Below are positions 1 through 64,000 of a stretch of DNA of 64,000 nucleotides, in pieces. The notes beneath the pieces were generated by a model. The model searched no databases. It saw only the letters and a program-made list of their open reading frames with translations, and was not told the origin of the DNA. The DNA lies in contig CP115555.1 in NCBI GenBank assembly GCA_030168575.1, positions 1,240,001 through 1,304,000 of the forward strand, written 5' to 3'. The DNA comes from Methanomassiliicoccales archaeon LGM-RCC1 (GTDB lineage: Archaea; Thermoplasmatota; Thermoplasmata; Methanomassiliicoccales; Methanomethylophilaceae). The translations under genes were made by a program, and so were the position numbers. Numbering within the stretch: the stretch's first letter is position 1; each line of letters starts with the position of its first letter.

Positions 1-95
1 AACCTGAACATAGGGCCGAACTGAGGTGCATCAATTATCTTCATCTATACCACCAGCGTTAGTTGGATGGGTTTAAATCTATTTAAATAGTGATG
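1..95. other. left edge, no gene seen
   Basis: No convincing coding region was found in these bases. They hold AT-rich tracts (TTTAAAT near 71-77 and ATTTAAATA near 80-88) that could be a promoter for something outside the window, and a CCATCCAACT-like element on the minus strand near 60-70. Nothing further can be supported. Confidence 0.4.
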
Positions 96-117
96 AAAAA
101 GGGGGGCTATGCCCCCC
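96..117 (-). terminator. terminator after metK
   Basis: Read on the minus strand this is a GGGGGG/CCCCCC stem with a five-base loop (positions 101-117) followed directly by a run of five T. It sits 15 bases past the metK stop codon, where a transcription end is expected. Confidence 0.65.
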
Positions 118-131
118 AGGGGTTTAGAAAA

Positions 132-1361
132 TCAGAAGGTCTTGACCTTGCCTTCGATGATCATGTTGGAGACTTTGTCGACATTGTCGAGCCAATCGCA
201 AGCGATGGCGTCGGCCTCCTTGGACCACTTCTTGAGGTTGGGGTTCTTGTCCGCGTTGGGGAGCACGATCTGAACGGAACAGTTCAGGGGCTGCGACACG
301 GGCTTTCCGATCTGCGAGAGGATCCTGACCCTGACCTCTGCCTCGTTGGTGACCTTCTTCGCGACGTCCTCAGCGATGAGCTTGGACATGACGTTGTAGA
401 TCTTTCCGATGTGGGTGATGGGGTTCTTTCCGGAGGTAGCCTCCATGGACATGGGCCTGTAGGGTGTAATCAGACCGTTGCACCTGTTACCCCTTCCGAC
501 GGATCCGTCGTCTCCCATCTCCTGGGAGAGTCCGGTACAGGTCAGGTAGTAGATTCCCTTCTTGTAGTTGTCACCGGTGTTGATGTCCAGCTTGAACTTG
601 ATGTCATCCTTTCCGATGATCTTCAGGGCGTTGTCAGTGACGAGGTCGTACATCTGCTCGATGGCGGACTTGTATGCGTCTGCGTCGGGGATGTACTTGT
701 CGACCATTGCACAAGCGATGGTCATTGTGACCTTGTTGTCGATCCTGGAGCACATGACCTTGACGTCCTGTCCGGTCTCGGGCAGCTTCTTCTTCATTGC
801 GCCGTTGATGTACTTCTCGGTCTCGAGTGTGAGCTTGTCAGTGACGGAGTAGGGTGCGTATCCGACACCGAAGGAGGTGTCGTTCGCGAGGATACCGGAT
901 GTTTTGTAGACGCCGGTGAGGTCGTCGGATCCCATTCCGATCTTCGCATCGAGGATGACCTCGGAGTCGACATCGAGGTTGGGGAAGGTCTTCTTCAGGT
1001 ACTTGCGTGCTGCTGCCAGAGCTGTGGGCTTGCAGGGCAGGTCCTTGACAACCTTTCCGTCGTCGATGAATGTGGTGGCACGGCCGACCAGGAGCATGTA
1101 AACTGGGTCGATGATGTATCCGCCGCCGAACTTGGGTGCGGCGTTACCGGCTGCGAGCTGTGTCTCGTCGGTGTTGTGGTGGAGAACGTGTCCGACCTCT
1201 TTGATGTACATCTTGCAGAGAGCCTTTGAGACTTCCTCTCCGAGAGCGTCAGCGACGGAGTCGGGGTGTCCGATTCCCTTCCTCTCGACGATCTCGACTT
1301 TCTTCATAGGTGCGGGGATCTCGTTGAGTCCCTCTACATAGACGTTTTTAGCTTTAGCCAT
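132..1361 (-). CDS. metK: S-adenosylmethionine synthetase, archaeal type
   Basis: This 409-residue protein matches the archaeal methionine adenosyltransferase family, which makes S-adenosylmethionine from methionine and ATP in the cytoplasm. The family length is about 400 residues, so the gene is complete. The conserved GIGHPDSVAD segment is at residues 29-38, and glycine-rich segments (FGGGYIID, GDDGSVGRGNR) follow in the expected order. SAM made here would feed the radical SAM enzyme PylB encoded in this window, as well as methylation reactions. The gene is transcribed divergently from the HTH-CBS regulator at 1437; a TATA-like box about 25 bases before the ATG suggests a nearly leaderless transcript. 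Identification is secure. Confidence 0.95.
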   Translation of the reverse strand: MAKAKNVYVEGLNEIPAPMKKVEIVERKGIGHPDSVADALGEEVSKALCKMYIKEVGHVLHHNTDETQLAAGNAAPKFGGGYIIDPVYMLLVGRATTFIDDGKVVKDLPCKPTALAAARKYLKKTFPNLDVDSEVILDAKIGMGSDDLTGVYKTSGILANDTSFGVGYAPYSVTDKLTLETEKYINGAMKKKLPETGQDVKVMCSRIDNKVTMTIACAMVDKYIPDADAYKSAIEQMYDLVTDNALKIIGKDDIKFKLDINTGDNYKKGIYYLTCTGLSQEMGDDGSVGRGNRCNGLITPYRPMSMEATSGKNPITHIGKIYNVMSKLIAEDVAKKVTNEAEVRVRILSQIGKPVSQPLNCSVQIVLPNADKNPNLKKWSKEADAIACDWLDNVDKVSNMIIEGKVKTF

Positions 1362-1377
1362 AAAAGGCCGATTATTT

Positions 1378-1391
1378 TCTTATTTATATAT
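1378..1391 (-). promoter_or_regulatory. TATA-like box of metK
   Basis: The minus strand reads ATATATAAATAAG here, centred about 25 bases before the metK ATG, the usual archaeal TATA-to-start distance for a leaderless mRNA. The box lies in the short region shared with the divergent HTH-CBS gene, so that regulator could act here. This is inferred from spacing only. Confidence 0.5.
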
Positions 1392-1436
1392 GTTATTGAT
1401 GATAATATTCTTATAGGAATATTTTATCGTCCGTGC

Positions 1437-2000
1437 ATGAACTTCCCCCCGGCTACGGACATCCGCAAGATCAGGATCGGAATGGATATAACCCAGTCCG
1501 AGCTGGCTGCAAGGTCCGGCATCAGTCAGAGCACCATAGCGAAGATTGAACGCGGGAAGATCTCTGCAAGCTACGAGACCGTGGTCTCTCTTTTCAACAC
1601 CCTGGAGGCCATGAGGCACGACATCGGTAAGGGACTCACCGCCGCCGATGTGTGCTCGAAATCAGTGGTCTCCATCCAGAGCGATGAGACCATCCAGTCC
1701 GCAGCGCGTCTGATGGAGGAGACGGGGTATTCGCAGTTCCCCGTGTTCAACGGCACCAATCCCGTGGGAAGCATCTCCGAGAGGGACATCTTCGACCTGA
1801 TCAGCAGCGGAAGGATGATCGATGAGGTCTACAGGCTCACAGTATCTAATGCAATGGGGGATTCGTTCCCTGTAGTCTCCGGTACCACGCCCATCTCCAC
1901 GGTGGCGGGTATGATGAGCAGCTGCAATGCCGTCCTGGTCTCCGATAAGGGATCGATAAAAGGAATGATTACCAAGGCAGACATGCTGAAGCTGATATGA
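1437..2000 (+). CDS. HTH and tandem-CBS regulator
   Basis: The 187-residue product has an XRE-type helix-turn-helix at about residues 9-60 (MDITQSELAARSGISQSTIA is the recognition part) followed by two CBS domains (about 68-120 and 128-187). Proteins of this layout are common in methanogens and are thought to bind DNA in response to an adenosyl ligand such as AMP, ATP or SAM; the true ligand is unknown. The ATG at 1437 was chosen because it starts just before the HTH domain; a longer reading frame upstream would run through the metK promoter. It is divergent from metK and abuts rnz tail to tail (stop codons at 1998-2000 and 2001-2003), so SAM-linked control of metK is a reasonable guess only. 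Confidence 0.8.
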   Translation: MNFPPATDIRKIRIGMDITQSELAARSGISQSTIAKIERGKISASYETVVSLFNTLEAMRHDIGKGLTAADVCSKSVVSIQSDETIQSAARLMEETGYSQFPVFNGTNPVGSISERDIFDLISSGRMIDEVYRLTVSNAMGDSFPVVSGTTPISTVAGMMSSCNAVLVSDKGSIKGMITKADMLKLI

Positions 2001-2915
2001 TCATTGCTTCAGGGACATCCCATCTTGCCTGATCTCGAAAAGGTCCATGTCCTTCGCTGCTACAGTATTATTGAATATACTCTTGGCCTCGTCCTCGACA
2101 ACGGACGTCTCGTTGTAACGGTTGCTGATGTGCGTGAGGATCAGGTTTCCGACCCCGGCCTCCTTAGCAACTTTTGCAGCCTGCAAGGCCGTCGAGTGGG
2201 AATGCTCCACCGCAAGGTCAGCCTCGGATTCCATGTATGTGCACTCATGGATCAGGACGTTGCAGCCTCTGGAGCCGTCGATAACCGATTGGCAGTACTT
2301 CGTGTCCCCGGTGTAGGAGACGGATATCCCTTTGATCACTGGCCCCAGGACCTGATCGGGTGATACGCCGTTGACGGTCTCCCCGTTCTTGAGCCTCGAC
2401 ATGTCCGGTCCGTCCTTGATGCCCAAGGATATGGCCTTCTCCCTGTCCAGCTTCCCGGGCCTATCCTTCTCGCTCACTGTGTAGCCGACGGATGTGATGT
2501 TATGCTCGGTGGGGTAGACGGTCACTTTCATGTTCCCGGCGGTGAATGACTCCCCTCCGGAAACCTCCTTCACTTCCAAAGGATAGACGGTCTCCCCTTC
2601 CGTCGCCTTCATGAACGCAGCCACACATTCGATGATACCCTTTGGCCCATAGACCGTCAAAGGCTCCTTCCTTCCGGATAGGCTCATCGTCTGGAGGAGT
2701 CCGGGAAGACCGAACACATGGTCCCCGTGCAGATGCGTTATCAGAATGGTTTTGATCCTCATGAACGAGAAAGGCGAGACCATGATCTGTCTCTGGGATC
2801 CCTCGCCGCAGTCCATGAGGACGATGTCGGAACCGCTCCTGACGGCTATGCAGGACGTGGCCTTCTCCCTCGAGGGGACGCTGGCGCCTGTGCCTAGGAA
2901 GAGCAGTTCCAACAT
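2001..2915 (-). CDS. rnz: ribonuclease Z
   Basis: This 304-residue metallo-beta-lactamase-fold protein is RNase Z, the endonuclease that trims the 3' trailer from tRNA precursors. The zinc-binding HLHGDH motif is at residues 61-66, and a later HECTY segment and the HSHST segment supply further metal ligands expected of the family. Length agrees with the short archaeal form (about 300 residues). It lies 9 bases downstream of the small zinc-finger-like gene at 2925-3140 on the same strand, so the two are probably cotranscribed. Confidence 0.93.
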   Translation of the reverse strand: MLELLFLGTGASVPSREKATSCIAVRSGSDIVLMDCGEGSQRQIMVSPFSFMRIKTILITHLHGDHVFGLPGLLQTMSLSGRKEPLTVYGPKGIIECVAAFMKATEGETVYPLEVKEVSGGESFTAGNMKVTVYPTEHNITSVGYTVSEKDRPGKLDREKAISLGIKDGPDMSRLKNGETVNGVSPDQVLGPVIKGISVSYTGDTKYCQSVIDGSRGCNVLIHECTYMESEADLAVEHSHSTALQAAKVAKEAGVGNLILTHISNRYNETSVVEDEAKSIFNNTVAAKDMDLFEIRQDGMSLKQ

Positions 2916-2924
2916 GGTATCGTT

Positions 2925-3140
2925 TCATTCGTAGATCGAGTCGAGCTTCCTGTCGGTCTTGGTCTGCTTCTTGAACTCCTTGTAGTGCTCCTTGCACAGG
3001 TGCACGTTGCGGAGGTCGCCGCTCTTCAGAGTGAAGTCGGTCTTCGAGACCTGTTTTATGTTGAACGACCTCTCGGCGTCGTTCTCGCATCCCTTGACAT
3101 CGCACTTTGCCGGCGCGACGTTGTGCTTTGCTAGTGCCAT
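2925..3140 (-). CDS. small CxxxxC/HxC protein, unknown function
   Basis: A 71-residue basic protein with two pairs of likely metal ligands: CDVKGC at residues 13-18 and HLCKEH near residues 47-52. The pattern resembles a compact zinc ribbon, but I do not recognise a named family. It starts with a clean ATG, its reading frame has the same GC-rich third positions as its neighbours, and it sits 9 bases upstream of rnz. The linkage suggests an RNA-related role, which is inference only. Confidence 0.7.
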   Translation of the reverse strand: MALAKHNVAPAKCDVKGCENDAERSFNIKQVSKTDFTLKSGDLRNVHLCKEHYKEFKKQTKTDRKLDSIYE

Positions 3141-3260
3141 ACTTACTGAATCGATTCACTGGACTAAATAATCAGCGCTTGTTAGATTGACAGGTGATAG
3201 GCTATCGACGATCACCGAACGAACCAACCTACCTTATATCCGGCAGTCATACTGGATAGC

Positions 3261-3908
3261 ATGACCCTCGTATCCCCGTCGATGCTCTCGGCGGATTTCT
3301 CAAGGCTCGGAGAGGAGCTGGTACGCGTGGAGAAGGCTGGCGCGGACTGGGCACATCTTGATGTCATGGACGGCGCATTCGTTCCCAACATCACATTCGG
3401 TCCGCCTGTGATCAAGGCTATCAGGAAGTATTCGAAGATCCCCTTCGACGCGCATCTGATGATCGAGGATCCCATCCGTTACATCGACGCTTTCGCCGAT
3501 GCCGGCTGCGACCTCATCACCGTCCACTGCGAGGCAGAGGGGGATATCCACGGAGCCATAGAGAAGATCAGATCCAAAGGGATCAAGCCAGGTATCTCCA
3601 TCAATCCGGAGACGGAGGTCACCGCCCTCGAGGAATTCCTTCCGGAGGTAGACCTCGTCCTGGTCATGACGGTCCACCCGGGATTCGGAGGCCAGTCGTT
3701 CATAGCCAACTGCATTCCTAAGATCTCATGGGTCAAGGAATGGGCCAAGAAGAACGGGAAGGAGATACTGGTCTCTGTGGACGGAGGGGTCAACAAGGAC
3801 ACCGCCAAGGTATGCGTAGATGCGGGAGTAGACATCCTCGTCGCAGGTTCCTATCTGTTCAAGATGGATGACATGTCCTCGACGATAGCCGAATGGCATC
3901 AGAGCTGA
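3261..3908 (+). CDS. rpe: ribulose-phosphate 3-epimerase
   Basis: The 215-residue TIM-barrel protein interconverts ribulose 5-phosphate and xylulose 5-phosphate. Conserved segments are present in order: PSMLSADF near the start, HLDVMDG at residues 32-38 (metal and catalytic Asp), DAHLMI, VMTVHPGFGGQSF, and SVDGGV with the second catalytic Asp. Length is typical of the family. It begins a co-directional run with fen (9 bases downstream), tatD and tcdA. Confidence 0.93.
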   Translation: MTLVSPSMLSADFSRLGEELVRVEKAGADWAHLDVMDGAFVPNITFGPPVIKAIRKYSKIPFDAHLMIEDPIRYIDAFADAGCDLITVHCEAEGDIHGAIEKIRSKGIKPGISINPETEVTALEEFLPEVDLVLVMTVHPGFGGQSFIANCIPKISWVKEWAKKNGKEILVSVDGGVNKDTAKVCVDAGVDILVAGSYLFKMDDMSSTIAEWHQS

Positions 3909-3917
3909 GGTGCTAGC

Positions 3918-4946
3918 ATGGGAGTAAACCTATCGCCCATTGTGACCGCGAAGGAGATAGAGCTCGAGGAGCTCCGCGGGAAGACCGTGGCAGTCGATGC
4001 CTTCAACACCATATTCCAATTCCTATCGATCATAAGGCAGCCCGACGGGAAGCCTCTGATGGATTCCCAAGGGAGGGTGACATCCCACCTCACGGGTATC
4101 CTGTACCGCACGGCCAATCTCATCGAGGCCGGCATAGAACCATCATTCGTCTTCGACGGCAAGCCCAACGAGCTGAAGGCGGGGACCATCGAGGAGAGGA
4201 TCGCCAGGAGGGAGAAGGCCAAGCAGGAGTACGAGCAGGCCCTGGCCGAAGGCGATATGAAGAAGGCGTTCTCCAAGGCCCAGCAGACCGCGAGGATGAC
4301 CCCGGAGATCCTGGAGACATCCAAGAAGCTCATCACGCTCATGGGATTGCCCATAGTGCAGGCGCCCAGCGACGGAGAGGCCCAGGCCGCATACATGTGC
4401 AGCAAGGGAGACGTCTACGCAGCCGCATCCCAGGATTTCGATTCCATACTGTTCGGGGCACCCCTGCTGGTCAGGAACATGACCATCACTGGCAGGAGGA
4501 AGGTCCCCGGCAAGCAGATCTACAGGGACGTGAAGACCGAGCTGATAGATTCCAAGCAGATGCTTGAGTCCCTCGGAGTGACCAGGGAGCAGCTTGTGGA
4601 CGTCTGCATGATGATCGGAACGGATTTCAACACAGGGGTACAGGGCATCGGACCCAAGAAGGGACTGAAGCTCATCCAGAAGCACGGATCCCTGGAGAAG
4701 GTCATGGAGGAGACCGACATAGACATCCCCGAGTACGAGGAGGTCAGGGAGATCTTCCTCAACGGCCCCAGGTCCGACGACTACAGCGTCAAGGTCGGGG
4801 ACATCGACAGGGAAGGCATCCTCGACCTGATGAACGAGTACGAGTTCTCCGAGGACAGGGTGGTCAACGTGATCAACAAGATCGAGACTGCCAGGAAGGC
4901 CGAGGCCAACAGGAAGAAGCAGAGGTCCTTGGACGCTTGGTTCTGA
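3918..4946 (+). CDS. fen: flap endonuclease 1
   Basis: This 342-residue protein is the archaeal FEN-1 structure-specific 5' nuclease, which removes RNA-primed flaps during Okazaki fragment maturation and acts in repair. N-terminal and internal nuclease regions are complete, with catalytic acidic residues in VAVDAFN, FVFDGKP, APSDGEAQA and SQDFDS, and a helix-hairpin-helix segment (GVQGIGPKKGLKLI). The C-terminal QRSLDAWF (335-342) is a PCNA-interacting PIP box. It lies between rpe and tatD with very short spacers. Confidence 0.95.
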   Translation: MGVNLSPIVTAKEIELEELRGKTVAVDAFNTIFQFLSIIRQPDGKPLMDSQGRVTSHLTGILYRTANLIEAGIEPSFVFDGKPNELKAGTIEERIARREKAKQEYEQALAEGDMKKAFSKAQQTARMTPEILETSKKLITLMGLPIVQAPSDGEAQAAYMCSKGDVYAAASQDFDSILFGAPLLVRNMTITGRRKVPGKQIYRDVKTELIDSKQMLESLGVTREQLVDVCMMIGTDFNTGVQGIGPKKGLKLIQKHGSLEKVMEETDIDIPEYEEVREIFLNGPRSDDYSVKVGDIDREGILDLMNEYEFSEDRVVNVINKIETARKAEANRKKQRSLDAWF

Positions 4947-4950
4947 TACC

Positions 4951-5643
4951 ATGATCGATTCCCACTTGCACGGCATCGAGCAGGCCCCGGAGGGATACGG
5001 CGATTTTTCTGAATTGTCGCGCATAGTGTCCTGCGTGGCCAAGCCCGACGAGTGGGACAGGCAGATGCAGATCGACGACCCCAGGATGATCAAGTGCTAC
5101 GGGGTTCACCCTTGGTTCGGGGAGGAATGGACGGTTGAGAGCAAGTCCAGGCTCTACAACATCCTGAAGGACGATCCCGACGCACATGTGGGAGAGATCG
5201 GACTGGATTCCAAGAGGGGAGGCAAGATCCTCTTCCAGACCATGGTCATGATCCAACAGCTGGACCTTGCAGAGTACTTCGGCAGGGTCGTGTCGATACA
5301 TGACGTGGGATGCGAGAAGATGGTCCTCGATTCGCTCAAGGGTAGGAAACTGAAGGCCATCCTGCATTCCTACGGCTCCGACAGCTATGTGAAGCCATAT
5401 TCGGAGATGGAATGCTATTTCTCTGTCTCCCCCAGACTTCTGTCCAGATCGGACATAAGGGTCCAGAGGCTAATGGAGGCGATCCCGGAGGACAGACTGC
5501 TCCTGGAGACGGACTCCCCGGTATGCGGGAAGGACTTCAAGGGCATGCGGGATTTCGCAGAGAGGCTCGGCAGCATTATCGGTAAACCGGCGGACGACCT
5601 AATCGCTACGGCGGAGGAGAATCTGAGGAGGCTGTTCCCATGA
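4951..5643 (+). CDS. TatD-like metal-dependent hydrolase
   Basis: The 230-residue product belongs to the TatD/amidohydrolase metal-dependent family. The first metal motif DSHLH is at residues 3-7, GEIGLD follows near residue 86, SIHD near 115, and the LLETDSP segment near 189 is the C-terminal family signature. Members are DNases or hydrolases of unsettled substrate. It starts 4 bases after the fen stop and overlaps tcdA by 4 bases, so it is in the fen operon; a nucleic-acid role fits but is not shown. Confidence 0.85.
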   Translation: MIDSHLHGIEQAPEGYGDFSELSRIVSCVAKPDEWDRQMQIDDPRMIKCYGVHPWFGEEWTVESKSRLYNILKDDPDAHVGEIGLDSKRGGKILFQTMVMIQQLDLAEYFGRVVSIHDVGCEKMVLDSLKGRKLKAILHSYGSDSYVKPYSEMECYFSVSPRLLSRSDIRVQRLMEAIPEDRLLLETDSPVCGKDFKGMRDFAERLGSIIGKPADDLIATAEENLRRLFP

Positions 5644-6422
5644 GCATGTCGCAGAGGACGGAACTGATCCTGGGAGAGGAAGGCATACAGAAGCTGAAGG
5701 ATGCATCTGTAATCCTAGTCGGATGCGGTGCGGTCGGAGGGTATGTCCTCGAAGGACTAGTACGCGCAGGAATAGGCAGGATAAGGGTCGTGGACCACGA
5801 TGTGTTCTCAGACAGCAATCTGAACCGTCAGATCCTAGCCACACAGGATACGATCGGCAGATCGAAGGTCGAGGCCGCCTGCGAGAGGGCCAGATCCATC
5901 AATCCGGACATCGAGATAGAAGGGATAGATGCACTGGTCACCGAGGAGACCGTTCCCGGCATACTGCAGGGCGACTACGACATCCTGATCGATGCGATAG
6001 ACACCGTCCGCAACAAGACCGCGCTTCTAAAGCATGCTTCCGAGAAAGGCATCACAACATTCTCGTCCATGGGTGCTGCACTTCACATCGATACGCAATC
6101 GGTCAGAGTATCACCGCTCATGAAGACCAGCGTCTGCCCGATCGCGGCATCGCTCAGGAAATCGCTCAGGGATTGCGATACATCGAGGATCACCGCCGTC
6201 TATTCGGTGGAGCCCCCGGTGGCGAAGCCGTCGGAGAGGGACGACCACGGGAAGAGCGTCCTGGGCTCGTTGCCTACTGTCCCCGCGGTTTTCGGCATGA
6301 CCTTGGCCAACGAGGCCATCAAGTTCATCTGTAGGGATAGGACGCAATCGCGATGGGTGCGAGGCCGCTTGTTCAGCTATACGTCAGCCTCTGAAGCGGA
6401 TTTTCTTACAATCCTATTTTAA
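5640..6422 (+). CDS. tcdA: TcdA-like E1 family enzyme (ThiF fold)
   Basis: A 260-residue E1-like (ThiF/HesA/MoeB) protein most like TcdA, which uses ATP to cyclise the tRNA modification t6A at position 37. The start region (RTELILGEEGIQKLKDA) and the nucleotide-binding VGCGAVGGYVLEGLVRAGIG, about residues 27-46, are typical of TcdA; the arginine-finger region DSNLNRQ follows. CxxC zinc ligands of other ThiF proteins are not evident. It ends in TAA, has no internal amber codon, and differs clearly from the second ThiF-like gene at 59884, which is a useful comparison for that gene's UAG site. Confidence 0.82.
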   Translation: MSMSQRTELILGEEGIQKLKDASVILVGCGAVGGYVLEGLVRAGIGRIRVVDHDVFSDSNLNRQILATQDTIGRSKVEAACERARSINPDIEIEGIDALVTEETVPGILQGDYDILIDAIDTVRNKTALLKHASEKGITTFSSMGAALHIDTQSVRVSPLMKTSVCPIAASLRKSLRDCDTSRITAVYSVEPPVAKPSERDDHGKSVLGSLPTVPAVFGMTLANEAIKFICRDRTQSRWVRGRLFSYTSASEADFLTILF

Positions 6423-6484
6423 TAAGTTGCGCATACACGCGGACATACGCGGGACAAGATAGCTCCCGCCAATGAGGACTAGCA

Positions 6485-9433
6485 ATGATAACGCCGATCC
6501 GCGCCAATTATGATGCCAAGGGCATCGAGAAGGACATCCAGGAGTATTGGAAGTCCAAGCATGCTTATGAGAAGACCAGGGAAGCCAGGAAGGGTGGCAA
6601 GAAGTTCTACTTCGTCGACGGACCGCCCTACACAACCGGCGCTATCCACCTGGGAACCGCGATGAACAAGACCGTCAAGGACATCATGATCAGGTACTGG
6701 TCCATGAACGGATACAACATCCGCGACCAGCCCGGATTCGATATGCACGGTCTCCCCATCGAGGTCAAGGTCGAGAAGAACATCGGTGTCCACTCCAAGA
6801 AGGACATCGAGGAGCTCGGAATAGACAAGTTCGTCAACACCTGCAAGGAGTTCGCACTCGGACTCCACGCCGATATGACCGAGCAGTTCAAGCAGCTCGG
6901 AGTGTGGATGGATTGGGACAACCCCTACCAGACCATCAAGCTGGACTACATCGAGTCCGCATGGTGGACCCTCCAGAGGGCTTATGAGAAGGGACTCCTG
7001 AAGGATTCCAGCAGAGTCGTGACATGGTGCCCCAGGTGCGAGACAGCACTGGCGGAGGCCGAGATCGAGTACTGGGATGAGACCGATCCTTCCATCATGG
7101 TAAGGTTCCCTATCAAAGGCGATACGGCATCCCTGCTCATCTGGACCACAACCCCTTGGACATTGGCAGCCAACATGGCCGTGGCGGTCCACCCCGACTT
7201 CGATTACGCAAGGGTGAAGATGTCCGGAGCCAAGGGCGAGGAGGAGCTCATCATCCTGGAGTCGCAGGCGGATTACATCATGCAGAAGGGCGGATACGAG
7301 AAGTTCGAGGTCCTCAAGAGGATGAAGGGACAGGAGCTGGAGGGCATCGAGTACGAGCCCGTCTTCCAGCTGGACGTCCCCAAGGCAGATTGGAATTACA
7401 AGGTCGTCACCGCCACATACGTGGAGCAGGACAACACCGGATTGGTCCACACCGCACCCGGACACGGTCCCGACGATTACGAGACCGGAAAGAGGTACGG
7501 CATCGCACCCTTCTGTCCCGTGGCGGAGAACGGAAGGTACACCGACGAGTTCCCCCTGATGGTGGGAAAGAAGGTCAAGACCGTCCACGACGACGTCATC
7601 AAGTATCTGGACGAGAACGGCAAGCTGTTCAACTCCAGCAAGATCAAGCACAGGTACGGGCACTGCTGGAGATGCAAATCACCCATCATCTACAGGAACA
7701 CCCGCCAGTGGTTCGTTGAGGTCCCCAAGGTCAAGGACGAGATGCTCGCAGAGATCGACCGTGCAAAATGGGTCCCCGACTGGGCCGGAAGCACCAGGGA
7801 GAAGAACTGGGTCGAAGGCGCCAGGGACTGGTGCATCTCCAGGCAGAGGTACTGGGGAATCCCAATGCCCGTCTGGGAGTGCGAGTGCGGTGAGAAGAAG
7901 GTCGTCGGCCAGTACGAGGAGCTGAAGGCTGGAGAGGGATACACCGACGGCATGGACACCCACAGGCCTTGGATCGACGGAGTGACATTCAAGTGCCCCA
8001 AGTGCGGCAAGACCATGCACAGGGTTCCCGACGTCCTTGATGTTTGGTTCGATTCCGGAGTAGCTGCATGGGCATCCCTCGGATACCCTCACCACAAGGA
8101 GGAATTCGACAAGTGGTGGCCCGGCGACTTCATAGTCGAGGCACATGACCAGACAAGGGGATGGTTCTACTCCCAGCTGGGAGCCGGAGTGATCTCCTTC
8201 GACCGTGCACCTTACGACGAGGTCATGATGCACGGATGGGTGTTGGATCCCAAGGGACAGAAGATGTCCAAATCCCTAGGAAACGTCATCGAGCCCTTGG
8301 AGCTCATCGACCAGGTCGGTGCGGACTCCGTCAGGTATTACATGATCAAGAGCAACGCTCCCTGGGAGGATACCGCATTCCAGAAGGACGGCCCCAGGAA
8401 CGCCAGGAAGGTCCTGAACACCTATTGGAACGTAGTCAACTTCGCATCCACGTACATGATCCTGGACAAGTTCGACCCCGAGAAGTTCACAATCGAGTCC
8501 ATCTCCCCCTATCTCAGGGACGAGGACCGCTGGATGATCTCCAGGACCGAGAAGATCGTGAAGACCGTCACACAGTACCTCGAGACCAGGGAGCTGCACA
8601 TCGTCGCACGCGAGCTGGAGAACTACATCCTCGAGGACCTATCCAGGTGGTACGTCTGTCTCGTCAGGGACAGGTCGTGGTCCGAGGGAGCAGATGCTGA
8701 GGCTGACAAGAATGCCACATACTTCACCCTGTACTACGCGATCATGAAGACCGCACTTGTGCTCGCACCCATCGCGCCCCACATCGCGGAGGAGGTCTAC
8801 CAGCACATGGGCGGAAAGAAGCTGTCCATCCACATGGAGGACTGGCCCGTCTGCGACGAGAAGCTCATCGACGAGGACATCGAGCACAGCATGTCCCTCG
8901 TCAGGAACATCGTGGACATCATCGCCGCCGAGAGGGCGAAGATGGGATCCAAGCTCAGGTGGCCTCTGCTTCAGGTCTTCGTCCGCGGTAACGATGCAGA
9001 CGTCAACAAGGCCGTCAAGCTGTTCGACGACGTCCTCGCGGATCAGGGTAACATCAAGAAGGTCCAGTACCTCGGAAAGGATGAGATCCCCTCCGTTGAG
9101 AAGGACATCGAGCCCGTGGAGTTCGACGAGGGAACAATTTTCATCGACTTCAACGTCACCCCCGAGATCGAGGCGGAGGGCTACGCCAGGGAGCTCATCA
9201 GACGTATCCAGCAGATGCGTAAGGACATGAAGCTCAAGGTGGAGCAGTTCATCGATGTCGATGTGGCATCGGAGGAGCGCCTCGTAGGCCTGTTCGAGAC
9301 CTGGAAGGAGCACATCTCCTCAGAGGTCAGGGCCGAGAAGCTCGTCTTCACCTCGGAACCCAAGGGAACCGAGGTCAAGGAGTGGGACGTCACCGGCAAG
9401 ATGATCACCATCGGAATCACTCCCAAGGAGTGA
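6485..9433 (+). CDS. ileS: isoleucyl-tRNA synthetase
   Basis: This 982-residue class I synthetase charges tRNA-Ile. The HIGH-type motif appears as HLGT at residues 55-58 and the KMSKS loop at about residues 593-597. The editing domain lies between them (TTTPWTLAANMAV region), and zinc-binding cysteine pairs occur within the insert (CECGEK, CPKCGK). The FDMHGLPIEVKVEK segment and the length match the archaeal/eukaryotic type. It stands as a single gene with its own terminator at 9442. Confidence 0.96.
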   Translation: MITPIRANYDAKGIEKDIQEYWKSKHAYEKTREARKGGKKFYFVDGPPYTTGAIHLGTAMNKTVKDIMIRYWSMNGYNIRDQPGFDMHGLPIEVKVEKNIGVHSKKDIEELGIDKFVNTCKEFALGLHADMTEQFKQLGVWMDWDNPYQTIKLDYIESAWWTLQRAYEKGLLKDSSRVVTWCPRCETALAEAEIEYWDETDPSIMVRFPIKGDTASLLIWTTTPWTLAANMAVAVHPDFDYARVKMSGAKGEEELIILESQADYIMQKGGYEKFEVLKRMKGQELEGIEYEPVFQLDVPKADWNYKVVTATYVEQDNTGLVHTAPGHGPDDYETGKRYGIAPFCPVAENGRYTDEFPLMVGKKVKTVHDDVIKYLDENGKLFNSSKIKHRYGHCWRCKSPIIYRNTRQWFVEVPKVKDEMLAEIDRAKWVPDWAGSTREKNWVEGARDWCISRQRYWGIPMPVWECECGEKKVVGQYEELKAGEGYTDGMDTHRPWIDGVTFKCPKCGKTMHRVPDVLDVWFDSGVAAWASLGYPHHKEEFDKWWPGDFIVEAHDQTRGWFYSQLGAGVISFDRAPYDEVMMHGWVLDPKGQKMSKSLGNVIEPLELIDQVGADSVRYYMIKSNAPWEDTAFQKDGPRNARKVLNTYWNVVNFASTYMILDKFDPEKFTIESISPYLRDEDRWMISRTEKIVKTVTQYLETRELHIVARELENYILEDLSRWYVCLVRDRSWSEGADAEADKNATYFTLYYAIMKTALVLAPIAPHIAEEVYQHMGGKKLSIHMEDWPVCDEKLIDEDIEHSMSLVRNIVDIIAAERAKMGSKLRWPLLQVFVRGNDADVNKAVKLFDDVLADQGNIKKVQYLGKDEIPSVEKDIEPVEFDEGTIFIDFNVTPEIEAEGYARELIRRIQQMRKDMKLKVEQFIDVDVASEERLVGLFETWKEHISSEVRAEKLVFTSEPKGTEVKEWDVTGKMITIGITPKE

Positions 9434-9441
9434 GCAAACTC

Positions 9442-9468
9442 AGGGGCTTCGGCCCCTCATTTTCATTT
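9442..9468 (+). terminator. terminator after ileS
   Basis: An AGGGGC-TTCG-GCCCCT hairpin (9442-9457) starts 8 bases after the ileS stop and is followed by a T-rich run (CATTTTCATTT). The stable UUCG tetraloop and the position support a transcription terminator. Confidence 0.7.
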
Positions 9469-9541
9469 CCACTTTCAGTCGATTTTTCTGCTAGCCAGAC
9501 ATCAAAATCATAGGTTCCACTTTCGGTCACCTCCCCTTCTG

Positions 9542-9665
9542 AACTTTAAATACTACCGGGTGGATGGTGTAATCAGAGGAGAAGAAGTGCATCCCCAAAG
9601 GCACAATCCTCCAGATGGCACCGGAAATCCATCCATCCTATCCTATCCCCCGGTGCCATCAGGTT
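9542..9665 (+). other. promoter and structured leader before PUA gene
   Basis: A TATA-like CTTTAAATAC near 9543-9552 is followed about 25 bases later by sequence that can fold extensively. A GTGC/GCAC hairpin occurs near 9587-9604, flanked by GAGGA and TCCTC. An 11-base perfect inverted repeat (GATGGCACCGG at 9614-9624 and CCGGTGCCATC at 9650-9660) encloses a pyrimidine- and A-rich 25-base loop. It may be a long 5' leader of the PUA protein gene or a separate small RNA. No known RNA family is recognised. Confidence 0.45.
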
Positions 9666-9711
9666 TCTTCCATCAATGATATCTTTTATCTGGACTTCCA
9701 TACGGAGTTCA

Positions 9712-10203
9712 ATGTCCGACATTATGATCAGGAAAAGGAAGAGGATGAGAGAGAAGGAGATCAAGGCCCTGTCCAAGAATCTCCAGGAGCTTTTCGGCGT
9801 TCCGGTCTTCGATGAGAGGGATCCGGTGGACATGGCCGAGAGTTCGGATTTCAACGTCATTTTCGTGGGGCAGGACATCCTCGGACTCGTCTATGAGGAG
9901 AAACCCTTCCTGACCATCAGGGGAATCCTGAAGTACAGGCCCACCGCCAGATCGGTCACCGTTGACATGGGAGCAGTACCGTTCGTCACCAACGGAGCGG
10001 ATGTCATGGGCCCCGGAATAACCGATGCCGACGAGAACGTGGCCGAGGGAGACCTCGTTTGGATCAAGGACATCAAGAACGGCGCCCCGCTCGCCATCGG
10101 AAAGGCATTGCGTTCCGGAACCGAGTTGAAGAACAAGGCAGGCGGAAAGGCCATCAAGACCATCCACTACGTGGGCGACAAGCTCTGGAAGTCTGGAGAA
10201 TGA
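9712..10203 (+). CDS. PUA-domain RNA-binding protein (MCT-1/Tma20-like)
   Basis: A 163-residue protein with a basic N-terminal region (residues 1-20, RKRKRMREKE) and a C-terminal PUA domain (about 75-155), recognisable from VTVDMGAVPFVTNGADVMGPGI and the following GDLVWI. It matches the archaeal family related to eukaryotic MCT-1/Tma20, which act on ribosomes and translation initiation. ATG 9712 was preferred because upstream in-frame starts would translate the structured leader. It ends one base before the HD-domain gene. Confidence 0.8.
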   Translation: MSDIMIRKRKRMREKEIKALSKNLQELFGVPVFDERDPVDMAESSDFNVIFVGQDILGLVYEEKPFLTIRGILKYRPTARSVTVDMGAVPFVTNGADVMGPGITDADENVAEGDLVWIKDIKNGAPLAIGKALRSGTELKNKAGGKAIKTIHYVGDKLWKSGE

Positions 10204-10204
10204 T

Positions 10205-11506
10205 ATGCGCAGCGGCAAGGTAATCCAGGATCCCGTTCACGGAAACATCATCGTCGACGGCATCTACCAGGACATAACGGACCGTCCTGAGATGCAGAGG
10301 CTGAGGACCGTGAAGCAGCTCGGCCTAGGATACCTTGTTTTCCCCGGCGCTAACCACACCCGCTTCGAGCATTGTCTCGGAACTTACCATCTGGCCGGAC
10401 GCATGGCGAATGCCATAGGTCTCGGTGAGGATGAATCCAAGACCGTGAGGATGGCAGGTCTTCTCCATGATGTCTGCCACGCACCTTTCTCCCATTGCCT
10501 GGAATCCATAATGGAGGATGCAACTGGATTGGATCATATGGAGCTGGCCCGTGCGCTCATAACAGGCAAGCTCCCCAACCACAAGAAAGTGGACGACGAC
10601 CTCTTCGACGGCCTAAGGCCGATAGGTGACGAGATCGCGAGAGAAGGCATCGATCCCAAAGAGGTCTGCGACCTCATCGCTTATGAGAATTCACACAGCG
10701 AGAATCTGGATTCATTCATGGGCAAGGACCATTTCCCTTCCAGGGATTACGCCCATCAGATCATACACGGCCCTGTTGATGCCGACCAGATGGACTACCT
10801 GATGAGGGATGCCCACTACACAGGGATAACACACGGCGATATCGACTGCGACAGGCTGATCAACACCATGACCGTCCACAACGACCGTATCATGATCCGC
10901 AGGGGCGGGATCACCGCCGCCGAGGGTCTGATGGTATCCAGGTCGCTGATGTACACATCGGTCTACTTCCACGAGACCACCAGGATAGCCGAGAAGATGC
11001 TGTGCAAATCCGTGGAGCATTCAGGGCTCGACCTCTCCGACATCTACCTCTGGACGGATTACGACCTTGTCCAGAAGGTAATCGATTCCGACGGCAAGAG
11101 CTCCAACTGCATCAGGCGCGTCCTCAACCGCGACATCAACAAGAAGGCCTTCGCGGTCTACAGCACCGATGTCGATGAAGAGGTGGCCTCGAAGCTCATC
11201 GGATACGCCAACAGGGAAGGCACCAAGCGTCTCGAGCAGGAGATCGCCGACCAGGCGGACATGGATGTCTTCAACGTCGGTGTCGAGATAACCTCCAAGA
11301 GCAACCTTCAGTCGTCCATCAACATCGGCAAGACCGACGTGTCCATCATCGACGACGGAGGCAAGGTCATGTCATTGGCAAGATTCTCCCCGATCGCCAG
11401 GGCCCTCCAGGCACGCAACCCGTACAGCTGGGCGATACTGGTGTCTGCACCATCGATGTTCAGGGAATCCGCGGAAAAGGCAGCAAAGAAAGTCCTCGGA
11501 CTGTGA
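10205..11506 (+). CDS. HD-domain phosphohydrolase (SAMHD1/dGTPase-like)
   Basis: The 433-residue protein carries an HD domain: histidine in HTRFEH (56), HD in LLHDVCHAPFSH (88-89) and a later aspartate in GPVDADQMDYLMRD. The N-terminal KVIQDPVHGNIIVD is typical of the archaeal/SAMHD1-like group whose studied members hydrolyse dNTPs or related nucleotides. The C-terminal 150 residues are less conserved. It directly follows the PUA gene and ends tail to tail with rtcB. The substrate cannot be told from sequence. Confidence 0.85.
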   Translation: MRSGKVIQDPVHGNIIVDGIYQDITDRPEMQRLRTVKQLGLGYLVFPGANHTRFEHCLGTYHLAGRMANAIGLGEDESKTVRMAGLLHDVCHAPFSHCLESIMEDATGLDHMELARALITGKLPNHKKVDDDLFDGLRPIGDEIAREGIDPKEVCDLIAYENSHSENLDSFMGKDHFPSRDYAHQIIHGPVDADQMDYLMRDAHYTGITHGDIDCDRLINTMTVHNDRIMIRRGGITAAEGLMVSRSLMYTSVYFHETTRIAEKMLCKSVEHSGLDLSDIYLWTDYDLVQKVIDSDGKSSNCIRRVLNRDINKKAFAVYSTDVDEEVASKLIGYANREGTKRLEQEIADQADMDVFNVGVEITSKSNLQSSINIGKTDVSIIDDGGKVMSLARFSPIARALQARNPYSWAILVSAPSMFRESAEKAAKKVLGL

Positions 11507-12958
11507 TCAGCCCTTGATGACACCGATGGGCGTTAGCTTGGCGACCTTCTCAGTGAGTCCTGCGTTGCAGACGACCTCGATGACCTGATCCACGTTCTTG
11601 TATGCGCGGGGGGCCTCTTCGAGCACACCTTCCCTAGAACCGTTCCTCAGGTAGATGTCGTTGGATGCCATCTCGTTCAGGATAGAGTCCATGGACAGCG
11701 TCTTTATCGCTGCAGATCTGGACATCTGTCTTCCTGCCCCGTGGCAGGTTGAACCGAAGGTCTGCTCCATGGAGCCCTTCCTTCCTGCGAGGACATAGGT
11801 GCCTACCTTCATGTTGCCGGGGATGATGACGGGCTGTCCTACATCCCTGTAGCGCAGTGTGATCTCGGACCTTCCGGGAGCGAATGCACGTGTGGCGCCC
11901 TTCCTGTGGACCAGAACATCCTCGTGATGCTTGTCGATGTCGTGCCTCTCCTTCTTGGCGATGTTGTGCGCGACATCGTAGACAACATCCATTCCCATGT
12001 TCTCTGCGGAATCTCCAAGAACCTTCTCGAAGGATTCCCTGGCCCAGTGTGTGATCATCTGCCTGTTGGCCCAGGCATAGTTGGCACCGCAGCACATGGC
12101 CTTGTAGTAGTCCTCACCGAGCTTGGAGTCCATAGGTGCACAGGCCAGCTGCCTGTCCGGGAGGTTGACGGAGTTGGTCTTGATGTAGCGCTCCATCTCC
12201 TGAAGGTAATCGGTCGCGATCTGATGCCCGCATCCTCTGGATCCGCAGTGTACGGTGATGGCAAGAGTGCCCTGCTTCAGGCCGTATACCTTAGCCGTTC
12301 TCTCATCGAAGACGTTCTCAACCAGGTCGACCTCCAGGAAGTGGTTCCCGGAACCGAGCGATCCCAGCTGCGGAAGCCCTCTCTTCCTGGCCTTATCGTT
12401 GACTACGGATGTGTCCGCATCCTTCATGTGTCCGAACTCCTCGGTCACTTCCAGGTCCTTCTCCCATCCGTATCCGTTCTCGACCGCCCATTCCGATCCC
12501 ACGGATAGGATATCGTCAAGTTCCTTGTACCCGACCTTGGTCAGTCCTTTGGAGCCCAGTCCAGACGGGACGTTCCTGTAGAGCTCGTCGATGAGCTCGT
12601 TCTTCTTGTCGCCGAGATCCTCCAGCGTGAGGTCCGTTTTGATAAGTCTAACACCGCAGTTGATGTCGAATCCGATTCCTCCGGGGGAGATCGATCCCTC
12701 GTACTCATCCACAGCGGCCACTCCGCCGATGGGGAAACCGTATCCCCAGTGGATGTCCGGCATGGCCATGGAGCTCCCCACGATACCGGGGAGGCATGCG
12801 ACATTGGCGGCCTGCATGGGTGCATTGTCAGAACGTATCTGTGAGAGCATCTCCTCGCTCGCATAGATGACGGCATTGGTCTTCATCCCCAGGTTCTCGT
12901 CCATGGGGATCTCCCATCTGTTGTCGTCGATCTTGTTGAGCTTGCCCTCCCACGACAT
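11507..12958 (-). CDS. rtcB: tRNA-splicing ligase RtcB
   Basis: A 483-residue RtcB, the GTP- and manganese-dependent RNA ligase that joins tRNA exon halves after archaeal intron removal. Conserved segments include GIGFDINCGVRL (metal Cys), GSLGSGNHFLEV, HCGSRGCGHQIATDY, and the guanylylated-histidine motif STCHGAGRQMSR. ATG 12958 begins the family's conserved N terminus; longer frames run into tRNA-His. No intein is present (some archaeal RtcB genes contain one). It lies 30 bases downstream of tRNA-His on the same strand and may be read from the tRNA promoter. Confidence 0.95.
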   Translation of the reverse strand: MSWEGKLNKIDDNRWEIPMDENLGMKTNAVIYASEEMLSQIRSDNAPMQAANVACLPGIVGSSMAMPDIHWGYGFPIGGVAAVDEYEGSISPGGIGFDINCGVRLIKTDLTLEDLGDKKNELIDELYRNVPSGLGSKGLTKVGYKELDDILSVGSEWAVENGYGWEKDLEVTEEFGHMKDADTSVVNDKARKRGLPQLGSLGSGNHFLEVDLVENVFDERTAKVYGLKQGTLAITVHCGSRGCGHQIATDYLQEMERYIKTNSVNLPDRQLACAPMDSKLGEDYYKAMCCGANYAWANRQMITHWARESFEKVLGDSAENMGMDVVYDVAHNIAKKERHDIDKHHEDVLVHRKGATRAFAPGRSEITLRYRDVGQPVIIPGNMKVGTYVLAGRKGSMEQTFGSTCHGAGRQMSRSAAIKTLSMDSILNEMASNDIYLRNGSREGVLEEAPRAYKNVDQVIEVVCNAGLTEKVAKLTPIGVIKG

Positions 12959-12988
12959 GATGATGCACCAGATTAGAAACACAATAGG

Positions 12989-13063
12989 GGCCGGGACCGA
13001 GATTTGAACCCGAGTCAAGGGATCCACAGTCCCCTAGGATAACCAAGCTACCCTATCCCGGCC
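12989..13063 (-). tRNA. tRNA-His (GTG)
   Basis: On the minus strand the sequence folds as a cloverleaf: acceptor GCCGGGA/TCCCGGC, anticodon stem GGGGA/TCCCT around loop CTGTGGA (anticodon GTG), and T-loop GTTCAAATC. An encoded G at position -1 (13063) faces a C discriminator, the tRNA-His identity feature. CCA is not encoded and no intron is seen. Confidence 0.93.
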
Positions 13064-13350
13064 ATTTTGTAATTCGGGCAATCAGATTCCCTTACATAAA
13101 CATATCGGGATTCTTCACCCTGTTGGAAACCTATGCTGAATCTATGAAAAACGCCAGGGTAACAAGGGACTAGTCCAATGAACTTATGATGCCTAAGGGC
13201 GACGGATTTTTTCTTGCGTGCCATTTCAGTGGTGTTGTCATCGATTTATGATATATTTTGGAAGCACCGACTATAGAGCGTGAGACAATGCGGAGCTGAA
13301 CGGTGTTCAGTATCGCAATACTTTATAAACGAGTATATAAATCCGCAATC
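13064..13350. other. intergenic region, promoters only
   Basis: This 287-base stretch separates tRNA-His from the membrane-protein gene. Near 13094-13103 the minus strand reads GTTTATGTAA, a possible tRNA-His promoter. Near 13320-13329 CTTTATAAAC is about 25 bases before ATG 13351, a good TATA box for a leaderless transcript. A CTGAAC/GTTCAG hairpin is at about 13297-13311. No protein gene is supported. Confidence 0.5.
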
Positions 13351-13872
13351 ATGACTAACTGGAGGAAATACGGGAATCAGACTCTAGATGATTCATCACG
13401 CCGTTGGATTGGAATCGTCTTTCTAATCGCGGCAGTGGCCATGGTGATCTTCATGGTGTTCGGATACAACTACCCTCTGTACCTGGGAGAGAGTGAGTAT
13501 TCGTTACCCTTGGAAAGCGCGACAATCTACAAACTCATCGCTGACGGCATCAGTATCTTCGACGGCAGCATCCCTGGAGTGTTGCTGCTCGTATTGTTCG
13601 TCATATCGATATTGATGATCCTGTTGGGAGCAGTCAACTCCTTGTGGGCAAAGGGCGGGGCAGTGCTGTACCTGATCTCATATCTCATAGCAATCTTCGC
13701 TCCCATGACCTATCCTTTGAAGATTTACATAACCACGGTGAACGTTCCGATCAGTTTCATAGATCCAGCCAATTCGGGCTCAATCGCCGCCCCCATCCTG
13801 GTGTTGGTTATAACAATGGCCATGATCCTGATAGGGGCATGGCAGCTCTCATTATCGAAAAACGAAGATTGA
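13351..13872 (+). CDS. small four-helix membrane protein, unknown
   Basis: A 173-residue protein with four predicted membrane segments: about residues 20-42 (IGIVFLIAAVAMVIFMVFGY), 70-95, 98-118 and 145-165. A short charged N terminus and a lysine-rich C terminus flank them. No family is recognised and there are no catalytic motifs. ATG 13351 was chosen because a TATA box lies about 25 bases upstream and the sequence before it does not look coding. It is a single gene followed by a hairpin. Confidence 0.65.
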   Translation: MTNWRKYGNQTLDDSSRRWIGIVFLIAAVAMVIFMVFGYNYPLYLGESEYSLPLESATIYKLIADGISIFDGSIPGVLLLVLFVISILMILLGAVNSLWAKGGAVLYLISYLIAIFAPMTYPLKIYITTVNVPISFIDPANSGSIAAPILVLVITMAMILIGAWQLSLSKNED

Positions 13873-13905
13873 ATGGGGTTAACCAATAACTGTTCTTGGG
13901 ACAAG

Positions 13906-13932
13906 GGGCCGGCAATCGTCTATAGCCGGCCC
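13906..13932 (+). terminator. hairpin after membrane-protein gene
   Basis: GGGCCGGC (13906-13913) and GCCGGCCC (13925-13932) form a perfect 8-base stem with an 11-base loop. It lies between the membrane-protein gene and argF. No T run follows at once, so it is a weaker terminator call than others here. Confidence 0.45.
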
Positions 13933-13960
13933 AATCGCCCAAATCCTCTCTTACCATCAT

Positions 13961-13970
13961 TTTTTAAATA
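13961..13970 (+). promoter_or_regulatory. TATA box of argF
   Basis: TTTTTAAATA, a consensus-like archaeal TATA box, is centred about 26 bases before the argF ATG at 13992, implying a leaderless or nearly leaderless mRNA. Confidence 0.65.
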
Positions 13971-13991
13971 CAGTAATAATGACGCACCTTC

Positions 13992-14912
13992 ATGGCAAAG
14001 AAGAATCTGATTTCGGTAGTCGACATGAAGGACGAGTGGCCCGACCTTGTCGACCTCGCAATCAAGCTCAAGGCAGAGCGCGGACACCACGGAGACCCCC
14101 TGAAGGGAAAGTCCCTCGGTATGATCTTCGAGAAGCCCAGCACAAGGACCAGGATCTCCTTCGATGTGGCGATCACCGAGCTCGGAGGACACGCAGTCTA
14201 TCTGGACGAGTCCAAGATGCAGATCGGAGTCCACAGCGAGACCATGGAGGACACGGCCCGTGTCATGAGCCGCTTCGTCCACGCCATCATGTATCGTGCG
14301 AATGACTACAAGATGATGGACAAGCTCGGAGATTGGGCATCCGTTCCCGTAGTCAGCGGACTGGACAACCTCGAGCACCCCTGCCAGGCATTGGCCGATA
14401 TGGTCACAATCAAGGAGAAGCTCGGAGGATTCAGGGGAAAGAAGCTCGTGTACCTTGGAGACGGAAACAACGTCTGCAACTCCCTGCTCTACGCATGCGC
14501 TATCATGGGAATCGATATGGTGGCATGCTGTCCTGCTATCAGGATGCCCAACGCGGAGATTATGTGGAACGCCACTAAGATCGCCGAGGCCAACGGATCC
14601 AAGATCATCGCATCCCATGAGCCCGAGAAGGCCTGCGTGGATGCCGATGTTCTGTACACGGACACATGGATCTCCATGGGAGACACCACGTCCGAGGAAG
14701 AGGCCATCAGGATCTTCAAGCCCTACCAGATCAACGACGACACCGTCGCATTGGCGAAGCCCACATGCATCGTAATGCACTGCCTCCCCGCACACCGCGG
14801 TCAGGAGATCACCAACGAGGTCATGGAAGGACCCCACAGCGTGGTCTTCGATCAGGCAGAGAACAGGCTGCACGCACAGAAGGCAGTCCTGTACACCCTG
14901 ATGAAGGGCTGA
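13992..14912 (+). CDS. argF: ornithine carbamoyltransferase
   Basis: This 306-residue enzyme makes citrulline from ornithine and carbamoyl phosphate in arginine synthesis. The carbamoyl-phosphate motif STRTR is at residues 50-54, HPCQALADM is in the middle, and HCLPAHRGQEIT near the C terminus contains the ornithine-binding Cys loop typical of OTC rather than aspartate carbamoyltransferase. Length is normal. It is a single gene, convergent with the DHH-family gene. Confidence 0.95.
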   Translation: MAKKNLISVVDMKDEWPDLVDLAIKLKAERGHHGDPLKGKSLGMIFEKPSTRTRISFDVAITELGGHAVYLDESKMQIGVHSETMEDTARVMSRFVHAIMYRANDYKMMDKLGDWASVPVVSGLDNLEHPCQALADMVTIKEKLGGFRGKKLVYLGDGNNVCNSLLYACAIMGIDMVACCPAIRMPNAEIMWNATKIAEANGSKIIASHEPEKACVDADVLYTDTWISMGDTTSEEEAIRIFKPYQINDDTVALAKPTCIVMHCLPAHRGQEITNEVMEGPHSVVFDQAENRLHAQKAVLYTLMKG

Positions 14913-14919
14913 ACAAAAC

Positions 14920-16332
14920 TCAATTCACCTGGGAGGAGACAATGTCCTCGACTATGTCGAGGAACTCCTCCTTCTTTTCTTCCGGAATGGTCGCTCCCGC
15001 TGCGACGCTGTGACCTCCGCCGTACCCTCCTACGAGTCCGGAGGCGGTCTTCATAACTACAGAGAGGTCCAGGCCTCTGTCGACCAGATCCCTGTTCGCC
15101 CTGGCGGATACCTTCACCCCGTCATCCGAATCGACGAAGGCGATTATCGGCAGGTTGTGTCTGCATTCGGGAGAGTTCAGGAGCATACCGGCCACGATAC
15201 CGACCACAGTGTCCCTGATCTTGTCCCCAGCATCGAAGTACTGGATGAACCTGCGCTCCCTGATCAGATGGTTGTCTTTGACATAAGATAATGCTGATGA
15301 GATGTGCCTCCTGTGGTCGGCACGGTTCTTCTCCGCATCCTTCAGCGCGGTCGTGTCCCCGCAGCATATTCTCATCCCCGTCTCCGCATCGTCGTATCTT
15401 CCGCAGGAGTTCAGGACTGTTGCGAATTCCTTAGCGTCCCTGAGTCCGGTCCCGTGTTCGAACTTCGGCAGGGTGTAGACCTCCCCGTAGATTCTCTTCT
15501 GGTCCTCGAGGCACACAAGCTCCAGAACGTTGTCCGTAACCCTCTCCTTCTCCGAGGGGTCCAGATCGTTCCAAGACCTCCATTCGCCGTTCTTCTTGAG
15601 CGGGACGTGCAGGAACTCCAGCATGTCCATGCATCCGTTGGGGTTGTCCGTGAGCCCCTCCAAGCGGGGCTCGTTGCAGTATTGGAAGAACTGTATGATG
15701 GGGCGGGTCTCCCTTCCGAAGAGCCTCAGGTCTTGCTCTATCACCAGGTCATCGTTCGCGACGGCATCGTTGACTATCATGCGGTTTATGCTGACGAGCT
15801 TGGATTGATTGGTGTCCTGGAAGTCCCCCACAGCACCGACGATGGCGAGGTAGGCGAGATCGATATTGGCGGGATCCACCACCTTCGATAACAGATAGGT
15901 CATACCTGCACCGCAGGTCTCGAAGGAGCCGTCGAACCCGTACACGTGTGGATTGAGATGGTCCACTGATACGAAGTTGTCCAGAGATGTCTGCTTCTTC
16001 CTCCATTTGGGGTCGGGAACGTGATGATCAGTGATCACAAGATTGGACCTGGAGAATTCGGACAGGTATCCGCTTCCGAGGTCGCATATCCAAACGTAAT
16101 CCTCCGGGGCGTCATTGACCATAGCGATGGTCTCCTCGGTGATCTTAGGCACGAAAACAGTGCGGTGCTCCGCTCCGAGACGGTCAGCTGTGATCGTCGC
16201 GATGGAACCGGCCGTTATCCCGTCCGCATCTATGTGGGAGACGATGAGTATGCTCTTCGCCTTCCTGAGGCCAGCAGCCGCAGTGGCCAGGTCGCGCTCC
16301 ATACGTCCAAGGTCACCATTTGTATCCGGCAT
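14920..16332 (-). CDS. archaeal RecJ-like DHH phosphoesterase
   Basis: A 470-residue DHH-superfamily protein resembling archaeal RecJ/GAN proteins, which are single-strand exonucleases that in some archaea bind the GINS part of the replicative helicase. SHIDADG (about residues 32-38) and ITDHHVPD carry the metal-binding aspartates and histidines; the DHHA1-like C-terminal GGYGGGHSVAAGA is also present. It overlaps the 3' end of the upstream RNase H-fold gene by 20 bases, so the two are cotranscribed. Nuclease function is known for the family, not shown here. Confidence 0.85.
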   Translation of the reverse strand: MPDTNGDLGRMERDLATAAAGLRKAKSILIVSHIDADGITAGSIATITADRLGAEHRTVFVPKITEETIAMVNDAPEDYVWICDLGSGYLSEFSRSNLVITDHHVPDPKWRKKQTSLDNFVSVDHLNPHVYGFDGSFETCGAGMTYLLSKVVDPANIDLAYLAIVGAVGDFQDTNQSKLVSINRMIVNDAVANDDLVIEQDLRLFGRETRPIIQFFQYCNEPRLEGLTDNPNGCMDMLEFLHVPLKKNGEWRSWNDLDPSEKERVTDNVLELVCLEDQKRIYGEVYTLPKFEHGTGLRDAKEFATVLNSCGRYDDAETGMRICCGDTTALKDAEKNRADHRRHISSALSYVKDNHLIRERRFIQYFDAGDKIRDTVVGIVAGMLLNSPECRHNLPIIAFVDSDDGVKVSARANRDLVDRGLDLSVVMKTASGLVGGYGGGHSVAAGATIPEEKKEEFLDIVEDIVSSQVN

Positions 16333-17074
16333 GTTCCCTCACGAGTTTGCCGTAGATCACTCCGGCGATGTATTCGAGATTGATGGTATCTGCACGGTTG
16401 TATTCCTGCAGGATGTTCAGTGCATCCTCGTCACCGTGCCTCTTCCACATATGCCAAAGATGGACGGCCTCAGCGCCGTCCACTCCCTCGATCTCCTCGG
16501 CCCTTGTTATGCCGAGCTCGATCTCCAGGGGTTTCAGTCCTCCCTTGAATCCCACCTTCCTCGATGCGAAGCGTAGGTCGTACTGAGGGATATCGAAATC
16601 CACCTCGGGGAAGCTGTTCCTTAGAACGGGAACATCGAAGCAGCTCCCGTTGAACGTGACGAGCATCTTGGAGCCTTTCAGGGCATCCGACAGTGATTCG
16701 GAATCCAGGTCGAATCCCTCCGTCAGGGTGTACGTCTTATCCTTCCTATGGACCGTGACCACCGTGACGAGCGCATCCCTGCTCAGACCGTCGGTCTCGA
16801 TATCGAGGTATGCTGCATCGTCCTTGAAGCGGTCGTACATCCTCCAATGCTCAGATTTGGGCACAAGATCGGACAATGCGCAGGCATTCTCTTCCTTCAG
16901 AAGTTCCGCAGCCTGCATGATGATCGGATCCGATTTCTCCTTCAGGGCAGGCTTGACGCAGCCGATGTTGTCGGACGATAGGAAATCGTCCCAATCAAGT
17001 ATGCCCGATTCCCAGATGCTCCTCTCCTTCTTGGCACCCACTGAAGGCAGAATCTGGAAGGTGTGTTCGATCAT
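16313..17074 (-). CDS. RNase H-fold exonuclease, YprB-like
   Basis: The 253-residue protein has an RNase H-like (DEDD-type) exonuclease domain in its C-terminal two thirds: AYLDIETDG (first acidic pair, near residue 88), TFNGSCFDVPVL, the YDLRF region, and a late EYNRADTINLEYI. This is the pattern of the YprB/RNase_H_2 family. The N-terminal 80 residues are a separate, possibly helix-hairpin-helix-like segment (SGILDWDDFLSS). It overlaps the RecJ-like gene, suggesting a joint nucleic-acid repair or turnover role, and is divergent from the phosphoesterase at 17126. Confidence 0.78.
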   Translation of the reverse strand: MIEHTFQILPSVGAKKERSIWESGILDWDDFLSSDNIGCVKPALKEKSDPIIMQAAELLKEENACALSDLVPKSEHWRMYDRFKDDAAYLDIETDGLSRDALVTVVTVHRKDKTYTLTEGFDLDSESLSDALKGSKMLVTFNGSCFDVPVLRNSFPEVDFDIPQYDLRFASRKVGFKGGLKPLEIELGITRAEEIEGVDGAEAVHLWHMWKRHGDEDALNILQEYNRADTINLEYIAGVIYGKLVREHAGYKW

Positions 17075-17125
17075 CGCTCCCGCATATGCGTAAACGGTTT
17101 TAATCCCTATTCTCTAAGGGCGGTC

Positions 17126-17848
17126 ATGAGGGCCAAGGAGATACTGCCGGGAGTGAGGATCACCAGCGACAGGTGTCTGGTCCTCGATGAAGGCCCCACG
17201 GTTGTTCTCGGGGACCTTCACCTAGGTTACGAGAGGGCGCTCGAGCAGGAGGGGATGTACCTTCCACGCATCAACACCGAGTCCATCAGGGAGTGCCTCA
17301 ACGACATATTGTCCAGGTACGAACCGAAGAGGATCGTCCTCCTCGGGGACATTAAGCACGACTTCAAGCGTGCCGGTTACGAGGAGAAGCAGGAGGTCAG
17401 GAAGATATTCAACCTCCTTGCCGAGGCGGCGCAGGTCGTAGCCATCAAAGGAAACCACGACAATTATCTGCAGAACATCGTGGCCGATCTCGGATTCCTG
17501 GTGGTCGATTACATCGATATAATGGGCTTCCGCCTGGAGCACGGGCATGTGGATTCCGGTGTGAGGCCGGTTATAATAGGGCACGAGCACCCTTCCGTGA
17601 GGATCCCGGGGAGCGTTGGCGGTGGCCTGAAGATTCAATGCTTCGTCCATGCGGAGAAGGAGGGTGTGATCGTCCTTCCGCCTTTCAGCCCATTCGCCTC
17701 GGGAAACGATCTCGTCCTTGACAAGGATGCGGTCATGGCCCCCGCATTGAAGGATGCGGACTACCCCAACGCCCGTCTTTACGGCGTTACGGACATGGGC
17801 CTGATGGACTTGGGGACCCTGGCAGACATTTCTGACGTCACCTTGTGA
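17126..17848 (+). CDS. archaeal metallophosphoesterase
   Basis: A 240-residue calcineurin-like phosphoesterase. Metal motifs are in order: GDLHLGYE (about residues 29-36), LLGDIKHD, IKGNHDN, and GHEHPSV. It belongs to the archaeal group with C-terminal tails of unknown use, often annotated as DNA repair phosphoesterases by context. ATG 17126 was chosen because the longer frame upstream overlaps the divergent gene. Substrate is unknown; the neighbouring nuclease genes favour a nucleic-acid role. Confidence 0.8.
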   Translation: MRAKEILPGVRITSDRCLVLDEGPTVVLGDLHLGYERALEQEGMYLPRINTESIRECLNDILSRYEPKRIVLLGDIKHDFKRAGYEEKQEVRKIFNLLAEAAQVVAIKGNHDNYLQNIVADLGFLVVDYIDIMGFRLEHGHVDSGVRPVIIGHEHPSVRIPGSVGGGLKIQCFVHAEKEGVIVLPPFSPFASGNDLVLDKDAVMAPALKDADYPNARLYGVTDMGLMDLGTLADISDVTL

Positions 17849-17863
17849 TGAAAACGAGTTGGC

Positions 17864-17879
17864 GGATACATACAACTCA
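17864..17879 (+). promoter_or_regulatory. GATACATaCAACT element before mtbA
   Basis: GGATACATACAACTCA lies 111 bases before the mtbA ATG and matches, with one change, the GGATACATCCAACTCAC element found just downstream of the mcr TATA box. GAGTTG and CAACTC flank it as an inverted repeat (17856-17877). No good TATA box is visible before it, unlike at mcr, so its role here is less certain. Confidence 0.4.
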
Positions 17880-17989
17880 GATGGCACCCAACAACCCCTA
17901 AAAGTTAAGCTATGGTCATAACTGCGGTCCATATCTTCCCTCTTTTCTTATATAGGATGAAAGGTATGCAAACATCAGGAGTTTTCATT

Positions 17990-19027
17990 ATGGCAATGAC
18001 ACCTAGAGAGAGAGTACTTGCTGCACTGAAACAGGAGTCCCTTGACAGGCCCCCAGTCGCAGTATTTACACAGTCAGCAACAGTTGCACAGATGGACAAA
18101 GTCGGAGCAGCATGGCCTGACGCACACAAAGATCCCAACCTCATGGCAACACTGGCAGCAGCCCAGGCAACCGTCAACGGTGCCGAGGGAGTCAGGGCCG
18201 CATTCTGTCTGACAGCAGAGACCGAGTGCCTCGGAGCAACAGTCGCCGTCGACAAGAAGGATGCAGCACCCATGATCAAGGAGCACCCCCTGCACTTCGA
18301 TGCAATGATGGGCGAGTTCGACAACCTCGAAGAGAAGCTCATCAAGCCCGAGGAAATGATCAGCAAGGGAAGGCCCAAGGTCGTCATCGATTCCGTCAAG
18401 ATCCTGAAGGAGAAGTACGGATCCGAGTACCCCGTCATCGCAGGAAACACCGGAGTCATCACACTCACCGGAAACCTGTGCAACACAGAGAACATCATCT
18501 TCGGAATCCTCATGTGCCCCGACGATGTCGCGAAGTGGCTCAAGTACATGACCCCCTACGTAAGGACATACACCGAGGCCCTGTGGGCAGCCGGAGCAGA
18601 CGTCGTTCAGTGCTCGGAGCCTACCGGATCCACCGACATGCTCGCACCCGACATGTTCGACCAGTACGTCGGACAGTACATCGGTCCTGCACTCAAGCCC
18701 GGAAACGACAAGTACTCCATCCTCCACATCTGTGGAAACACCGAGCCCATCCTTGAGATGATGGTCGCAACCGGAGTCACCGGAATCTCCATCGAGGAGA
18801 AGGTCGAGCCCGAAGTCGCTTGCGGAAAGGTCGGCGGAAAGACCTGTATGGTCGGAAACGTCGGATCAGTTATGCCTCTGTTCCAGGGAACACCTGAGCA
18901 GTGTAAGGAGGCTGCAATCCGCTCTGCAAAGGCCGGATTCAACATCATCTCCTCTGGATGCGGTATCGCACCCGGAACACCCGACGAGAACTACACCGCA
19001 ATGGTTAACGCCATTAAGTCTCTCTGA
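17990..19027 (+). CDS. mtbA: methylcobamide:CoM methyltransferase MtbA
   Basis: This 345-residue UroD-family protein transfers the methyl group from a methylated corrinoid protein to coenzyme M, the last step before MCR. Zinc-ligand segments HICGN (about residue 244) and SSGCGIAPGTP near the C terminus are those of MtaA/MtbA. I name it MtbA (methylamine form) because the window encodes monomethylamine methyltransferases; MtaA (methanol form) is the alternative. ATG 17990 follows an AGGAG ribosome-binding site (17977-17981); a longer frame upstream lacks one. A TATATA box is at about 17949-17955. Terminator follows at 19041. Confidence 0.88.
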   Translation: MAMTPRERVLAALKQESLDRPPVAVFTQSATVAQMDKVGAAWPDAHKDPNLMATLAAAQATVNGAEGVRAAFCLTAETECLGATVAVDKKDAAPMIKEHPLHFDAMMGEFDNLEEKLIKPEEMISKGRPKVVIDSVKILKEKYGSEYPVIAGNTGVITLTGNLCNTENIIFGILMCPDDVAKWLKYMTPYVRTYTEALWAAGADVVQCSEPTGSTDMLAPDMFDQYVGQYIGPALKPGNDKYSILHICGNTEPILEMMVATGVTGISIEEKVEPEVACGKVGGKTCMVGNVGSVMPLFQGTPEQCKEAAIRSAKAGFNIISSGCGIAPGTPDENYTAMVNAIKSL

Positions 19028-19040
19028 TTTCAAACTCATT

Positions 19041-19073
19041 CCCCCCTTAACCGGGGGGTTCCCCTATTTCTTA
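19041..19073 (+). terminator. terminator after mtbA
   Basis: CCCCCC (19041-19046) pairs with GGGGGG (19053-19058), followed by a pyrimidine-rich tail (TTCCCCTATTTCTT). It starts 13 bases past the mtbA stop. Confidence 0.65.
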
Positions 19074-19112
19074 TCATTATAGGTTTATAGTGTGGATGGG
19101 CATTCCCACCTC

Positions 19113-19823
19113 ATGTCAGAATTTCTCGAGAAGAACAAGGAATACGCAGAGGTCATGAAGGAAGTCATGAAGCTGCGCCATGAGCCTGTGGCCATCAAGC
19201 TTGTCAAAGAGGGAGAGGAGTTCCCTGAGGGATACAACGAGCCCACTGAGCAGCAGAGTCACTGCCAGGCCATATTCAGGGCCAAGGACGGAGCATCCTT
19301 CAAGATGCCACTGGCCTGCCACAGCTGCATGGTCGGAGCATCCGCGCTGAACATGGTGGAGACCTCAGACAAGATCAAGTCCGGGGAATTCCACGCAGGT
19401 ATCGGCATGCACGACACTGTCCAGGCTGCCGGTAAGATGATCACGGATCGTAAGATCGTGCCGTTCAAGACCATAGGTGAGATTGTATGCCCCCTCAAGG
19501 ACGCAGATTTCGAGCCTGATGTGGTCGCCATCGATGATATCCCTGAGAGGATCTATTGGATTGTTCCTCTTACCACAGCAGAGAAAGGAGGACGTGTCGA
19601 GTTCAGCACATCGCCCTTCCAATGCGCTTGTGAGGACGTAGTTGCGATGCCCGTATGCACCGGTCTTCCGAACATCTCCTTGGGATGCTTCGGCTGCAGG
19701 AAGAAGACTGATATGCGCCCCGACGAGATGGCTTGCGGCATACCTTACAACATGATCCCGGGCTTCGTCGGACACCTCAAGAAGTACAACGAAGGTGTCA
19801 TGCAGAAGGCGAAGAGAGAGTGA
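19113..19823 (+). CDS. DUF169 family protein
   Basis: A 236-residue protein of the DUF169 (COG2043) family, whose function is not established. Cysteines are frequent and grouped (CQAIF, PLACHSCMVGA, FQCACED, CFGCRKKTD), suggesting metal or iron-sulfur binding. ATG 19113 was preferred to an in-frame GTG at 19092. It lies alone between mtbA and the mcr operon, each with its own terminator, which ties it by position to methyl-coenzyme M metabolism. A role in electron transfer or cofactor handling would be a guess. Confidence 0.8.
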   Translation: MSEFLEKNKEYAEVMKEVMKLRHEPVAIKLVKEGEEFPEGYNEPTEQQSHCQAIFRAKDGASFKMPLACHSCMVGASALNMVETSDKIKSGEFHAGIGMHDTVQAAGKMITDRKIVPFKTIGEIVCPLKDADFEPDVVAIDDIPERIYWIVPLTTAEKGGRVEFSTSPFQCACEDVVAMPVCTGLPNISLGCFGCRKKTDMRPDEMACGIPYNMIPGFVGHLKKYNEGVMQKAKRE

Positions 19824-19832
19824 TTTTTTCGC

Positions 19833-19870
19833 GGAGAATCGGGGCAGTGTTACTCCGATTCTCCCTTTTT
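19833..19870 (+). terminator. terminator after DUF169 gene
   Basis: A perfect 10-base stem, GGAGAATCGG (19833-19842) with CCGATTCTCC (19855-19864), is followed by CTTTTTG. It is one of the strongest terminators in the window and insulates the mcr promoter that starts a few bases later. Confidence 0.8.
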
Positions 19871-19875
19871 GCTAC

Positions 19876-19912
19876 AGTATATAAATGGAAAAAGAGGATA
19901 CATCCAACTCAC
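19876..19912 (+). promoter_or_regulatory. mcr promoter: TATA box and GATACATCCAACT element
   Basis: AGTATATAAAT (19876-19886) is a near-consensus archaeal TATA box. GGATACATCCAACTCAC (19896-19912) follows so that ATCCAACT falls 21-23 bases past the centre of the TATA box, about where transcription should start. The same arrangement occurs near 48369-48406 and, in a shorter form, upstream of atwA at 26289-26327. That implies an mcrB leader of about 205 bases. Confidence 0.6.
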
Positions 19913-20067
19913 CAAATCATTAAATAAAACCCATTGAAACCACTTTTGATTTTGGCAGAAAATGGCGATTTAACACCTAAAAACCATAGATTTAACAGCA
20001 CTTCAGTTAGCCAGCAAACCATCTCCCTTATATTCAGAAAAAATATACTTCCGCACGCAAGGGGTAT

Positions 20068-20087
20068 GCGAAATAGCGATATTTCGC
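20068..20087 (+). promoter_or_regulatory. hairpin in the mcr leader
   Basis: GCGAAATAGCGATATTTCGC folds into a perfect 8-base stem with a GCGA loop, 28 bases before the mcrB start. It is followed by a strong ribosome-binding site, AAGGAGGT (20103-20110), 5 bases from ATG 20116. The roughly 205-base AT-rich leader is unusual here, where many genes look leaderless. A regulatory role is possible. Confidence 0.5.
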
Positions 20088-20115
20088 AGAAAATTATTGA
20101 ACAAGGAGGTATGAA

Positions 20116-21438
20116 ATGCCAAAATACGAGGACGTAATTGACTTGTATGACGACAACGGAAAGCGCATCGCGAAAGACATTCCGTTGGAGGCCATCAGTC
20201 CGTTGCGCAACGAAGCGATCAAGAAGATCGTGTCTCTGACAAAGAGGACAATCGCAGTCGACCTCGCTGGAATTGAGAAGGGTCTCAAGTCCGGTGCAGT
20301 AGCAGGCGCGATGATCAAAGGAAAAGAGATCGACATCGCTCTTGTCAAGAACGCGAACAAGATCGCCAAGATCGTAAAAGAGAAGGTCCAGGTCTTCGAC
20401 GGCGACGGTACAGAGGTTACCGTTAAGGGCAACAGGCTCGTCGTCATTGTACCTGAAGCAAGGATGGACGCTGGAATCGAGTACACAACAGGATTCACAT
20501 CGGTTGCAGCAGCCGTCACAGAGGCCATCATCGATGAGTTCAAGATTCCGATGTATGAGGCCAACATGGTTAAGGCAGCCGTTTGGGGAAGATACCCCCA
20601 GACCATCACATTCCAGGGCGCAAACGTCAAGTCAATCCTCGAGGTTCCCCAGAACAACGAGGGTGCTGGATTCGCACTCAGGAACATCATGGCAAACCAC
20701 GTTGTTGCTCTCGTCAACAGGAACGCAATGCAGGGAACAGCCCTCTCGGCTATCTTCGAGCAGTGCGAATCCTACGAGATGGGAGACCTTATCGGAAACT
20801 TCGAGAGGGGAGGACTTCTCGCTCTCGCATACGAGGGACTCAACGCCAACAACATGCTTTACACACTTGTCAAGAAGAACGGAAAGACCGGAACTGTCGG
20901 AACTGTTATCGAGTCCCTTATGGACAGGGCAATTGCCGACGGCGTCATCAAAGTGAAGGAGACACTCCCCAGCGGATACAAAGTCTACACGACAAAGGAT
21001 CTCCCTCTCTGGAACGCATACGCAGCAACCGGAATGGTCGCAGCAGTTATGGTCAACATCGGAGCAGCAAGGGCAGCACAGGGAGTTCCCGGAACCGTCC
21101 TGTACTACAACGATCTGCTCGAGCACGAGTCCGGACTTCCTGGTGTCGACTACGGTCGTTCCGAGGGAGTAGGAGTCGGTATGTCATTCTTCTCTCACTC
21201 CATTTACGGAGGAGGAGGACCTGGTCTGTTCCACGGAAACCACGTCGTAACCAGGCACTCGAAGGGAGTTCTCATCCCTGCAGTAACAGCCGCCAACTGT
21301 CTCGATGGAGGAACACAGACCTTCTCCGCAGAGGCCACATCCGGTCTCTTCAAAGAGGTCTTTGGAGACGTCGAGGAGTTCGCCAGACCTATGCAGTGTG
21401 TCGCTGCAGAGGCAAAGAAGGTGAAGAAGAAACTGTGA
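20116..21438 (+). CDS. mcrB: methyl-coenzyme M reductase subunit beta
   Basis: McrB, 440 residues, is the beta subunit of the (alpha-beta-gamma)2 MCR complex, which reduces methyl-coenzyme M with coenzyme B to methane using nickel cofactor F430. Family segments include AVAGAMIKGKEIDIALVKNA and, near the C terminus, HSIYGGGGPGLFHGNHVVTRH, which helps form the coenzyme B channel. Length matches the family. It is the first gene of mcrBDGA and has the strongest ribosome-binding site seen in the window. Confidence 0.97.
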   Translation: MPKYEDVIDLYDDNGKRIAKDIPLEAISPLRNEAIKKIVSLTKRTIAVDLAGIEKGLKSGAVAGAMIKGKEIDIALVKNANKIAKIVKEKVQVFDGDGTEVTVKGNRLVVIVPEARMDAGIEYTTGFTSVAAAVTEAIIDEFKIPMYEANMVKAAVWGRYPQTITFQGANVKSILEVPQNNEGAGFALRNIMANHVVALVNRNAMQGTALSAIFEQCESYEMGDLIGNFERGGLLALAYEGLNANNMLYTLVKKNGKTGTVGTVIESLMDRAIADGVIKVKETLPSGYKVYTTKDLPLWNAYAATGMVAAVMVNIGAARAAQGVPGTVLYYNDLLEHESGLPGVDYGRSEGVGVGMSFFSHSIYGGGGPGLFHGNHVVTRHSKGVLIPAVTAANCLDGGTQTFSAEATSGLFKEVFGDVEEFARPMQCVAAEAKKVKKKL

Positions 21439-21447
21439 GGCCCTTGT

Positions 21448-21876
21448 ATGGTATCTAACCCTCCAGCAGATTACGCGGGCGCTCCGCTCCCGGAAGTACA
21501 GATCATCACCAACCGCCTTCTGAGTGCAGAAACCACGGAAGTACTCCTGAACAAGCTCGATGTCATCGATGGCATCAGGCAGATTCAGATGACCGGTGAG
21601 AGCATTCCGAAGACAATCAACAGCGGACCTGGTAAGGGACTTCCCAACAATCATTCGGAGCGCAGGATCATCAACGTCAACGGCCGTGAGGTCGAACTCC
21701 GTTACCTCGTCGGTGCTCTTTACATCGAGCTCGAGGTGGAGGACGAGGATGAGCTCGACGCCAAGCTGGAAGAGATCGAGAGCGCGTGCAATCAATGCAT
21801 CGAGTTCGGTTACGTTCTCAACGTCGGTAGATACACGAAATACAAGCCCACACTTCATGATTATAGGAGTGAATAA
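21448..21876 (+). CDS. mcrD: MCR operon protein D
   Basis: A 142-residue McrD, a non-subunit protein found in mcr operons that has been linked to MCR assembly or F430 delivery. The start (PLPEVQIITNRLLSAETTEVLL) and the RRIINVNGREVELRYLVGALYIEL core match the family. It sits between mcrB (9 bases) and mcrG; mcrC, which lies between mcrD and mcrG in many methanogens, is absent here. It ends in TAA immediately before the mcrG ATG. Confidence 0.9.
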   Translation: MVSNPPADYAGAPLPEVQIITNRLLSAETTEVLLNKLDVIDGIRQIQMTGESIPKTINSGPGKGLPNNHSERRIINVNGREVELRYLVGALYIELEVEDEDELDAKLEEIESACNQCIEFGYVLNVGRYTKYKPTLHDYRSE

Positions 21877-21877
21877 A

Positions 21878-22648
21878 ATGGCATACAAGAGACAGTTCTA
21901 TCCCGGTAACTCAACACCTGCCAAGAACAGGCGCAGATACATGGATCCCAAAGTCAAATTGAAGAAGCTCCGCGACGTTCCTATGGACGATGTCATCAGG
22001 ATCATGGGACACAGGAACCCCGGAGAGGACTACAAGTCCATCCACCCCCCAATCCAGGAGGGCAAGGAGCCCGAGTGCCCGATCAGGAAGCTCGTCGTCC
22101 CCATCGAGGGAGCAAAGACCGGTGACCGTATCAGGTACATCCAGTTCACAGATTCAGTCTACTTCGCACCCATCTCCCCCTACCAGAGGGCATGGATGTA
22201 CCTCTCCAGGTACAGAGGAGTCGACACCGGAACACTTTCCGGAAGGCAGATCATCGAGGTCCGTGAGAGGAACCTCGAGGTCATGGCAAAAGAAATGATC
22301 GACAACGAGACCTTTGACCCCGCCCTTACAGGAATCAGGGGAGCAACCGTTCACGGACACGCATGCCGTCTCGATGAGAACGGACTGATGTTCGACGGAT
22401 GGCAGAGGTACCAGTGGGACGCAAAGAAGAAGGAAGTCGTCTACGTCAAGGACCAGGTCGCAATCCCCCTCGACAGGAAGATCTCCGTCGGAAAGCCCGC
22501 AGCAGCCGCTGACCTCAAGAAGAGGACAACAATCTTCAGAGCAGACGGCGTCGACATGAGAGACGACAAGGAAGTAACCATGTACGGACTCAGGATCCAC
22601 AAGCTGAGGACACTCGGCGGTTACCAGCCTTGGGCATTTAAGGAGTGA
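21878..22648 (+). CDS. mcrG: methyl-coenzyme M reductase subunit gamma
   Basis: McrG, 256 residues, is the gamma subunit of MCR. The N terminus [20 protein letters not shown] and later [20 protein letters not shown] segments are characteristic. ATG 21878 was chosen over a long upstream in-frame extension that only shadows mcrD; an AGGAG sequence precedes it. Length is family-typical. Confidence 0.96.
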
Positions 22649-22653
22649 TTTAC

Positions 22654-24312
22654 ATGGCAACAAAACAGAAGTTATTCATGGATGCATGTAAGAAGAAGTT
22701 CAAAGAGGAACCCACTGACATCTCCACCAAATACTACTGCTTTGGTGGATGGAAACAGTCCAAGTCCAAAGTCGAGTTCCAGAAGACAGCACAGGCAATC
22801 GCCAAGAAGCGTGGAATCCCCATGCTCAACGAGGACATCGGAGTTCCCCTCGGACAGAGGTCCTGGATGCCCTACCAGCTGTCCCACACTGACATCTATG
22901 CAGAGGCAGATGACCTGCACTGTGTGAACAACACAGCCATCCAGCAGGCATGGGACGACATCAGGAGGACAGTCCTCGTCGGACTCGACTCCCCCCACCA
23001 GACTATCGAGAGAAGGCTCGGAAAGGAGGTAACACCTGAGACAATCAACGCTTACCTCGAGACCGTCAACCACACAATGCCTGGAGGAGCAGTCGTTCAG
23101 GAGCACATGGCTGAGATCAACCCCGCCCTCGCATACGACTCGTACGTCAAGGTCTACTCCGGAGACGACGAGCTCATCGATGAGATCGACAAGAGATTCG
23201 TCATCGACATCAACAAGCTCTTCCCCAAGGACCAGGCAGAGCAGCTGAAGAAGGCAATCGGAAAGACCCTGATGCAGGCTGTCCGTGTCCCCACAATCTG
23301 TGGAAGGATCATGGATGGAGCAACCACATCCAGGCACGCAGCAATGCAGATCTCCATGGCTTTCATCTCCTCCTACAAACTCGCAGCAGGAGAGGCAGCA
23401 ATCGCAGACTTCGCATACTCTGCAAAGCACCTTTCGATCAACATGGGAACCATGATGCCCGCAAGGCGTGCAAGGGGACCCAACGAGCCCGGAGGAATCC
23501 CCTTCGGATTCATGGCCGACATGGTACAGTCTGACCGTGTCTACCCTGACGACCCCGGCCGTGCAGCTCTCGAGGCAGTCGCACTCGGAGCAGCAGTCTT
23601 CGACCAGGTCTACCTCGGTGGATACATGTCCGGAGGAGTCGGATTCACACAGTACGCAACCGCTGCATACACCGACAACATCCTCGAGGATTACGTCTAC
23701 TACGCAATCGACCAGATCAAGTCCAAGTACGGCGGCCTGTGCAAACTCGACCCCAAGGACATGGACAAGCTCATGAAGCTCGGAGACGACATCAACTCGT
23801 ACGCTCTCGAGATGTACGAGAAGTACCCCGCCATCATGGAGGCCCACTTCGGTGGATCCCAGAGGGCAACAGTCGCTGCAGCAGCAACCGGAGTCGCCGG
23901 ATCCATGGCAACCGGAGTTGCAGACTGCGGTCTGAACTGCTGGTACCTGTCCATGCTCCAGCACAAGGAGAGGACCGGAAGGCTCGGATTCTACGGATTC
24001 GACCTGCAGGACCAGTGTGGTTCCGCCAACTCCTTCGCGTACAGGTCCGATGAGGGACTGCCCGCAGAGGTACGTGGACCCAACTACCCCAACTACGCAA
24101 TGAACGTCGGTCACCTTTCCGGATACACCGGAATCCCCAAGGCAGCTCACGCTGCAAGGAAGGACGCATGGACCGCCAACCCCTACGTACGTGTCGCATT
24201 CGCAGACCCCGCACTGGTCTTCGACTTCGCCAACGTCACGAAGGAGATCGGCCGTGGAGCCCTCAGGGAATTCCAGCCTGCCGGAGAGAGATCCGCAGTC
24301 ATCAAGGGATGA
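22654..24312 (+). CDS. mcrA: methyl-coenzyme M reductase subunit alpha
   Basis: McrA, 552 residues, is the catalytic alpha subunit that holds F430. The signature [16 protein letters not shown] lies near residues 445-460; its glycine (about 448) is the site that YcaO enzymes convert to thioglycine, and Asp and Cys residues modified in some methanogens are present. SRHAAMQ (methylhistidine region), [12 protein letters not shown] (methylarginine region) and [14 protein letters not shown] (methylglutamine region) are all conserved. The [13 protein letters not shown] motif used for phylogeny is intact. A Phe replaces the Tyr after thioglycine of the Methanothermobacter enzyme. The YcaO candidate is at 39178-40401. 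Confidence 0.98.
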
Positions 24313-24316
24313 TCAC

Positions 24317-24592
24317 TTGGAGAACGGGGACCTCGTGAAGTACATGCCGACCTCGACCGTCGGCAAGATCACCGACATCAAGGAGAAGGACGGAGTAACC
24401 TGGGTTAGACTGGATTACACTGACCTGTACTACGACGCGGTAAATCTTGTCCCGGCAGATCCGTCGGAGTACATCGAGGTCTCATTCAAGGAGCGTTCGT
24501 CCTTCGAGAGGGGCATGAAATCCATTGAAGACATCAAGAGGGAGACTCAAGAGGTCGACATATCGGAGATGATGCCCTCAGGAGGCGGATGA
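24317..24592 (+). CDS. DUF2098 protein, TTG start
   Basis: A 91-residue DUF2098 protein, a methanogen family of unknown function commonly found near mcr. The core is GDLVKYMPTSTVGKITDIKE, WVRLDYTDLYYDAVNLVPAD. The family's N terminus aligns only if translation begins at TTG 24317, 4 bases after the mcrA stop; no ATG or GTG serves as well, since the next in-frame ATG would lose the domain's first strand. A terminator follows at 24611. Cotranscription with mcrA is likely. Confidence 0.75.
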   Translation: MENGDLVKYMPTSTVGKITDIKEKDGVTWVRLDYTDLYYDAVNLVPADPSEYIEVSFKERSSFERGMKSIEDIKRETQEVDISEMMPSGGG

Positions 24593-24610
24593 TCCATCCT
24601 GAAACCATTT

Positions 24611-24642
24611 ACCTCCCTTCGGGGAGGTACCTTATTTTTTTA
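24611..24642 (+). terminator. terminator of the mcr operon
   Basis: ACCTCCC-TTCG-GGGAGGT (24611-24628) followed by CTTATTTTTTTATT. Perfect 7-base stem, UUCG loop and long T run. Confidence 0.85.
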
Positions 24643-24677
24643 TTGTGATTTTTAGAAAATGACCCGGCTTGATGCCG

Positions 24678-24713
24678 ATTAAAAAACAAAGAGATGATCG
24701 TCCCCGAAGGGAC
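24678..24713 (-). terminator. terminator of the DUF2111 operon
   Basis: On the minus strand GTCCC-TTCG-GGGAC (24700-24713) lies 13 bases past the stop of the gene at 24727, with a T-rich stretch (TTTGTTTTTTAA) somewhat farther downstream. Together with the opposite terminator it separates two convergent transcripts. Confidence 0.6.
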
Positions 24714-24726
24714 GTAAGGATTGTTT

Positions 24727-25284
24727 TCAGATCCTGTTGAACGCTACGAGAACTGATGCGTATCTGGAGTCGTCATCGAGGCCGTAATAGAGTCTCATCA
24801 TCTTGTCGCTGGTAGGCGCTGGGCTGCATGAGATGACGTCCTTGCATCCGTTGCTCTCGTTCAGTTCAGGGAACGATACCGGGGGCATGACGAACTGCTC
24901 GGATCCTCCCGCCTCGACTCCGAGGAAACAGACGAATCCGTCACCCATCCAAACGATGTCGTTGCGACCGTCGTACTTGTGCATGGTGAAGGGGAACACC
25001 TCTTCGCCGAGCAGATTGCCGTTAGCTCCGACAAGGATGACTGTGGGTTCCGGTGGGGGTCTGAACCTGGGGTCTTTCACTATGCAGATTACTGCATCCC
25101 TGTCCAATGCCTGGAGGAAGCCCTGATTGTCTACGGGGATGCTCCCCATGGACCTGACTGTGGATTCCTCGACCCTGAGCTTCTCTAATATCTCTCTGTC
25201 AAGGTAGAATGCCCATTTCACACCCTTCAGACCGCGGACGATCTCCAGCGGTTTATCGAGTCCTGCATCCAAATCTTTTGCCAT
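24727..25284 (-). CDS. conserved protein of unknown function
   Basis: A 185-residue acidic protein I cannot assign to a named family. It has a mixed alpha/beta look with an IVGANGNLLGEEVFPF-like core segment, a WMGDGFVCFLGVEAGGSE turn, and a tyrosine-rich MMRLYYGLDDDSRY segment near the end. ATG 25284 was chosen over a GTG at 25314 because GAGGTG lies at ribosome-binding distance. It directly follows the DUF4443/DUF2111 gene in the same operon, so it may share that regulator's pathway. Confidence 0.6.
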   Translation of the reverse strand: MAKDLDAGLDKPLEIVRGLKGVKWAFYLDREILEKLRVEESTVRSMGSIPVDNQGFLQALDRDAVICIVKDPRFRPPPEPTVILVGANGNLLGEEVFPFTMHKYDGRNDIVWMGDGFVCFLGVEAGGSEQFVMPPVSFPELNESNGCKDVISCSPAPTSDKMMRLYYGLDDDSRYASVLVAFNRI

Positions 25285-25314
25285 TTCTTCACACCTCATT
25301 CGTGTATCTGGCAC

Positions 25315-26268
25315 TTACTCATCCTCATTGAGTCTGATCAGATTGTCAACGCCTGCCATCGAGCGTATGTCCACCACGCCGATCACAGCGATGGTGCGGT
25401 TATCGAGTTCTATCGGAGTAACGATTACCCTGATCCCTTTGTAAGGTCCGGATGTGGCGACCCTCCTGATGGTCGTTCCGCTTCTGATGACCTCCTCGAG
25501 GACCTCACCGGTGTATGCGTTGTCTATGACCGCACCGTTCTCGATCCTAACTCCGAGGTTGTCCCTGTTCTTAGCGCATACCGGCAGACCTCCGACGAGG
25601 TCATGGATGGCGAAGGCCAGCGACAGAAGTTCGGAATTGTCGCTCCTGGGGGAGATGACATCCTTGATTCCGCGGGCGAGTTTCAATCCGCCCATGATGT
25701 TGATTCCCGCAATGACGGCACCGATCTCTGCAGATTGCATCGTCTTTCCGGTTCCTATCACGACGACATCCTCGTTCTTCAGGTTGAAGACCGATTTGAT
25801 CTCATTCTCAGTGGTCGGATCGACAAGATACTCCGAACCGGGGAACATAAGCTTCCCGTCGGTGAACACCAGGGTGGTTGCACCTGTGGCCCCGGCCTCG
25901 ATGGCCTTGTCCCTCTCCTCGCATCCGAATGATACCATGTGAGCAGCTCTGGGGATCCTCACAGCTACGTTGTATTCGCCTATGGTGAGGTCCTTGATGG
26001 TTATGGGTCCAAGGTCCATGCGTGTCTTCTTCTTCAGATCCATTCCGGAGCTGGTCAGTATGATTCCGCTCTTGTTGATGCTGATGATCCCATGGGTCTG
26101 GAGCAGGGCGATGATGGTCCTGGTGCTTCCTTCTCCGATATCCAGCAGCGACGACAGCTTCTTCCTTCCTATAGCTTCCTCGTTGTCGAGGTAGTACAAC
26201 GTCTTCCAGATGTGATAATCGTTGAATTTCGGAATTGGGCCGCCGACCCTTGAGCTGCTGGAGATCAT
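25315..26268 (-). CDS. DUF4443-DUF2111 winged-helix regulator
   Basis: A 317-residue protein with an N-terminal winged-helix segment (about residues 10-75, IGRKKLSSLLDIGEGSTRTI) of the DUF4443 type, a central alpha/beta region (about 85-190), and a C-terminal DUF2111 domain (about 195-317, AFAIHDLVGGLPVCAKNRDN). DUF2111 is known mainly from methanogens. ATG 26268 is preferred over an upstream start because a TATA box (26289-26299) sits 26 bases before it. It is divergent from atwA, with 127 bases between, so control of the AtwA/marker operon is an attractive inference. Confidence 0.75.
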   Translation of the reverse strand: MISSSSRVGGPIPKFNDYHIWKTLYYLDNEEAIGRKKLSSLLDIGEGSTRTIIALLQTHGIISINKSGIILTSSGMDLKKKTRMDLGPITIKDLTIGEYNVAVRIPRAAHMVSFGCEERDKAIEAGATGATTLVFTDGKLMFPGSEYLVDPTTENEIKSVFNLKNEDVVVIGTGKTMQSAEIGAVIAGINIMGGLKLARGIKDVISPRSDNSELLSLAFAIHDLVGGLPVCAKNRDNLGVRIENGAVIDNAYTGEVLEEVIRSGTTIRRVATSGPYKGIRVIVTPIELDNRTIAVIGVVDIRSMAGVDNLIRLNEDE

Positions 26269-26288
26269 GATGGATGAATCTTGTATCC

Positions 26289-26327
26289 AATTTAAAAATG
26301 CTTTTACGATGCATCCATCCAACTTCA
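26289..26327. promoter_or_regulatory. bidirectional TATA region and ATCCAACT element before atwA
   Basis: AATTTAAAAAT (26289-26299) can serve as TATA box in either direction. On the minus strand it is 26 bases before the DUF2111 gene start. On the plus strand an ATCCAACT copy (26317-26324, within GCATCCATCCAACTTCAC) lies about 23 bases past its centre, the same spacing as at the mcr promoter. A second plus-strand TATA-like GTTTTTAAATTA is at 26343-26354, closer to atwA. Confidence 0.5.
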
Positions 26328-26395
26328 CGCTCGGCTTCTATAGTTTTTAAATTAACGAGCGCGACTATATATGGTCGGAACGAGTAACCAGCGCT

Positions 26396-28003
26396 ATGGC
26401 TCAAGAGTCGGTAGAACTTCTGGTTATCGAGAACGTGACCAAGACCTTCGACGGTCGTGTCACTCTCAACAATGTAAGTGCGAAGTTAACTACTGGAAAA
26501 ATCATGGGATTGATTGGAAAAAGCGCTGCGGGAAAGAGCGTTCTCATCCATATTCTCAGGGGAAACGATGATTACAAGCCCGATTCCGGACGTGTGATCT
26601 ACAACCTCAACCAGTGTAAAAAATGCGGAAACCTGGACCTCCCATACAAGGGAGCACCCTGCACTAGGTGCGGCGGTGCTACAGACACGAAGTCGATCGA
26701 CTTCTGGTCCCTCAAGCAGGACGACCCCCTCAGACAGGAGATCAAGGGACGCATCTCGATCATGCTCCAGAGGACATTCGCCCTCTTCGGTGACATGTCC
26801 GTCATCGAGAACGTCATGGAGGCTATCCCCGAGGACGTCAAGGGTGATGACAGGATCAAGCGCGCAATCGAGATGCTCGAGCTCGTCGATATGACGCACA
26901 GGACAACCCACATCGCAAGGGACCTCTCCGGAGGAGAGAAGCAGCGTGTCGTCATGGCAAGGCAGCTGGCGAAGAAGCCCCTGTTCTTCCTCGCAGACGA
27001 GCCCACGGGAACACTGGACCCTACAACAGCCGAGACAGTCCACAAGGGACTCATCGACTACGTCAAGAGCAACGGCATCGCAATGGTGTTCGCATCCCAC
27101 TGGCCCGAGGCCATCGAGAGGATGGCGGACGAGGCCATTCTGCTGGACGCCGGAAACGTGAAGATGCAGGGCAGCCCCAAGGAGATCTCCGAGGCATTCA
27201 TGAAGGACTACCACTTCGAGAAGTCCAGCCACACCACTGTGGGAGATTCCCTAATTGTCTGCAACGATGCTAAGAAGCACTACTTCTCTGTTGTCAGAGG
27301 AGTCGTCAAGGCCGTCGACGGAATCAACCTGGACATCAAGGAGAAGGAGATCTTCGCCCTGGTCGGTTACTCCGGAGCCGGAAAGACCACCACATCCCGT
27401 ATGATCGCAGGAATGTCCCCCGCAACCGGCGGAGAGGTCAAGGTCAGGATCGGAGAGGATTGGGTCAACATGTCCGAGGAGGGATACATGGGTAAGGGAA
27501 GGGCAACCCCCTACATCGGATTCCTCCACCAGGAGTACACGCTCTACCCGTTCGACACCGTCCTGCAGAACCTGAGCACATGTATCGGAATGAAGATGCC
27601 CGCAGAGCTGGCCAAGGTCAAGGCCATCCAGGTTCTCATCAGCGTCGGATTCCCCAAGAGCGACATCGAGAAGATCCTCTACTCGTACCCCGACTCCCTG
27701 TCTGTGGGAGAATGTCAGAGGATCGCGTTCGCACAGGTGCTCATCAAGGAGCCCCGTATCATCATTCTGGACGAGCCCACAGGAACCATGGACCCCATCA
27801 CCAAGACTATCATCGCGAAGTCAGTGATCAGGGCCAGGGATACTTTGGGAGAGACATTCGTGGTTGTCAGCCACGATATGGACTTCGTCCTCAACTGCTG
27901 TGACCGCGCTGCGTTTATGAAGAACGGAAAGGTCATGGCCATCGGAGATCCCAAGGAGATCCTCGAATCATTCGAGAAGGAGCCGGTTCCAGAAGGTGAA
28001 TGA
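26396..28003 (+). CDS. atwA: MCR activation component A2 (AtwA)
   Basis: AtwA, 535 residues, is a soluble ABC-type protein with two ATPase halves and no membrane part; it is component A2 of the ATP-dependent system that reductively activates MCR. Walker A of the first half is [11 protein letters not shown] (about residues 40-50), with a cysteine insert ([15 protein letters not shown]) after it; the signature [15 protein letters not shown] and Walker B follow. The second half begins with [13 protein letters not shown] and has [12 protein letters not shown]. It opens an operon of nine genes and overlaps mcrC by 4 bases. Confidence 0.95.
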
Positions 28004-28623
28004 TCATGAAGCAGAAGATGGGAAGACATCTCAGCTTCGTAGAGTGCAGGGAGTCGATGGGTCTGGGAGCCGGAGGAGGTCTGGCCGCAAGGGCGACCCT
28101 TTCCGAGTCCGGTAAGGATGTAATAGCTATCGCTATGGGCCCCAGCAGGAGGCACATCACCAAGCCCGTGTGCGAGATCACATACGCCCTCCGCGAGGAA
28201 GGTATCGACACGAGCGTTATGGTGGTCAACGCAGGATCCGGAGTTCCCGCAGACGCGCCCGACATGACGACGGGAAGCTACTTCGGACTGGACCCCATCG
28301 AGGTGGAGAGGATACAGCAGTTCAAGGTAGCCCTGATCCATCTCGGCAACGTCCGCATGCACATCATCTACAAAGCAAGGTTGATCCTCAGGAACGTGGA
28401 CATCCCCGCAATCATCGTCGCGCAGTGTCCCGTGGACTATGAGGATTTCGCATCCGTAGGGGTGAAGACCAAGATGGTCATGCCCCCGGAGGACAAGATA
28501 GACACGAAGGGAACGATCGTCGAGATCGTCAACGGCGTGGTCAGGGGAGTAACATGTTCCCAGGACAAGCTGGACGAGATCGTTTCCAAGGTACAGTCGA
28601 TGCTACCGGAGCGTGAGCACTGA
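28000..28623 (+). CDS. mcrC: MCR operon protein C
   Basis: A 207-residue McrC, a component of the MCR activation complex. The start region [24 protein letters not shown] and the GSGVPADAP segment are conserved in the family. It is outside the mcr operon and instead follows atwA with a 4-base ATGA overlap and precedes mmp3 with a TGATG overlap, so the activation factors are made together. The next in-frame ATG (28006) is an equally possible start. Confidence 0.92.
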
Positions 28624-30146
28624 TGAAGGTAATCGTGAACGGCAAGACCAAGGAGCTCAAGAAGGGAGCCACTTTGAAGAGCGCCATCGCCGACGAGCCG
28701 TACTACAAGGACACGCTCATAGCAGTTCACCTGTCGGAGGAGAAGCTGGTCCAGGAGACCAGCGACTTCGAGATCGTCACCAACCGCGGTACGGTCGTGA
28801 TGCACCTGAACGACACCCCAGAGGCCAGGTTGTGGAAGACACTGGTGTCCACATCCATGCAGGGAGTCACGGCCAGGTGGATCACCCACAACATCGCAGC
28901 TTTCGGTTCTTTCCCGACCGAGCTGAAGGTGGACAGGTCGGAGCACGGATACAGGATGTACGACTGCTTCCTCTCGTTGGGAGGATTCGACAGCAGCACG
29001 ACATACATGATGATCGCCAAGGACAACCACAAGGGCACTTACGGTGCCGGAAAGGCGGTCATCGGAAGGATCACGGTCGGAAGGCATCTGCTGGACAAGT
29101 TCAGGGAAGGCGACGAGATTATGACCGTCCGCCCCATGATGTCGGAGATCAGCACCGAGAACGTCATAGTCACCAAGGATCTGGGCTACAAGCTGGAGGA
29201 CGGCTACAAGATCGAGACCATGGTCTCCATAGACCTGGACAAGAAGTCGCCCGCATCCGCAGAGCACATACTGGTGCTCTCATCGAAAGGATACATGAAG
29301 GCCACGGACGTGACCGGAAGCTACATCGCATGTTCCGAGGACCTCGACGTCGAGATCCCTCCGGAGGACAGCGGTGTCAGGGACAAGGGATGCGTCGCGG
29401 TGAGGTCCGAAGGTGTCGGGCAGGGAAGGCTGTACGTCCTCAAGGACCGCAGGCAGCAGTCCGTATCTCACAACATCGCTGGACAGGTCACCAACGGACT
29501 CGCAATCATCGAGTATGCGAAGAAGGACGACATCTTCACCATCGCCACCAACCCGCCCAGGACACTGGCAGTGGGAATGACGATGAAGGAAGGAGAGGAG
29601 TTCCTCAAGGCGGCTGGAATCAAGGTCACCAGGACCGGGGACACATCAGACGATGCCATCGTCGTGGAGCAGACGCCCGAGAGGACCGTCACCGCCCTGG
29701 CAGATGCCAAGGCCGAGATCATGGGAGTTCCCAAGGACCGCGTGTTCAAGATCAAGCTGGAGCAGCAGGAGGATCCAAGGAGCGTCCACTACTTCAGGAA
29801 GATCACCGGACTCAGTCACAAGCCGATCGGCTCCATGAAGGTCCAGTTCACCTTCGAGGGCCTGCCGATGGTCACCTTCTACGGAGACGAGATGAAAGGA
29901 AAGGACATCGTCCCCCACGATAAGCAGTTCAAGAAGTGCAAGCGCGGTGACATCGGTATCACCAACCAGGCCAGGCCCTACCACGGTCTGATGGGAATCA
30001 GGCTGGAGGACAGCAAGGAGCACGGTCCGACCGGCGAGGAGCCGTACGGAACAAACATCATAGGAAGATTCGAAGACGACCTCGACAGGCTCATGAAGGA
30101 CCTGAACGACGATGACGTCGTCTACATTAGGGAGATGGATTTATGA
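28623..30146 (+). CDS. mmp3: methanogenesis marker protein 3
   Basis: A 507-residue member of methanogenesis marker family 3, a large conserved protein with parts related to cyclophilin-like folds; it has been found with the MCR activation complex in other methanogens. Recognisable segments are the ubiquitin-like N terminus ([20 protein letters not shown]), the RGTVVMHLND strand, and the GITNQARPYHGLMGIRL region near the C terminus. It overlaps both neighbours by a few bases, showing tight translational coupling. Confidence 0.88.
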   Translation: MKVIVNGKTKELKKGATLKSAIADEPYYKDTLIAVHLSEEKLVQETSDFEIVTNRGTVVMHLNDTPEARLWKTLVSTSMQGVTARWITHNIAAFGSFPTELKVDRSEHGYRMYDCFLSLGGFDSSTTYMMIAKDNHKGTYGAGKAVIGRITVGRHLLDKFREGDEIMTVRPMMSEISTENVIVTKDLGYKLEDGYKIETMVSIDLDKKSPASAEHILVLSSKGYMKATDVTGSYIACSEDLDVEIPPEDSGVRDKGCVAVRSEGVGQGRLYVLKDRRQQSVSHNIAGQVTNGLAIIEYAKKDDIFTIATNPPRTLAVGMTMKEGEEFLKAAGIKVTRTGDTSDDAIVVEQTPERTVTALADAKAEIMGVPKDRVFKIKLEQQEDPRSVHYFRKITGLSHKPIGSMKVQFTFEGLPMVTFYGDEMKGKDIVPHDKQFKKCKRGDIGITNQARPYHGLMGIRLEDSKEHGPTGEEPYGTNIIGRFEDDLDRLMKDLNDDDVVYIREMDL

Positions 30147-30562
30147 GTGAAGAGAGGGAGACCAGGCTTTTCATGATATCCCCCAGGTCCATGCTCACCC
30201 CGGACCAGCTGGTCCGCATGGTGCATTCCTTCGGGGACAAGGCCCTGGTAAAGGAGACTTGCTACGGCTGCCTCGTGGAGGCACCCAGGAAAGAGGTCCT
30301 TGAGATCCTCGCCAAGGTGAGGGAGACATACCCCAACGAGGTGTTCTCGAAGATAAGGGCCTACAGATGCAGCGACCCGAGGAGATGCCGCGCACAGCAC
30401 GGAACAAGGCCCGGGTACGCCCAGCTTGAGGAGGAATGGGCCCTCCTGTCCAAGATCCAATACGGACTGGAGCAGGTAGAGAAAGGGGCCAAATACAGTC
30501 CTGAGAAGGATAGGAAACGTCTTGACGTAAACGCTTTCAAGAAGATATGCGAGGTGCAGTGA
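30143..30562 (+). CDS. mmp6: methanogenesis marker protein 6
   Basis: A 139-residue protein of methanogenesis marker family 6, function unknown. Two cysteine segments (KETCYGCLVEA and YRCSDPRRCRAQHGTRPGY) are family features. It overlaps mmp3 by 4 bases and mmp5 by 1, so it is part of the atwA-mmp operon; markers 3, 5, 6, 7, 15 and 17 usually cluster in methanogens and are suspected to work in MCR activation or cofactor synthesis. Confidence 0.87.
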   Translation: MSEERETRLFMISPRSMLTPDQLVRMVHSFGDKALVKETCYGCLVEAPRKEVLEILAKVRETYPNEVFSKIRAYRCSDPRRCRAQHGTRPGYAQLEEEWALLSKIQYGLEQVEKGAKYSPEKDRKRLDVNAFKKICEVQ

Positions 30563-30996
30563 TGAAGATCTTCATAGATCCCCCAAACAGCCTGGTCCTC
30601 TTCGACCTTGTCGAGAGATTCGGGCACGAGCCGCTCAGCACGATGGCGGCCATCCAGGAGAGAGTGGACAATCTGGAGGTTGACATGCCGCCGATGAACG
30701 TCACACTCGATGATGTGGTCAAAGGACTGAAGTACGCCGGTATCGAGGTCCCCTCCGGAGTGAGGGGCAGGCTGGCCCTCTGGGGCCCCCTCATCGAGCA
30801 GGCAGACGCAGCCATAGTGATGGAGGACTGCCCTTACAGCTTCGGATGCGTAGGCTGCGAGCGTTCTAACCTCATGATCAAGTATCTGGTCCACAGGAAG
30901 GGAATCCCGGTCCTGAACGTCAAGTACCCCGAGACTGACGAGGATGCGGTCAACTTCGTGGCCCAGGCCAAGGAATGGATGGAGGGATTGAAATGA
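30562..30996 (+). CDS. mmp5: methanogenesis marker protein 5
   Basis: A 144-residue marker family 5 protein of unknown function. The C-terminal half has conserved cysteines in [16 protein letters not shown], a likely iron-sulfur or metal site, preceded by a short acidic segment. ATG 30562 overlaps the mmp6 stop (TGATG); the in-frame extension upstream is not needed. It overlaps mmp15 by 4 bases. Confidence 0.87.
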
Positions 30997-32219
30997 CAAT
31001 CAAGATCGCGCAGCTGTCCTGCGGTACGGAGTACAGCAGTGTCCAGTATGAGATAGAGAAGGCAGCAAGGTCCGTCGGTGCATCGATAGTTTATCCCGAC
31101 GTATCCTCGGCGGATATCGACAAGGCCGTCCAGGACTTCGGATTCAAGCCCCGTTCCCCACAGCTCAAGCTGATGATCGCAAGGGCCGCCGAACTCGCAT
31201 CCGGAAGGTACGAGGCGGACGCTGTGTTCATCACCACATGCTTCAGGTGCGCAGAGGCCGCACTGGTCAGGAACGAGCTCAGGAGGTACATCCAGGAGCA
31301 CACCAACCTGCCCGTCGTCACCTACTCCTTCACGGAGAGGCTCAAGGCATCTCAGCTCCTGACAAGGATGGAGGCATTGGTCACCATCGTCACCAGGAAG
31401 GAGCTCCTCGCAAGGGAGAGGCAGACCGGTCTCACGGTCGGACTGGACTCCGGTTCGTCCACCACCAAGGCCGTCGTCATGGAGAACAACAAGATCATCG
31501 GTAAGGACTGGACACCTTCGGGCGCGGTCGTCATCGAATCAGCCACCCAGGTGCTCAACAACGCACTGGAGCAGGCCGGTGTCACCCTTGACCAGATAGA
31601 GGCCATCGGAACGACAGGTTACGGACGTTTCACCCTCGGAGAGCACTTCAAGGCGAAGCTGGTCCAGGAGGAGCTGACGGTCAACTCCAAGGGAGCCGTC
31701 TGGCTCGCCAACAGGCAGAAGGGAGAGGCCACCATCATCGATATCGGTGGAATGGACAACAAGGCCATCACCGTCAGGGACGGAATCCCCGACAACTTCA
31801 CCATGGGAGGAATCTGTGCCGGAGCATCCGGAAGGTTCCTTCAGATGACATCGAACAGGCTCAAGATCGACATCACCGAGCTCGGAAGACTCGCTGACAA
31901 GGGAGACTGGAGGAACGCCAAGATGAACTCGTACTGTTCCGTCTTCGGAATCCAGGACCTGGTCACCACCCTCGGAGAGGGAAAGAAGTTCGAGGATGTG
32001 GCCTGCGCAGCATGCCACTCCGTCGCCGAGCAGGTCTACGAGCAGCAGCTCCAGGAGATCGACGTAAGGCATCCGATCATCCAGGTCGGAGGTACCTCGC
32101 TGATCTCCGGACTCGTGACGCAGATCGGAGAGGTTCTCGGAGAGCAGCCCATAGTCCCGCCGGACTCCCAGTACATTGGAGCGGTCGGCGGAGCACTGCT
32201 GAGTTCAGGATTCCTGTGA
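30993..32219 (+). CDS. mmp15: methanogenesis marker protein 15 (BadF/HgdC-type ATPase)
   Basis: A 408-residue protein with an ASKHA-type ATPase domain of the BadF/BadG/HgdC class. [14 protein letters not shown] (about residues 150-163) is the phosphate-1 motif, and [17 protein letters not shown] and GGTSLISG follow. Paralogues reduce partner iron-sulfur enzymes by ATP-driven electron transfer; CAGASGRF matches the helix-cluster-helix Cys segment of such activators. The first 130 residues are a marker-specific domain. ATP-coupled reduction for MCR activation is a plausible inference. Confidence 0.88.
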
Positions 32220-32227
32220 GGGATTGT

Positions 32228-32788
32228 ATGGACATAGAGGTAGTAGGAGACGACAAGTTCGGGGACGAGGCTTACAGGAAGCTGTTCGAGGACACCATGA
32301 GCGACCTGAACAAGGCCGTTCTGATCGACAAGGCCAAGCTCATTCTGAAGCCGTCCACGCCCCTGTTCATCTTCTCCATAGTGCTGAAGGCAGATCCGGG
32401 CAACAAGACCGTGGTGGACGTTGCCAACGTCAGGGAGGAATCCAACATGACGTACATCACCATCACGCAGGAGCGCTACGCCCCCGACATCCTCAAGGCC
32501 CTCTGGACGAAATACGGGAGGAACAAGGTCGTCCAGCAGACCCGTTTCGACATCGAGGTGTCCGGAGCCAAGATCTCCGAGATGCAGGAGATGGTCATCG
32601 CATCCGGCGAGCAGGACCTGAGGGAGATCATGGGCGCCATATGGAGGTCTATGCCCGAAGGGATCAAGAACCGCCGCACTCTGATCGACGGCGGAGTCAT
32701 CACCGTGGTCGCCACAGAGGAGCTCATGCAGCCCGAGTTCATGGACGAAGGGAAGAAGGTGCACGCATCCATGGGAGGTGCGGCCTGA
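32228..32788 (+). CDS. mmp17: methanogenesis marker protein 17
   Basis: A 186-residue marker family 17 (DUF2102) protein without known catalytic motifs; a mixed alpha/beta fold is suggested. The start MDIEVVGDDKFG and the central VVDVANVREESNMTYITITQ are conserved in appearance with other family members. It lies 8 bases after mmp15 and overlaps mmp7 by one base. Confidence 0.85.
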   Translation: MDIEVVGDDKFGDEAYRKLFEDTMSDLNKAVLIDKAKLILKPSTPLFIFSIVLKADPGNKTVVDVANVREESNMTYITITQERYAPDILKALWTKYGRNKVVQQTRFDIEVSGAKISEMQEMVIASGEQDLREIMGAIWRSMPEGIKNRRTLIDGGVITVVATEELMQPEFMDEGKKVHASMGGAA

Positions 32789-33717
32789 TGTTCGAGGTCA
32801 TGATGTACGACGGAGGAATCTACCGTTCCGACGAGCTATTCGAGATGATCGAGGACGTCGGAGGAGTGGTCCTCCAGAAGAACAGGAGCTCTCAGATGCT
32901 GACAGTCATCATGTCTGTCCCGTCCGAGGACAGGGAGGAGATCTCGAAGCTCTGCACGGAGATTGGAGGAACCGTGAAGGAGGTGCCTCTGGCAGGTACG
33001 GAGATCGCGGTCGTCGGACCCACCCTGGGAAGGCATCACATGCCCCATCCGATCTGCGATGTGGCGGAGATACTCAGGAGGGCCGGAGCGGTCACAGTGG
33101 TCATGGGACTCGCCAGGGGAAGGGGTAAGAACACCTCTCAGATCTCCGCGGTGGAGAAAGGGATCATCGACGAGTACGATGCATGCGTCGTATGCCTCGG
33201 AAACTTCAAACCCTGCGTCGAGAAGAAGACCGATCTGATCAAGGACCTGCACATCCCCGTCGTGCTCGTCTCCGGACCGAAGCCCGAGGGTGTCGAGGAC
33301 ACCTACGACGCACTCGTTACGGGAGTCGGAAGGAAGGCGGCCAGGATGAAGTCCCCAGAGGAGAGGGACAAGCTGGACGAGATCTGCGATGCAGTCGAGA
33401 ACGTTCTGAAGGACAAGAAGGTCTCCATAGAGGAGGACCCGCTGTTCGTCCACCCCGCAGAGGTCAAGCAGATCCTGCAGGAGTACGAACCCATCGACAT
33501 GTGCCTAAGGCCCGCCCCGATGGTCCTCCATCTTGACGGACTGAGGATCAAGATCCCCTATGCCGAGCACAAGGAGTACCTGGAGAACGTCACCGTCTAC
33601 GGCCGCAAGCTGGGAGAGGTGGCCTTCATCGAGCCTTCGAGGATCGACGACAGCAGTGTCATCATCCGCATCAAGACCCGTTCACAGGTCGAGTTCGAGG
33701 ACTCACTGAAACAATGA
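32788..33717 (+). CDS. mmp7: methanogenesis marker protein 7
   Basis: A 309-residue marker family 7 protein, reported with the MCR activation complex in other methanogens. GPTLGRHHMPHPICDVAEILRRAGA, split across residues 75-100, and the cysteine pair CVVCLGNFKPCVE near 130 are typical. It overlaps the DUF123 gene by 4 bases, ending the marker run. Confidence 0.87.
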   Translation: MFEVMMYDGGIYRSDELFEMIEDVGGVVLQKNRSSQMLTVIMSVPSEDREEISKLCTEIGGTVKEVPLAGTEIAVVGPTLGRHHMPHPICDVAEILRRAGAVTVVMGLARGRGKNTSQISAVEKGIIDEYDACVVCLGNFKPCVEKKTDLIKDLHIPVVLVSGPKPEGVEDTYDALVTGVGRKAARMKSPEERDKLDEICDAVENVLKDKKVSIEEDPLFVHPAEVKQILQEYEPIDMCLRPAPMVLHLDGLRIKIPYAEHKEYLENVTVYGRKLGEVAFIEPSRIDDSSVIIRIKTRSQVEFEDSLKQ

Positions 33718-34145
33718 TCCGCAAGGGCACGTACGTGCTCGCAATAAGTCTGGGGGCCGACAAGGAGATCCAAGTCGGCGCCCTGGGCACCTTATTCTTC
33801 AAAAAGGGGCTGTACTGCTATGTGGGCAGCGCCATGAACGGCCTAGACCAGAGGGTCAGCAGGCATCTTTCCAAGGAGAAGAAGCTGAAGTGGCATGCAG
33901 ATTACATTACCACTGCAGCCGATTCTATCGAAGCCTATATCTCGTATCCGGATTTCATCCCCGAATGCGATCTCGCAGCCATCGCAGTCGAGGAAGGGAT
34001 GGAACCGTTCTGCAAAGGATTCGGTTGCTCTGACTGCAGATGCTATACACATCTGTTCAAGACGAACACCAAAGTACTGAAGGGATTCATACAACGCTGT
34101 GGCATGTTCCCATTCGTATCGATGGCAGAGCTTCCCAGCAAGTAA
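33714..34145 (+). CDS. DUF123 GIY-YIG-related nuclease-like protein
   Basis: A 143-residue DUF123 protein, a GIY-YIG-related family that in some archaea is fused to endonuclease III. GTYVLAISLG and the YCYVGSAMNGLDQRVSRHL core are recognisable, as is KKLKWHADYI and the C-terminal CSDCRCYTHLF. A DNA repair role is suspected for the family. It overlaps mmp7 by 4 bases, so it is transcribed with methanogenesis genes despite an apparently unrelated function. Confidence 0.82.
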   Translation: MIRKGTYVLAISLGADKEIQVGALGTLFFKKGLYCYVGSAMNGLDQRVSRHLSKEKKLKWHADYITTAADSIEAYISYPDFIPECDLAAIAVEEGMEPFCKGFGCSDCRCYTHLFKTNTKVLKGFIQRCGMFPFVSMAELPSK

Positions 34146-34249
34146 TCTCATATATTCTCATTTTCCAATGAGATTCCCTGCTATTCCTTTATATTATAGG
34201 AAACAAGTGGCAACTCTATAAGCCAACGCTATTGAGTGGAGGATAAGAA

Positions 34250-36976
34250 ATGAAATCATTGAACTATCAGAACAAACCCCTGTCTCCCGAGGTCCTCGAC
34301 CGCATCGGAAGCGCCATCGGAGAGGGAAAGATCTCCAAGAGCGGAGAGCACGTCATCATCACACCTGCAACACAGGCAGACGTCGCCGCAGCCGTCAAGG
34401 CAGTCATGGAGGCCAACGGAGCAATCACGACAAAGGTCGCCAAGCACTGCGAGGAAGACGAGGTCGTTCTCGACTTCAGCAAGATGAACGCCATCGAGTG
34501 CATCGACACAGTCAACATGACCGTCAAGGTCCAGGTCGGATGCAAGATCTGCGATCTCGCAAGGGCAGTCAAGGAGAAGGGATTCACCCTCGGAGTACGC
34601 CCCGCTGGAGCCAACATGACCGTCGAGGACTGGGTTTACTCAGAGGCCCCCGGAGTCGGATCCTACAAGTACGGAACCATCAAGGACACCGTCTACAACG
34701 TCTACGCCGTCGACTACACCGGCGGAGCGATCGAGACTGGTTACGACATCATCGGATACTACATGTCCGGATACAACCTCACCCAGACATACGTCGCATC
34801 CTCCGGAAGGATCGGAATCATCACAGCGGTCACACTGAAGCTGTTCCCAGCAGGAGTCACCAAATCAGTCGCTTACGAGCTCGGCGGTTCAAAGGACATC
34901 CAGAAGGTCCTGGAGAAGATCGCACAGGAGCCCTCAGTCAAGCCCCTGCACATCTCATTCAACGGCAACAAGCTCGTCCTCGCATACCAGGGAGACGAAG
35001 AGTTCGTCGACCTCGATCTCGCTAAAACAGATGAGATCGTCGAGGGTGCAGCAAAGCTCGAAGAGGACCTCTGGAAGGGAATCGAGGGAGCGGCATGCAT
35101 GTGCCCCAGCTCGCCCACATTCTACATCCCCGTCAAGAACTTCGCCAAGTTCGTCGACGCAGCGGTCGACGCAGGCTACAAGGTAGCAGGAAACGTCCCT
35201 GACTGCACGACTGTTGCCGTCAAGCTCAGGCACAACGAGGACGCCAAGATCGACAAGATGGTCACAAAGGCGGAGAAGCTCGGCGGAAGGTACGCAGGCA
35301 AGTGCAGCAGCAAGTACCGCTCCGACGCAACCAACGCATTCGTCAAGAAGATCACAGACGGATTCCTCGGCTACAAGCCCAAGGAGCCCAACTTCATGAG
35401 GAAGGTCACTCCCGAGATCATCGAGGAGCTGAAGGCCGCCGTAGGCGCCAAGAACGTAAACACCAATGGAATGGACAGGGTCATCTACTGCCACGACCTC
35501 GCACCCCTCCCCAAGGAGGCAGGCCTCGCATTCAACTGCATCCCTGACGTCATTGTCAGGCCCGAGAACGTCTGTCAGATCTCCGAGGTCGTCAAGATCG
35601 CGTACAAGCACGGAATCCCCGTCACCCCCAGGGGTAACGCGACATGGGGTCTCGGAGGATGCATGCCCACCAACGCCGGTATCATCATCGACATGACCTC
35701 CAAGATGAACAAGGTCCTGGAGATCAACACCGAGGAGAGGTACGTCAAGGTCCAGGCAGGATGCACATGGAAGAAGCTCCTCGAGGCATGCATGAAGAAG
35801 GGATACATCATCGGATCCTACCCCTCCAGTTTCCCTGCGGGAACCATCGGAGCATGGATCTCCACCAACGGTATGGGAATCGGTTCCTACAAGTACGGAT
35901 CCGCAAAGGACAACATCCTGAACTCCTGCGTCGTCGTCGACGACGGTTCAGTCGTCCAGACCGGATTCGACGGAATGGGATCCTACGGAATGAGCTACAA
36001 CCTCAACCAGTTCTTCTCCGGAGCAGAGGGAACCCTCGGAGTCCTCGGAACCGTTACATTCAGGATCTACCCCATGGGAGAGATCAGGTGCACCGGATAC
36101 GAGTACGATGCACTCGCCATCGCCGACCCCCAGCTGCAGAAGATCGTCAAGAACCCCTCTGTCATTCCCCTGCACATCGCATGGTCCGACTACAAGCACT
36201 TCGAGAACCAGCGCCTGGCCGGAATCCACGCACCCAACGTTTCCAACGTCCTCCTGGTGACATTCCAGGGAGACGCCGACCACAACGATCTCGGCGAGCA
36301 GTTCGCCGACTTCACTGCCGAGGAGTTCGGCGGAAGGAAGATCGCCGGTGAGGTCGCAGAGCACGAGTGGGATGAGAGGTGCTACGAGTTCCGTGCAAGG
36401 AAGGTCGGAGTCGGAGAGATTCCCGCAGAGGTCATCGTCCCCACCCACAACTGGGGAGAGTACGTGGACATCTGTTACCAGGGATTCGACGCCATGAACA
36501 TGGAGCCCGGAGGAGTCATCGGAGTCATGGTCGACAGGTCCACAACCCTGTTCATGCCCTACTACTTCAAGGACGACGAGCTCTTGACCGGAATGCTGCC
36601 CTTCGGATTCAACTTCTACATGGGAGACAAGGCAGCAGAGTTCGGCGGAAGGTCCACCGGTCTTGGAGTGTTCTTCGCATGGCAGCTGGATGTCATCCAC
36701 AACGCACCCACCGTCAAGAAGATGAGGGAGCTCAAGACAGTACTCGACCACCATGATGTGATCAACCCCGGACACGTCGTATGCGGAATGACCAGGTTCG
36801 GAATCAACCTCGGCAAGCCCATCATGTCTCTGGGAAGCATCATGCTCCAGACCGTCAAGAAGATGTTCCCCAAGGACAAGACCTTCCAGAACAACCTCAA
36901 GAGGTTCAGGTACAACGACATGGAGCACCTGAAGGTCCTGGACAGGCACCACAAGCTCGGTGACGGAAGCCAGTAA
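34250..36976 (+). CDS. tandem GlcD-like FAD oxidoreductase
   Basis: A 908-residue protein made of two FAD-linked (PCMH/GlcD) oxidase units in one chain. The first (about 1-380) has an incomplete flavin-binding region (PAGANMTVEDWVYSEAPGVGSYKYG); the second (about 385-908) is complete, with TPRGNATWGLGGCMPTNAG, SSFPAGTIGAWISTNG and a full C-terminal cap. Single-unit GlcD proteins oxidise 2-hydroxy acids such as lactate or glycolate. In Methanomassiliicoccales GlcD-like proteins have been discussed as partners of HdrD; no HdrD is visible here. It has its own promoter region (TTTATATTATAGG near 34188-34200), a GGAGG ribosome-binding site and a terminator. Confidence 0.85.
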   Translation: MKSLNYQNKPLSPEVLDRIGSAIGEGKISKSGEHVIITPATQADVAAAVKAVMEANGAITTKVAKHCEEDEVVLDFSKMNAIECIDTVNMTVKVQVGCKICDLARAVKEKGFTLGVRPAGANMTVEDWVYSEAPGVGSYKYGTIKDTVYNVYAVDYTGGAIETGYDIIGYYMSGYNLTQTYVASSGRIGIITAVTLKLFPAGVTKSVAYELGGSKDIQKVLEKIAQEPSVKPLHISFNGNKLVLAYQGDEEFVDLDLAKTDEIVEGAAKLEEDLWKGIEGAACMCPSSPTFYIPVKNFAKFVDAAVDAGYKVAGNVPDCTTVAVKLRHNEDAKIDKMVTKAEKLGGRYAGKCSSKYRSDATNAFVKKITDGFLGYKPKEPNFMRKVTPEIIEELKAAVGAKNVNTNGMDRVIYCHDLAPLPKEAGLAFNCIPDVIVRPENVCQISEVVKIAYKHGIPVTPRGNATWGLGGCMPTNAGIIIDMTSKMNKVLEINTEERYVKVQAGCTWKKLLEACMKKGYIIGSYPSSFPAGTIGAWISTNGMGIGSYKYGSAKDNILNSCVVVDDGSVVQTGFDGMGSYGMSYNLNQFFSGAEGTLGVLGTVTFRIYPMGEIRCTGYEYDALAIADPQLQKIVKNPSVIPLHIAWSDYKHFENQRLAGIHAPNVSNVLLVTFQGDADHNDLGEQFADFTAEEFGGRKIAGEVAEHEWDERCYEFRARKVGVGEIPAEVIVPTHNWGEYVDICYQGFDAMNMEPGGVIGVMVDRSTTLFMPYYFKDDELLTGMLPFGFNFYMGDKAAEFGGRSTGLGVFFAWQLDVIHNAPTVKKMRELKTVLDHHDVINPGHVVCGMTRFGINLGKPIMSLGSIMLQTVKKMFPKDKTFQNNLKRFRYNDMEHLKVLDRHHKLGDGSQ

Positions 36977-36997
36977 GCAAGATCAAGAAACCATTTA

Positions 36998-37024
36998 CTC
37001 CGGGATTCCCGGAGGTTTTTCTTC
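36998..37024 (+). terminator. terminator after GlcD-like gene
   Basis: CTCCGGG-ATT-CCCGGAG (36998-37014) followed by GTTTTTCTTC. Strong intrinsic-type terminator 21 bases past the stop. Confidence 0.8.
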
Positions 37025-37128
37025 ATTTTGGATCGTCTATCGTTCCGATCCTTCCTTATTCATTGCTCAATTAATATAATCTAAATTATTATAATTACGA
37101 TTATATAGAATCATTCAGATAATAAAAC

Positions 37129-38520
37129 ATGGACTTCATTGGTAGGGAAAAGGAGATGAGGCTCCTTGAGAATCAATATCTTCATGTCGAGCATCCTTTG
37201 GTAATCGTCAAAGGAAGGCGTCGTGTCGGCAAGAGCAGATTGATCAAGGAGTTCTGCAAGGATAAGCCCAACTTCTTCTTCCAGGCCAACAGAGAAAGCG
37301 CCCATTCCTTGCTATCATCGTTCAACCTTGCATTGTCCAAACACCTGGGAGTAAACATCAATCCCGATACCTGGGAGGATGCAATCTCGATGTTCGTCAA
37401 GCTGTCCGGCCCAGGGAGAAAGATCTTGGTCATCGACGAGTTCACTTACATCACCAAGAGCAACAGGGATGCAGAGAAGGAATTCCAATCCATATGGGAT
37501 AATACTCTCAGCAAAGAGGACGTGATGTTCATACTGTGCGGTTCGTACAAAGGTCTGATGGAGGACCTCACTGATTACGGCGGAGCGCTTTATGGCAGGA
37601 ACACATGCGATCTCACGGTACTTCCGTTGCAGTTCAGGGATTGCATCCGCGGGAAGGATTACCGTTACGCCGTCGAGGAGTATGCCTTCACGGGCGGCAT
37701 TCCCCATTACATGGAGCTGATGGATCGCGAAAGACTTGTTCTGGACAACATCGAGCGTCTGACCATGAGCCTTGGATCTCCCCTGATGACGGAGATATCC
37801 TATCTCATGGAGGAGGAATTCAGGGATACGGCCATATATAATACGCTCCTGAAGACCATCGCCCAGGGTAACCGCAAGATGGAATCCATTACTTCTGCTA
37901 CCAGGCTGAAGGCATCCGATGTAATGCCATATCTGAGCAGGCTCATCGGTATGGGCATGGTGGAATCGAAAGTATCGCAGAAGGAGAGGTCTCCGGAGAA
38001 GAGCAGGAACAGACTCTATACGATCTCAGACAGGTTCATAGCCATGTGGTACAGGTTCGTGTATCCATACAAGAACGATATCGCTCTGGGCATCAATGAT
38101 GAGGCTGTTCGCGAATTGAACGATCACTACATCGATTCCCATGTAGCTTTCGTTTTCGAGGACATATCTAGGTCAGAGCTGAGAAGATATCTGAGGTCCA
38201 AATCCATCGCAGCATCATACGGATCCTATTGGGATGGCAAGACAGAGATAGATGTGGTCGCCATAGATTCGAAGAATAAGACGCTGTATGCTGGCGAATG
38301 CAAATACAGGAAGGATAAGATAGGGGCAGAAGTGGTGAATCACCTGGTAGACGCATGCAGCAATCTGAGAGCATTCAAAGAGTACGAGGTGATCCTCTGC
38401 TTCTTCTCTGCTTCAGGGTATACAGAAGCTGCCCTTGCGGCAATGAATGGGCACAATGCGCTCGTGTTCGACAATGGTGAGCTGATCACCGAATACGGAA
38501 TGATCACAATAGGCCGATGA
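37129..38520 (+). CDS. archaeal AAA+ ATPase with DUF234
   Basis: A 463-residue protein of the archaeal ATPase/DUF234 group. Walker A is GRRRVGKSRL (about residues 29-38) and Walker B is KILVIDEFTY (about 99-108). The C-terminal third (from about 300) is DUF234, with a PD-(D/E)XK-like segment (SYWDGKTEIDVV...GECKYR), suggesting nuclease activity. These genes are abundant and mobile among archaea; their role is not settled. Codon use is more AT-rich than that of the neighbours (for example ATA and ATC mixed, AGA use), consistent with an acquired gene. An AT-rich promoter region (37060-37125) precedes it. It overlaps the HAD gene tail to tail by 17 bases. Confidence 0.85.
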   Translation: MDFIGREKEMRLLENQYLHVEHPLVIVKGRRRVGKSRLIKEFCKDKPNFFFQANRESAHSLLSSFNLALSKHLGVNINPDTWEDAISMFVKLSGPGRKILVIDEFTYITKSNRDAEKEFQSIWDNTLSKEDVMFILCGSYKGLMEDLTDYGGALYGRNTCDLTVLPLQFRDCIRGKDYRYAVEEYAFTGGIPHYMELMDRERLVLDNIERLTMSLGSPLMTEISYLMEEEFRDTAIYNTLLKTIAQGNRKMESITSATRLKASDVMPYLSRLIGMGMVESKVSQKERSPEKSRNRLYTISDRFIAMWYRFVYPYKNDIALGINDEAVRELNDHYIDSHVAFVFEDISRSELRRYLRSKSIAASYGSYWDGKTEIDVVAIDSKNKTLYAGECKYRKDKIGAEVVNHLVDACSNLRAFKEYEVILCFFSASGYTEAALAAMNGHNALVFDNGELITEYGMITIGR

Positions 38521-39175
38521 CGTCACCGGCGTATTGCACTGTGATCATGTTCGGATCCTCTTTAAGCCATTCTTCCCTGGTCATAGACCCGGAGCAGACG
38601 CCCACGAATACAGCGCCAGCATCCCTGGCGGAATGATAATCCGTCTTGTTGTCTCCCAGATAGAGGATCTCGGAGGGCTGGACGCCCAGTTCCTCAGCGA
38701 AATACACCATCGCCTTGGGTGAAGGTTTGGCGTCGTCGTAGTCGGCATAATCCCTGCCTACGACAGCATCGAAACAGTCGATCACCCCTGCATTGGTAAG
38801 AGCGGTCACTCCGTAGCGATGACTGCCCCTGGTGAGGAGACCGACCTTAAGCCCCATGGATTTCAGCTGTCTTACGCATTCCAGAGAACCGGGGAAAAGC
38901 CTCGCCTCATCCACGAATTCCAACTCTATGCTGTTCAGATCCGAGTCGATCTCCTTAGAGATGGCCGAAAATTCATCAGCACGTCCGTTGGCAGCGAGCC
39001 AATCAAGGATGGGTCTCCTCAATCTCTTCTCTGTTGTGAACACCAGCTGATCGAACGGGATACCGTGCCTAGCACAGGCGTTCTGGTCAGCCATATTGAT
39101 CTTGCCGTAGTCGACATGAGTGTTCAGGAAGGTCCCGTCCAGATCGAATCCGACTGCCTTGATTCCTTCGAACAT
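38504..39175 (-). CDS. HAD-family phosphatase (phosphoglycolate phosphatase-like)
   Basis: A 223-residue haloacid dehalogenase-fold phosphatase. GFDLDGTFLNT at about residues 8-18 gives the nucleophile and acid Asp, LLTRGSHRYGV supplies motif 2, and LYLGDNKTDYHSA carries the metal-binding Asp pair. The ATG at 39175 starts 2 bases after the ycaO stop; a GTG at 39199 would overlap ycaO. Substrate is unknown. The tight spacing suggests cotranscription with ycaO. Confidence 0.83.
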   Translation of the reverse strand: MFEGIKAVGFDLDGTFLNTHVDYGKINMADQNACARHGIPFDQLVFTTEKRLRRPILDWLAANGRADEFSAISKEIDSDLNSIELEFVDEARLFPGSLECVRQLKSMGLKVGLLTRGSHRYGVTALTNAGVIDCFDAVVGRDYADYDDAKPSPKAMVYFAEELGVQPSEILYLGDNKTDYHSARDAGAVFVGVCSGSMTREEWLKEDPNMITVQYAGDVIGLL

Positions 39176-39177
39176 CC

Positions 39178-40401
39178 TCACTGCCTCTGGGGAGGCCACA
39201 TGCCTCTCAGCCTTCCGCCCTCCCTCTCGGGATCCATCGTGCAGACCTCAAGTCCGGGCACGATCATCCTCACCGAAGGGACTCCAAGCTCGGGGCGGGT
39301 GAGGTCTGCGCAAATGACTTGGTCGAACCCCGCATCCATCAGACTCTGGAGCACGACCTCGATGTCGTCGAGGACATAATCAGTCGATCTGTCCTTCATA
39401 TCCTCCAGGTACACCTTCTTGGGGTGCTCGGAGAACCACATGTGGTTGAGTTTCTTGATCTTCTCGTATCCCATCTCGATGGTTGCTTTCTGGAGCTGGG
39501 CGTTGATCTTCATACCGTGCTTGTGCGTGGTCCTGCTCTGAGCTACCTCGGTGATGGCCCTCACGGCCGCGATCTCAGGGTTGAGATGCGTTCCAACTCC
39601 GATGGTGAGCATCTCGGGGTCCTTGGTCCTGACATCATCTGCTGCCGCACCGATGGTGGGGATACCGATATCGGATGTGAGGTCCTTGAGGTGGATCTCC
39701 ACACCCTGGTCATTGAACTTCTTGATGAGCTTGGCAGGCACTGAATCCTGGTCCCTGATGAGGACATCGGCATTGGCACGGTCGTTGTACTCGGCTATGC
39801 TCCATGCATCCCTCTCGATGTCCTCGAACAGCGCATGCAGGATAGCTTCCTCTATTGTGTTTCCTGAGGCCAATCCGTTTGTGTGGAAGCTGAAGAGCTG
39901 CAGATCGTCCTCGGGGTAATACGGATAGTACACGGCGCATGCGGGCACCCAGATGGGGCATCCTCTGAACATCTCGAATGCCTCGACCCATGCAATCTCC
40001 GTGTTCCTGTTGTACATGTCGAGCACCCTCAGCGGGAGGATCATGTCCACGGGGTTGCAGGTCATCATGACCTCCGATGCCTCGTTGTAGGATCCGTATA
40101 CGACCTCATCATCCTCTCTCTGCTCTGCGGAGTACCTCTCGATGGCCTCCATTATCGCTGATGCCTTGGCCTGCTCCACGGTCGGGCCCTTTCCGTTGTA
40201 GTACTTGGGTTTGCCTAGGGCGGTCTTCTGTCTGTCGATGGAGAATACGGGTATGCCGAGGTTGTCTGTCGCGGTGATGTCCTCGGGAACACCCATGCCG
40301 GCCTTGTCCAGCAGGGGAAGCACCCTATCGAGGGTCTCTTGTGTGGGGATGACTCTGATCCCCGTCTCCTTAGAGCATTTCGGACAGCGCTGCAGCATCA
40401 T
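39178..40401 (-). CDS. ycaO: YcaO, methanogenesis marker protein 1
   Basis: A 407-residue YcaO enzyme of the methanogen type (methanogenesis marker 1). YcaO proteins activate the peptide backbone with ATP, and the methanogen group installs thioglycine in McrA. MEAIERYSAEQ (about 86-96), GLASGNTIEEAILHALFEDIERDA (split near 180-200) and GVGTHLNPEIAAVRAITEVAQSR match the YcaO ATP-binding signature regions. An N-terminal CPKCSKETG segment resembles a zinc ribbon. TfuA, the usual partner, is not in the window. The gene lies 23 bases downstream of the RNase P RNA on the same strand, and a HAD phosphatase follows. Confidence 0.9.
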   Translation of the reverse strand: MMLQRCPKCSKETGIRVIPTQETLDRVLPLLDKAGMGVPEDITATDNLGIPVFSIDRQKTALGKPKYYNGKGPTVEQAKASAIMEAIERYSAEQREDDEVVYGSYNEASEVMMTCNPVDMILPLRVLDMYNRNTEIAWVEAFEMFRGCPIWVPACAVYYPYYPEDDLQLFSFHTNGLASGNTIEEAILHALFEDIERDAWSIAEYNDRANADVLIRDQDSVPAKLIKKFNDQGVEIHLKDLTSDIGIPTIGAAADDVRTKDPEMLTIGVGTHLNPEIAAVRAITEVAQSRTTHKHGMKINAQLQKATIEMGYEKIKKLNHMWFSEHPKKVYLEDMKDRSTDYVLDDIEVVLQSLMDAGFDQVICADLTRPELGVPSVRMIVPGLEVCTMDPEREGGRLRGMWPPQRQ

Positions 40402-40424
40402 GTACGTATCCTTCCTGGAAAGTA

Positions 40425-40730
40425 GCGTCAGGTGATGGTAGTAGCCCCCCTTCTGTTTCAGGTGGCATTCAACTTCGCGTTCTACCCACGGGTCCCGGGC
40501 AGGTCTCCCCCGTTGTATGAACTTGCTCCGATGGGGGGTCGCCGTTTCACCAAATCCCCGGGAACGTCACCGTCTGACGGATCATCCTTGTTACCGGGTC
40601 TGTGTCGTTTCTGGGCCCTTGCCACGGCTCTCGCCGTACAGGCTTGCGCCTGTCCATCTTGCCCTTGGAGGAGGGAACTTCCTCAGCCATCCTTGCGGAT
40701 TACCGTCGGCCACCCTCCATCTCCTAACGC
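40425..40730 (-). ncRNA. rnpB: RNase P RNA
   Basis: The minus strand shows an archaeal RNase P RNA of about 306 bases, the catalytic RNA that trims tRNA 5' leaders. Stem P1 pairs CGTTAGGAGATGG at the 5' end with CCATCACCTGACG at the 3' end. P2 pairs GGTGGC with GCCACC; a TCC-GCAA-GGA hairpin fits P3; the conserved GAGGAAGTTCC region (5' strand of P4) pairs with the ACAGAA...GGGGGGCTAC region near the 3' end. CAGAAACGACAC, conserved in the specificity domain, is also present. A T-rich ATA box-like TTTTTTACA lies 20-30 bases upstream (about 40751-40759). Ends are estimated from P1. Confidence 0.85.
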
Positions 40731-40793
40731 TCTGAGTTTATGGAGTAGGTGTAAAAAAGGTTGTTGCGGTGATGAGGATTCAGCCCCATGAAT

Positions 40794-40822
40794 CGAATAT
40801 TCGAATCATATTCGAACGTTCG
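40794..40822. promoter_or_regulatory. cluster of overlapping TTCGAA palindromes
   Basis: Three dyads overlap in 29 bases: CGAATATTCG (40794-40803), TTCGAAT-CAT-ATTCGAA (40800-40816) and CGAACGTTCG (40813-40822). All are perfect. They lie between the rnpB promoter (minus strand) and a TATA-like TTAATATTATAA (about 40835-40846, plus strand). This looks like an operator array for a dimeric regulator. Confidence 0.5.
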
Positions 40823-40865
40823 AGGGGAATATAGTTAATATTATAACCTTCGACTAAAATGAAGT

Positions 40866-41035
40866 AATTGTCCGGGGCGTTGCTATCTATCCAACATTCC
40901 GAGAGAATTGCTATTCCATCCAGATGCGAATCACGCGTTCCAAGTTACGATTCGCGCCTTTCTCTTATCCGTCCCGGACATTCACCAAGCTTCTGAGATG
41001 CGCTATCCATTCGCATCTCTTATGCTCTACAATTT
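40866..41035 (+). ncRNA. candidate structured RNA upstream of CARF gene
   Basis: This stretch has no protein gene but dense complementary segments. TGTCCGGG (40869-40876) pairs with CCCGGACA (40973-40980). Inside, GCGAATC (40926-40932) pairs with GATTCGC (40949-40955). Downstream, GAGATGCG (40995-41002) pairs with CGCATCTC (41012-41019). AGATGCGAA (40922-40930) can instead pair with TTCGCATCT (41010-41018), excluding the two smaller hairpins, as in a switch. CTATC(T)ATCCA/CTATTCCATCCA/CTATCCATT recur. A TATA-like element lies about 26 bases before the outer stem. It could be a small RNA, a leader of the CARF gene, or chance; no known family is recognised. Confidence 0.45.
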
Positions 41036-41076
41036 TCCAATATGATTTTAATATTTAAAATAGTTTTGGAAGAATA

Positions 41077-41712
41077 ATGAGCTATGACGTGCACCTGTGC
41101 ATAATCGGCGATTCACCGGAGCCTGTTTTCGGCATCCTGAGGTCCGACAGACAGGTGGACAGGATCTACCTCCTATGCGACGACGATCCTGTTCACAAGG
41201 ATGTGCTGGACACCCTTCTTTCAGGATTATCCGCAGTAGGGATAGGCGACGTCACGGACATTCAGATCGATCCTGACGATTATGACTACACCCAATCGAT
41301 CATAGCCTCTATCCTGGAGGATGAGAGGCGTTCCCATGAGGATGCGCTTTTCCATGTCAATTTCACCTCAGGAGACAGCTTAAGTGTCATAGCCCTCAGG
41401 CAGGCCGTGGAACCCTATGATTCCGATTATTACTACATCAGGAACGGAAGGGCTGTCAAGATAGGCGGCGATTCGGTCACCGAAGTGACCTCACTGAGGC
41501 TCCAGACGAAGGTATTGGACACGTTCATGATGTTCAAATCGTCCGATTCCAGGACGAACTCTGAGCTCAGGGGAGACCTCTCCGCGCCCGCATTGTCCTA
41601 CCGTACCAAGGAACTGGAGAGGATGGGGCTCATCGCCAGCGAGGGATCCAATAGGAACCTGTCCTGGAAGGTGACTTCGAAAGGCAAGCAGGTCCTTAGA
41701 AGATTCAGATGA
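41077..41712 (+). CDS. CARF-like and winged-helix regulator
   Basis: A 211-residue protein with an N-terminal Rossmann-like domain resembling CARF domains (HLCIIGDSPEP, then VNFTSGDSLSVIALRQA at about residues 89-105 in place of the usual N-T-G-G-T/S loop) and a C-terminal winged helix (about 145-211, SRTNSELRGDLSAPALSYR). The layout is that of Csa3-like or DUF6293 regulators, some of which sense cyclic oligoadenylate or related nucleotides. No CRISPR array or cas gene is in the window. TTTAATATTTAAAA (41046-41059) is placed for a leaderless start at ATG 41077. Confidence 0.6.
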   Translation: MSYDVHLCIIGDSPEPVFGILRSDRQVDRIYLLCDDDPVHKDVLDTLLSGLSAVGIGDVTDIQIDPDDYDYTQSIIASILEDERRSHEDALFHVNFTSGDSLSVIALRQAVEPYDSDYYYIRNGRAVKIGGDSVTEVTSLRLQTKVLDTFMMFKSSDSRTNSELRGDLSAPALSYRTKELERMGLIASEGSNRNLSWKVTSKGKQVLRRFR

Positions 41713-41789
41713 TTCCATTCTGACAGGAACATCCGAACCGTTCTTCGCTACTGTTAAGAACTGACGTAATCATTCGCCATGCAGATATC

Positions 41790-42656
41790 ATGAGCGATTT
41801 CGATACACTTTGCAAGCAGTTGGAAGCTATGGATACCGAGACTTTCACAGAGATCTTCAACGAGCTCTCCGTGGAAGTCATCAACGAAATGGCGAAGATC
41901 ACACTCGATGGCGGAGATGCCTTGGAGTCCTACCTCCAGTTCATCCTGGCCACCGTGGCGGCCGATGGAAAGCTCTCCGAGGAGGAATTCGAGCTCTTGA
42001 AGCCCATCTTCGACATGATCACCGAGGAGGACACCACCTACCAGGAGGGAGTCTCGATCTTCAAGAACATGGGCCTGGACTCTCCGGATGCATACAAGGA
42101 AATCATCGACACCATGGTCGACGTCATCGGCCTGGTATCGGAGAAGACCAAGGACGACATCATCATGCTCTGTCTCCTGGTATGCGCCATCGACGGAGAG
42201 GTCACTCAGAAGGAGAAGGAGTGGATCGCACAGCTGGCCCTCCCCCTCACAATCGACGTCACCCCCATGGAGTACATCGATGCATTCCTGACCAAGGCCC
42301 AGGTATTCACCCTCGCCACAACGGACGGAGACCAGCCTAGGATGAGGATCTTGGGGCTCAAGCTGAACCTCGACGACAAGATCTACTTCGGTGTCGGAAC
42401 CTTCAAGGACGTCTACAAGCAGCTGAAGGCCAACCCCAAATGCGAGATCCTCGCATCAGTAGGAATGGACTTCCTCCGCTGGGATGGAAAGGCCGTGTTC
42501 TCCGATGACCCCAGGCTCCTGCCGATGCTGAAGGCAGTCATGCCCGAGCTGGCGCAGATGTACTTCGACATGGGATGGTCCTTCGGATTCTTCACCCTCG
42601 AGGGCGGAAGCGCAGAGGTAGTCAACGTCAGCAACCAGAAGATCAAGATCTTCTGA
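41790..42656 (+). CDS. TerB-like domain fused to flavin split-barrel domain
   Basis: A 288-residue fusion. Residues about 40-150 are helical and resemble TerB/DjlA-type domains (ATVAADGKLSEEEFELLKPIF and VCAIDGEVTQKEKEWI each give a DG-x-E acidic turn). Residues about 165-288 are a pyridoxamine-5'-phosphate oxidase-like FMN-binding split barrel (VFTLATTDGDQPRMRILGLKL, then FKDVYKQLKANPKCEI). The combination suggests a stress or redox protein, but no substrate can be named. ATG 41790 is the only sensible start. A hairpin follows. Confidence 0.75.
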   Translation: MSDFDTLCKQLEAMDTETFTEIFNELSVEVINEMAKITLDGGDALESYLQFILATVAADGKLSEEEFELLKPIFDMITEEDTTYQEGVSIFKNMGLDSPDAYKEIIDTMVDVIGLVSEKTKDDIIMLCLLVCAIDGEVTQKEKEWIAQLALPLTIDVTPMEYIDAFLTKAQVFTLATTDGDQPRMRILGLKLNLDDKIYFGVGTFKDVYKQLKANPKCEILASVGMDFLRWDGKAVFSDDPRLLPMLKAVMPELAQMYFDMGWSFGFFTLEGGSAEVVNVSNQKIKIF

Positions 42657-42660
42657 AAAC

Positions 42661-42679
42661 AGAGGGGGACAACCCCTCT
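42661..42679 (+). terminator. hairpin after TerB-flavin gene
   Basis: AGAGGGG (42661-42667) and CCCCTCT (42673-42679) form a 7-base stem with a GACAA loop 5 bases past the stop; the tail is only moderately T-rich. Confidence 0.55.
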
Positions 42680-42829
42680 TCAACACCTTCACTTTGGACT
42701 TCTGACGAGTATTTTTAAATATAGCCAGTGAAAAAATGTTAGGATTCACTAAAAATCTATGATCATACGTTCAAATCATCAATCATTTTAAATACGGTCC
42801 AACTGTTCAGTTGCTCAGAGGTTACTCAA

Positions 42830-42991
42830 ATGCCCAAAATCATTGAATCAGAGTGTGTCTCATGCGGAGCATGTGCAGATGCTTGCCCCTCAGGCGCTAT
42901 CACCATCGGTGACGTCGCAGTCATCGACGCCAGTGTTTGCACCGACTGCGGAGCATGCATCGACGAGTGCCCCTCAGGCGCTATCGAGTGA
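42830..42991 (+). CDS. 2[4Fe-4S] ferredoxin
   Basis: A 53-residue clostridial-type ferredoxin with two CxxCxxCxxxCP motifs: CVSCGACADACP (residues 9-20) and CTDCGACIDECP (about 37-48). Both halves end in PSGAI, showing the internal duplication. It was found by reading the region directly, as it is very short. A TATA box (TTTTAAATACGG, about 42786-42797) lies upstream, and a hairpin follows. It would carry low-potential electrons, for example to RamA, MCR activation or hydrogenase-linked reactions; the partner is not known. Confidence 0.92.
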   Translation: MPKIIESECVSCGACADACPSGAITIGDVAVIDASVCTDCGACIDECPSGAIE

Positions 42992-42998
42992 AATCGTT

Positions 42999-43018
42999 AC
43001 GTGTAATCCATTACACGT
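42999..43018. terminator. bidirectional hairpin between ferredoxin and next gene
   Basis: ACGTGTAATCCATTACACGT is a perfect 9-base inverted repeat with a 2-base centre, between two convergent genes. On the plus strand a pyrimidine- and T-rich tail (CCCTCTTTTTCTT) begins 14 bases later. It can also be read as a palindromic binding site. Confidence 0.5.
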
Positions 43019-43027
43019 CAAACCCTT

Positions 43028-43375
43028 TCAATCCCTCTTTTTCTTATTGTATCTGACTACTGCAGGCACCTGATGGCATAGGTCCTGTCCGTGCAGCACA
43101 TCCAATCCAGGTCTTTCTCTGAGAAGCGATTCAGCAGGATCCTTCATGGTCTCCCAGCTGTAGAATATGACGGCATCCTTGCCAGAGGTGTCGGGATATA
43201 CCGAGCACCCGATTCCTAGATCGTTCGCCATCTCGGCGACGAAGTCTACGAGATTCTCTCTGCCCATGCGTCTGATCCCCGTAACGGCATCGATGCTCCT
43301 GTCCTTCAGAAAAGTCTCCACCTTCAGCTGGAGATCGGAATCGTCATAGGCACTCTTGGAGCAGAGCTCATCCAT
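43028..43375 (-). CDS. small conserved-looking protein, unknown
   Basis: A 115-residue protein that I do not recognise. It is mixed alpha/beta with a central VDFVAEMANDLGIGCSVYPD segment and ends in a basic tail (YNKKKRD). ATG 43375 is preferred over a GTG two codons earlier. It is convergent with the ferredoxin and stands alone. Third-position GC is only moderately high, so it is likely but not certainly a gene. Confidence 0.55.
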   Translation of the reverse strand: MDELCSKSAYDDSDLQLKVETFLKDRSIDAVTGIRRMGRENLVDFVAEMANDLGIGCSVYPDTSGKDAVIFYSWETMKDPAESLLRERPGLDVLHGQDLCHQVPAVVRYNKKKRD

Positions 43376-43482
43376 GCACACAAATCACAATCCAGACATA
43401 TTAACGATGGCGGTTCGAAGAAAAGAATGAGGTAGGACTTCTATATATAGATGTATACTATACTGAGTCCAGAGGAAAGGAA

Positions 43483-44232
43483 ATGACATCGAGCAAGTAC
43501 GAAAGGGAGATCCGTTTCCTTGGGAAGCAGGCCGACCATCTTGCAGCCTAGAAGGACGGCATCTTAGCGAAAGGCGAGCTTTCCGATGCGGACAAGTCCT
43601 GTGTGGAAGAGATCGATAGAACCATCAGGCAGTACCTTGACCGCAAAAAGGAGATCGAGGATTCGTACATCGAGGCAGGACTAGAGCTTCCGCTCGCCAG
43701 CAGGAATCTCAACGCAAGCGTCTACCCCATCGGTGTCTCCTTCGAGCCTGTAGGAAGGGATTACAGGAAGCTTGTCATCGACGAGACCAACGCAAGGAAC
43801 GCCGAGGCAGCGAAGGCCTATGAGGGCTACGAGGTCCCGGACACGGACGACATCGACGAGCTGAACGACATGGTGAAGTCCATGACGGAATCCCTCAAGG
43901 TGATGGAGGAGAAGATCGTCGAGGCAGACATGAACGATGATGCGGGCGAGCTCTCCAGGCTGACAGAGGAGAAGAACAAGCTTCAGTTCAGGCGTGACAA
44001 CACCATCAACAAGATCAAGGCCCTGAAGGCCGAGGGTGCACGTTCCGCCACCGCATCCGGTGTCAGTAAGGAATTCCAGGACAAGGTCATGAAGAACGAG
44101 CAGGACATCGCTTCCATGAAGTCGCAGATCGCGATGGTCAGGAGCGACGTCTACGAGATGAAGGATATGCTCGCGCAGATGATGGCCCGTCTCGGAATCC
44201 GCAACCGTGACGATTACGATCAGAACGACTGA
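43483..44232 (+). CDS. coiled-coil protein with in-frame amber (likely pyrrolysine) codon
   Basis: Read from ATG 43483 the gene has 249 residues if the TAG at 43549-43551 (codon 23) is decoded as pyrrolysine. The ATG has a good ribosome-binding site (AGAGGAAAGG) and a TATA box (TATATATAG near 43442-43450), and the frame on both sides of the TAG is coding-like and helical (RFLGKQADHLAA before, KDGILAKGELSDADKS after). Without readthrough the only start is a GTG at 43603 inside the helix, with no ribosome-binding site. Later regions are long heptad helices (about 120-180 and 195-235). Function is unknown. It lies next to ramA and the mtm genes. Confidence 0.7.
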
Positions 44233-44261
44233 TCGTCAATTCTATTTTTGTAAAAATTAAA

Positions 44262-44279
44262 GGCCCCCGGAAGGGGGCC
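44262..44279. terminator. bidirectional terminator between coiled-coil gene and ramA
   Basis: GGCCCCC-GGAA-GGGGGCC (44262-44279) gives a perfect 7-base stem. On the minus strand it follows ramA by 10 bases and is trailed by TTTAATTTTT; on the plus strand it follows the coiled-coil gene. Confidence 0.75.
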
Positions 44280-44289
44280 ATGATTAAAA

Positions 44290-45921
44290 TCAGGCTACAG
44301 GCCTGAGTTTGAGGGTGTTCAGACAGGTCTTGGGGCAGACCCTCTCACATCTCCTGCAAGCGGTTCCACCGCACTTGTCCGTTTTGACCTCTGCCCACTG
44401 CTCGCCGTTCTTGGTGACAATGGTGAGTGCCTTCTCGGGACACTCCTTCATGCACTTGTGGCAGTCTATGCATCCGTCCAGTTTACCGGTGGTAACGGTT
44501 CCTGCAGTGATGATGTGGACCTTGCAGTCCTCGGTGTCGGGCAGATCCCTGACTGCGAGGCGCCTGTGGGCGACAGTCTCTGGATCGGGGAGCTTGGGCA
44601 ACGGCTTGATGCCGTACATTCCGAGCATGTTGTTGTACTCGCTGAAGGGCATTCCTCCGCACCAGAAGGAGTACTCGATGGAGTAGATGTTCTTGAAGAT
44701 GTCCGAAGTAGCGAACATGACGTGCTGCGCCAGGAGCTTCTTGGCGAATGCCTTCAGCTCATCCATGGTGATCTCTCCGAAGATGATCTTCCTGGCCATT
44801 CCGATGGAGGTGTTTCCGAACTGAGTGATGTCGGTAGCACCAGGCGTTACCATTCCGACCTCCATGGCCTTGATGGGATCCACATAAAGTCCAGATGCTC
44901 CGGACATGTATGCCTTCTTCACATCGTCTACCCACAGTCCGGCGGCATCCATCAGAGTGAGGAATCCGCAACGCAGGGCTCCGATGGCCTTACCGGCTTC
45001 CTCCACATCTGCCGAGCTGATCTTGATTCCGTCCTGGAGTGTGAGGAATCCGTCCTCGGTCATGATCTTGGAGCTCTGGATGAGTCCTGTCTTCATTCCG
45101 TTGGCGAGAGCAGCGATGACTCCTGTTCCGGTGATTCCGACGGCCTTGCCGTGCATGGGTCCCTCTTCGAGGACCTTTCCGGTCTTGGGATCGATGAGGT
45201 CTCCCTCCTGGGGTGCGATGGTGTCGTCGAGGACGATGCATCTCCATCCCTTGTCTGTGATAATGACCTCGCTGAGTGCCCCGGGTGCTGCGAGCATTCC
45301 CCTCTCGATCTGCTGTCCCTCGAGGGCAGGTCCTGCAGCGGCGGATCCTGTGTAGATGTTTCCGTTGACGACCAGAGCCATCTCGGCGTTCGTTCCGTAG
45401 TCGACGACCAGACAAGGCTCGTTGACCTCGAGGACGTCAGTCATCATCATCATGGCCATTGCATCAGCACCGATCTCGTGTGTGACCGCGGGAGGTATGA
45501 TGACTTTGGCGTTGGGCATACCGATGAGTCCGATGGAGGACGCATCGATGATCGCTCCGCCCCTGTCGGGTGAGACGATTCCGAGAGCCTCGATCTTGTT
45601 CTTTCCGGCGTAGGCGAGGTCCCTGATCTCGATGTTCTGGAAGAGCGACAGCTGGAAGGGGTTACCGCAAACAGCGACGGTCTCGACCTTGGACAGATCG
45701 ATTGCAAGCTCCTTGAACAGGTTGTTGACGGCGGTGACCATCAATCCGTTCGCAAGGTCTTCTCCTACCTCGATAGCATAGTTGACGTGATCGATGACAT
45801 TCATACCGGGGATAGGGTGGCGTTCCGTGATCGCGGTCGCGACAGTCTTCTTGGAGTCGAGCTCCACTGCCTGACAACGGAATCCGCTTGTACCCAAGTC
45901 CAATGCAATTCCATATCTCAT
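44290..45921 (-). CDS. ramA: corrinoid protein reductive activase RamA
   Basis: RamA, 543 residues, uses ATP and low-potential electrons to reduce Co(II) corrinoid in methylamine corrinoid proteins back to Co(I). It has an ASKHA-like ATPase core (ALDLGTSGFRCQAVEL at residues 6-21; VVDYGTNAEMAL; ITGTGVIAALANGM) and two C-terminal [4Fe-4S] motifs, CIDCHKCMKECP (about 485-496) and CGGTACRRCERVCP (about 517-530). Length and layout equal the Methanosarcina protein. It is third in the minus-strand order mtmC-mtmB-ramA but has its own promoter. Confidence 0.95.
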   Translation of the reverse strand: MRYGIALDLGTSGFRCQAVELDSKKTVATAITERHPIPGMNVIDHVNYAIEVGEDLANGLMVTAVNNLFKELAIDLSKVETVAVCGNPFQLSLFQNIEIRDLAYAGKNKIEALGIVSPDRGGAIIDASSIGLIGMPNAKVIIPPAVTHEIGADAMAMMMMTDVLEVNEPCLVVDYGTNAEMALVVNGNIYTGSAAAGPALEGQQIERGMLAAPGALSEVIITDKGWRCIVLDDTIAPQEGDLIDPKTGKVLEEGPMHGKAVGITGTGVIAALANGMKTGLIQSSKIMTEDGFLTLQDGIKISSADVEEAGKAIGALRCGFLTLMDAAGLWVDDVKKAYMSGASGLYVDPIKAMEVGMVTPGATDITQFGNTSIGMARKIIFGEITMDELKAFAKKLLAQHVMFATSDIFKNIYSIEYSFWCGGMPFSEYNNMLGMYGIKPLPKLPDPETVAHRRLAVRDLPDTEDCKVHIITAGTVTTGKLDGCIDCHKCMKECPEKALTIVTKNGEQWAEVKTDKCGGTACRRCERVCPKTCLNTLKLRPVA

Positions 45922-45965
45922 TTTATCCCTCTGGGGGTTGTAACCGGGACTGGTAACCGATTGGC

Positions 45966-45978
45966 TACATATAAACAG
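45966..45978 (-). promoter_or_regulatory. TATA box of ramA
   Basis: The minus strand reads TGTTTATATGTAG, about 48 bases before the ramA ATG, so transcription would start about 20-25 bases upstream of the gene. A CCCAGAGGG-like ribosome-binding region follows near 45930. Confidence 0.5.
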
Positions 45979-46051
45979 AACGATAGGAAGGAAAAACTCT
46001 ACTCACACAAGTGTGGCCAGTGTGTCAAGTAAATAGAAAAGGAAGAAGTGG

Positions 46052-46077
46052 GCCAGCGCCCCTTGCGGGGCACCGGC
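46052..46077 (-). terminator. terminator after mtmB1
   Basis: GCCGGTGCCCC and GGGGCGCTGGC (minus strand) pair over 11 bases around a GCAA loop, 15 bases past the mtmB1 stop, followed by a pyrimidine-rich CTTCTTCCTTTTC tail. It separates the mtmCB transcript from ramA. Confidence 0.75.
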
Positions 46078-46091
46078 AGTTAAAGTTTGTT

Positions 46092-47531
46092 TCAGTATCT
46101 GTAGTTCTTGGGGTCGTCGTAACCGCCGTACATGACACCGGTGTTGTAGGGAGTGATCTCGAATCCCCAGCTGGCCATGCGGGCGAGAGCTGCGTCGTAG
46201 ACCTCGAGGTACTCCTTGGTGGGCCTGACGGTCTTGACGTCGTAACACTCCTGGAAGGTCTTTCCAAGGTCGGCGCTGGTGTACTGAGGCTCGTACCACT
46301 GGACGAACTTCTTGAGCAGGTCGTTGACCTCAGGGATCTTCATTCCTGCGGTCTGTGCGGCTGCCTCTCCCATTACACGGGCTTCCATTCCGGTGATCTT
46401 GTCCTGTACGACTCCCTTTGCGACTGCGGATCCGGAGAGGAGCTCTCTTCCGGAAGCGGTGTCACAGATTGCCTGGGCTGCGGTCTCGATCAGTCCCATC
46501 TCGGTGCAGGGTCCTGCAACGGGGTAGTACTGGTTAGCGAGGAGCAGGTCGGTGTTGTTGTCGACTGCTGCGCAAGCGTGTCCTGCGACTGCGAGGGTCT
46601 CCTTAGCCATGGTGGTTCCCCACCTGATGTGGATAGGTCCGTCAAGGTGGAAGTTACCGGAGAAGAGTCCGAAGGATGCGAGTGTCGTAGCGACATCACA
46701 GATTGCGGTCTCCTCGAGCTGTCCGCAGTATCCACCGAAGATGGGCATCTGCTCGATCATGATGGTGTCTCCGGAGATTGTCCAGCCAGCGAGCATGTTC
46801 AGTCCGGTCATATCCATCTTCAGCTCGTTGAGCTGAGAGCACTCGTGGGCATCGGTGATCCTGTGTCCGGCGTTGGGGCAGTCTGCGACAAGCCTTGCTG
46901 CCTCGGACAGAGGAGTCTCGGGTCCCTAGACACCGAGTCCGGGCCTCTGGGCCCTGGTCCTTGCCTCTTTGGTCATCCTGAGCTCCTGCATTGTCGCGCG
47001 GACCTCGTAGGGGGTCTTGGACTTTGCGGGCTTGCCCTCGACGGTAGTCATAACTCCGTTAACGAGGTCGTCGACGATTCCCTCCTGGGCGTAGGACTGC
47101 ATGATCTGAATGAATACGTCCTCAGAGACGGGTGATCCGGTAGGTCCTCCCTGAATGACGGGCTTGATGGGTGCGTTTCCGTGTCTGGGGTAGAACCTTG
47201 CGATGTCCCTTCCCTCTCCAAGGATCAGCTTTTTGGGTGCCCTCTTGATTCCCTCCCAGATCTCCTCTTCCGTGAACTTCATTACACGGCCGAGGTCCTG
47301 GCAGTAGAATCCGCATGTGACGAGCATCTCGAGACCAGCCTGGAACAGGTTGTTCTTTGTCTCGTTGTCCTCGGGGACGAACTTGTCGCCGAAGTTGAGC
47401 TTGTACTTCTCCTTCATTGCTGTCGCTGTCTCAGGGATGATCTTGTAATCCCAGTCTGCCTCAGGGACCTTCTTTCCCTTGAGGAATCTCTCGTACACGT
47501 CAGTAACGGTCAAGAACCTTGTTGCTGCCAT
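46092..47531 (-). CDS. mtmB: monomethylamine methyltransferase MtmB (copy 1, pyrrolysine at 202)
   Basis: MtmB transfers the methyl group of monomethylamine to the MtmC corrinoid. The 479-residue protein is split only by an in-frame TAG at 46926-46928, codon 202, exactly the pyrrolysine position of Methanosarcina barkeri MtmB, within RPGLGV-Pyl-GPETPLS. Flanking VQGGPTGSPVSEDVF-like and QMPIFGGYCGQLEETAICDVAT segments match. It ends with about 20 extra residues (EITPYNTGVMYGGYDDPKNY) that copy 2 lacks. ATG 47531 was chosen over GTG 47540 by the spacing of an AGGTG site. It is 34 bases downstream of mtmC in one operon. Confidence 0.95.
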
Positions 47532-47565
47532 TTTATTCACCTATTATTGGGGTTTGTTTTCCAAA

Positions 47566-48204
47566 TCAGTTTCCAGTGAGCTGGTCGACGAGTCCGATGA
47601 TCTCGTTTGCAGTCTCAGAGTAACCGTCTGCTCCGATTTCGTCGCACCACTCTTTCGAGCAGGGTGCTCCACCGAATATGGCTTTATAGGGGGCTTCCAT
47701 CTCTTTAATGGTTTCTACCAGTTCTCTCTGGGATTCAAGGGTGGTGGTCATGAGTGCAGATCCACCGCAGACGGATGCGTTGTTCTCCTCAGCAGCGTCC
47801 ATGAAGTCCATTGCGGATGCGTCAGGTCCGAGGTCGATAACATTGTATCCTGCTCCCCTGAGCATTGCACAGCAGACGTTCTTTCCGATCTCGTGGATGT
47901 CTCCCTCGACGGTTCCCATGACGACGGTTCCCTTCAGGTTGCCCTCTCCGCTCTCCATGAGAGGCTTGAGGATGTTGAGTGCTGCCTCCATTGTCTTGGA
48001 TGCTGCAACGACCTGGGGTAGGTAGATCTCTGCCTTGTCGAACCTGACTCCGATGGTCTCCATTCCCTTTCCGAGGCCCTCTCCGATGATGGTTCCGATT
48101 TCCATCTTTGCGTCGATTGCCTTCTGGGTAGCTTCCTGTGCAAGTTTGATGTTCCAAGTCTCGACGGATGTCTTAAGATCCGCCAGAATTTCCTCATTTG
48201 CCAT
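47566..48204 (-). CDS. mtmC: monomethylamine corrinoid protein MtmC
   Basis: MtmC, 212 residues, is the cobalamin-binding carrier that takes the methyl group from MtmB and gives it to MtbA. A helical N-terminal domain (1-90) precedes the Rossmann-like B12 domain; the MGTVEGDIHEIGKN segment (about residues 117-130) has the axial-ligand DxHxxG motif (here DIHEIG), with GSAL and GG binding segments later. A strong AGGAGG ribosome-binding site lies at 48213-48218. It is first in the mtmC-mtmB operon and has a hairpin-rich leader. Confidence 0.95.
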   Translation of the reverse strand: MANEEILADLKTSVETWNIKLAQEATQKAIDAKMEIGTIIGEGLGKGMETIGVRFDKAEIYLPQVVAASKTMEAALNILKPLMESGEGNLKGTVVMGTVEGDIHEIGKNVCCAMLRGAGYNVIDLGPDASAMDFMDAAEENNASVCGGSALMTTTLESQRELVETIKEMEAPYKAIFGGAPCSKEWCDEIGADGYSETANEIIGLVDQLTGN

Positions 48205-48227
48205 TTTTTATTCCTCCTTATTTTGTT

Positions 48228-48297
48228 GCGTCTATAGACGCCGCAACAGTTTTCTGTTGTCTGAAAATAACTAGCAAATGGTCAGTATATAATACTT
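48228..48297 (-). promoter_or_regulatory. mtmC promoter and hairpin-rich leader
   Basis: A minus-strand TATA box, AGTATTATATACTG (48284-48297), is followed by two dyads: CAACAG-TTTT-CTGTTG by plus-strand reading (48244-48259) and a perfect 14-base palindrome GCGTCTATAGACGC (48228-48241). Both would lie in the short leader of the mtmC mRNA or act as operators. They end 10 bases before the AGGAGG site. Confidence 0.55.
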
Positions 48298-48838
48298 TTT
48301 GTTAATTTATCCATGTTAAAAAGTTCTTTATTTAAAGGTTTCTAATTTTTGAAAATTCTGATTTTATCATATTTAAACTTAGTGTTGAATGATACATCCA
48401 ACTGACAAAAATTTATATAGAAATTGTAAAAAATTTGGAGTTAGCGGACAAATTATCCTATTCTTTATTCTGAAAAAGACGTTCAAATACCGATTTTTCA
48501 GATGTCTGGCTGTAAAAAATGTTGATTACTCATCATTATCTCAGGGATCGCAGCAAAAAGGTAGGATACATCCAAGGGTGGACATTTTTTCCTACAGGTT
48601 TTTCGAGGCGTTCCAAGAATCATGCTCCTCGTCTGATCTCCTAGCATATAGTTTCTTCACTTTCTGATAATTAATAATAAATAATAATATGCTGGCCTAT
48701 AGCTATCTATTAATATGATAAATCAGAGCCGAACCAATTTTATATCGATTTTAGGCTTATTATTAATAATATGAAATCCGATTTCAACAATCGGTAGCGA
48801 GGGTTTATACACCCCTTTCACAAGCGGAGTTGGATAGG
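48298..48838. other. long AT-rich region between divergent mtm genes
   Basis: No gene is supported in these 541 bases; a 92-codon open frame at 48389 has no ribosome-binding site, starts at the repeat element and looks random. The region contains a TATA box (ATATTTAAAC, about 48369-48378) followed by TGATACATCCAACTGAC (48390-48406), a second GGATACATCCAA (48564-48575), long A/T tracts near 48660-48780, a CCGAT/ATCGG hairpin (48778-48794), and a TTTATAC box (about 48803-48809) that may serve mtmB2. It is the longest non-coding stretch in the window and probably regulatory. Confidence 0.55.
48390..48406 (+). promoter_or_regulatory. GATACATCCAACT element in mtm region
   Basis: TGATACATCCAACTGAC matches the mcr element in 13 consecutive bases (GATACATCCAACT) and lies at the same distance from a TATA-like ATATTTAAAC as at mcr. 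A transcript from here would run toward mtmB2 with a leader of about 440 bases or be a separate RNA. Confidence 0.5.
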
Positions 48839-50221
48839 ATGACGGCACGTAGGTATGTTGATGTTTTCGAAGCCTACAACCGCTTCGTGTCCGGAGATAA
48901 GATTTCCGAGAAGGATTGGGATTACTACATCGTTCCCAACACCGCCGCTTTGATGAAGAAACGCTACAACATCAATTTCGGAGACAAGATCCTCCCAGAG
49001 GACCAGGACATGGTGGACCGCCTGTTCGTCGCCGGGATAGATATGCTCATCTCAACCGGAATCTACAATAGGGATACCGGAACCCGCATGAAGATCACCG
49101 AGGACGAGATCTACGAAGGTCTCAAGATGGCTCCGAAGAAGCTCAACATCGGCAGCGGGAAGGATCAGGTGGAATGCACGCCCCGCAGAGGGAACAGCAT
49201 GGCGAAGCCCATAATCGAAGGAGGCCCCACAGGAGCTCCCGTTTCTGAGAGCATCTACACCACTCTGATCGAATCATACGCTCAGGAACCCACTGTGGAC
49301 ACCATCGTGTCCGGTGTACTGGAGACTGTCAAGGGACACCCTTCCGTCAAGAACTCTCCTTGGGAGATCAGGGCCACGGTCGTGGAGCTATCATATGTGA
49401 AGGATGCGCTGATCAATGCGGGAAGACCGGATATGGGTGTATAGGGCCCGCAGACTCCTCTGACCGTCCAAGGACGCATCGTTGCAAATCTCCACGATCA
49501 GATTGGAATGAGGCATTCGGATCTCCATGAGGCTTCACAGCTCAACGAGATAAAGGTCGACATGAACCTTCTGAACATGGTCGCTGGTTGGCATCTTTCA
49601 GGAGACAATATCCTGATCGAGCAGATGCCGATCGTGGGCGGATATGCCGGAGGAATAGAGGAGACCGCAATCTGCGATGTCGCCACTACCATTGCTACTT
49701 CCGCCCTGCTCAACGGGGACATCCATCTCGGAGGGCCGATCCACATCAGATGGGGTACCACAACCAACAGGCAGTCCCTGCAGGTGGCGGCCCACACCGC
49801 CATGGCGTTGAATACAAACACAGATCTACTGCTGGCGAACCAGTACTATGCGATGGCCGGACCATGCACTGAGATGAATCTGCTGGAGACCGCGGCCCAG
49901 GCCATGTGCGACACGGCATCAGGAAGGGAGCTGTTGTCCGGTGTGGCCTCAGCCAAAGGTGTTCAGATGGACAAGGTCACCGGTATGGAATCCAGGATGA
50001 TGGGCGAGGCATCGATGGCCGCTTGCGGCATGTCCATCGAGGATGTCAACATCGTTCTGGACAGGATAGTATCAACCTACGAGAAGACCTATGCTGAGGC
50101 TCCAGCGGGGAAGAAATTCCAGGAATGCTACGACACCGACGACATCCAGCCTACCGAGGAGTACGTCTCGATCTATGACGGTGCCTTGAACGTCCTTTCC
50201 AACTGCGGTATCGACTTCTGA
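48839..50221 (+). CDS. mtmB: monomethylamine methyltransferase MtmB (copy 2, pyrrolysine at 202)
   Basis: A second MtmB of 460 residues, with TAG at 49442-49444, again codon 202, in the same context (RPDMGV-Pyl-GPQTPLT). It is clearly homologous to copy 1 but well diverged, is nearer the Methanosarcina length, and lacks the C-terminal extension. QMPIVGGYAGGIEETAICDVAT and GPCTEMNLLETAAQAMCDTASG are conserved. ATG 48839 follows a GGAG site; TTG 48830 is not needed. No mtmC lies beside it, so it would have to share the MtmC encoded at 47566. It is directly upstream of the pyl operon and may be transcribed separately. Confidence 0.94.
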
Positions 50222-50403
50222 TCCGCTACAAGTCCCTTGTTTTATACTTGTAAACTATTACGACCACTTATGTAGGCGTAGACGGGCTGCTTTCAGATCG
50301 GTCTCAGGGGTTCAATCGACCCTATGCAGATTACATTATGAATGATGCGGCTAGTCTATACTCTGAATTTGATGTATATAAATAAACGCCAATTTTTGCG
50401 GAA

Positions 50404-50417
50404 AACTTATATACAAA
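50404..50417 (+). promoter_or_regulatory. TATA box of pylT
   Basis: AACTTATATACAAA is centred about 28 bases before the 5' end of tRNA-Pyl. A second TATA-like GTATATAAATAAA lies at about 50373-50385. Confidence 0.65.
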
Positions 50418-50438
50418 AATAAACTCTCATCATCCGTT

Positions 50439-50509
50439 GGAGGGCGCTCCGGCGAGCAAACGGGTCTCTAAAACCTGTAAGCGGGGTTCGACCCCCCGGC
50501 CTTTCGCCA
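50439..50509 (+). tRNA. pylT: tRNA-Pyl (CTA), amber suppressor
   Basis: A 71-base tRNA, including encoded CCA, with anticodon CTA at 468-470 (offset 50000). The acceptor stem is GGAGGGC/GCCTTTC with G discriminator; the D stem GCTC/GAGC follows with no intervening base and has a tiny loop (CGGC). The anticodon stem is 6 bp (ACGGGT/ACCTGT), loop CTCTAAA, variable region only about two bases, T arm CGGGG/CCCCG. These oddities are those of tRNA-Pyl of Methanomassiliicoccales. It lies 17 bases before pylS. Confidence 0.95.
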
Positions 50510-50526
50510 TCATTACGGTAGATATC

Positions 50527-51348
50527 ATGGGTGTAAAGTTCACTGATTCTCAGATCCAGCATCTGATGGAATATGGAGACGTCGATTGGTCCGACGCGGA
50601 GTTCGATGACGCCGCAGCGAGGGACAAGGAGTTCTCCAGTCAGTTCTCCAAGATGAAGTCGGCAAACGACAAGGGTCTGAAGGACATCATCGCCAACCCC
50701 CGCAATGACCTTACCGATCTGGAGAACAGGATCAGGGAGAAGATCAAGGCCAGGGGTTTCATCGAGGTGCACACCCCCATTTTCGTTTCCAAGGCCGCAT
50801 TGGCAAAGATGACCATCACCGAGGACCACCCGCTGTACAAGCAGGTCTTCTGGATAGATGACAAGAGAGCTCTTAGGCCCATGCACGCCATGAACCTCTA
50901 CAAGGTCATGAGGGAGCTCAGGGACCACACAAAAGGCCCCGTGAAGATATTCGAGATCGGATCATGCTTCAGGAAGGAGTCCAAGAGCTCCACCCACCTC
51001 GAGGAGTTCACGATGCTGAACCTGGTGGAGATGGGACCGGACGGAGATGCAATGGAGCATCTGAAGATGTACATCGGCGACATCATGGACGCTGTCGGAC
51101 TCGAGTACACCACCTGCCGCGAGGAATCCGACGTCTACGTAGAGACACTAGACGTTGAGATCAACGGCACGGAGGTCGCATCCGGGGCCATCGGACCCCA
51201 CAAGCTCGACCCCGCGCATGACGTCCATGAGCCTTGGGCAGGAATCGGTTTCGGTCTGGAGAGGCTCCTCATGATGAAGACAGGAAGGAGCAACGCCAGG
51301 AAGACCGGCAAGAGCATCACGTACCTGAACGGTTACAAATTGGATTGA
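50527..51348 (+). CDS. pylS: pyrrolysyl-tRNA synthetase, N-terminal-domain-less type
   Basis: PylS, 273 residues, attaches pyrrolysine to tRNA-Pyl. It consists only of the class II catalytic core (motif 2 region FEIGSCFRKESKSSTHLEEF at about residues 140-160; motif 3 GIGFGLERLL near 245). The roughly 150-residue N-terminal tRNA-binding domain of Methanosarcina PylS is missing, and no separate copy is in the window, as in other Methanomassiliicoccales. ATG 50527 was chosen since the longer frame runs through pylT. It begins pylSBCD. Confidence 0.96.
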   Translation: MGVKFTDSQIQHLMEYGDVDWSDAEFDDAAARDKEFSSQFSKMKSANDKGLKDIIANPRNDLTDLENRIREKIKARGFIEVHTPIFVSKAALAKMTITEDHPLYKQVFWIDDKRALRPMHAMNLYKVMRELRDHTKGPVKIFEIGSCFRKESKSSTHLEEFTMLNLVEMGPDGDAMEHLKMYIGDIMDAVGLEYTTCREESDVYVETLDVEINGTEVASGAIGPHKLDPAHDVHEPWAGIGFGLERLLMMKTGRSNARKTGKSITYLNGYKLD

Positions 51349-51353
51349 TATTC

Positions 51354-52409
51354 ATGATAGCGGACATCGTCGCAAAGGGAGAGAAGGAAGGAAAGCTATC
51401 TGTAGGCGAGATCTTCCAGCTGATGTCCGTATCGGACAAGGACGAACTGGACTGCCTGTTCTCAGCTGCACGCAGGGTAAGGGACAAGCACTTCGGCAGG
51501 AAGATCTTCACATACGGTTTCGTCTACTTCTCCACCTACTGCAAGAACAACTGCACTTTCTGCTATTACAGGACCACCAACAACGGCATCGACAGATACC
51601 GCAAGACCAAGGAGGAGATCGTGGAGCTGTCGGCAAGCCTGAAGGATGCAGGTATCAACCTCTCTGATCTCACCATGGGCGAGGACCCCCAGATGTACAA
51701 GGACGGTTACAAGAACCTCCTTGAGATAATCTCCGCTGTGCACGACGAGGTCGGCATCAACATCATGGCCTCCCCCGGAGCCCTGCCTCAGGAGATGTTC
51801 GCGAAGGTGCGCGACGCCGGGGCTGACTGGTACGCATGCTACCAGGAGACCTACAACAGGCAGCTTTTCAAATCACTGAGGCTCAACCAGAGCTTCGACG
51901 ACCGCAGGAACCAGAAGATCTGGGCCATGGAGGCAGGACTGCTGGCCGAGGACGGTATGATGATCGGACTCGGAGAGAACGTCAGGGACCGTGCGGAGAC
52001 CATCGCAGAGATGAGCTCCCTGGGATGCGGTCAGGTCCGCGCCATGACGTTCGTCCCCCAGGTGGGAACGCCCATGCAGGATTTCACGCCCTACGATTCC
52101 ACCGAGGAGCTGAAGGCCATCGCCATCATGAGGCTCCTGAACCAGGACAATCTCATCCCCTGCAGCCTCGACGTTGAAGGCATCGCAGGTCTAAAGACAA
52201 GGATCAACGCCGGAGCCAACGTGGTCACGTCCATAGTTCCTCCGAGCAAGCATCTCGCTGGTGTGGCGCAGCACGAGCTGGACATCGAGAACGGAAACCG
52301 TTCCGTCGAGCACGTGTTCGAGCTTCTCGAGGACATGGGCCACCACCACGCATCATCTGCGGAATACCAATCATTCCTGAACGCACACCGCCCGAAGAGA
52401 GTGGCCTGA
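51354..52409 (+). CDS. pylB: methylornithine synthase PylB
   Basis: PylB, 351 residues, is a radical SAM mutase that rearranges lysine to 3-methylornithine, the first step of pyrrolysine synthesis. The cluster motif CKNNCTFC (Cys 63, 67 and 70) gives CxxxCxxC. TMGEDPQMYK and the C-terminal GANVVTSIVPPSKHLAGVAQ are family segments. ATG 51354 is 5 bases after pylS; the stop overlaps the pylC ATG by one base. Confidence 0.95.
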   Translation: MIADIVAKGEKEGKLSVGEIFQLMSVSDKDELDCLFSAARRVRDKHFGRKIFTYGFVYFSTYCKNNCTFCYYRTTNNGIDRYRKTKEEIVELSASLKDAGINLSDLTMGEDPQMYKDGYKNLLEIISAVHDEVGINIMASPGALPQEMFAKVRDAGADWYACYQETYNRQLFKSLRLNQSFDDRRNQKIWAMEAGLLAEDGMMIGLGENVRDRAETIAEMSSLGCGQVRAMTFVPQVGTPMQDFTPYDSTEELKAIAIMRLLNQDNLIPCSLDVEGIAGLKTRINAGANVVTSIVPPSKHLAGVAQHELDIENGNRSVEHVFELLEDMGHHHASSAEYQSFLNAHRPKRVA

Positions 52410-53569
52410 TGAGGATCGCAATAGTCGGCGGGGCCCTTCAGGGCATGGAAGCGGTTCTACTGGCCAAGGCCGCCGGTTACGAGACCGTCGTCCTGGATAG
52501 GAAGGCATCCGCCCCGGCAATGTCATTGTGCGACGAACCGATAGTCTTAGACCCCACCAAGGATGCGGAAGCTGCGTTGGAGGTCTTCAAAGGATGCGAT
52601 GCGGTGATTCCCGCATGCGAGGAGATGGATCTCCTGACAACGCTGGACTCGATCAAAGGACGCATGGATGCTCCTCTTCTGTTCGACCTAGCATCATACA
52701 ACATCTCGAGTTCGAAGAACAAATCGAACAACATCATGGCGTCGGTTGGAGTACCTCTTCCGGAACCCTGGCCGTACTGCGGCTATCCTGCTATTGTGAA
52801 ACCAGCATCCCAGAGCGGAAGCATCGGTGTCACGGTAGCCCATAACGAGCACGACCTCGAGAACGGTCTGCAGATCGTCAGGGGCCTGGGAGACGAACCG
52901 GTCATCCAGGAGTTCGTCCACGGCAAGAGCGTCTCAATCGAGGTGATCGGCAACGGTGAGACCGCAAAATCATACGTCACCACCGAGGTCTGCCTCGATT
53001 CCAACTATGACTGCAAGATGGTCCGCTGCAACCCCAACATAATGTCCGATGAGGACTGCAGGAAGTTCGCGGATATCGGAAAGGATGTTGCTGAAGCGAT
53101 AAAGCTCAATGCACTCATGGATGTGGAAGCCATCCTCACACCCAAAGGACTCCGTGTGCTGGAGATCGATGCCCGTATCCCCAGCCAGACCCCCGCGGCC
53201 ATCGAGGCGGCTACAGGAGTCAATCTCTTGGAGGAGCTGACCACCACCGCCCTTGGCAAGCCCAAGGACAGGAAGGCCGAGGAAGGATGCTCAATCTACC
53301 GTCACGTGTACCTCAAGGACGGTGTCCTGAGGTCGAGCGGAGAGAAGGAGTTCGGACATGTGGTGAAACCGAGGTTCGAGAAGGGACTGTTCGGTGCTGA
53401 CAACACCATTTCCGATTATGAAAACGGTAAGGAGGAGTGGCATGCCACCCTCATCGTCAAAGGAAGGACGGAGCAGGAGGTAGACCAGAAATGCGATGCC
53501 TGCATCCAGAGGATCCTTGACGAATGTTCTATTGAGAGGTTCCTCGACGGAACCCCGGAGATGATCTGA
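52409..53569 (+). CDS. pylC: pyrrolysine biosynthesis ligase PylC
   Basis: PylC, 386 residues, is an ATP-grasp ligase that joins lysine to 3-methylornithine. The N-terminal nucleotide-fold IAIVGGALQGMEAVLLAKAAGYE, split over residues 3-25, and the central ATP-grasp segments (PAIVKPASQSGSIGV, EFVHGKSVSIEVIG, EIDARIPSQTPAAIE) are present. It overlaps pylB and pylD by one base each. Confidence 0.94.
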   Translation: MRIAIVGGALQGMEAVLLAKAAGYETVVLDRKASAPAMSLCDEPIVLDPTKDAEAALEVFKGCDAVIPACEEMDLLTTLDSIKGRMDAPLLFDLASYNISSSKNKSNNIMASVGVPLPEPWPYCGYPAIVKPASQSGSIGVTVAHNEHDLENGLQIVRGLGDEPVIQEFVHGKSVSIEVIGNGETAKSYVTTEVCLDSNYDCKMVRCNPNIMSDEDCRKFADIGKDVAEAIKLNALMDVEAILTPKGLRVLEIDARIPSQTPAAIEAATGVNLLEELTTTALGKPKDRKAEEGCSIYRHVYLKDGVLRSSGEKEFGHVVKPRFEKGLFGADNTISDYENGKEEWHATLIVKGRTEQEVDQKCDACIQRILDECSIERFLDGTPEMI

Positions 53570-54378
53570 TGACAAGGCTAACACCCGATCTGATTGAAGG
53601 CGTACCCGATGACAAGCTGGACCTGGATTCCAGGCTGATGAAGATGTGCGGAAAGACCGTGAAGCAGCTGGCGCTGGAGGGTGCCGGAGTGGATCACGAT
53701 GTGGATTTCTCCAAGGTCAGGGTCGCAGTCGTTCCCATCACGTCAGGAATGGGTGTAATCAGCGGATTCTCGAAATCGGTCGACGCCATCGTCAAGCGCC
53801 TGGGCATGGACAGCTATGTCACCGCAGGCACGGATGTGAACGGATTCCAGCAGGGGATCCTGGACAAGGTCGACATGATCATGATGGCCGACGATGCCAT
53901 GTTCGTCGCATACAACGTCCATGAGGCCAGGAGCACCAACAATTCCTGGGGAACCGCCATGGGTTACGCCGTTGCTCTGAAGAATGCCGCTGACGGTGTC
54001 CAGGGCAAGGACGTCCTCGTCATCGGAGCGGGACTTGTCGGCACGGAAGCAGTCCAGATTCTCAAAGGATGGGGTGCTAACGTATCCGTCACGGATATCA
54101 AGTTCGAGAAGGCCAAAGCCCTTGAGCAGAGGTTCGGAGTAAAGGCATTGGAGGATGTGGAAGCGGCTCTGGCAGCTCACAAGTACATCCTCAATGCAGC
54201 CCCCGCAATCTTCCCCGGAAGGCTCATCCAGGAGGGAGCAGTCATCTCCACTCCGGGAGTGCCCCACTACTTCGATGAGGAGAGCAGGAAGAAGGCCAAA
54301 GCGATCATCCACGATCCCCTTGAGATAGGAACCGCCATGATGGCCGTAAACAGCGCCATGTTCTCGATTAAAAAGTGA
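53569..54378 (+). CDS. pylD: pyrrolysine biosynthesis dehydrogenase PylD
   Basis: PylD, 269 residues, oxidises lysine-N6-3-methylornithine, leading to ring closure and pyrrolysine. The NAD-binding VLVIGAGLVGTEAVQIL (about 147-163) lies in a Rossmann domain; the N-terminal helical LDSRLMKMCGKTVKQLA matches the family. The stop is TGA. An SMR transporter pair follows after 38 bases on the same strand. Confidence 0.94.
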   Translation: MTRLTPDLIEGVPDDKLDLDSRLMKMCGKTVKQLALEGAGVDHDVDFSKVRVAVVPITSGMGVISGFSKSVDAIVKRLGMDSYVTAGTDVNGFQQGILDKVDMIMMADDAMFVAYNVHEARSTNNSWGTAMGYAVALKNAADGVQGKDVLVIGAGLVGTEAVQILKGWGANVSVTDIKFEKAKALEQRFGVKALEDVEAALAAHKYILNAAPAIFPGRLIQEGAVISTPGVPHYFDEESRKKAKAIIHDPLEIGTAMMAVNSAMFSIKK

Positions 54379-54416
54379 TATGAACAGACCATCATACGGG
54401 GTCATCGGTAGATTCT

Positions 54417-54752
54417 ATGGAACTGATCGGGCTGGCTTGGGTCATATTGGGAGGTGTGCTAGAACCTCTTTGGGTCATAGGGCTCAAGAAGTACAGCGAG
54501 AAGCACTCCAAATTCTGGTTGCTCTTCACAATCGCAATGATGTACGCCAGCCCGTCATGTCTCGCTTTCGCGATGGGAGAGGGATTCTCAGTGGGGATCG
54601 CATACTCCCTTTGGACGGGACTCGGTTCTGTGTTCGCAGTCATATCCGGGTTCGTCCTCTTCAAGGAGAGGCTTGACCGCATCAAGATCATACTCGTGAC
54701 CATGATCATCATAGGCGTGGTCGGTTTGGAATTGTCGTCGGTGATAGGATGA
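54417..54752 (+). CDS. SMR transporter subunit, first of a pair
   Basis: A 111-residue small multidrug resistance family protein with four membrane segments (about 4-22, 32-52, 60-80, 88-107). The membrane-embedded Glu16 in GGVLEPLWVIGLK is the conserved coupling residue. YSLWTGLGSV is the SMR helix-3 signature. It overlaps the next SMR gene by 4 bases, so a heterodimer like YkkCD or the guanidinium exporter pairs is likely. Substrate is unknown. Being just after pylD suggests, but does not show, export of an amine linked to methylamine or pyrrolysine metabolism. Confidence 0.85.
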   Translation: MELIGLAWVILGGVLEPLWVIGLKKYSEKHSKFWLLFTIAMMYASPSCLAFAMGEGFSVGIAYSLWTGLGSVFAVISGFVLFKERLDRIKIILVTMIIIGVVGLELSSVIG

Positions 54753-55072
54753 ACAAGCTTTGGCTCTACATATTCATAGGCGGGATATTCGAGACCCTCT
54801 GGGCCACCACGATGAGCTTCTCTAACGTCTTCACGGATCCCTTTTGGACCATAGTCACCATACTCATTCTGCCCATCAGCGTGATATTCCTGTACAAGGC
54901 GCTGGACGGCGGGCTGCCATCGGGACAGTCCTATTCCGTGTGGGTCGGTATTGGTGCCATCGGAGCTGTCATCGTCAGCATCATCATGGGCGACGTACCT
55001 AACCTCATGGGATTCTTTTTCCTGGGCGTCCTTATAGCTGGAGTCATAGGACTGAACCTGGTCTCAGAATGA
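54749..55072 (+). CDS. SMR transporter subunit, second of a pair
   Basis: A 107-residue partner protein of the same family, again with four membrane segments and an embedded Glu15 in GGIFETLWATTMSFSN. That sequence is closer to the SugE/Gdx type than to EmrE. YSVWVGIGAIGAVIVSI is helix 3. Proteins of this type with two unlike genes usually form obligate heterodimers. A TATA box for hisG follows after its stop. Confidence 0.85.
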   Translation: MNKLWLYIFIGGIFETLWATTMSFSNVFTDPFWTIVTILILPISVIFLYKALDGGLPSGQSYSVWVGIGAIGAVIVSIIMGDVPNLMGFFFLGVLIAGVIGLNLVSE

Positions 55073-55127
55073 TGTCCGTCCCCTGTGCTTTAAATATTAT
55101 ATATTTAATGGCGAGACGAGGACAGAA

Positions 55128-55991
55128 ATGACACTCAAACTAGGAGTTCCGAACAAGGGCAGATTGAACGAGAGGACTGTTGAGCTTCTCACCAGGGCGG
55201 GAATCGACCTCGGAGAGGACATCGGCAGGAGACTCTACATCAAGGCCAAGAATCAGGATATCGAGGTCATATTCATCAGGGCCCAGGACGTCCCCGTCTT
55301 CATTGCCGAAGGCGCCATAGACATGGGAATCACGGGAATCGATGAGACCGCAGAGTCCGGAAAGGATCTGAAGAAGATGCTCGACCTTCAGTTCGGATAC
55401 TGTCACCTCGCAGTCGCTGTCCCCGAGGCATCAGGAATCACGGATGCATCACAGATCAAGGACGGGAGCAGGGTAGCCACATCCTTCCCCAACCTCACCA
55501 AGAAGTATTTCGACGATCTCGGAAAGAAGGTCGAGATCATCACCGTCACCGGAGCATGCGAGATCATGCCCTACATGGGAGTCTCGGATCTGATAACGGA
55601 TCTCGTCTCCACCGGATCCACTCTGAAGACCAACAGGCTCAGGGAGGTCGGATCCATCATCGAGTCACAAGCAGTCGTGCTGTCCTCGGACAAGGCGATG
55701 GCCAAGAACGGACAGGCCATCCAGGATGTCGTGGATTCGCTTCAGAGCGTCATACTGGCCGAGAACAAGAAGTATCTCATGGCCGATATCCCCAAGGACA
55801 AGCTCAGCGCGATCGAGAAGATCATCCCCGGCATAGGAGGACCTACGGTCCTTGAGATCGCAGGCAACAAGGACTACCTCGCAGTACACGCCGTCATAGA
55901 CGGAAAGGATGTCTTCTCCACCATCGCCGAGCTCAAGAGGCTAGGAGCCAAAGGCATCCTCACCACGCCCATCGAGAGGCTGGTGAACTGA
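55128..55991 (+). CDS. hisG: ATP phosphoribosyltransferase, long form
   Basis: HisG, 287 residues, commits ATP and PRPP to histidine synthesis. The N-terminal GVPNKGRLNERTVELL and the DLVSTGSTLKTNRL PRPP-binding region are present, and the C-terminal 75 residues form the regulatory ACT-like domain of the long form, which does not need HisZ and is inhibited by histidine. It heads hisGCHA, with a TTTAAATATTATATAT promoter region at about 55090-55107. Confidence 0.95.
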   Translation: MTLKLGVPNKGRLNERTVELLTRAGIDLGEDIGRRLYIKAKNQDIEVIFIRAQDVPVFIAEGAIDMGITGIDETAESGKDLKKMLDLQFGYCHLAVAVPEASGITDASQIKDGSRVATSFPNLTKKYFDDLGKKVEIITVTGACEIMPYMGVSDLITDLVSTGSTLKTNRLREVGSIIESQAVVLSSDKAMAKNGQAIQDVVDSLQSVILAENKKYLMADIPKDKLSAIEKIIPGIGGPTVLEIAGNKDYLAVHAVIDGKDVFSTIAELKRLGAKGILTTPIERLVN

Positions 55992-57040
55992 TGGACAGAC
56001 AGGTGATGAGGGAGACCACCAGGGATTTCGTCAAGTACTACAATCCCAAGCTCAACGGCGAGCTCAGATTGGATACCAACACTAACGTTCTCGGTTCCAA
56101 CCCTGCGGCGGAGAAGTACCTGAAGGAGCACACATGGGACCTCAACGGATACCCCAACACCTACTCCGACGGGCTCAGAGGAGCTCTGGCAGAGCTTTAC
56201 GGGCTAGATACGGACAACATCATCGCAGGGAACGGTTCCGACGAGCTCCTGGATGTGGTGTTCAAGACATTCACCAACATGGGCGACAATTCCGTCGTCC
56301 CCGTTCCGTCATACACGCTCTATGACTACTTCGTCAAGCTCAACGGCGGAAGGGCGATCGAGGTCGATCTCACTGACGACTTCCAGCTGGACGTCGATGC
56401 CATGGTCAAGCAGGATGCGAAGGTCGCAATCATGCCCTCGCCAAACAATCCCACCGGGAACTGCTTCAGGAAGAAGGACATCGAGGAGATCCTCTCCAGA
56501 TTCAACGGCATCGTCGTCGTGGACGAGGCCTATGCCGAGTACTCCGACGATCCCTTCATCAACAGGGTGGAGGAGTTCGACAACCTCATCGTCCTCAGGA
56601 CGTTCTCCAAGGCATACGCCATGGCGGCCCTGCGCGTAGGATACGCCGCTACCAACAAGAAGCTGGCGGACATGATGATATGCGTCAAGATCCCCTATTC
56701 GCTCAACATGGTCAGCGAAGGCGCAGCCATAGCGGCAGTGAAGGACCAGGATTTCGTCAGGAGGAGTGTCCAGATGGTCAGGGAGCAGAGGCCCAAGCTC
56801 GATGCCGGTCTGAGGAAGCTCGGATTCGAGACGTTCCCTTCCGATTCCAATTTCATACTCGCAAGGTCCCCTATAGACCACAAGGTCCTCGTGGACGGTC
56901 TGAAGGAGCGCGGTGTCCTCATTAGGGACTTCGGAGCCAAGCGCAGGACCGAGAACTGCATCAGGACCACCGTGGGTACCGAGGAGGACAACAGACTGCT
57001 CTTGGAGAAAGCCGAAGAGGTGATCTCCAAATGCCGCTGA
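55991..57040 (+). CDS. hisC: histidinol-phosphate aminotransferase
   Basis: HisC, 349 residues, a fold-type I PLP enzyme. GNGSDELLD, PSPNNPTGN, VDEAYAEY and the PLP-lysine region LRTFSKAYAMAALRVGY (about residues 203-219) are in order. It overlaps hisG by 1 base and hisH by 10, so translation is coupled. Histidine and possibly aromatic amino acids are the pathway targets. Confidence 0.94.
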   Translation: MDRQVMRETTRDFVKYYNPKLNGELRLDTNTNVLGSNPAAEKYLKEHTWDLNGYPNTYSDGLRGALAELYGLDTDNIIAGNGSDELLDVVFKTFTNMGDNSVVPVPSYTLYDYFVKLNGGRAIEVDLTDDFQLDVDAMVKQDAKVAIMPSPNNPTGNCFRKKDIEEILSRFNGIVVVDEAYAEYSDDPFINRVEEFDNLIVLRTFSKAYAMAALRVGYAATNKKLADMMICVKIPYSLNMVSEGAAIAAVKDQDFVRRSVQMVREQRPKLDAGLRKLGFETFPSDSNFILARSPIDHKVLVDGLKERGVLIRDFGAKRRTENCIRTTVGTEEDNRLLLEKAEEVISKCR

Positions 57041-57633
57041 GCATCCACATCACAGATTACGGAGTTGGGAACCTCTACTCCATTCGCAGGTCCCTCGAGA
57101 ACTGCGGTGCAAAGGTCACCGTGGTCGAGGACATCAAGGACCTCATGGACGCCGAATGCATTGTGTTCCCCGGAGTGGGGGCATTCGACAAGACCATGGA
57201 GAAGCTCCTTCCGTACAGGGACCAGATATGCGACATGCTGAGGGGAGGCATGCCCGCACTCGGAATATGCATCGGAATGCAGATACTGTTCGAGGGCAGC
57301 GAGGAGGGCAAATCCCCTGGACTCGGACTCTACAAGGGCAGGGTTGAGAAGCTGGACCGCGAGACCATACCCCACATGGGATGGAACCAGGTCGTGTCGG
57401 ACGATCCATTGCTGAATGGCACGCCTGACAACAACTACTACTTCGTCCACTCCTACTTCGGCAATCCCAAAGAGGACATAACTCTGGGTACCACCGAATA
57501 CGAGGGGAAGACGTTCCCGTCGTTCTTCAGGAAGTTCAACACATACGGGACGCAGTTCCATCCCGAGAAGAGCAGCTCATCAGGCAGGAAGGTGCTGCAG
57601 AATTTCATCTCATTCGCGGAGGAGAACCTATGA
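57031..57633 (+). CDS. hisH: imidazole glycerol phosphate synthase subunit HisH
   Basis: HisH, 200 residues, is the glutaminase half that gives ammonia to HisF. The nucleophile Cys is in ALGICIGMQ (Cys 80), and the His/Glu pair is in YGTQFHPEKS near residue 187. HisF is not in the window, so the partner lies elsewhere. It overlaps hisC by 10 bases and hisA by 4. Confidence 0.95.
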   Translation: MPLSIHITDYGVGNLYSIRRSLENCGAKVTVVEDIKDLMDAECIVFPGVGAFDKTMEKLLPYRDQICDMLRGGMPALGICIGMQILFEGSEEGKSPGLGLYKGRVEKLDRETIPHMGWNQVVSDDPLLNGTPDNNYYFVHSYFGNPKEDITLGTTEYEGKTFPSFFRKFNTYGTQFHPEKSSSSGRKVLQNFISFAEENL

Positions 57634-58343
57634 GGATAATCCCCGCAGTCGATGTCATGGACCATCAGGTGGTCCAGCTGGTAGGCGGAAAGCCCGGAAG
57701 CCAGCAGATAGTAATGCCCGACCCTCTCAAGGTCGCACAGATGTGGATCGACAAGGGAGCCGACTACCTCCATCTGGTGGATCTCGATGCGGCATTCGGC
57801 AATCCGAACAACCTCGAGGTCTTCAAGAAGATAACCGCAGAGCTCGGTGTCCCCACGGAGATCGGCGGAGGTATCAGGGATGCGGCCACCATCGATGATC
57901 TGGTCTCCGCAGGAGTCGATAGGATAATCGTCGGCACCAAGGCGGTAAAGGAACCGGAATGGCTTATCGAGATGGCGGACCGTCACCCCGGTAAGATCGT
58001 CCTCTCAATGGACACCAAGGCCGGAAGGATCGCCATCAAGGGATGGCAGGAATCCGCACAGATCACCATCGAGGACATGTTCGAAAGGATCCGCGATGTT
58101 CCCTTGGCAGCCGTCCTCAACACCAATGTAGACGTCGAAGGGCAGAGGAAAGGCATCGACAGACAGCAGGCGGAGGACTTCATCAAGAGATGTCCCGCCA
58201 AGGTGATAGCATCAGGAGGAGTCACTTCCATTGATGATGCTAGGATCCTCTCGGAAGCTGGAGCGGAGGGCGCTGTCGTAGGTCTTGCGATGTATACGGA
58301 AGTTATCAAGCCTTGGGAATGGAGTAACCCATGGCATGTTTGA
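57630..58343 (+). CDS. hisA: ProFAR isomerase HisA
   Basis: HisA, 237 residues, is a (beta/alpha)8 isomerase. The start IIPAVDVMDHQVVQLVGG carries the catalytic Asp; LVDLDAAFG, EIGGGIRD and ASGGVTSIDD follow. It closes hisGCHA; the remaining histidine genes are outside the window. It ends with TGA 45 bases before an HTH gene. Confidence 0.94.
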   Translation: MRIIPAVDVMDHQVVQLVGGKPGSQQIVMPDPLKVAQMWIDKGADYLHLVDLDAAFGNPNNLEVFKKITAELGVPTEIGGGIRDAATIDDLVSAGVDRIIVGTKAVKEPEWLIEMADRHPGKIVLSMDTKAGRIAIKGWQESAQITIEDMFERIRDVPLAAVLNTNVDVEGQRKGIDRQQAEDFIKRCPAKVIASGGVTSIDDARILSEAGAEGAVVGLAMYTEVIKPWEWSNPWHV

Positions 58344-58345
58344 CT

Positions 58346-58366
58346 ACGAAATTCGTATAAATTAGC
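58346..58366 (+). promoter_or_regulatory. palindrome overlapping a TATA box, HTH gene
   Basis: ACGAAATTCGT (58346-58356, arms ACGAA and TTCGT) runs into CGTATAAATTAG, a TATA box 25-30 bases before ATG 58389. A dimeric repressor bound here would block the promoter, fitting autoregulation by the HTH protein. Confidence 0.45.
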
Positions 58367-58388
58367 TTACTTTCCCAAAACCATTTTA

Positions 58389-58835
58389 ATGTTGGACAAC
58401 ATCGAACAGTCTGGAGTTGAAAACCCCGTGAAAGTACCGTGTGAAATGATAGTGACTTACGTACTACCAACAGCGAAAGGAGCTCTTGCCAAAGAGCTTG
58501 TTATCAATCACGGTATGACACAGGTCCAGGTGGCGAAGATCTTCGGAGTCACCAGTGCCGCAGTCTCCCAGTATCTCAAAGGGATCCGCGGACAGAACAG
58601 CATCATCGACAAGAGCGCATACAGGGATGATTTCTACAAGCTGATCGAGGGGCTCGCCAACGGCATCGCCGCCGACGGGAATCTGGTCGAGGCACTCTGT
58701 CAGGTCTGTAACTTCGTGAAGGAGAGCGGACTGCTGAAGGCACTCTATGTCAACGACGGCTACTCTCCGGAAGATATTGCCAAGTTCGATTGTCCACGCC
58801 ATATGATAATCAACTGTGACAACAATGAAGCGTAA
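58389..58835 (+). CDS. HTH transcriptional regulator
   Basis: A 148-residue archaeal regulator with an N-terminal helix-turn-helix (about 40-65; GMTQVQVAKIFGVTSAAVSQ is the motif) and a C-terminal helical domain with three cysteines (CQVC, C near the end) that may sense metal or redox state. The family occurs widely in archaea. It starts at a TATA box with a palindrome, overlaps nadM by 11 bases and might control NAD or histidine genes; this is unproven. Confidence 0.78.
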   Translation: MLDNIEQSGVENPVKVPCEMIVTYVLPTAKGALAKELVINHGMTQVQVAKIFGVTSAAVSQYLKGIRGQNSIIDKSAYRDDFYKLIEGLANGIAADGNLVEALCQVCNFVKESGLLKALYVNDGYSPEDIAKFDCPRHMIINCDNNEA

Positions 58836-59370
58836 TTATGACAACTACTCCCTTGTGGTAGGCCGTTTCCAGCCCCTGCACAAGGGTCACATGGACGTTA
58901 TCCGCAAGTGCGCGGAGGAATCCGAGCATCTGACCATCGGTATCGGAAGCGCGCAGTATTCGCACACACCCGAGAACCCTTTCACCGCCGGTGAGAGGTA
59001 CATGATGATCAACAAGACGCTTAGGGACGAGGGAATAGAGAACTACAGCATAGTCCCCATCGAGGATATCAACAGGTACCCTGTATGGGTCGCCCATGTT
59101 ACCTCATTGGTGCCCCCATTCAGAAGGGTGTACTCCAACAACCCTCTCACCAGGCGTCTCTTCGTGGAATCAGGTTATGAGGTACGCGAATCCCCTCTGT
59201 ACAACAGGGAGGTCTTCTCGGGTACCGAGATCAGGCGCAGGATCATCTGCGATGAGGAATGGCGCTCGCTCGTCCCCGAGCCCGTGGCGAAGATCATCGA
59301 CGACATCGACGGCGTGAACAGGATAAAGCAGATCAGCCGTGGCGGTAACGATGCCCCGCTCCGAGGTTGA
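58825..59370 (+). CDS. nadM: archaeal NMN adenylyltransferase
   Basis: A 181-residue nucleotidyltransferase that makes NAD from NMN and ATP. GRFQPLHKGHMDVI at residues 13-26 contains the (T/H)xGH motif, and FSGTEIRRRI near 130 is the C-terminal ISTxxxR-type motif. ATG 58825 was chosen because the upstream GTG would only add three residues. It overlaps the following pncC by 20 bases; both act on NMN. Confidence 0.92.
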   Translation: MKRNYDNYSLVVGRFQPLHKGHMDVIRKCAEESEHLTIGIGSAQYSHTPENPFTAGERYMMINKTLRDEGIENYSIVPIEDINRYPVWVAHVTSLVPPFRRVYSNNPLTRRLFVESGYEVRESPLYNREVFSGTEIRRRIICDEEWRSLVPEPVAKIIDDIDGVNRIKQISRGGNDAPLRG

Positions 59371-59884
59371 GTCACTATTGGATGTGCTCAGATCCAAGGG
59401 TCTGAGGATGTCCGCTGCGGAATCATGCACCGGAGGGATGATAGGTTCCCTCATAACGGATCTACCCGGAGCATCCGATGTTTTCCTGGGCAGCGCAGTC
59501 ACATATTCCAACGAGTCAAAGGAAGCCCTTCTGAAGGTATCCCATGAAACGCTGCTCCAGCATGGGGCGGTCAGCGAGGAGACGGCGAGGGAGATGGCCC
59601 TTGGATCGATAGAGGCTTACGGAAGCGATGTCGCCGTGGCAGTCACGGGGATAGCTGGTCCCGGAGGAGCCACCGAAACAAAACCCGTCGGTCTTGTCTA
59701 TATCGCGGTCGCAGACGGCCCCAGGACCATCGTGACCAGGAACCTTTTCAAAGGGGACAGACAATCCGTAAGGGAGCAGACTGCCATGGAAGCCATCAGA
59801 TTGCTCACCGAATTGGCGGAGGGAAGACTACGAGATTCGAGAGACAGTTACCGATATTCGGAGAAGAGGGACAGCAGAAGATAA
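59351..59884 (+). CDS. pncC: NMN deamidase PncC (CinA C-terminal domain)
   Basis: A 177-residue CinA-C domain protein that deamidates NMN to nicotinic acid mononucleotide. SAAESCTGGMIGSLITDLPG, residues about 20-39, and VAVTGIAGPGGATETKPVGLVYIA are signature regions. The last 20 residues (SRDSYRYSEKRDSRR) are a basic tail. It overlaps nadM and shares one base with the ThiF-like gene (TAATG). Confidence 0.9.
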   Translation: MPRSEVESLLDVLRSKGLRMSAAESCTGGMIGSLITDLPGASDVFLGSAVTYSNESKEALLKVSHETLLQHGAVSEETAREMALGSIEAYGSDVAVAVTGIAGPGGATETKPVGLVYIAVADGPRTIVTRNLFKGDRQSVREQTAMEAIRLLTELAEGRLRDSRDSYRYSEKRDSRR

Positions 59885-60507
59885 TGTCCGCTGTCGTAGG
59901 TATCGTCGGATGCGGAGGGCTGGGAGTCAATGTCATAACGCAGCTCACCGCCGCAGGCGTCACACACTTCGTCCTGTGCGACCACCAGACGCCGGATGTC
60001 ACCAATCTCAACCGTCAGTTCATCTACAGCGCCGGAGACTTCAGGCCCAAATCCGTGATCTCAGCCGAGTGGATCCTCGCATTGAACCCGGGAGCGGAGA
60101 TACAGGCCAATTCGGAGCCTTTGACGGAGATCAACGGCAACCTCTTCGAGGGATGCGACATACTGGTCGATTGTCTTGATTCCTTCGAATCAAGGATGGT
60201 CCTATCCGATCTGGCATAGAAGATGAATGTACCTCTCGTTCACGGAGGTGTAAGCGGATTGACAGGGCAGATCGCCGTATGCATCCCCGGGAAGACCAAG
60301 AGCCTTCGCGATATGATAGGCACCATGAAGGATCAGGAGGGAACCGTTCCATCTGTTGGAGCGGCTGTTTCCGCAATAGCTTCTATGGAGGCGTTGGAAG
60401 TCCTGAAGATCATCTCGGGACTGGGAACCGATAACGAGGGCAAGCTGATAACCATCGACATGACAGACTGGTCCACAGATGTCGTCGATTTCAATGAGAA
60501 TTCCTGA
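59884..60507 (+). CDS. ThiF-like E1 enzyme with in-frame amber (likely pyrrolysine) codon
   Basis: Read through TAG 60217-60219 (codon 112) this is a 207-residue E1/ThiF-fold protein. The first part has IVGCGGLGVNVITQLTAAGV (4-23) and DVTNLNRQF (40-48); the part after TAG has PLVHGGVSGLTGQIAV, as in MoeB and ThiF. The two parts are one domain: the TAG falls in the helix before beta-strand PLV, where MoeB has DACVKLGKPLV, one position after its Cys. The lead part alone lacks half the fold. A short ACCTC/GAGGT hairpin lies 12 bases after TAG. The stop is TGA. Role is unknown; TcdA at 5640 is a separate paralogue. Confidence 0.75.
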
Positions 60508-60562
60508 TCATCGCGCACGCTGAAGCGCACGATTATCTATTAGCTTCTAGATACATCAGGAC

Positions 60563-61465
60563 ATGCAGCACATTATGACCGGAAAGGTCAAAGAAGTGTA
60601 CAAAGTGGACGATGACACGTTGGAGTTCGCATACACCAACAACATCTCCGTTTTCGACAAGATCATCCCCTCGCAGGTCCCCCACAAGGGTGAGACACTC
60701 TGCAGGACCGCGAAGTACTGGTTCACACTCCTGACGAAGGAAGGCATCAACAACCATTACATCAGCGAGCCCTCCCCCGACAGGATGAGGGTCAAGAGGG
60801 TCGACATCATCAGGGATTACAGCAAGATCAACGGTTCCACGACCAACTACCTGATCCCCCTCGAGGTCATCTGCAGGTACTATGCAGCAGGATCCCTCAT
60901 GGACAGGATCAAGGATGGAAAGGTCAAGGAGACCGATCTCGGATTCCCCGCAGGACACGTAGTGAAGGAGGGAGAGAAGCTCCCCAAACCCTTCATCGAG
61001 TGCACAACGAAGCTGGAGGCCCACGACGAGAACCTCACGGATGAGGAGGCCAAGAAGATGGCCGGACTCTCTGATGAGGAGTTCGAGGAGATCAAGAGGA
61101 CCGTCCTCAAGATCGATGCTATCATCGACAGGGAGTGCTCCAAGAGGGGACTCATCCACTGCGACGGAAAGAAGGAGTTCGCCTTCGACAAGAACAGGAA
61201 GCTGATGGTCATAGACACATTCGGAACATTGGACGAGGACCGCTGGTGGGACGCAGACGAGTACGCCAAGGGTAACATCGTGCAGCTCTCCAAGGAGTTC
61301 GTCCGCCAGTACTACCGCGAGACCGGTTACCACAAGGCTCTCTATGACGCACGTGCGAAAGGCGAGCCCGAACCGGACATCCCCGCTCTTCCTCAGGAGA
61401 TCGTCGACCGCGTGAGCAAGCTCTACGTCGACATGTTCGAGAGGATCACCGGCGAGAAGTTCTGA
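60563..61465 (+). CDS. purC: SAICAR synthetase
   Basis: PurC, 300 residues, joins aspartate to CAIR in purine synthesis. GKVKEVYKVDDD (N-terminal ATP-binding), SQVPHKGETLCRTAKYWF, RYYAAGSL and the VIDTFGTLDEDR metal-binding region are present. The length is of the longer archaeal form. It follows the ThiF-like gene by 55 bases and ends close to the convergent UPF0179 gene. Confidence 0.94.
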   Translation: MQHIMTGKVKEVYKVDDDTLEFAYTNNISVFDKIIPSQVPHKGETLCRTAKYWFTLLTKEGINNHYISEPSPDRMRVKRVDIIRDYSKINGSTTNYLIPLEVICRYYAAGSLMDRIKDGKVKETDLGFPAGHVVKEGEKLPKPFIECTTKLEAHDENLTDEEAKKMAGLSDEEFEEIKRTVLKIDAIIDRECSKRGLIHCDGKKEFAFDKNRKLMVIDTFGTLDEDRWWDADEYAKGNIVQLSKEFVRQYYRETGYHKALYDARAKGEPEPDIPALPQEIVDRVSKLYVDMFERITGEKF

Positions 61466-61894
61466 TCAGAAAAGATTGACCAAAACCAATTTCTCTCCCA
61501 GGGGACAGTCGAGGTCGCCGTTCACCTTCTGGACGACGTACTTCGTCCCCGGGACCTTACCTATCGGATGGCAGAGCGCATAGTTCTCGCATGACAGGTT
61601 CTTGCATTCGGATCCCTTGTACGTGATCTTGCTGCCCTCCATCGCCTGCCTCTTGCTGACTGTAGCCGGGGTGCATACCTTCTCCACTTCAACCGCGGTA
61701 ACCGAATCGCCGTCGAATTCGTGGCATTCATGCTCCTGGAGCCTGATGGAGACGACCTTGTATCTGGCGCCCTCCTCTAGGTTGAAACAGACCTTGTTGA
61801 ACTTGCATTCTGCGCATTCCTCCATGGGTCCGAGATAGTAGAATTCGGAATCCACGGTGGCATGATCCTTGCCGATCAGAGTGATCTGGGCCAT
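61466..61894 (-). CDS. UPF0179 protein
   Basis: A 142-residue UPF0179 protein, an archaeal family of unknown role with many cysteines: CAECKFNKVCF near residues 29-39, CTPAT, CKNLSCENYALCHP and a late DCPLG. The pattern suggests an iron-sulfur or zinc site. ATG 61894 was chosen since it overlaps the egsA stop by one base (TGATG). Confidence 0.85.
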   Translation of the reverse strand: MAQITLIGKDHATVDSEFYYLGPMEECAECKFNKVCFNLEEGARYKVVSIRLQEHECHEFDGDSVTAVEVEKVCTPATVSKRQAMEGSKITYKGSECKNLSCENYALCHPIGKVPGTKYVVQKVNGDLDCPLGEKLVLVNLF

Positions 61895-62952
61895 CAGATG
61901 ACCCCCGTTCTTATGCACACGTCCTCGACGACATCACGGGGAACACCCTTATCACCAAGGATGGTGAACCTGTCCTTGCGTATCTTGTGGGCATTGCACA
62001 CGGCATCTATGAACTCCTCATCCGAGAGGTTCAGTTCTGATGCCTTTGTTGGCGCTCCGATCTTCACAAGGGCATGCTTGAGCTCTTCCCAGTCTCCCTT
62101 CTGGAGATATGTGGTGATTATGGAAGCGACTCCGCACTGCTCACCGTGCATCGCCCTTCCGGGATACATCATGTCGATCGTGTGGGAGATCATGTGCTCG
62201 GAACCGCTGGTGGGCCTGGAACTTCCTGCTATGCACATTGAAATCCCCGATACGATGATGGGCTTGATCGCCAGCCAGACGCTCTCTTCCAGGTGAGGCC
62301 TGATGTAATCCGCGGCATCCATCATGGACTCGGCGGAGAACATTGCGAAGGAGTATGCGGATCTGCTGAAGGACTCATCCTTTAGGTTGTACGCAAGCTT
62401 CCAGTCGCGTAATGAACTGAAGTTGGACAGCACGTCCGCACATCCCGATGCGAGTGAGCGGTACGATGCCTTAGAAATGATGGAGGTGTCGGCGATGACC
62501 CCCATAGGGGATGCTCCAGCTATGGATTTGGAGCCCTTCTCGGATTTGATCGATGCCCTGTTTGACGCTATTCCGTCGTGGGCAGCAGAAGTCGGTATGC
62601 TGAGGAACGGGATGTTGAGCTGGAGCGACAGGATCTTCGCGATGTCGATCTTGCTTCCGCCTCCAACCGCAAGGATGAATGTCGAACCGTGCTCAAGGAT
62701 CTGATCCTTGGTAGATTCGATGTTCTCAGCGGTGGCGTTTCCAGTTATGCAGGTGTCGATGTCGTATCCGTCCAGATAGCTTCTCACAGCTTTCCCGGCG
62801 GCGATATCGGTGTTCTCTCCGGTAATGATGGTCCCTGTGGTCCCCGAGTGGATGTTGACGCAGATGTCCCTGACGCTGCTCAGCACGTCATGCCCTGCTA
62901 TCACATTGCGTGGGAACTCCACCATCTTGGCCTTCAAGAAGTCCTTTTCCAT
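61894..62952 (-). CDS. egsA: sn-glycerol-1-phosphate dehydrogenase
   Basis: EgsA, 352 residues, makes sn-glycerol 1-phosphate from dihydroxyacetone phosphate, the archaeal lipid backbone. AVGGGSKIDIAK (about residues 92-103) binds NAD(P); SIPTSAAHDGIAS is typical; metal ligands are in the SGSEHMISH and MHGEQCG segments. It is divergent from the FMN reductase gene, with a weak AT-rich promoter region at 62980-63010. Confidence 0.95.
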   Translation of the reverse strand: MEKDFLKAKMVEFPRNVIAGHDVLSSVRDICVNIHSGTTGTIITGENTDIAAGKAVRSYLDGYDIDTCITGNATAENIESTKDQILEHGSTFILAVGGGSKIDIAKILSLQLNIPFLSIPTSAAHDGIASNRASIKSEKGSKSIAGASPMGVIADTSIISKASYRSLASGCADVLSNFSSLRDWKLAYNLKDESFSRSAYSFAMFSAESMMDAADYIRPHLEESVWLAIKPIIVSGISMCIAGSSRPTSGSEHMISHTIDMMYPGRAMHGEQCGVASIITTYLQKGDWEELKHALVKIGAPTKASELNLSDEEFIDAVCNAHKIRKDRFTILGDKGVPRDVVEDVCIRTGVI

Positions 62953-63035
62953 CGATCCACCTATGTTTCAGGAAATGCCCACTAATCATAAAATGCTATG
63001 CCAGCCCTTAATATCGGAGAAGATGATGCAATACT

Positions 63036-63572
63036 ATGGCCAGAGTGTCTATAATCTGCGGTACAGCAGACAGGTCAGGGACCACGCATTCCATGTGCTT
63101 CCATGCTTCCAGATTCCTGAAGGGGAAGGGTTTCGATGTGGACATGCTGCTTCCTTCGGAGATGGACATCGGCCACTGCCGCGATTGCGACAGCTGCAGT
63201 TCCGGGGAATGCATAATCCAAGACGATATGGCCAGGATATATTCGTCGGTGTCTTCCGCGGATCTCCTGATTCTCGCGACACCTATCCATTTCAGCGGAC
63301 CATCGTCCATATTGAAGACCGTAATGGACCGCTTCCAGCCCTATTGGAGCAACAAGTCCCTGCCCCATCCGGAATACTGTCTTCTGATGATGTGCGGCGG
63401 TAGCGAGAATCCGGATTTTTCGATCACAGAGAAGATCGTCCGTGCATTCTGCATAACCATGGGCATGGAGCTGCTAGGAAATCTGGGGATCCCCCACACA
63501 GATAAGGGTGTGGAAGATCTGCAGGAGAAGGTCGAATCCTTCCTGAGGATCACAGAAGATATGGAGATATGA
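63036..63572 (+). CDS. NADPH-dependent FMN reductase-like flavoprotein
   Basis: A 178-residue flavodoxin-fold oxidoreductase. GTADRSGTTHSM (9-20) binds the FMN phosphate, CRDCDSCSSGECIIQDDM gives the cysteine-rich loop common in this family, and ATPIHFSGPSSILKTVMDR binds the ring. Substrate is unknown; such proteins reduce flavins, quinones or metal centres. It overlaps the convergent gene at 63550 by 23 bases. Confidence 0.82.
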   Translation: MARVSIICGTADRSGTTHSMCFHASRFLKGKGFDVDMLLPSEMDIGHCRDCDSCSSGECIIQDDMARIYSSVSSADLLILATPIHFSGPSSILKTVMDRFQPYWSNKSLPHPEYCLLMMCGGSENPDFSITEKIVRAFCITMGMELLGNLGIPHTDKGVEDLQEKVESFLRITEDMEI

Positions 63573-64000
63573 AGTTCTCGAATCCTTCCGGGCCGTTCGC
63601 TGAATCGATGAACGGGATCGTCGAAGGATAGTCCTCTGCGATCACTGACCATGTGTAGGCATCCAGGCTACGGTCGGTATCCAATACGCAGTTCTTGTAG
63701 AACCCTAATCCGACCAGCTTCTCGAGCACCTTCACCACATCACCTTTCTTCCCTCCGGGAAGCACGGCTTTGCCCTTATGGATGAACACCGTGGGGATAA
63801 CCGAATCGGAGACGTCGCAGATGTCCTTCAGCTCGTAATCCGATGCAACGAAATGGTACGGTGCGAAGACGAATTCGGCATCCTTGTTGAAAGCATCGAA
63901 CACATCCTCAACCGTCTCGATGTAGGTCATGAACCAAATCGGGGTGCCCTTGATCACGAGATGCTTCATCACCTTCTCTGAGAATTCGCGTACCTCGAAG
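63550..64000 (-). CDS. partial thioredoxin-like protein, unknown, 5' end outside window
   Basis: The frame runs unbroken to the right edge, so the first part of the gene lies outside; a GTG at 63972 is not needed as a start because the frame stays coding-like beyond it (FEVREFSEKV). At least 149 residues are visible. VIPTVFIHKGKAVLPGGKKGDVVKVLEKL resembles the end of a thioredoxin-type fold (a cis-proline VIPT and GG segment), split here as VIPTVFIHKGKAVLPG near the middle. The C-terminal part (DAYTWSVIAEDYPSTIPF) is unfamiliar. Function is not assignable. Confidence 0.55.
   Translation of the reverse strand, partial: FEVREFSEKVMKHLVIKGTPIWFMTYIETVEDVFDAFNKDAEFVFAPYHFVASDYELKDICDVSDSVIPTVFIHKGKAVLPGGKKGDVVKVLEKLVGLGFYKNCVLDTDRSLDAYTWSVIAEDYPSTIPFIDSANGPEGFENFISPYLL

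Follow-up and report, generated by a model that had tools for sequence, protein, structure and literature searches.

An in-frame TAG in a ThiF-like gene of Methanomassiliicoccales archaeon LGM-RCC1 is probably a recent, neutral pyrrolysine codon

A gene for a ThiF-fold, E1-like protein (thiF below) in the gut methanogen Methanomassiliicoccales archaeon LGM-RCC1 is interrupted by a single in-frame TAG, which is probably a recent and neutral exchange of Glu for pyrrolysine at the level of the strain, read through to the TGA. In the proposed sequence of events, a GAG codon would have become TAG in the lineage of this strain. Ribosomes would then insert pyrrolysine at residue 112, with an efficiency presumed sufficient, and continue to the TGA. 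The exchange would be nearly neutral and would be tolerated at a presumably exposed position near the end of a helix, one that varies in relatives. The analysis centres on a stretch of 64,000 nucleotides (positions 1,240,001 to 1,304,000 of contig CP115555.1, assembly GCA_030168575.1), referred to here as the window. The genome it comes from (G000) was compared with another labelled as the same species (G060) and with further relatives.

The frame and coordinates given in a preliminary description of this gene are exact. It runs from ATG 59884 to TGA 60505-60507, and the TAG at codon 112 is the sole interruption. The features at issue are these:
59884..60507, forward strand: ThiF-fold (E1-like) gene with its TAG read through, 207 amino acids, from the frame and the PF00899 match
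60217..60219, forward strand: in-frame TAG, codon 112 from ATG 59884 and codon 130 from ACG 59830
60223..60225, forward strand: ATG right behind TAG AAG, a possible re-initiation site, by eye

An open frame beyond a stop is weak evidence alone, and at least 90 open codons follow 26 of 195 TGA-ended genes in a 244 kb sample. The weight therefore rests on homology that spans the TAG. Read through, the gene gives a protein whose PF00899 (ThiF) match covers residues 4-198 and scores 147.7 bits, above the gathering cut-off of 28.1, and homologous sequence lies on either side of the TAG in an undamaged frame. Neither half had been thought to be a whole domain, and this holds: taken alone they score 94.4 and 38.4 bits against successive segments of the profile. 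It had also been said that the downstream half has no ribosome-binding site of its own, and inspection by eye indeed reveals no Shine-Dalgarno-like sequence before 60223. An Rfam scan of 59500-60700 returned no RNA element around the TAG at gathering scores.

How old is this TAG? The preliminary description had proposed an alignment of orthologues at this codon, and of the 20 that were read codon by codon all have a sense codon there and none has TAG (GAG in 12, TAC or TAT in three, GCC in two, and GTG, AGG and CAG in one each). GAG is present in the six closest sister species and also in G060, where the frame is open. The two strains are 98.87% identical over 8117 bases around thiF and 97.0% identical over 218 kb aligned, and their thiF genes differ by no gap, frameshift or further stop, including after the TAG. 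Since the orthologues, G060 among them, have a sense codon at this position, the TAG at 60217 is most simply read as a recent one-base change from GAG in the lineage of this strain. Four more genomes (G023, G008, G020, and G010) stood outside the codon-by-codon reading; no stop is listed inside their close matches. All 60 genomes of a set of relatives and all 31 of a genus set (own genome counted in both) have a ThiF-family match, although many of these matches are paralogues and the genus members G011 and G016 gave weak ones only.

Relatives have E, Y, A, V, R, or Q at residue 112, near the end of a helix, and pyrrolysine in place of Glu would therefore be tolerated. The preliminary description left two options for pyrrolysine here, a neutral insertion or a useful surface site. 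GAG in G060 and the six sisters, together with the variability of the position, speaks for the neutral option, whereas the useful one has no support, TAG being absent from all 20 orthologues. A functional site like that of MtmB would have a conserved TAG, which none of these 20 displays. Nothing suggests a functional use of pyrrolysine in thiF. A conserved split gene was also considered. One stop is listed within the match in each of G024, G012, G007, G013, and G019; these stops lie at the C-terminal ends, and the idea was rejected.

The capacity to make and insert pyrrolysine is encoded close by. The window had been said to encode both tRNA-Pyl and PylS; both are there, as are PylB, PylC, and PylD, so that the pylTSBCD cassette inside the window is complete. 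The four proteins were judged by NCBIfam cut-offs:
50439..50509, forward strand: tRNA-Pyl, anticodon CTA
50527..51348, forward strand: pylS, TIGR02367 with 258.8 bits (cut-off 178.15), start chosen by eye in ORF 50437-51348
51354..52409, forward strand: pylB, TIGR03910 with 442.2 bits (cut-off 348.2), start chosen by eye in ORF 51234-52409
52409..53569, forward strand: pylC, TIGR03909 with 333.6 bits (cut-off 248.3)
53569..54378, forward strand: pylD, TIGR03911 with 186.8 bits (cut-off 150.05)

PylS is above its cut-off in 27 of the 31 genomes of the genus set.

The next clue is the behaviour of TAG in the rest of the genome. Gene calling relied on a simple in-house finder based on codon usage, which produces some false calls as well. 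It covered the window with its surroundings, 244 kb in all (15% of the genome), plus a further 200 kb, for a total of 444 of 1,664 kb (27%). The 227 genes called in the 244 kb end in TGA (195), TAA (24), or TAG (8). A coding-like extension (score above 3) follows all eight TAG-ended genes versus 23 of the 219 that end in TGA or TAA (Fisher p 5e-8). Two of the eight are methylamine methyltransferase genes, which serve as internal positive controls:
46092..47531, reverse strand: mtmB, TAG at codon 202
48839..50221, forward strand: mtmB, TAG at codon 202

They score 736.8 and 694.4 bits, and their matches span TAG 202. The AcnA aconitase (L074:6208-8862, reverse strand) has TAG at codon 118 of 884, where G060 has AAG, and its match of 1328 bits covers residues 12-883. 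In a UvrD-type helicase (L080:1252-4155, forward strand) TAG stands at codon 417 of 967 in both strains, and the UvrD_C match (387-542) spans it. The RFC large subunit (L080:10846-12291, reverse strand) has TAG at codon 466 of 481, GAA in G060, and a CobW-type GTPase has it at codon 185 of 197, GAG in G060. An OmdA-type protein has it at codon 52 of 200 in both strains, with the domain match downstream of the TAG. The eighth gene is thiF itself.

When TAG is counted as sense, 17 in-frame TAGs fall within 220 called genes. Those at codons 4 to 39 may reflect starts called too far upstream and were given no weight, with the exception of a Hel308-like helicase (L075:2078-4357, reverse strand), in which codon 37 lies within the DEAD domain match and is CAG in G060. 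In the further 200 kb two of 194 genes end in TAG (62 and 61 amino acids), and neither has a coding extension. These may be true TAG stops or false ORFs, and TAG may sometimes stop translation. Both samples pooled, read-through candidates make up eight of ten TAG ends. TAG-ended calls elsewhere (7 of 236 in G060, 8 of 84 in G007, and 4 of 93 in G014) have mixed extension scores (-41 to 177, -0.1 to 80, and -2.3 to 217, respectively) and include some apparently false calls; they are not counted as support. Because most TAGs in the portion of the genome that was sampled behave as sense codons, UAG is very probably decoded in this organism. That, together with the complete cassette, is why pyrrolysine would be the residue inserted at position 112.

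Some further TAGs came to light along the way. TAG 466 of the RFC large subunit just precedes a C-terminal QASLFDF, a motif that we take to resemble a PCNA-binding box. In both strains an RNase_H_2 protein (window 16313-17548, reverse strand) has two in-frame TAGs, one at codon 109 and one at codon 145. A second ThiF-family gene, TcdA-like, lies in the window at 5640-6422; in its G060 counterpart codon 171 is TAG and codon 236 is TAA. A ThiF-family paralogue in G018, another species of the genus (L115:1369-1986), has a mid-gene TAG at a different site. Is there a pyrrolysine site particular to E1 proteins? This was considered and rejected: TAG lies elsewhere in other ThiF-family genes and is absent from the 20 orthologues of this one. 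Nor is the E1 class special in this respect, TAG being found inside unrelated genes of the same genome.

Comparison of the two strains bears on the same question. In an alignment of 64,314 codons from 208 genes, this genome has TAG seven times, TGA twice (both within the last two codons) and TAA never where G060 has a sense codon. In the reverse direction (212 genes, 65,412 codons), sense codons of this genome correspond in G060 to TAG twice and to TAA and TGA once each. With the last four codons of genes left out, TAG accounts for nine of ten sense-to-stop-type differences (p 0.029 by codon opportunity); with all strain differences counted it accounts for nine of 13 and the excess is not significant (p 0.26). 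Three of the cases in this genome are at codon 37 or earlier, and one of those in G060 is in a gene that also holds a TAA. On its own, therefore, this test is of modest weight.

What kind of protein is this? The AF2 model built from 21 sequences has a pLDDT of 88.5. In its numbering residue 112 becomes 130, which falls close to the end of helix 119-131. The closest structures are E. coli ThiF (1zud) and MoeB (1jw9), each with a TM of 0.89 by query length and with identities of 31 and 27%, respectively, in the structural alignment. The likeness to both extends to the fold and the nucleotide-binding motifs. In the preliminary description the UAG was placed by eye next to a Cys of ThiF, and the 1zud alignment agrees, since residue 112 pairs with the residue following a Cys of the E. 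coli protein. We take this helix Cys to be other than the catalytic one, and the site is variable; a catalytic role near the Cys was accordingly dropped as an explanation. Unlike E. coli ThiF, the protein has no Cys at the two stretches aligned with the CxxC and the active-site Cys of that enzyme, which presumably bind zinc and carry out catalysis, respectively. It reaches the cut-off of none of the 19 NCBIfam families listed (the top score is for NF006204, 168.5 of 339 bits), and this includes the equivalog for ThiF proper (TIGR02356, 111.5 versus 275.25 bits). A search for a ThiS/MoaD-type carrier (PF02597) at E <= 0.001 found none in this genome (0 of 1; control 11 of 14). Judging by its fold, the protein is predicted to adenylate the C-terminus of a carrier or peptide.

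One aspect that complicates the story is the start of the gene, which overlaps the end of pncC:
59339..59884, forward strand: pncC (CinA family), ending at TAA 59882-59884 and overlapping ATG 59884 (TAATG)
59818..59823, forward strand: GGAGGG, by eye similar to a Shine-Dalgarno sequence, 6 nt ahead of the ACG
59830..59883, forward strand: the 18 codons at the N-terminus of the orthologous gene, the first being ACG, from an alignment of 21 sequences

In the six closest sister species the ATG sits 18 codons upstream of 59884, where this genome has ACG (59830-59832), and distant orthologues start nearby at ATG, GTG, TTG, or possibly CTG. In nine of nine relatives checked this ATG is part of an ATGA overlap with a TGA in the pncC frame; both strains of the present species have ACGA. 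A single T to C change would abolish the thiF ATG and, at the same time, the pncC stop. The TGA of the relatives is CGA here, which makes pncC 18 codons longer. Within the 18 codons of thiF, R2, R5, Q6, G11, G14, and Q15 are invariant across the 21 aligned sequences. From the upstream TGA up to 59884, the frame contains no ATG, GTG, or TTG. Going by these features, translation would begin either at ACG, perhaps aided by GGAGGG, or at ATG 59884 through coupling to pncC, in which case the product would lack its N-terminus. With its start codon altered, the gene is uncertain to be expressed as the whole ThiF-like protein.

What if the gene is simply beginning to decay? In this hypothetical scenario, the main rival to a tolerated pyrrolysine, the species lost the ATG, selection relaxed and a nonsense-type change followed, and the product would matter little either way. 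The ACG shared by both strains and the missing substitute start codons speak for it. There is also an excess of amino acid changes: TAG aside, the strains differ in thiF by five nonsynonymous and three synonymous changes, versus 1307 and 4363 over 206 genes (p 0.019, uncorrected), and this nonsynonymous share ranks fifth from the top among the 173 genes that have five or more changes. However, the total is only eight, and two of the five nonsynonymous differences, V106A and E152D, are most likely changes on the side of G060, which has no TAG, the others being poorly polarised. The intact frame relative to G060 also speaks against decay, as does dN/dS to sister species, which where measurable is 0.05-0.12 before the TAG, 0.05-0.18 after it and about 0.06-0.13 for the whole gene. 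In that comparison, however, dS is nearly saturated, and the TAG and start changes are younger than most of the divergence time. Decay after loss of the ATG is therefore possible but rather unlikely.

Two other readings carry far less weight. An error of sequencing or assembly at 60217 would account for a TAG that is carried by a single assembly while the other genome of the species has GAG. Random errors, however, should also yield internal TAA and TGA codons, and the seven sense-to-TAG differences of this genome come with no TAA and with two TGA confined to gene ends, making an error here very improbable. The ATG one codon past the TAG raises another prospect, that UAG stops ribosomes, which re-start at 60223 so that the two halves form a split E1. 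Yet this ATG is the one that lacks a Shine-Dalgarno-like sequence, none of the 20 orthologues is split, G060 has a single frame, and a Met occurs within five codons of the TAG in only two of the eight extensions. Such a split is hardly to be expected. Pyrrolysine at a recently arisen, tolerated TAG remains the preferred reading.

There are parallels elsewhere. The tRNA-His guanylyltransferase reportedly gained pyrrolysine by neutral evolution (Heinemann and colleagues, 2009), likewise outside the methyltransferases though in another protein and organism. An archaeal code in which all TAG means pyrrolysine is said to have been described by Kivenson and colleagues in 2025, and there too TAG would be a general sense codon.

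A closer parallel is Candidatus Methanomethylophilus alvus, for which 16 pyrrolysine proteins beyond the methylamine methyltransferases are predicted and in which TAG makes up 1.6% of stops (Borrel et al., 2014; PMC4153887). The argument made there is that with such low use of TAG as a stop an in-frame amber codon is a stable mutation. Several features recur here, namely TAG in genes outside methylamine use, homologues without TAG and very low TAG stop use. There are also differences. Table 7 of that paper names no ThiF-family protein among its 20 entries, although several are merely "hypothetical," and the present case has a genome of the same species that directly displays the sense codon. 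The thiF TAG fits the picture drawn there of predicted neutral pyrrolysine sites in Methanomassiliicoccales and is of an already known kind.

The thiF gene itself is minor. The value of the finding lies in TAG versus GAG within one species in which TAG seldom ends genes. It seems likely, if somewhat less so than the reading of thiF, that in this species TAG has the status of a full sense codon and almost no remaining use as a stop, and that pyrrolysine sites turn over between strains, both in thiF and in core genes, for example aconitase and the RFC large subunit. A practical consequence is that gene calling with TAG as a stop truncates proteins of this sort, aconitase and the RFC large subunit among them. 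The strain difference is a clean natural test of whether a newly arisen UAG receives pyrrolysine. If the proposed turnover is real, strain pairs like this one would capture, while it is under way, the neutral gain and loss of sites for an additional genetically encoded amino acid.
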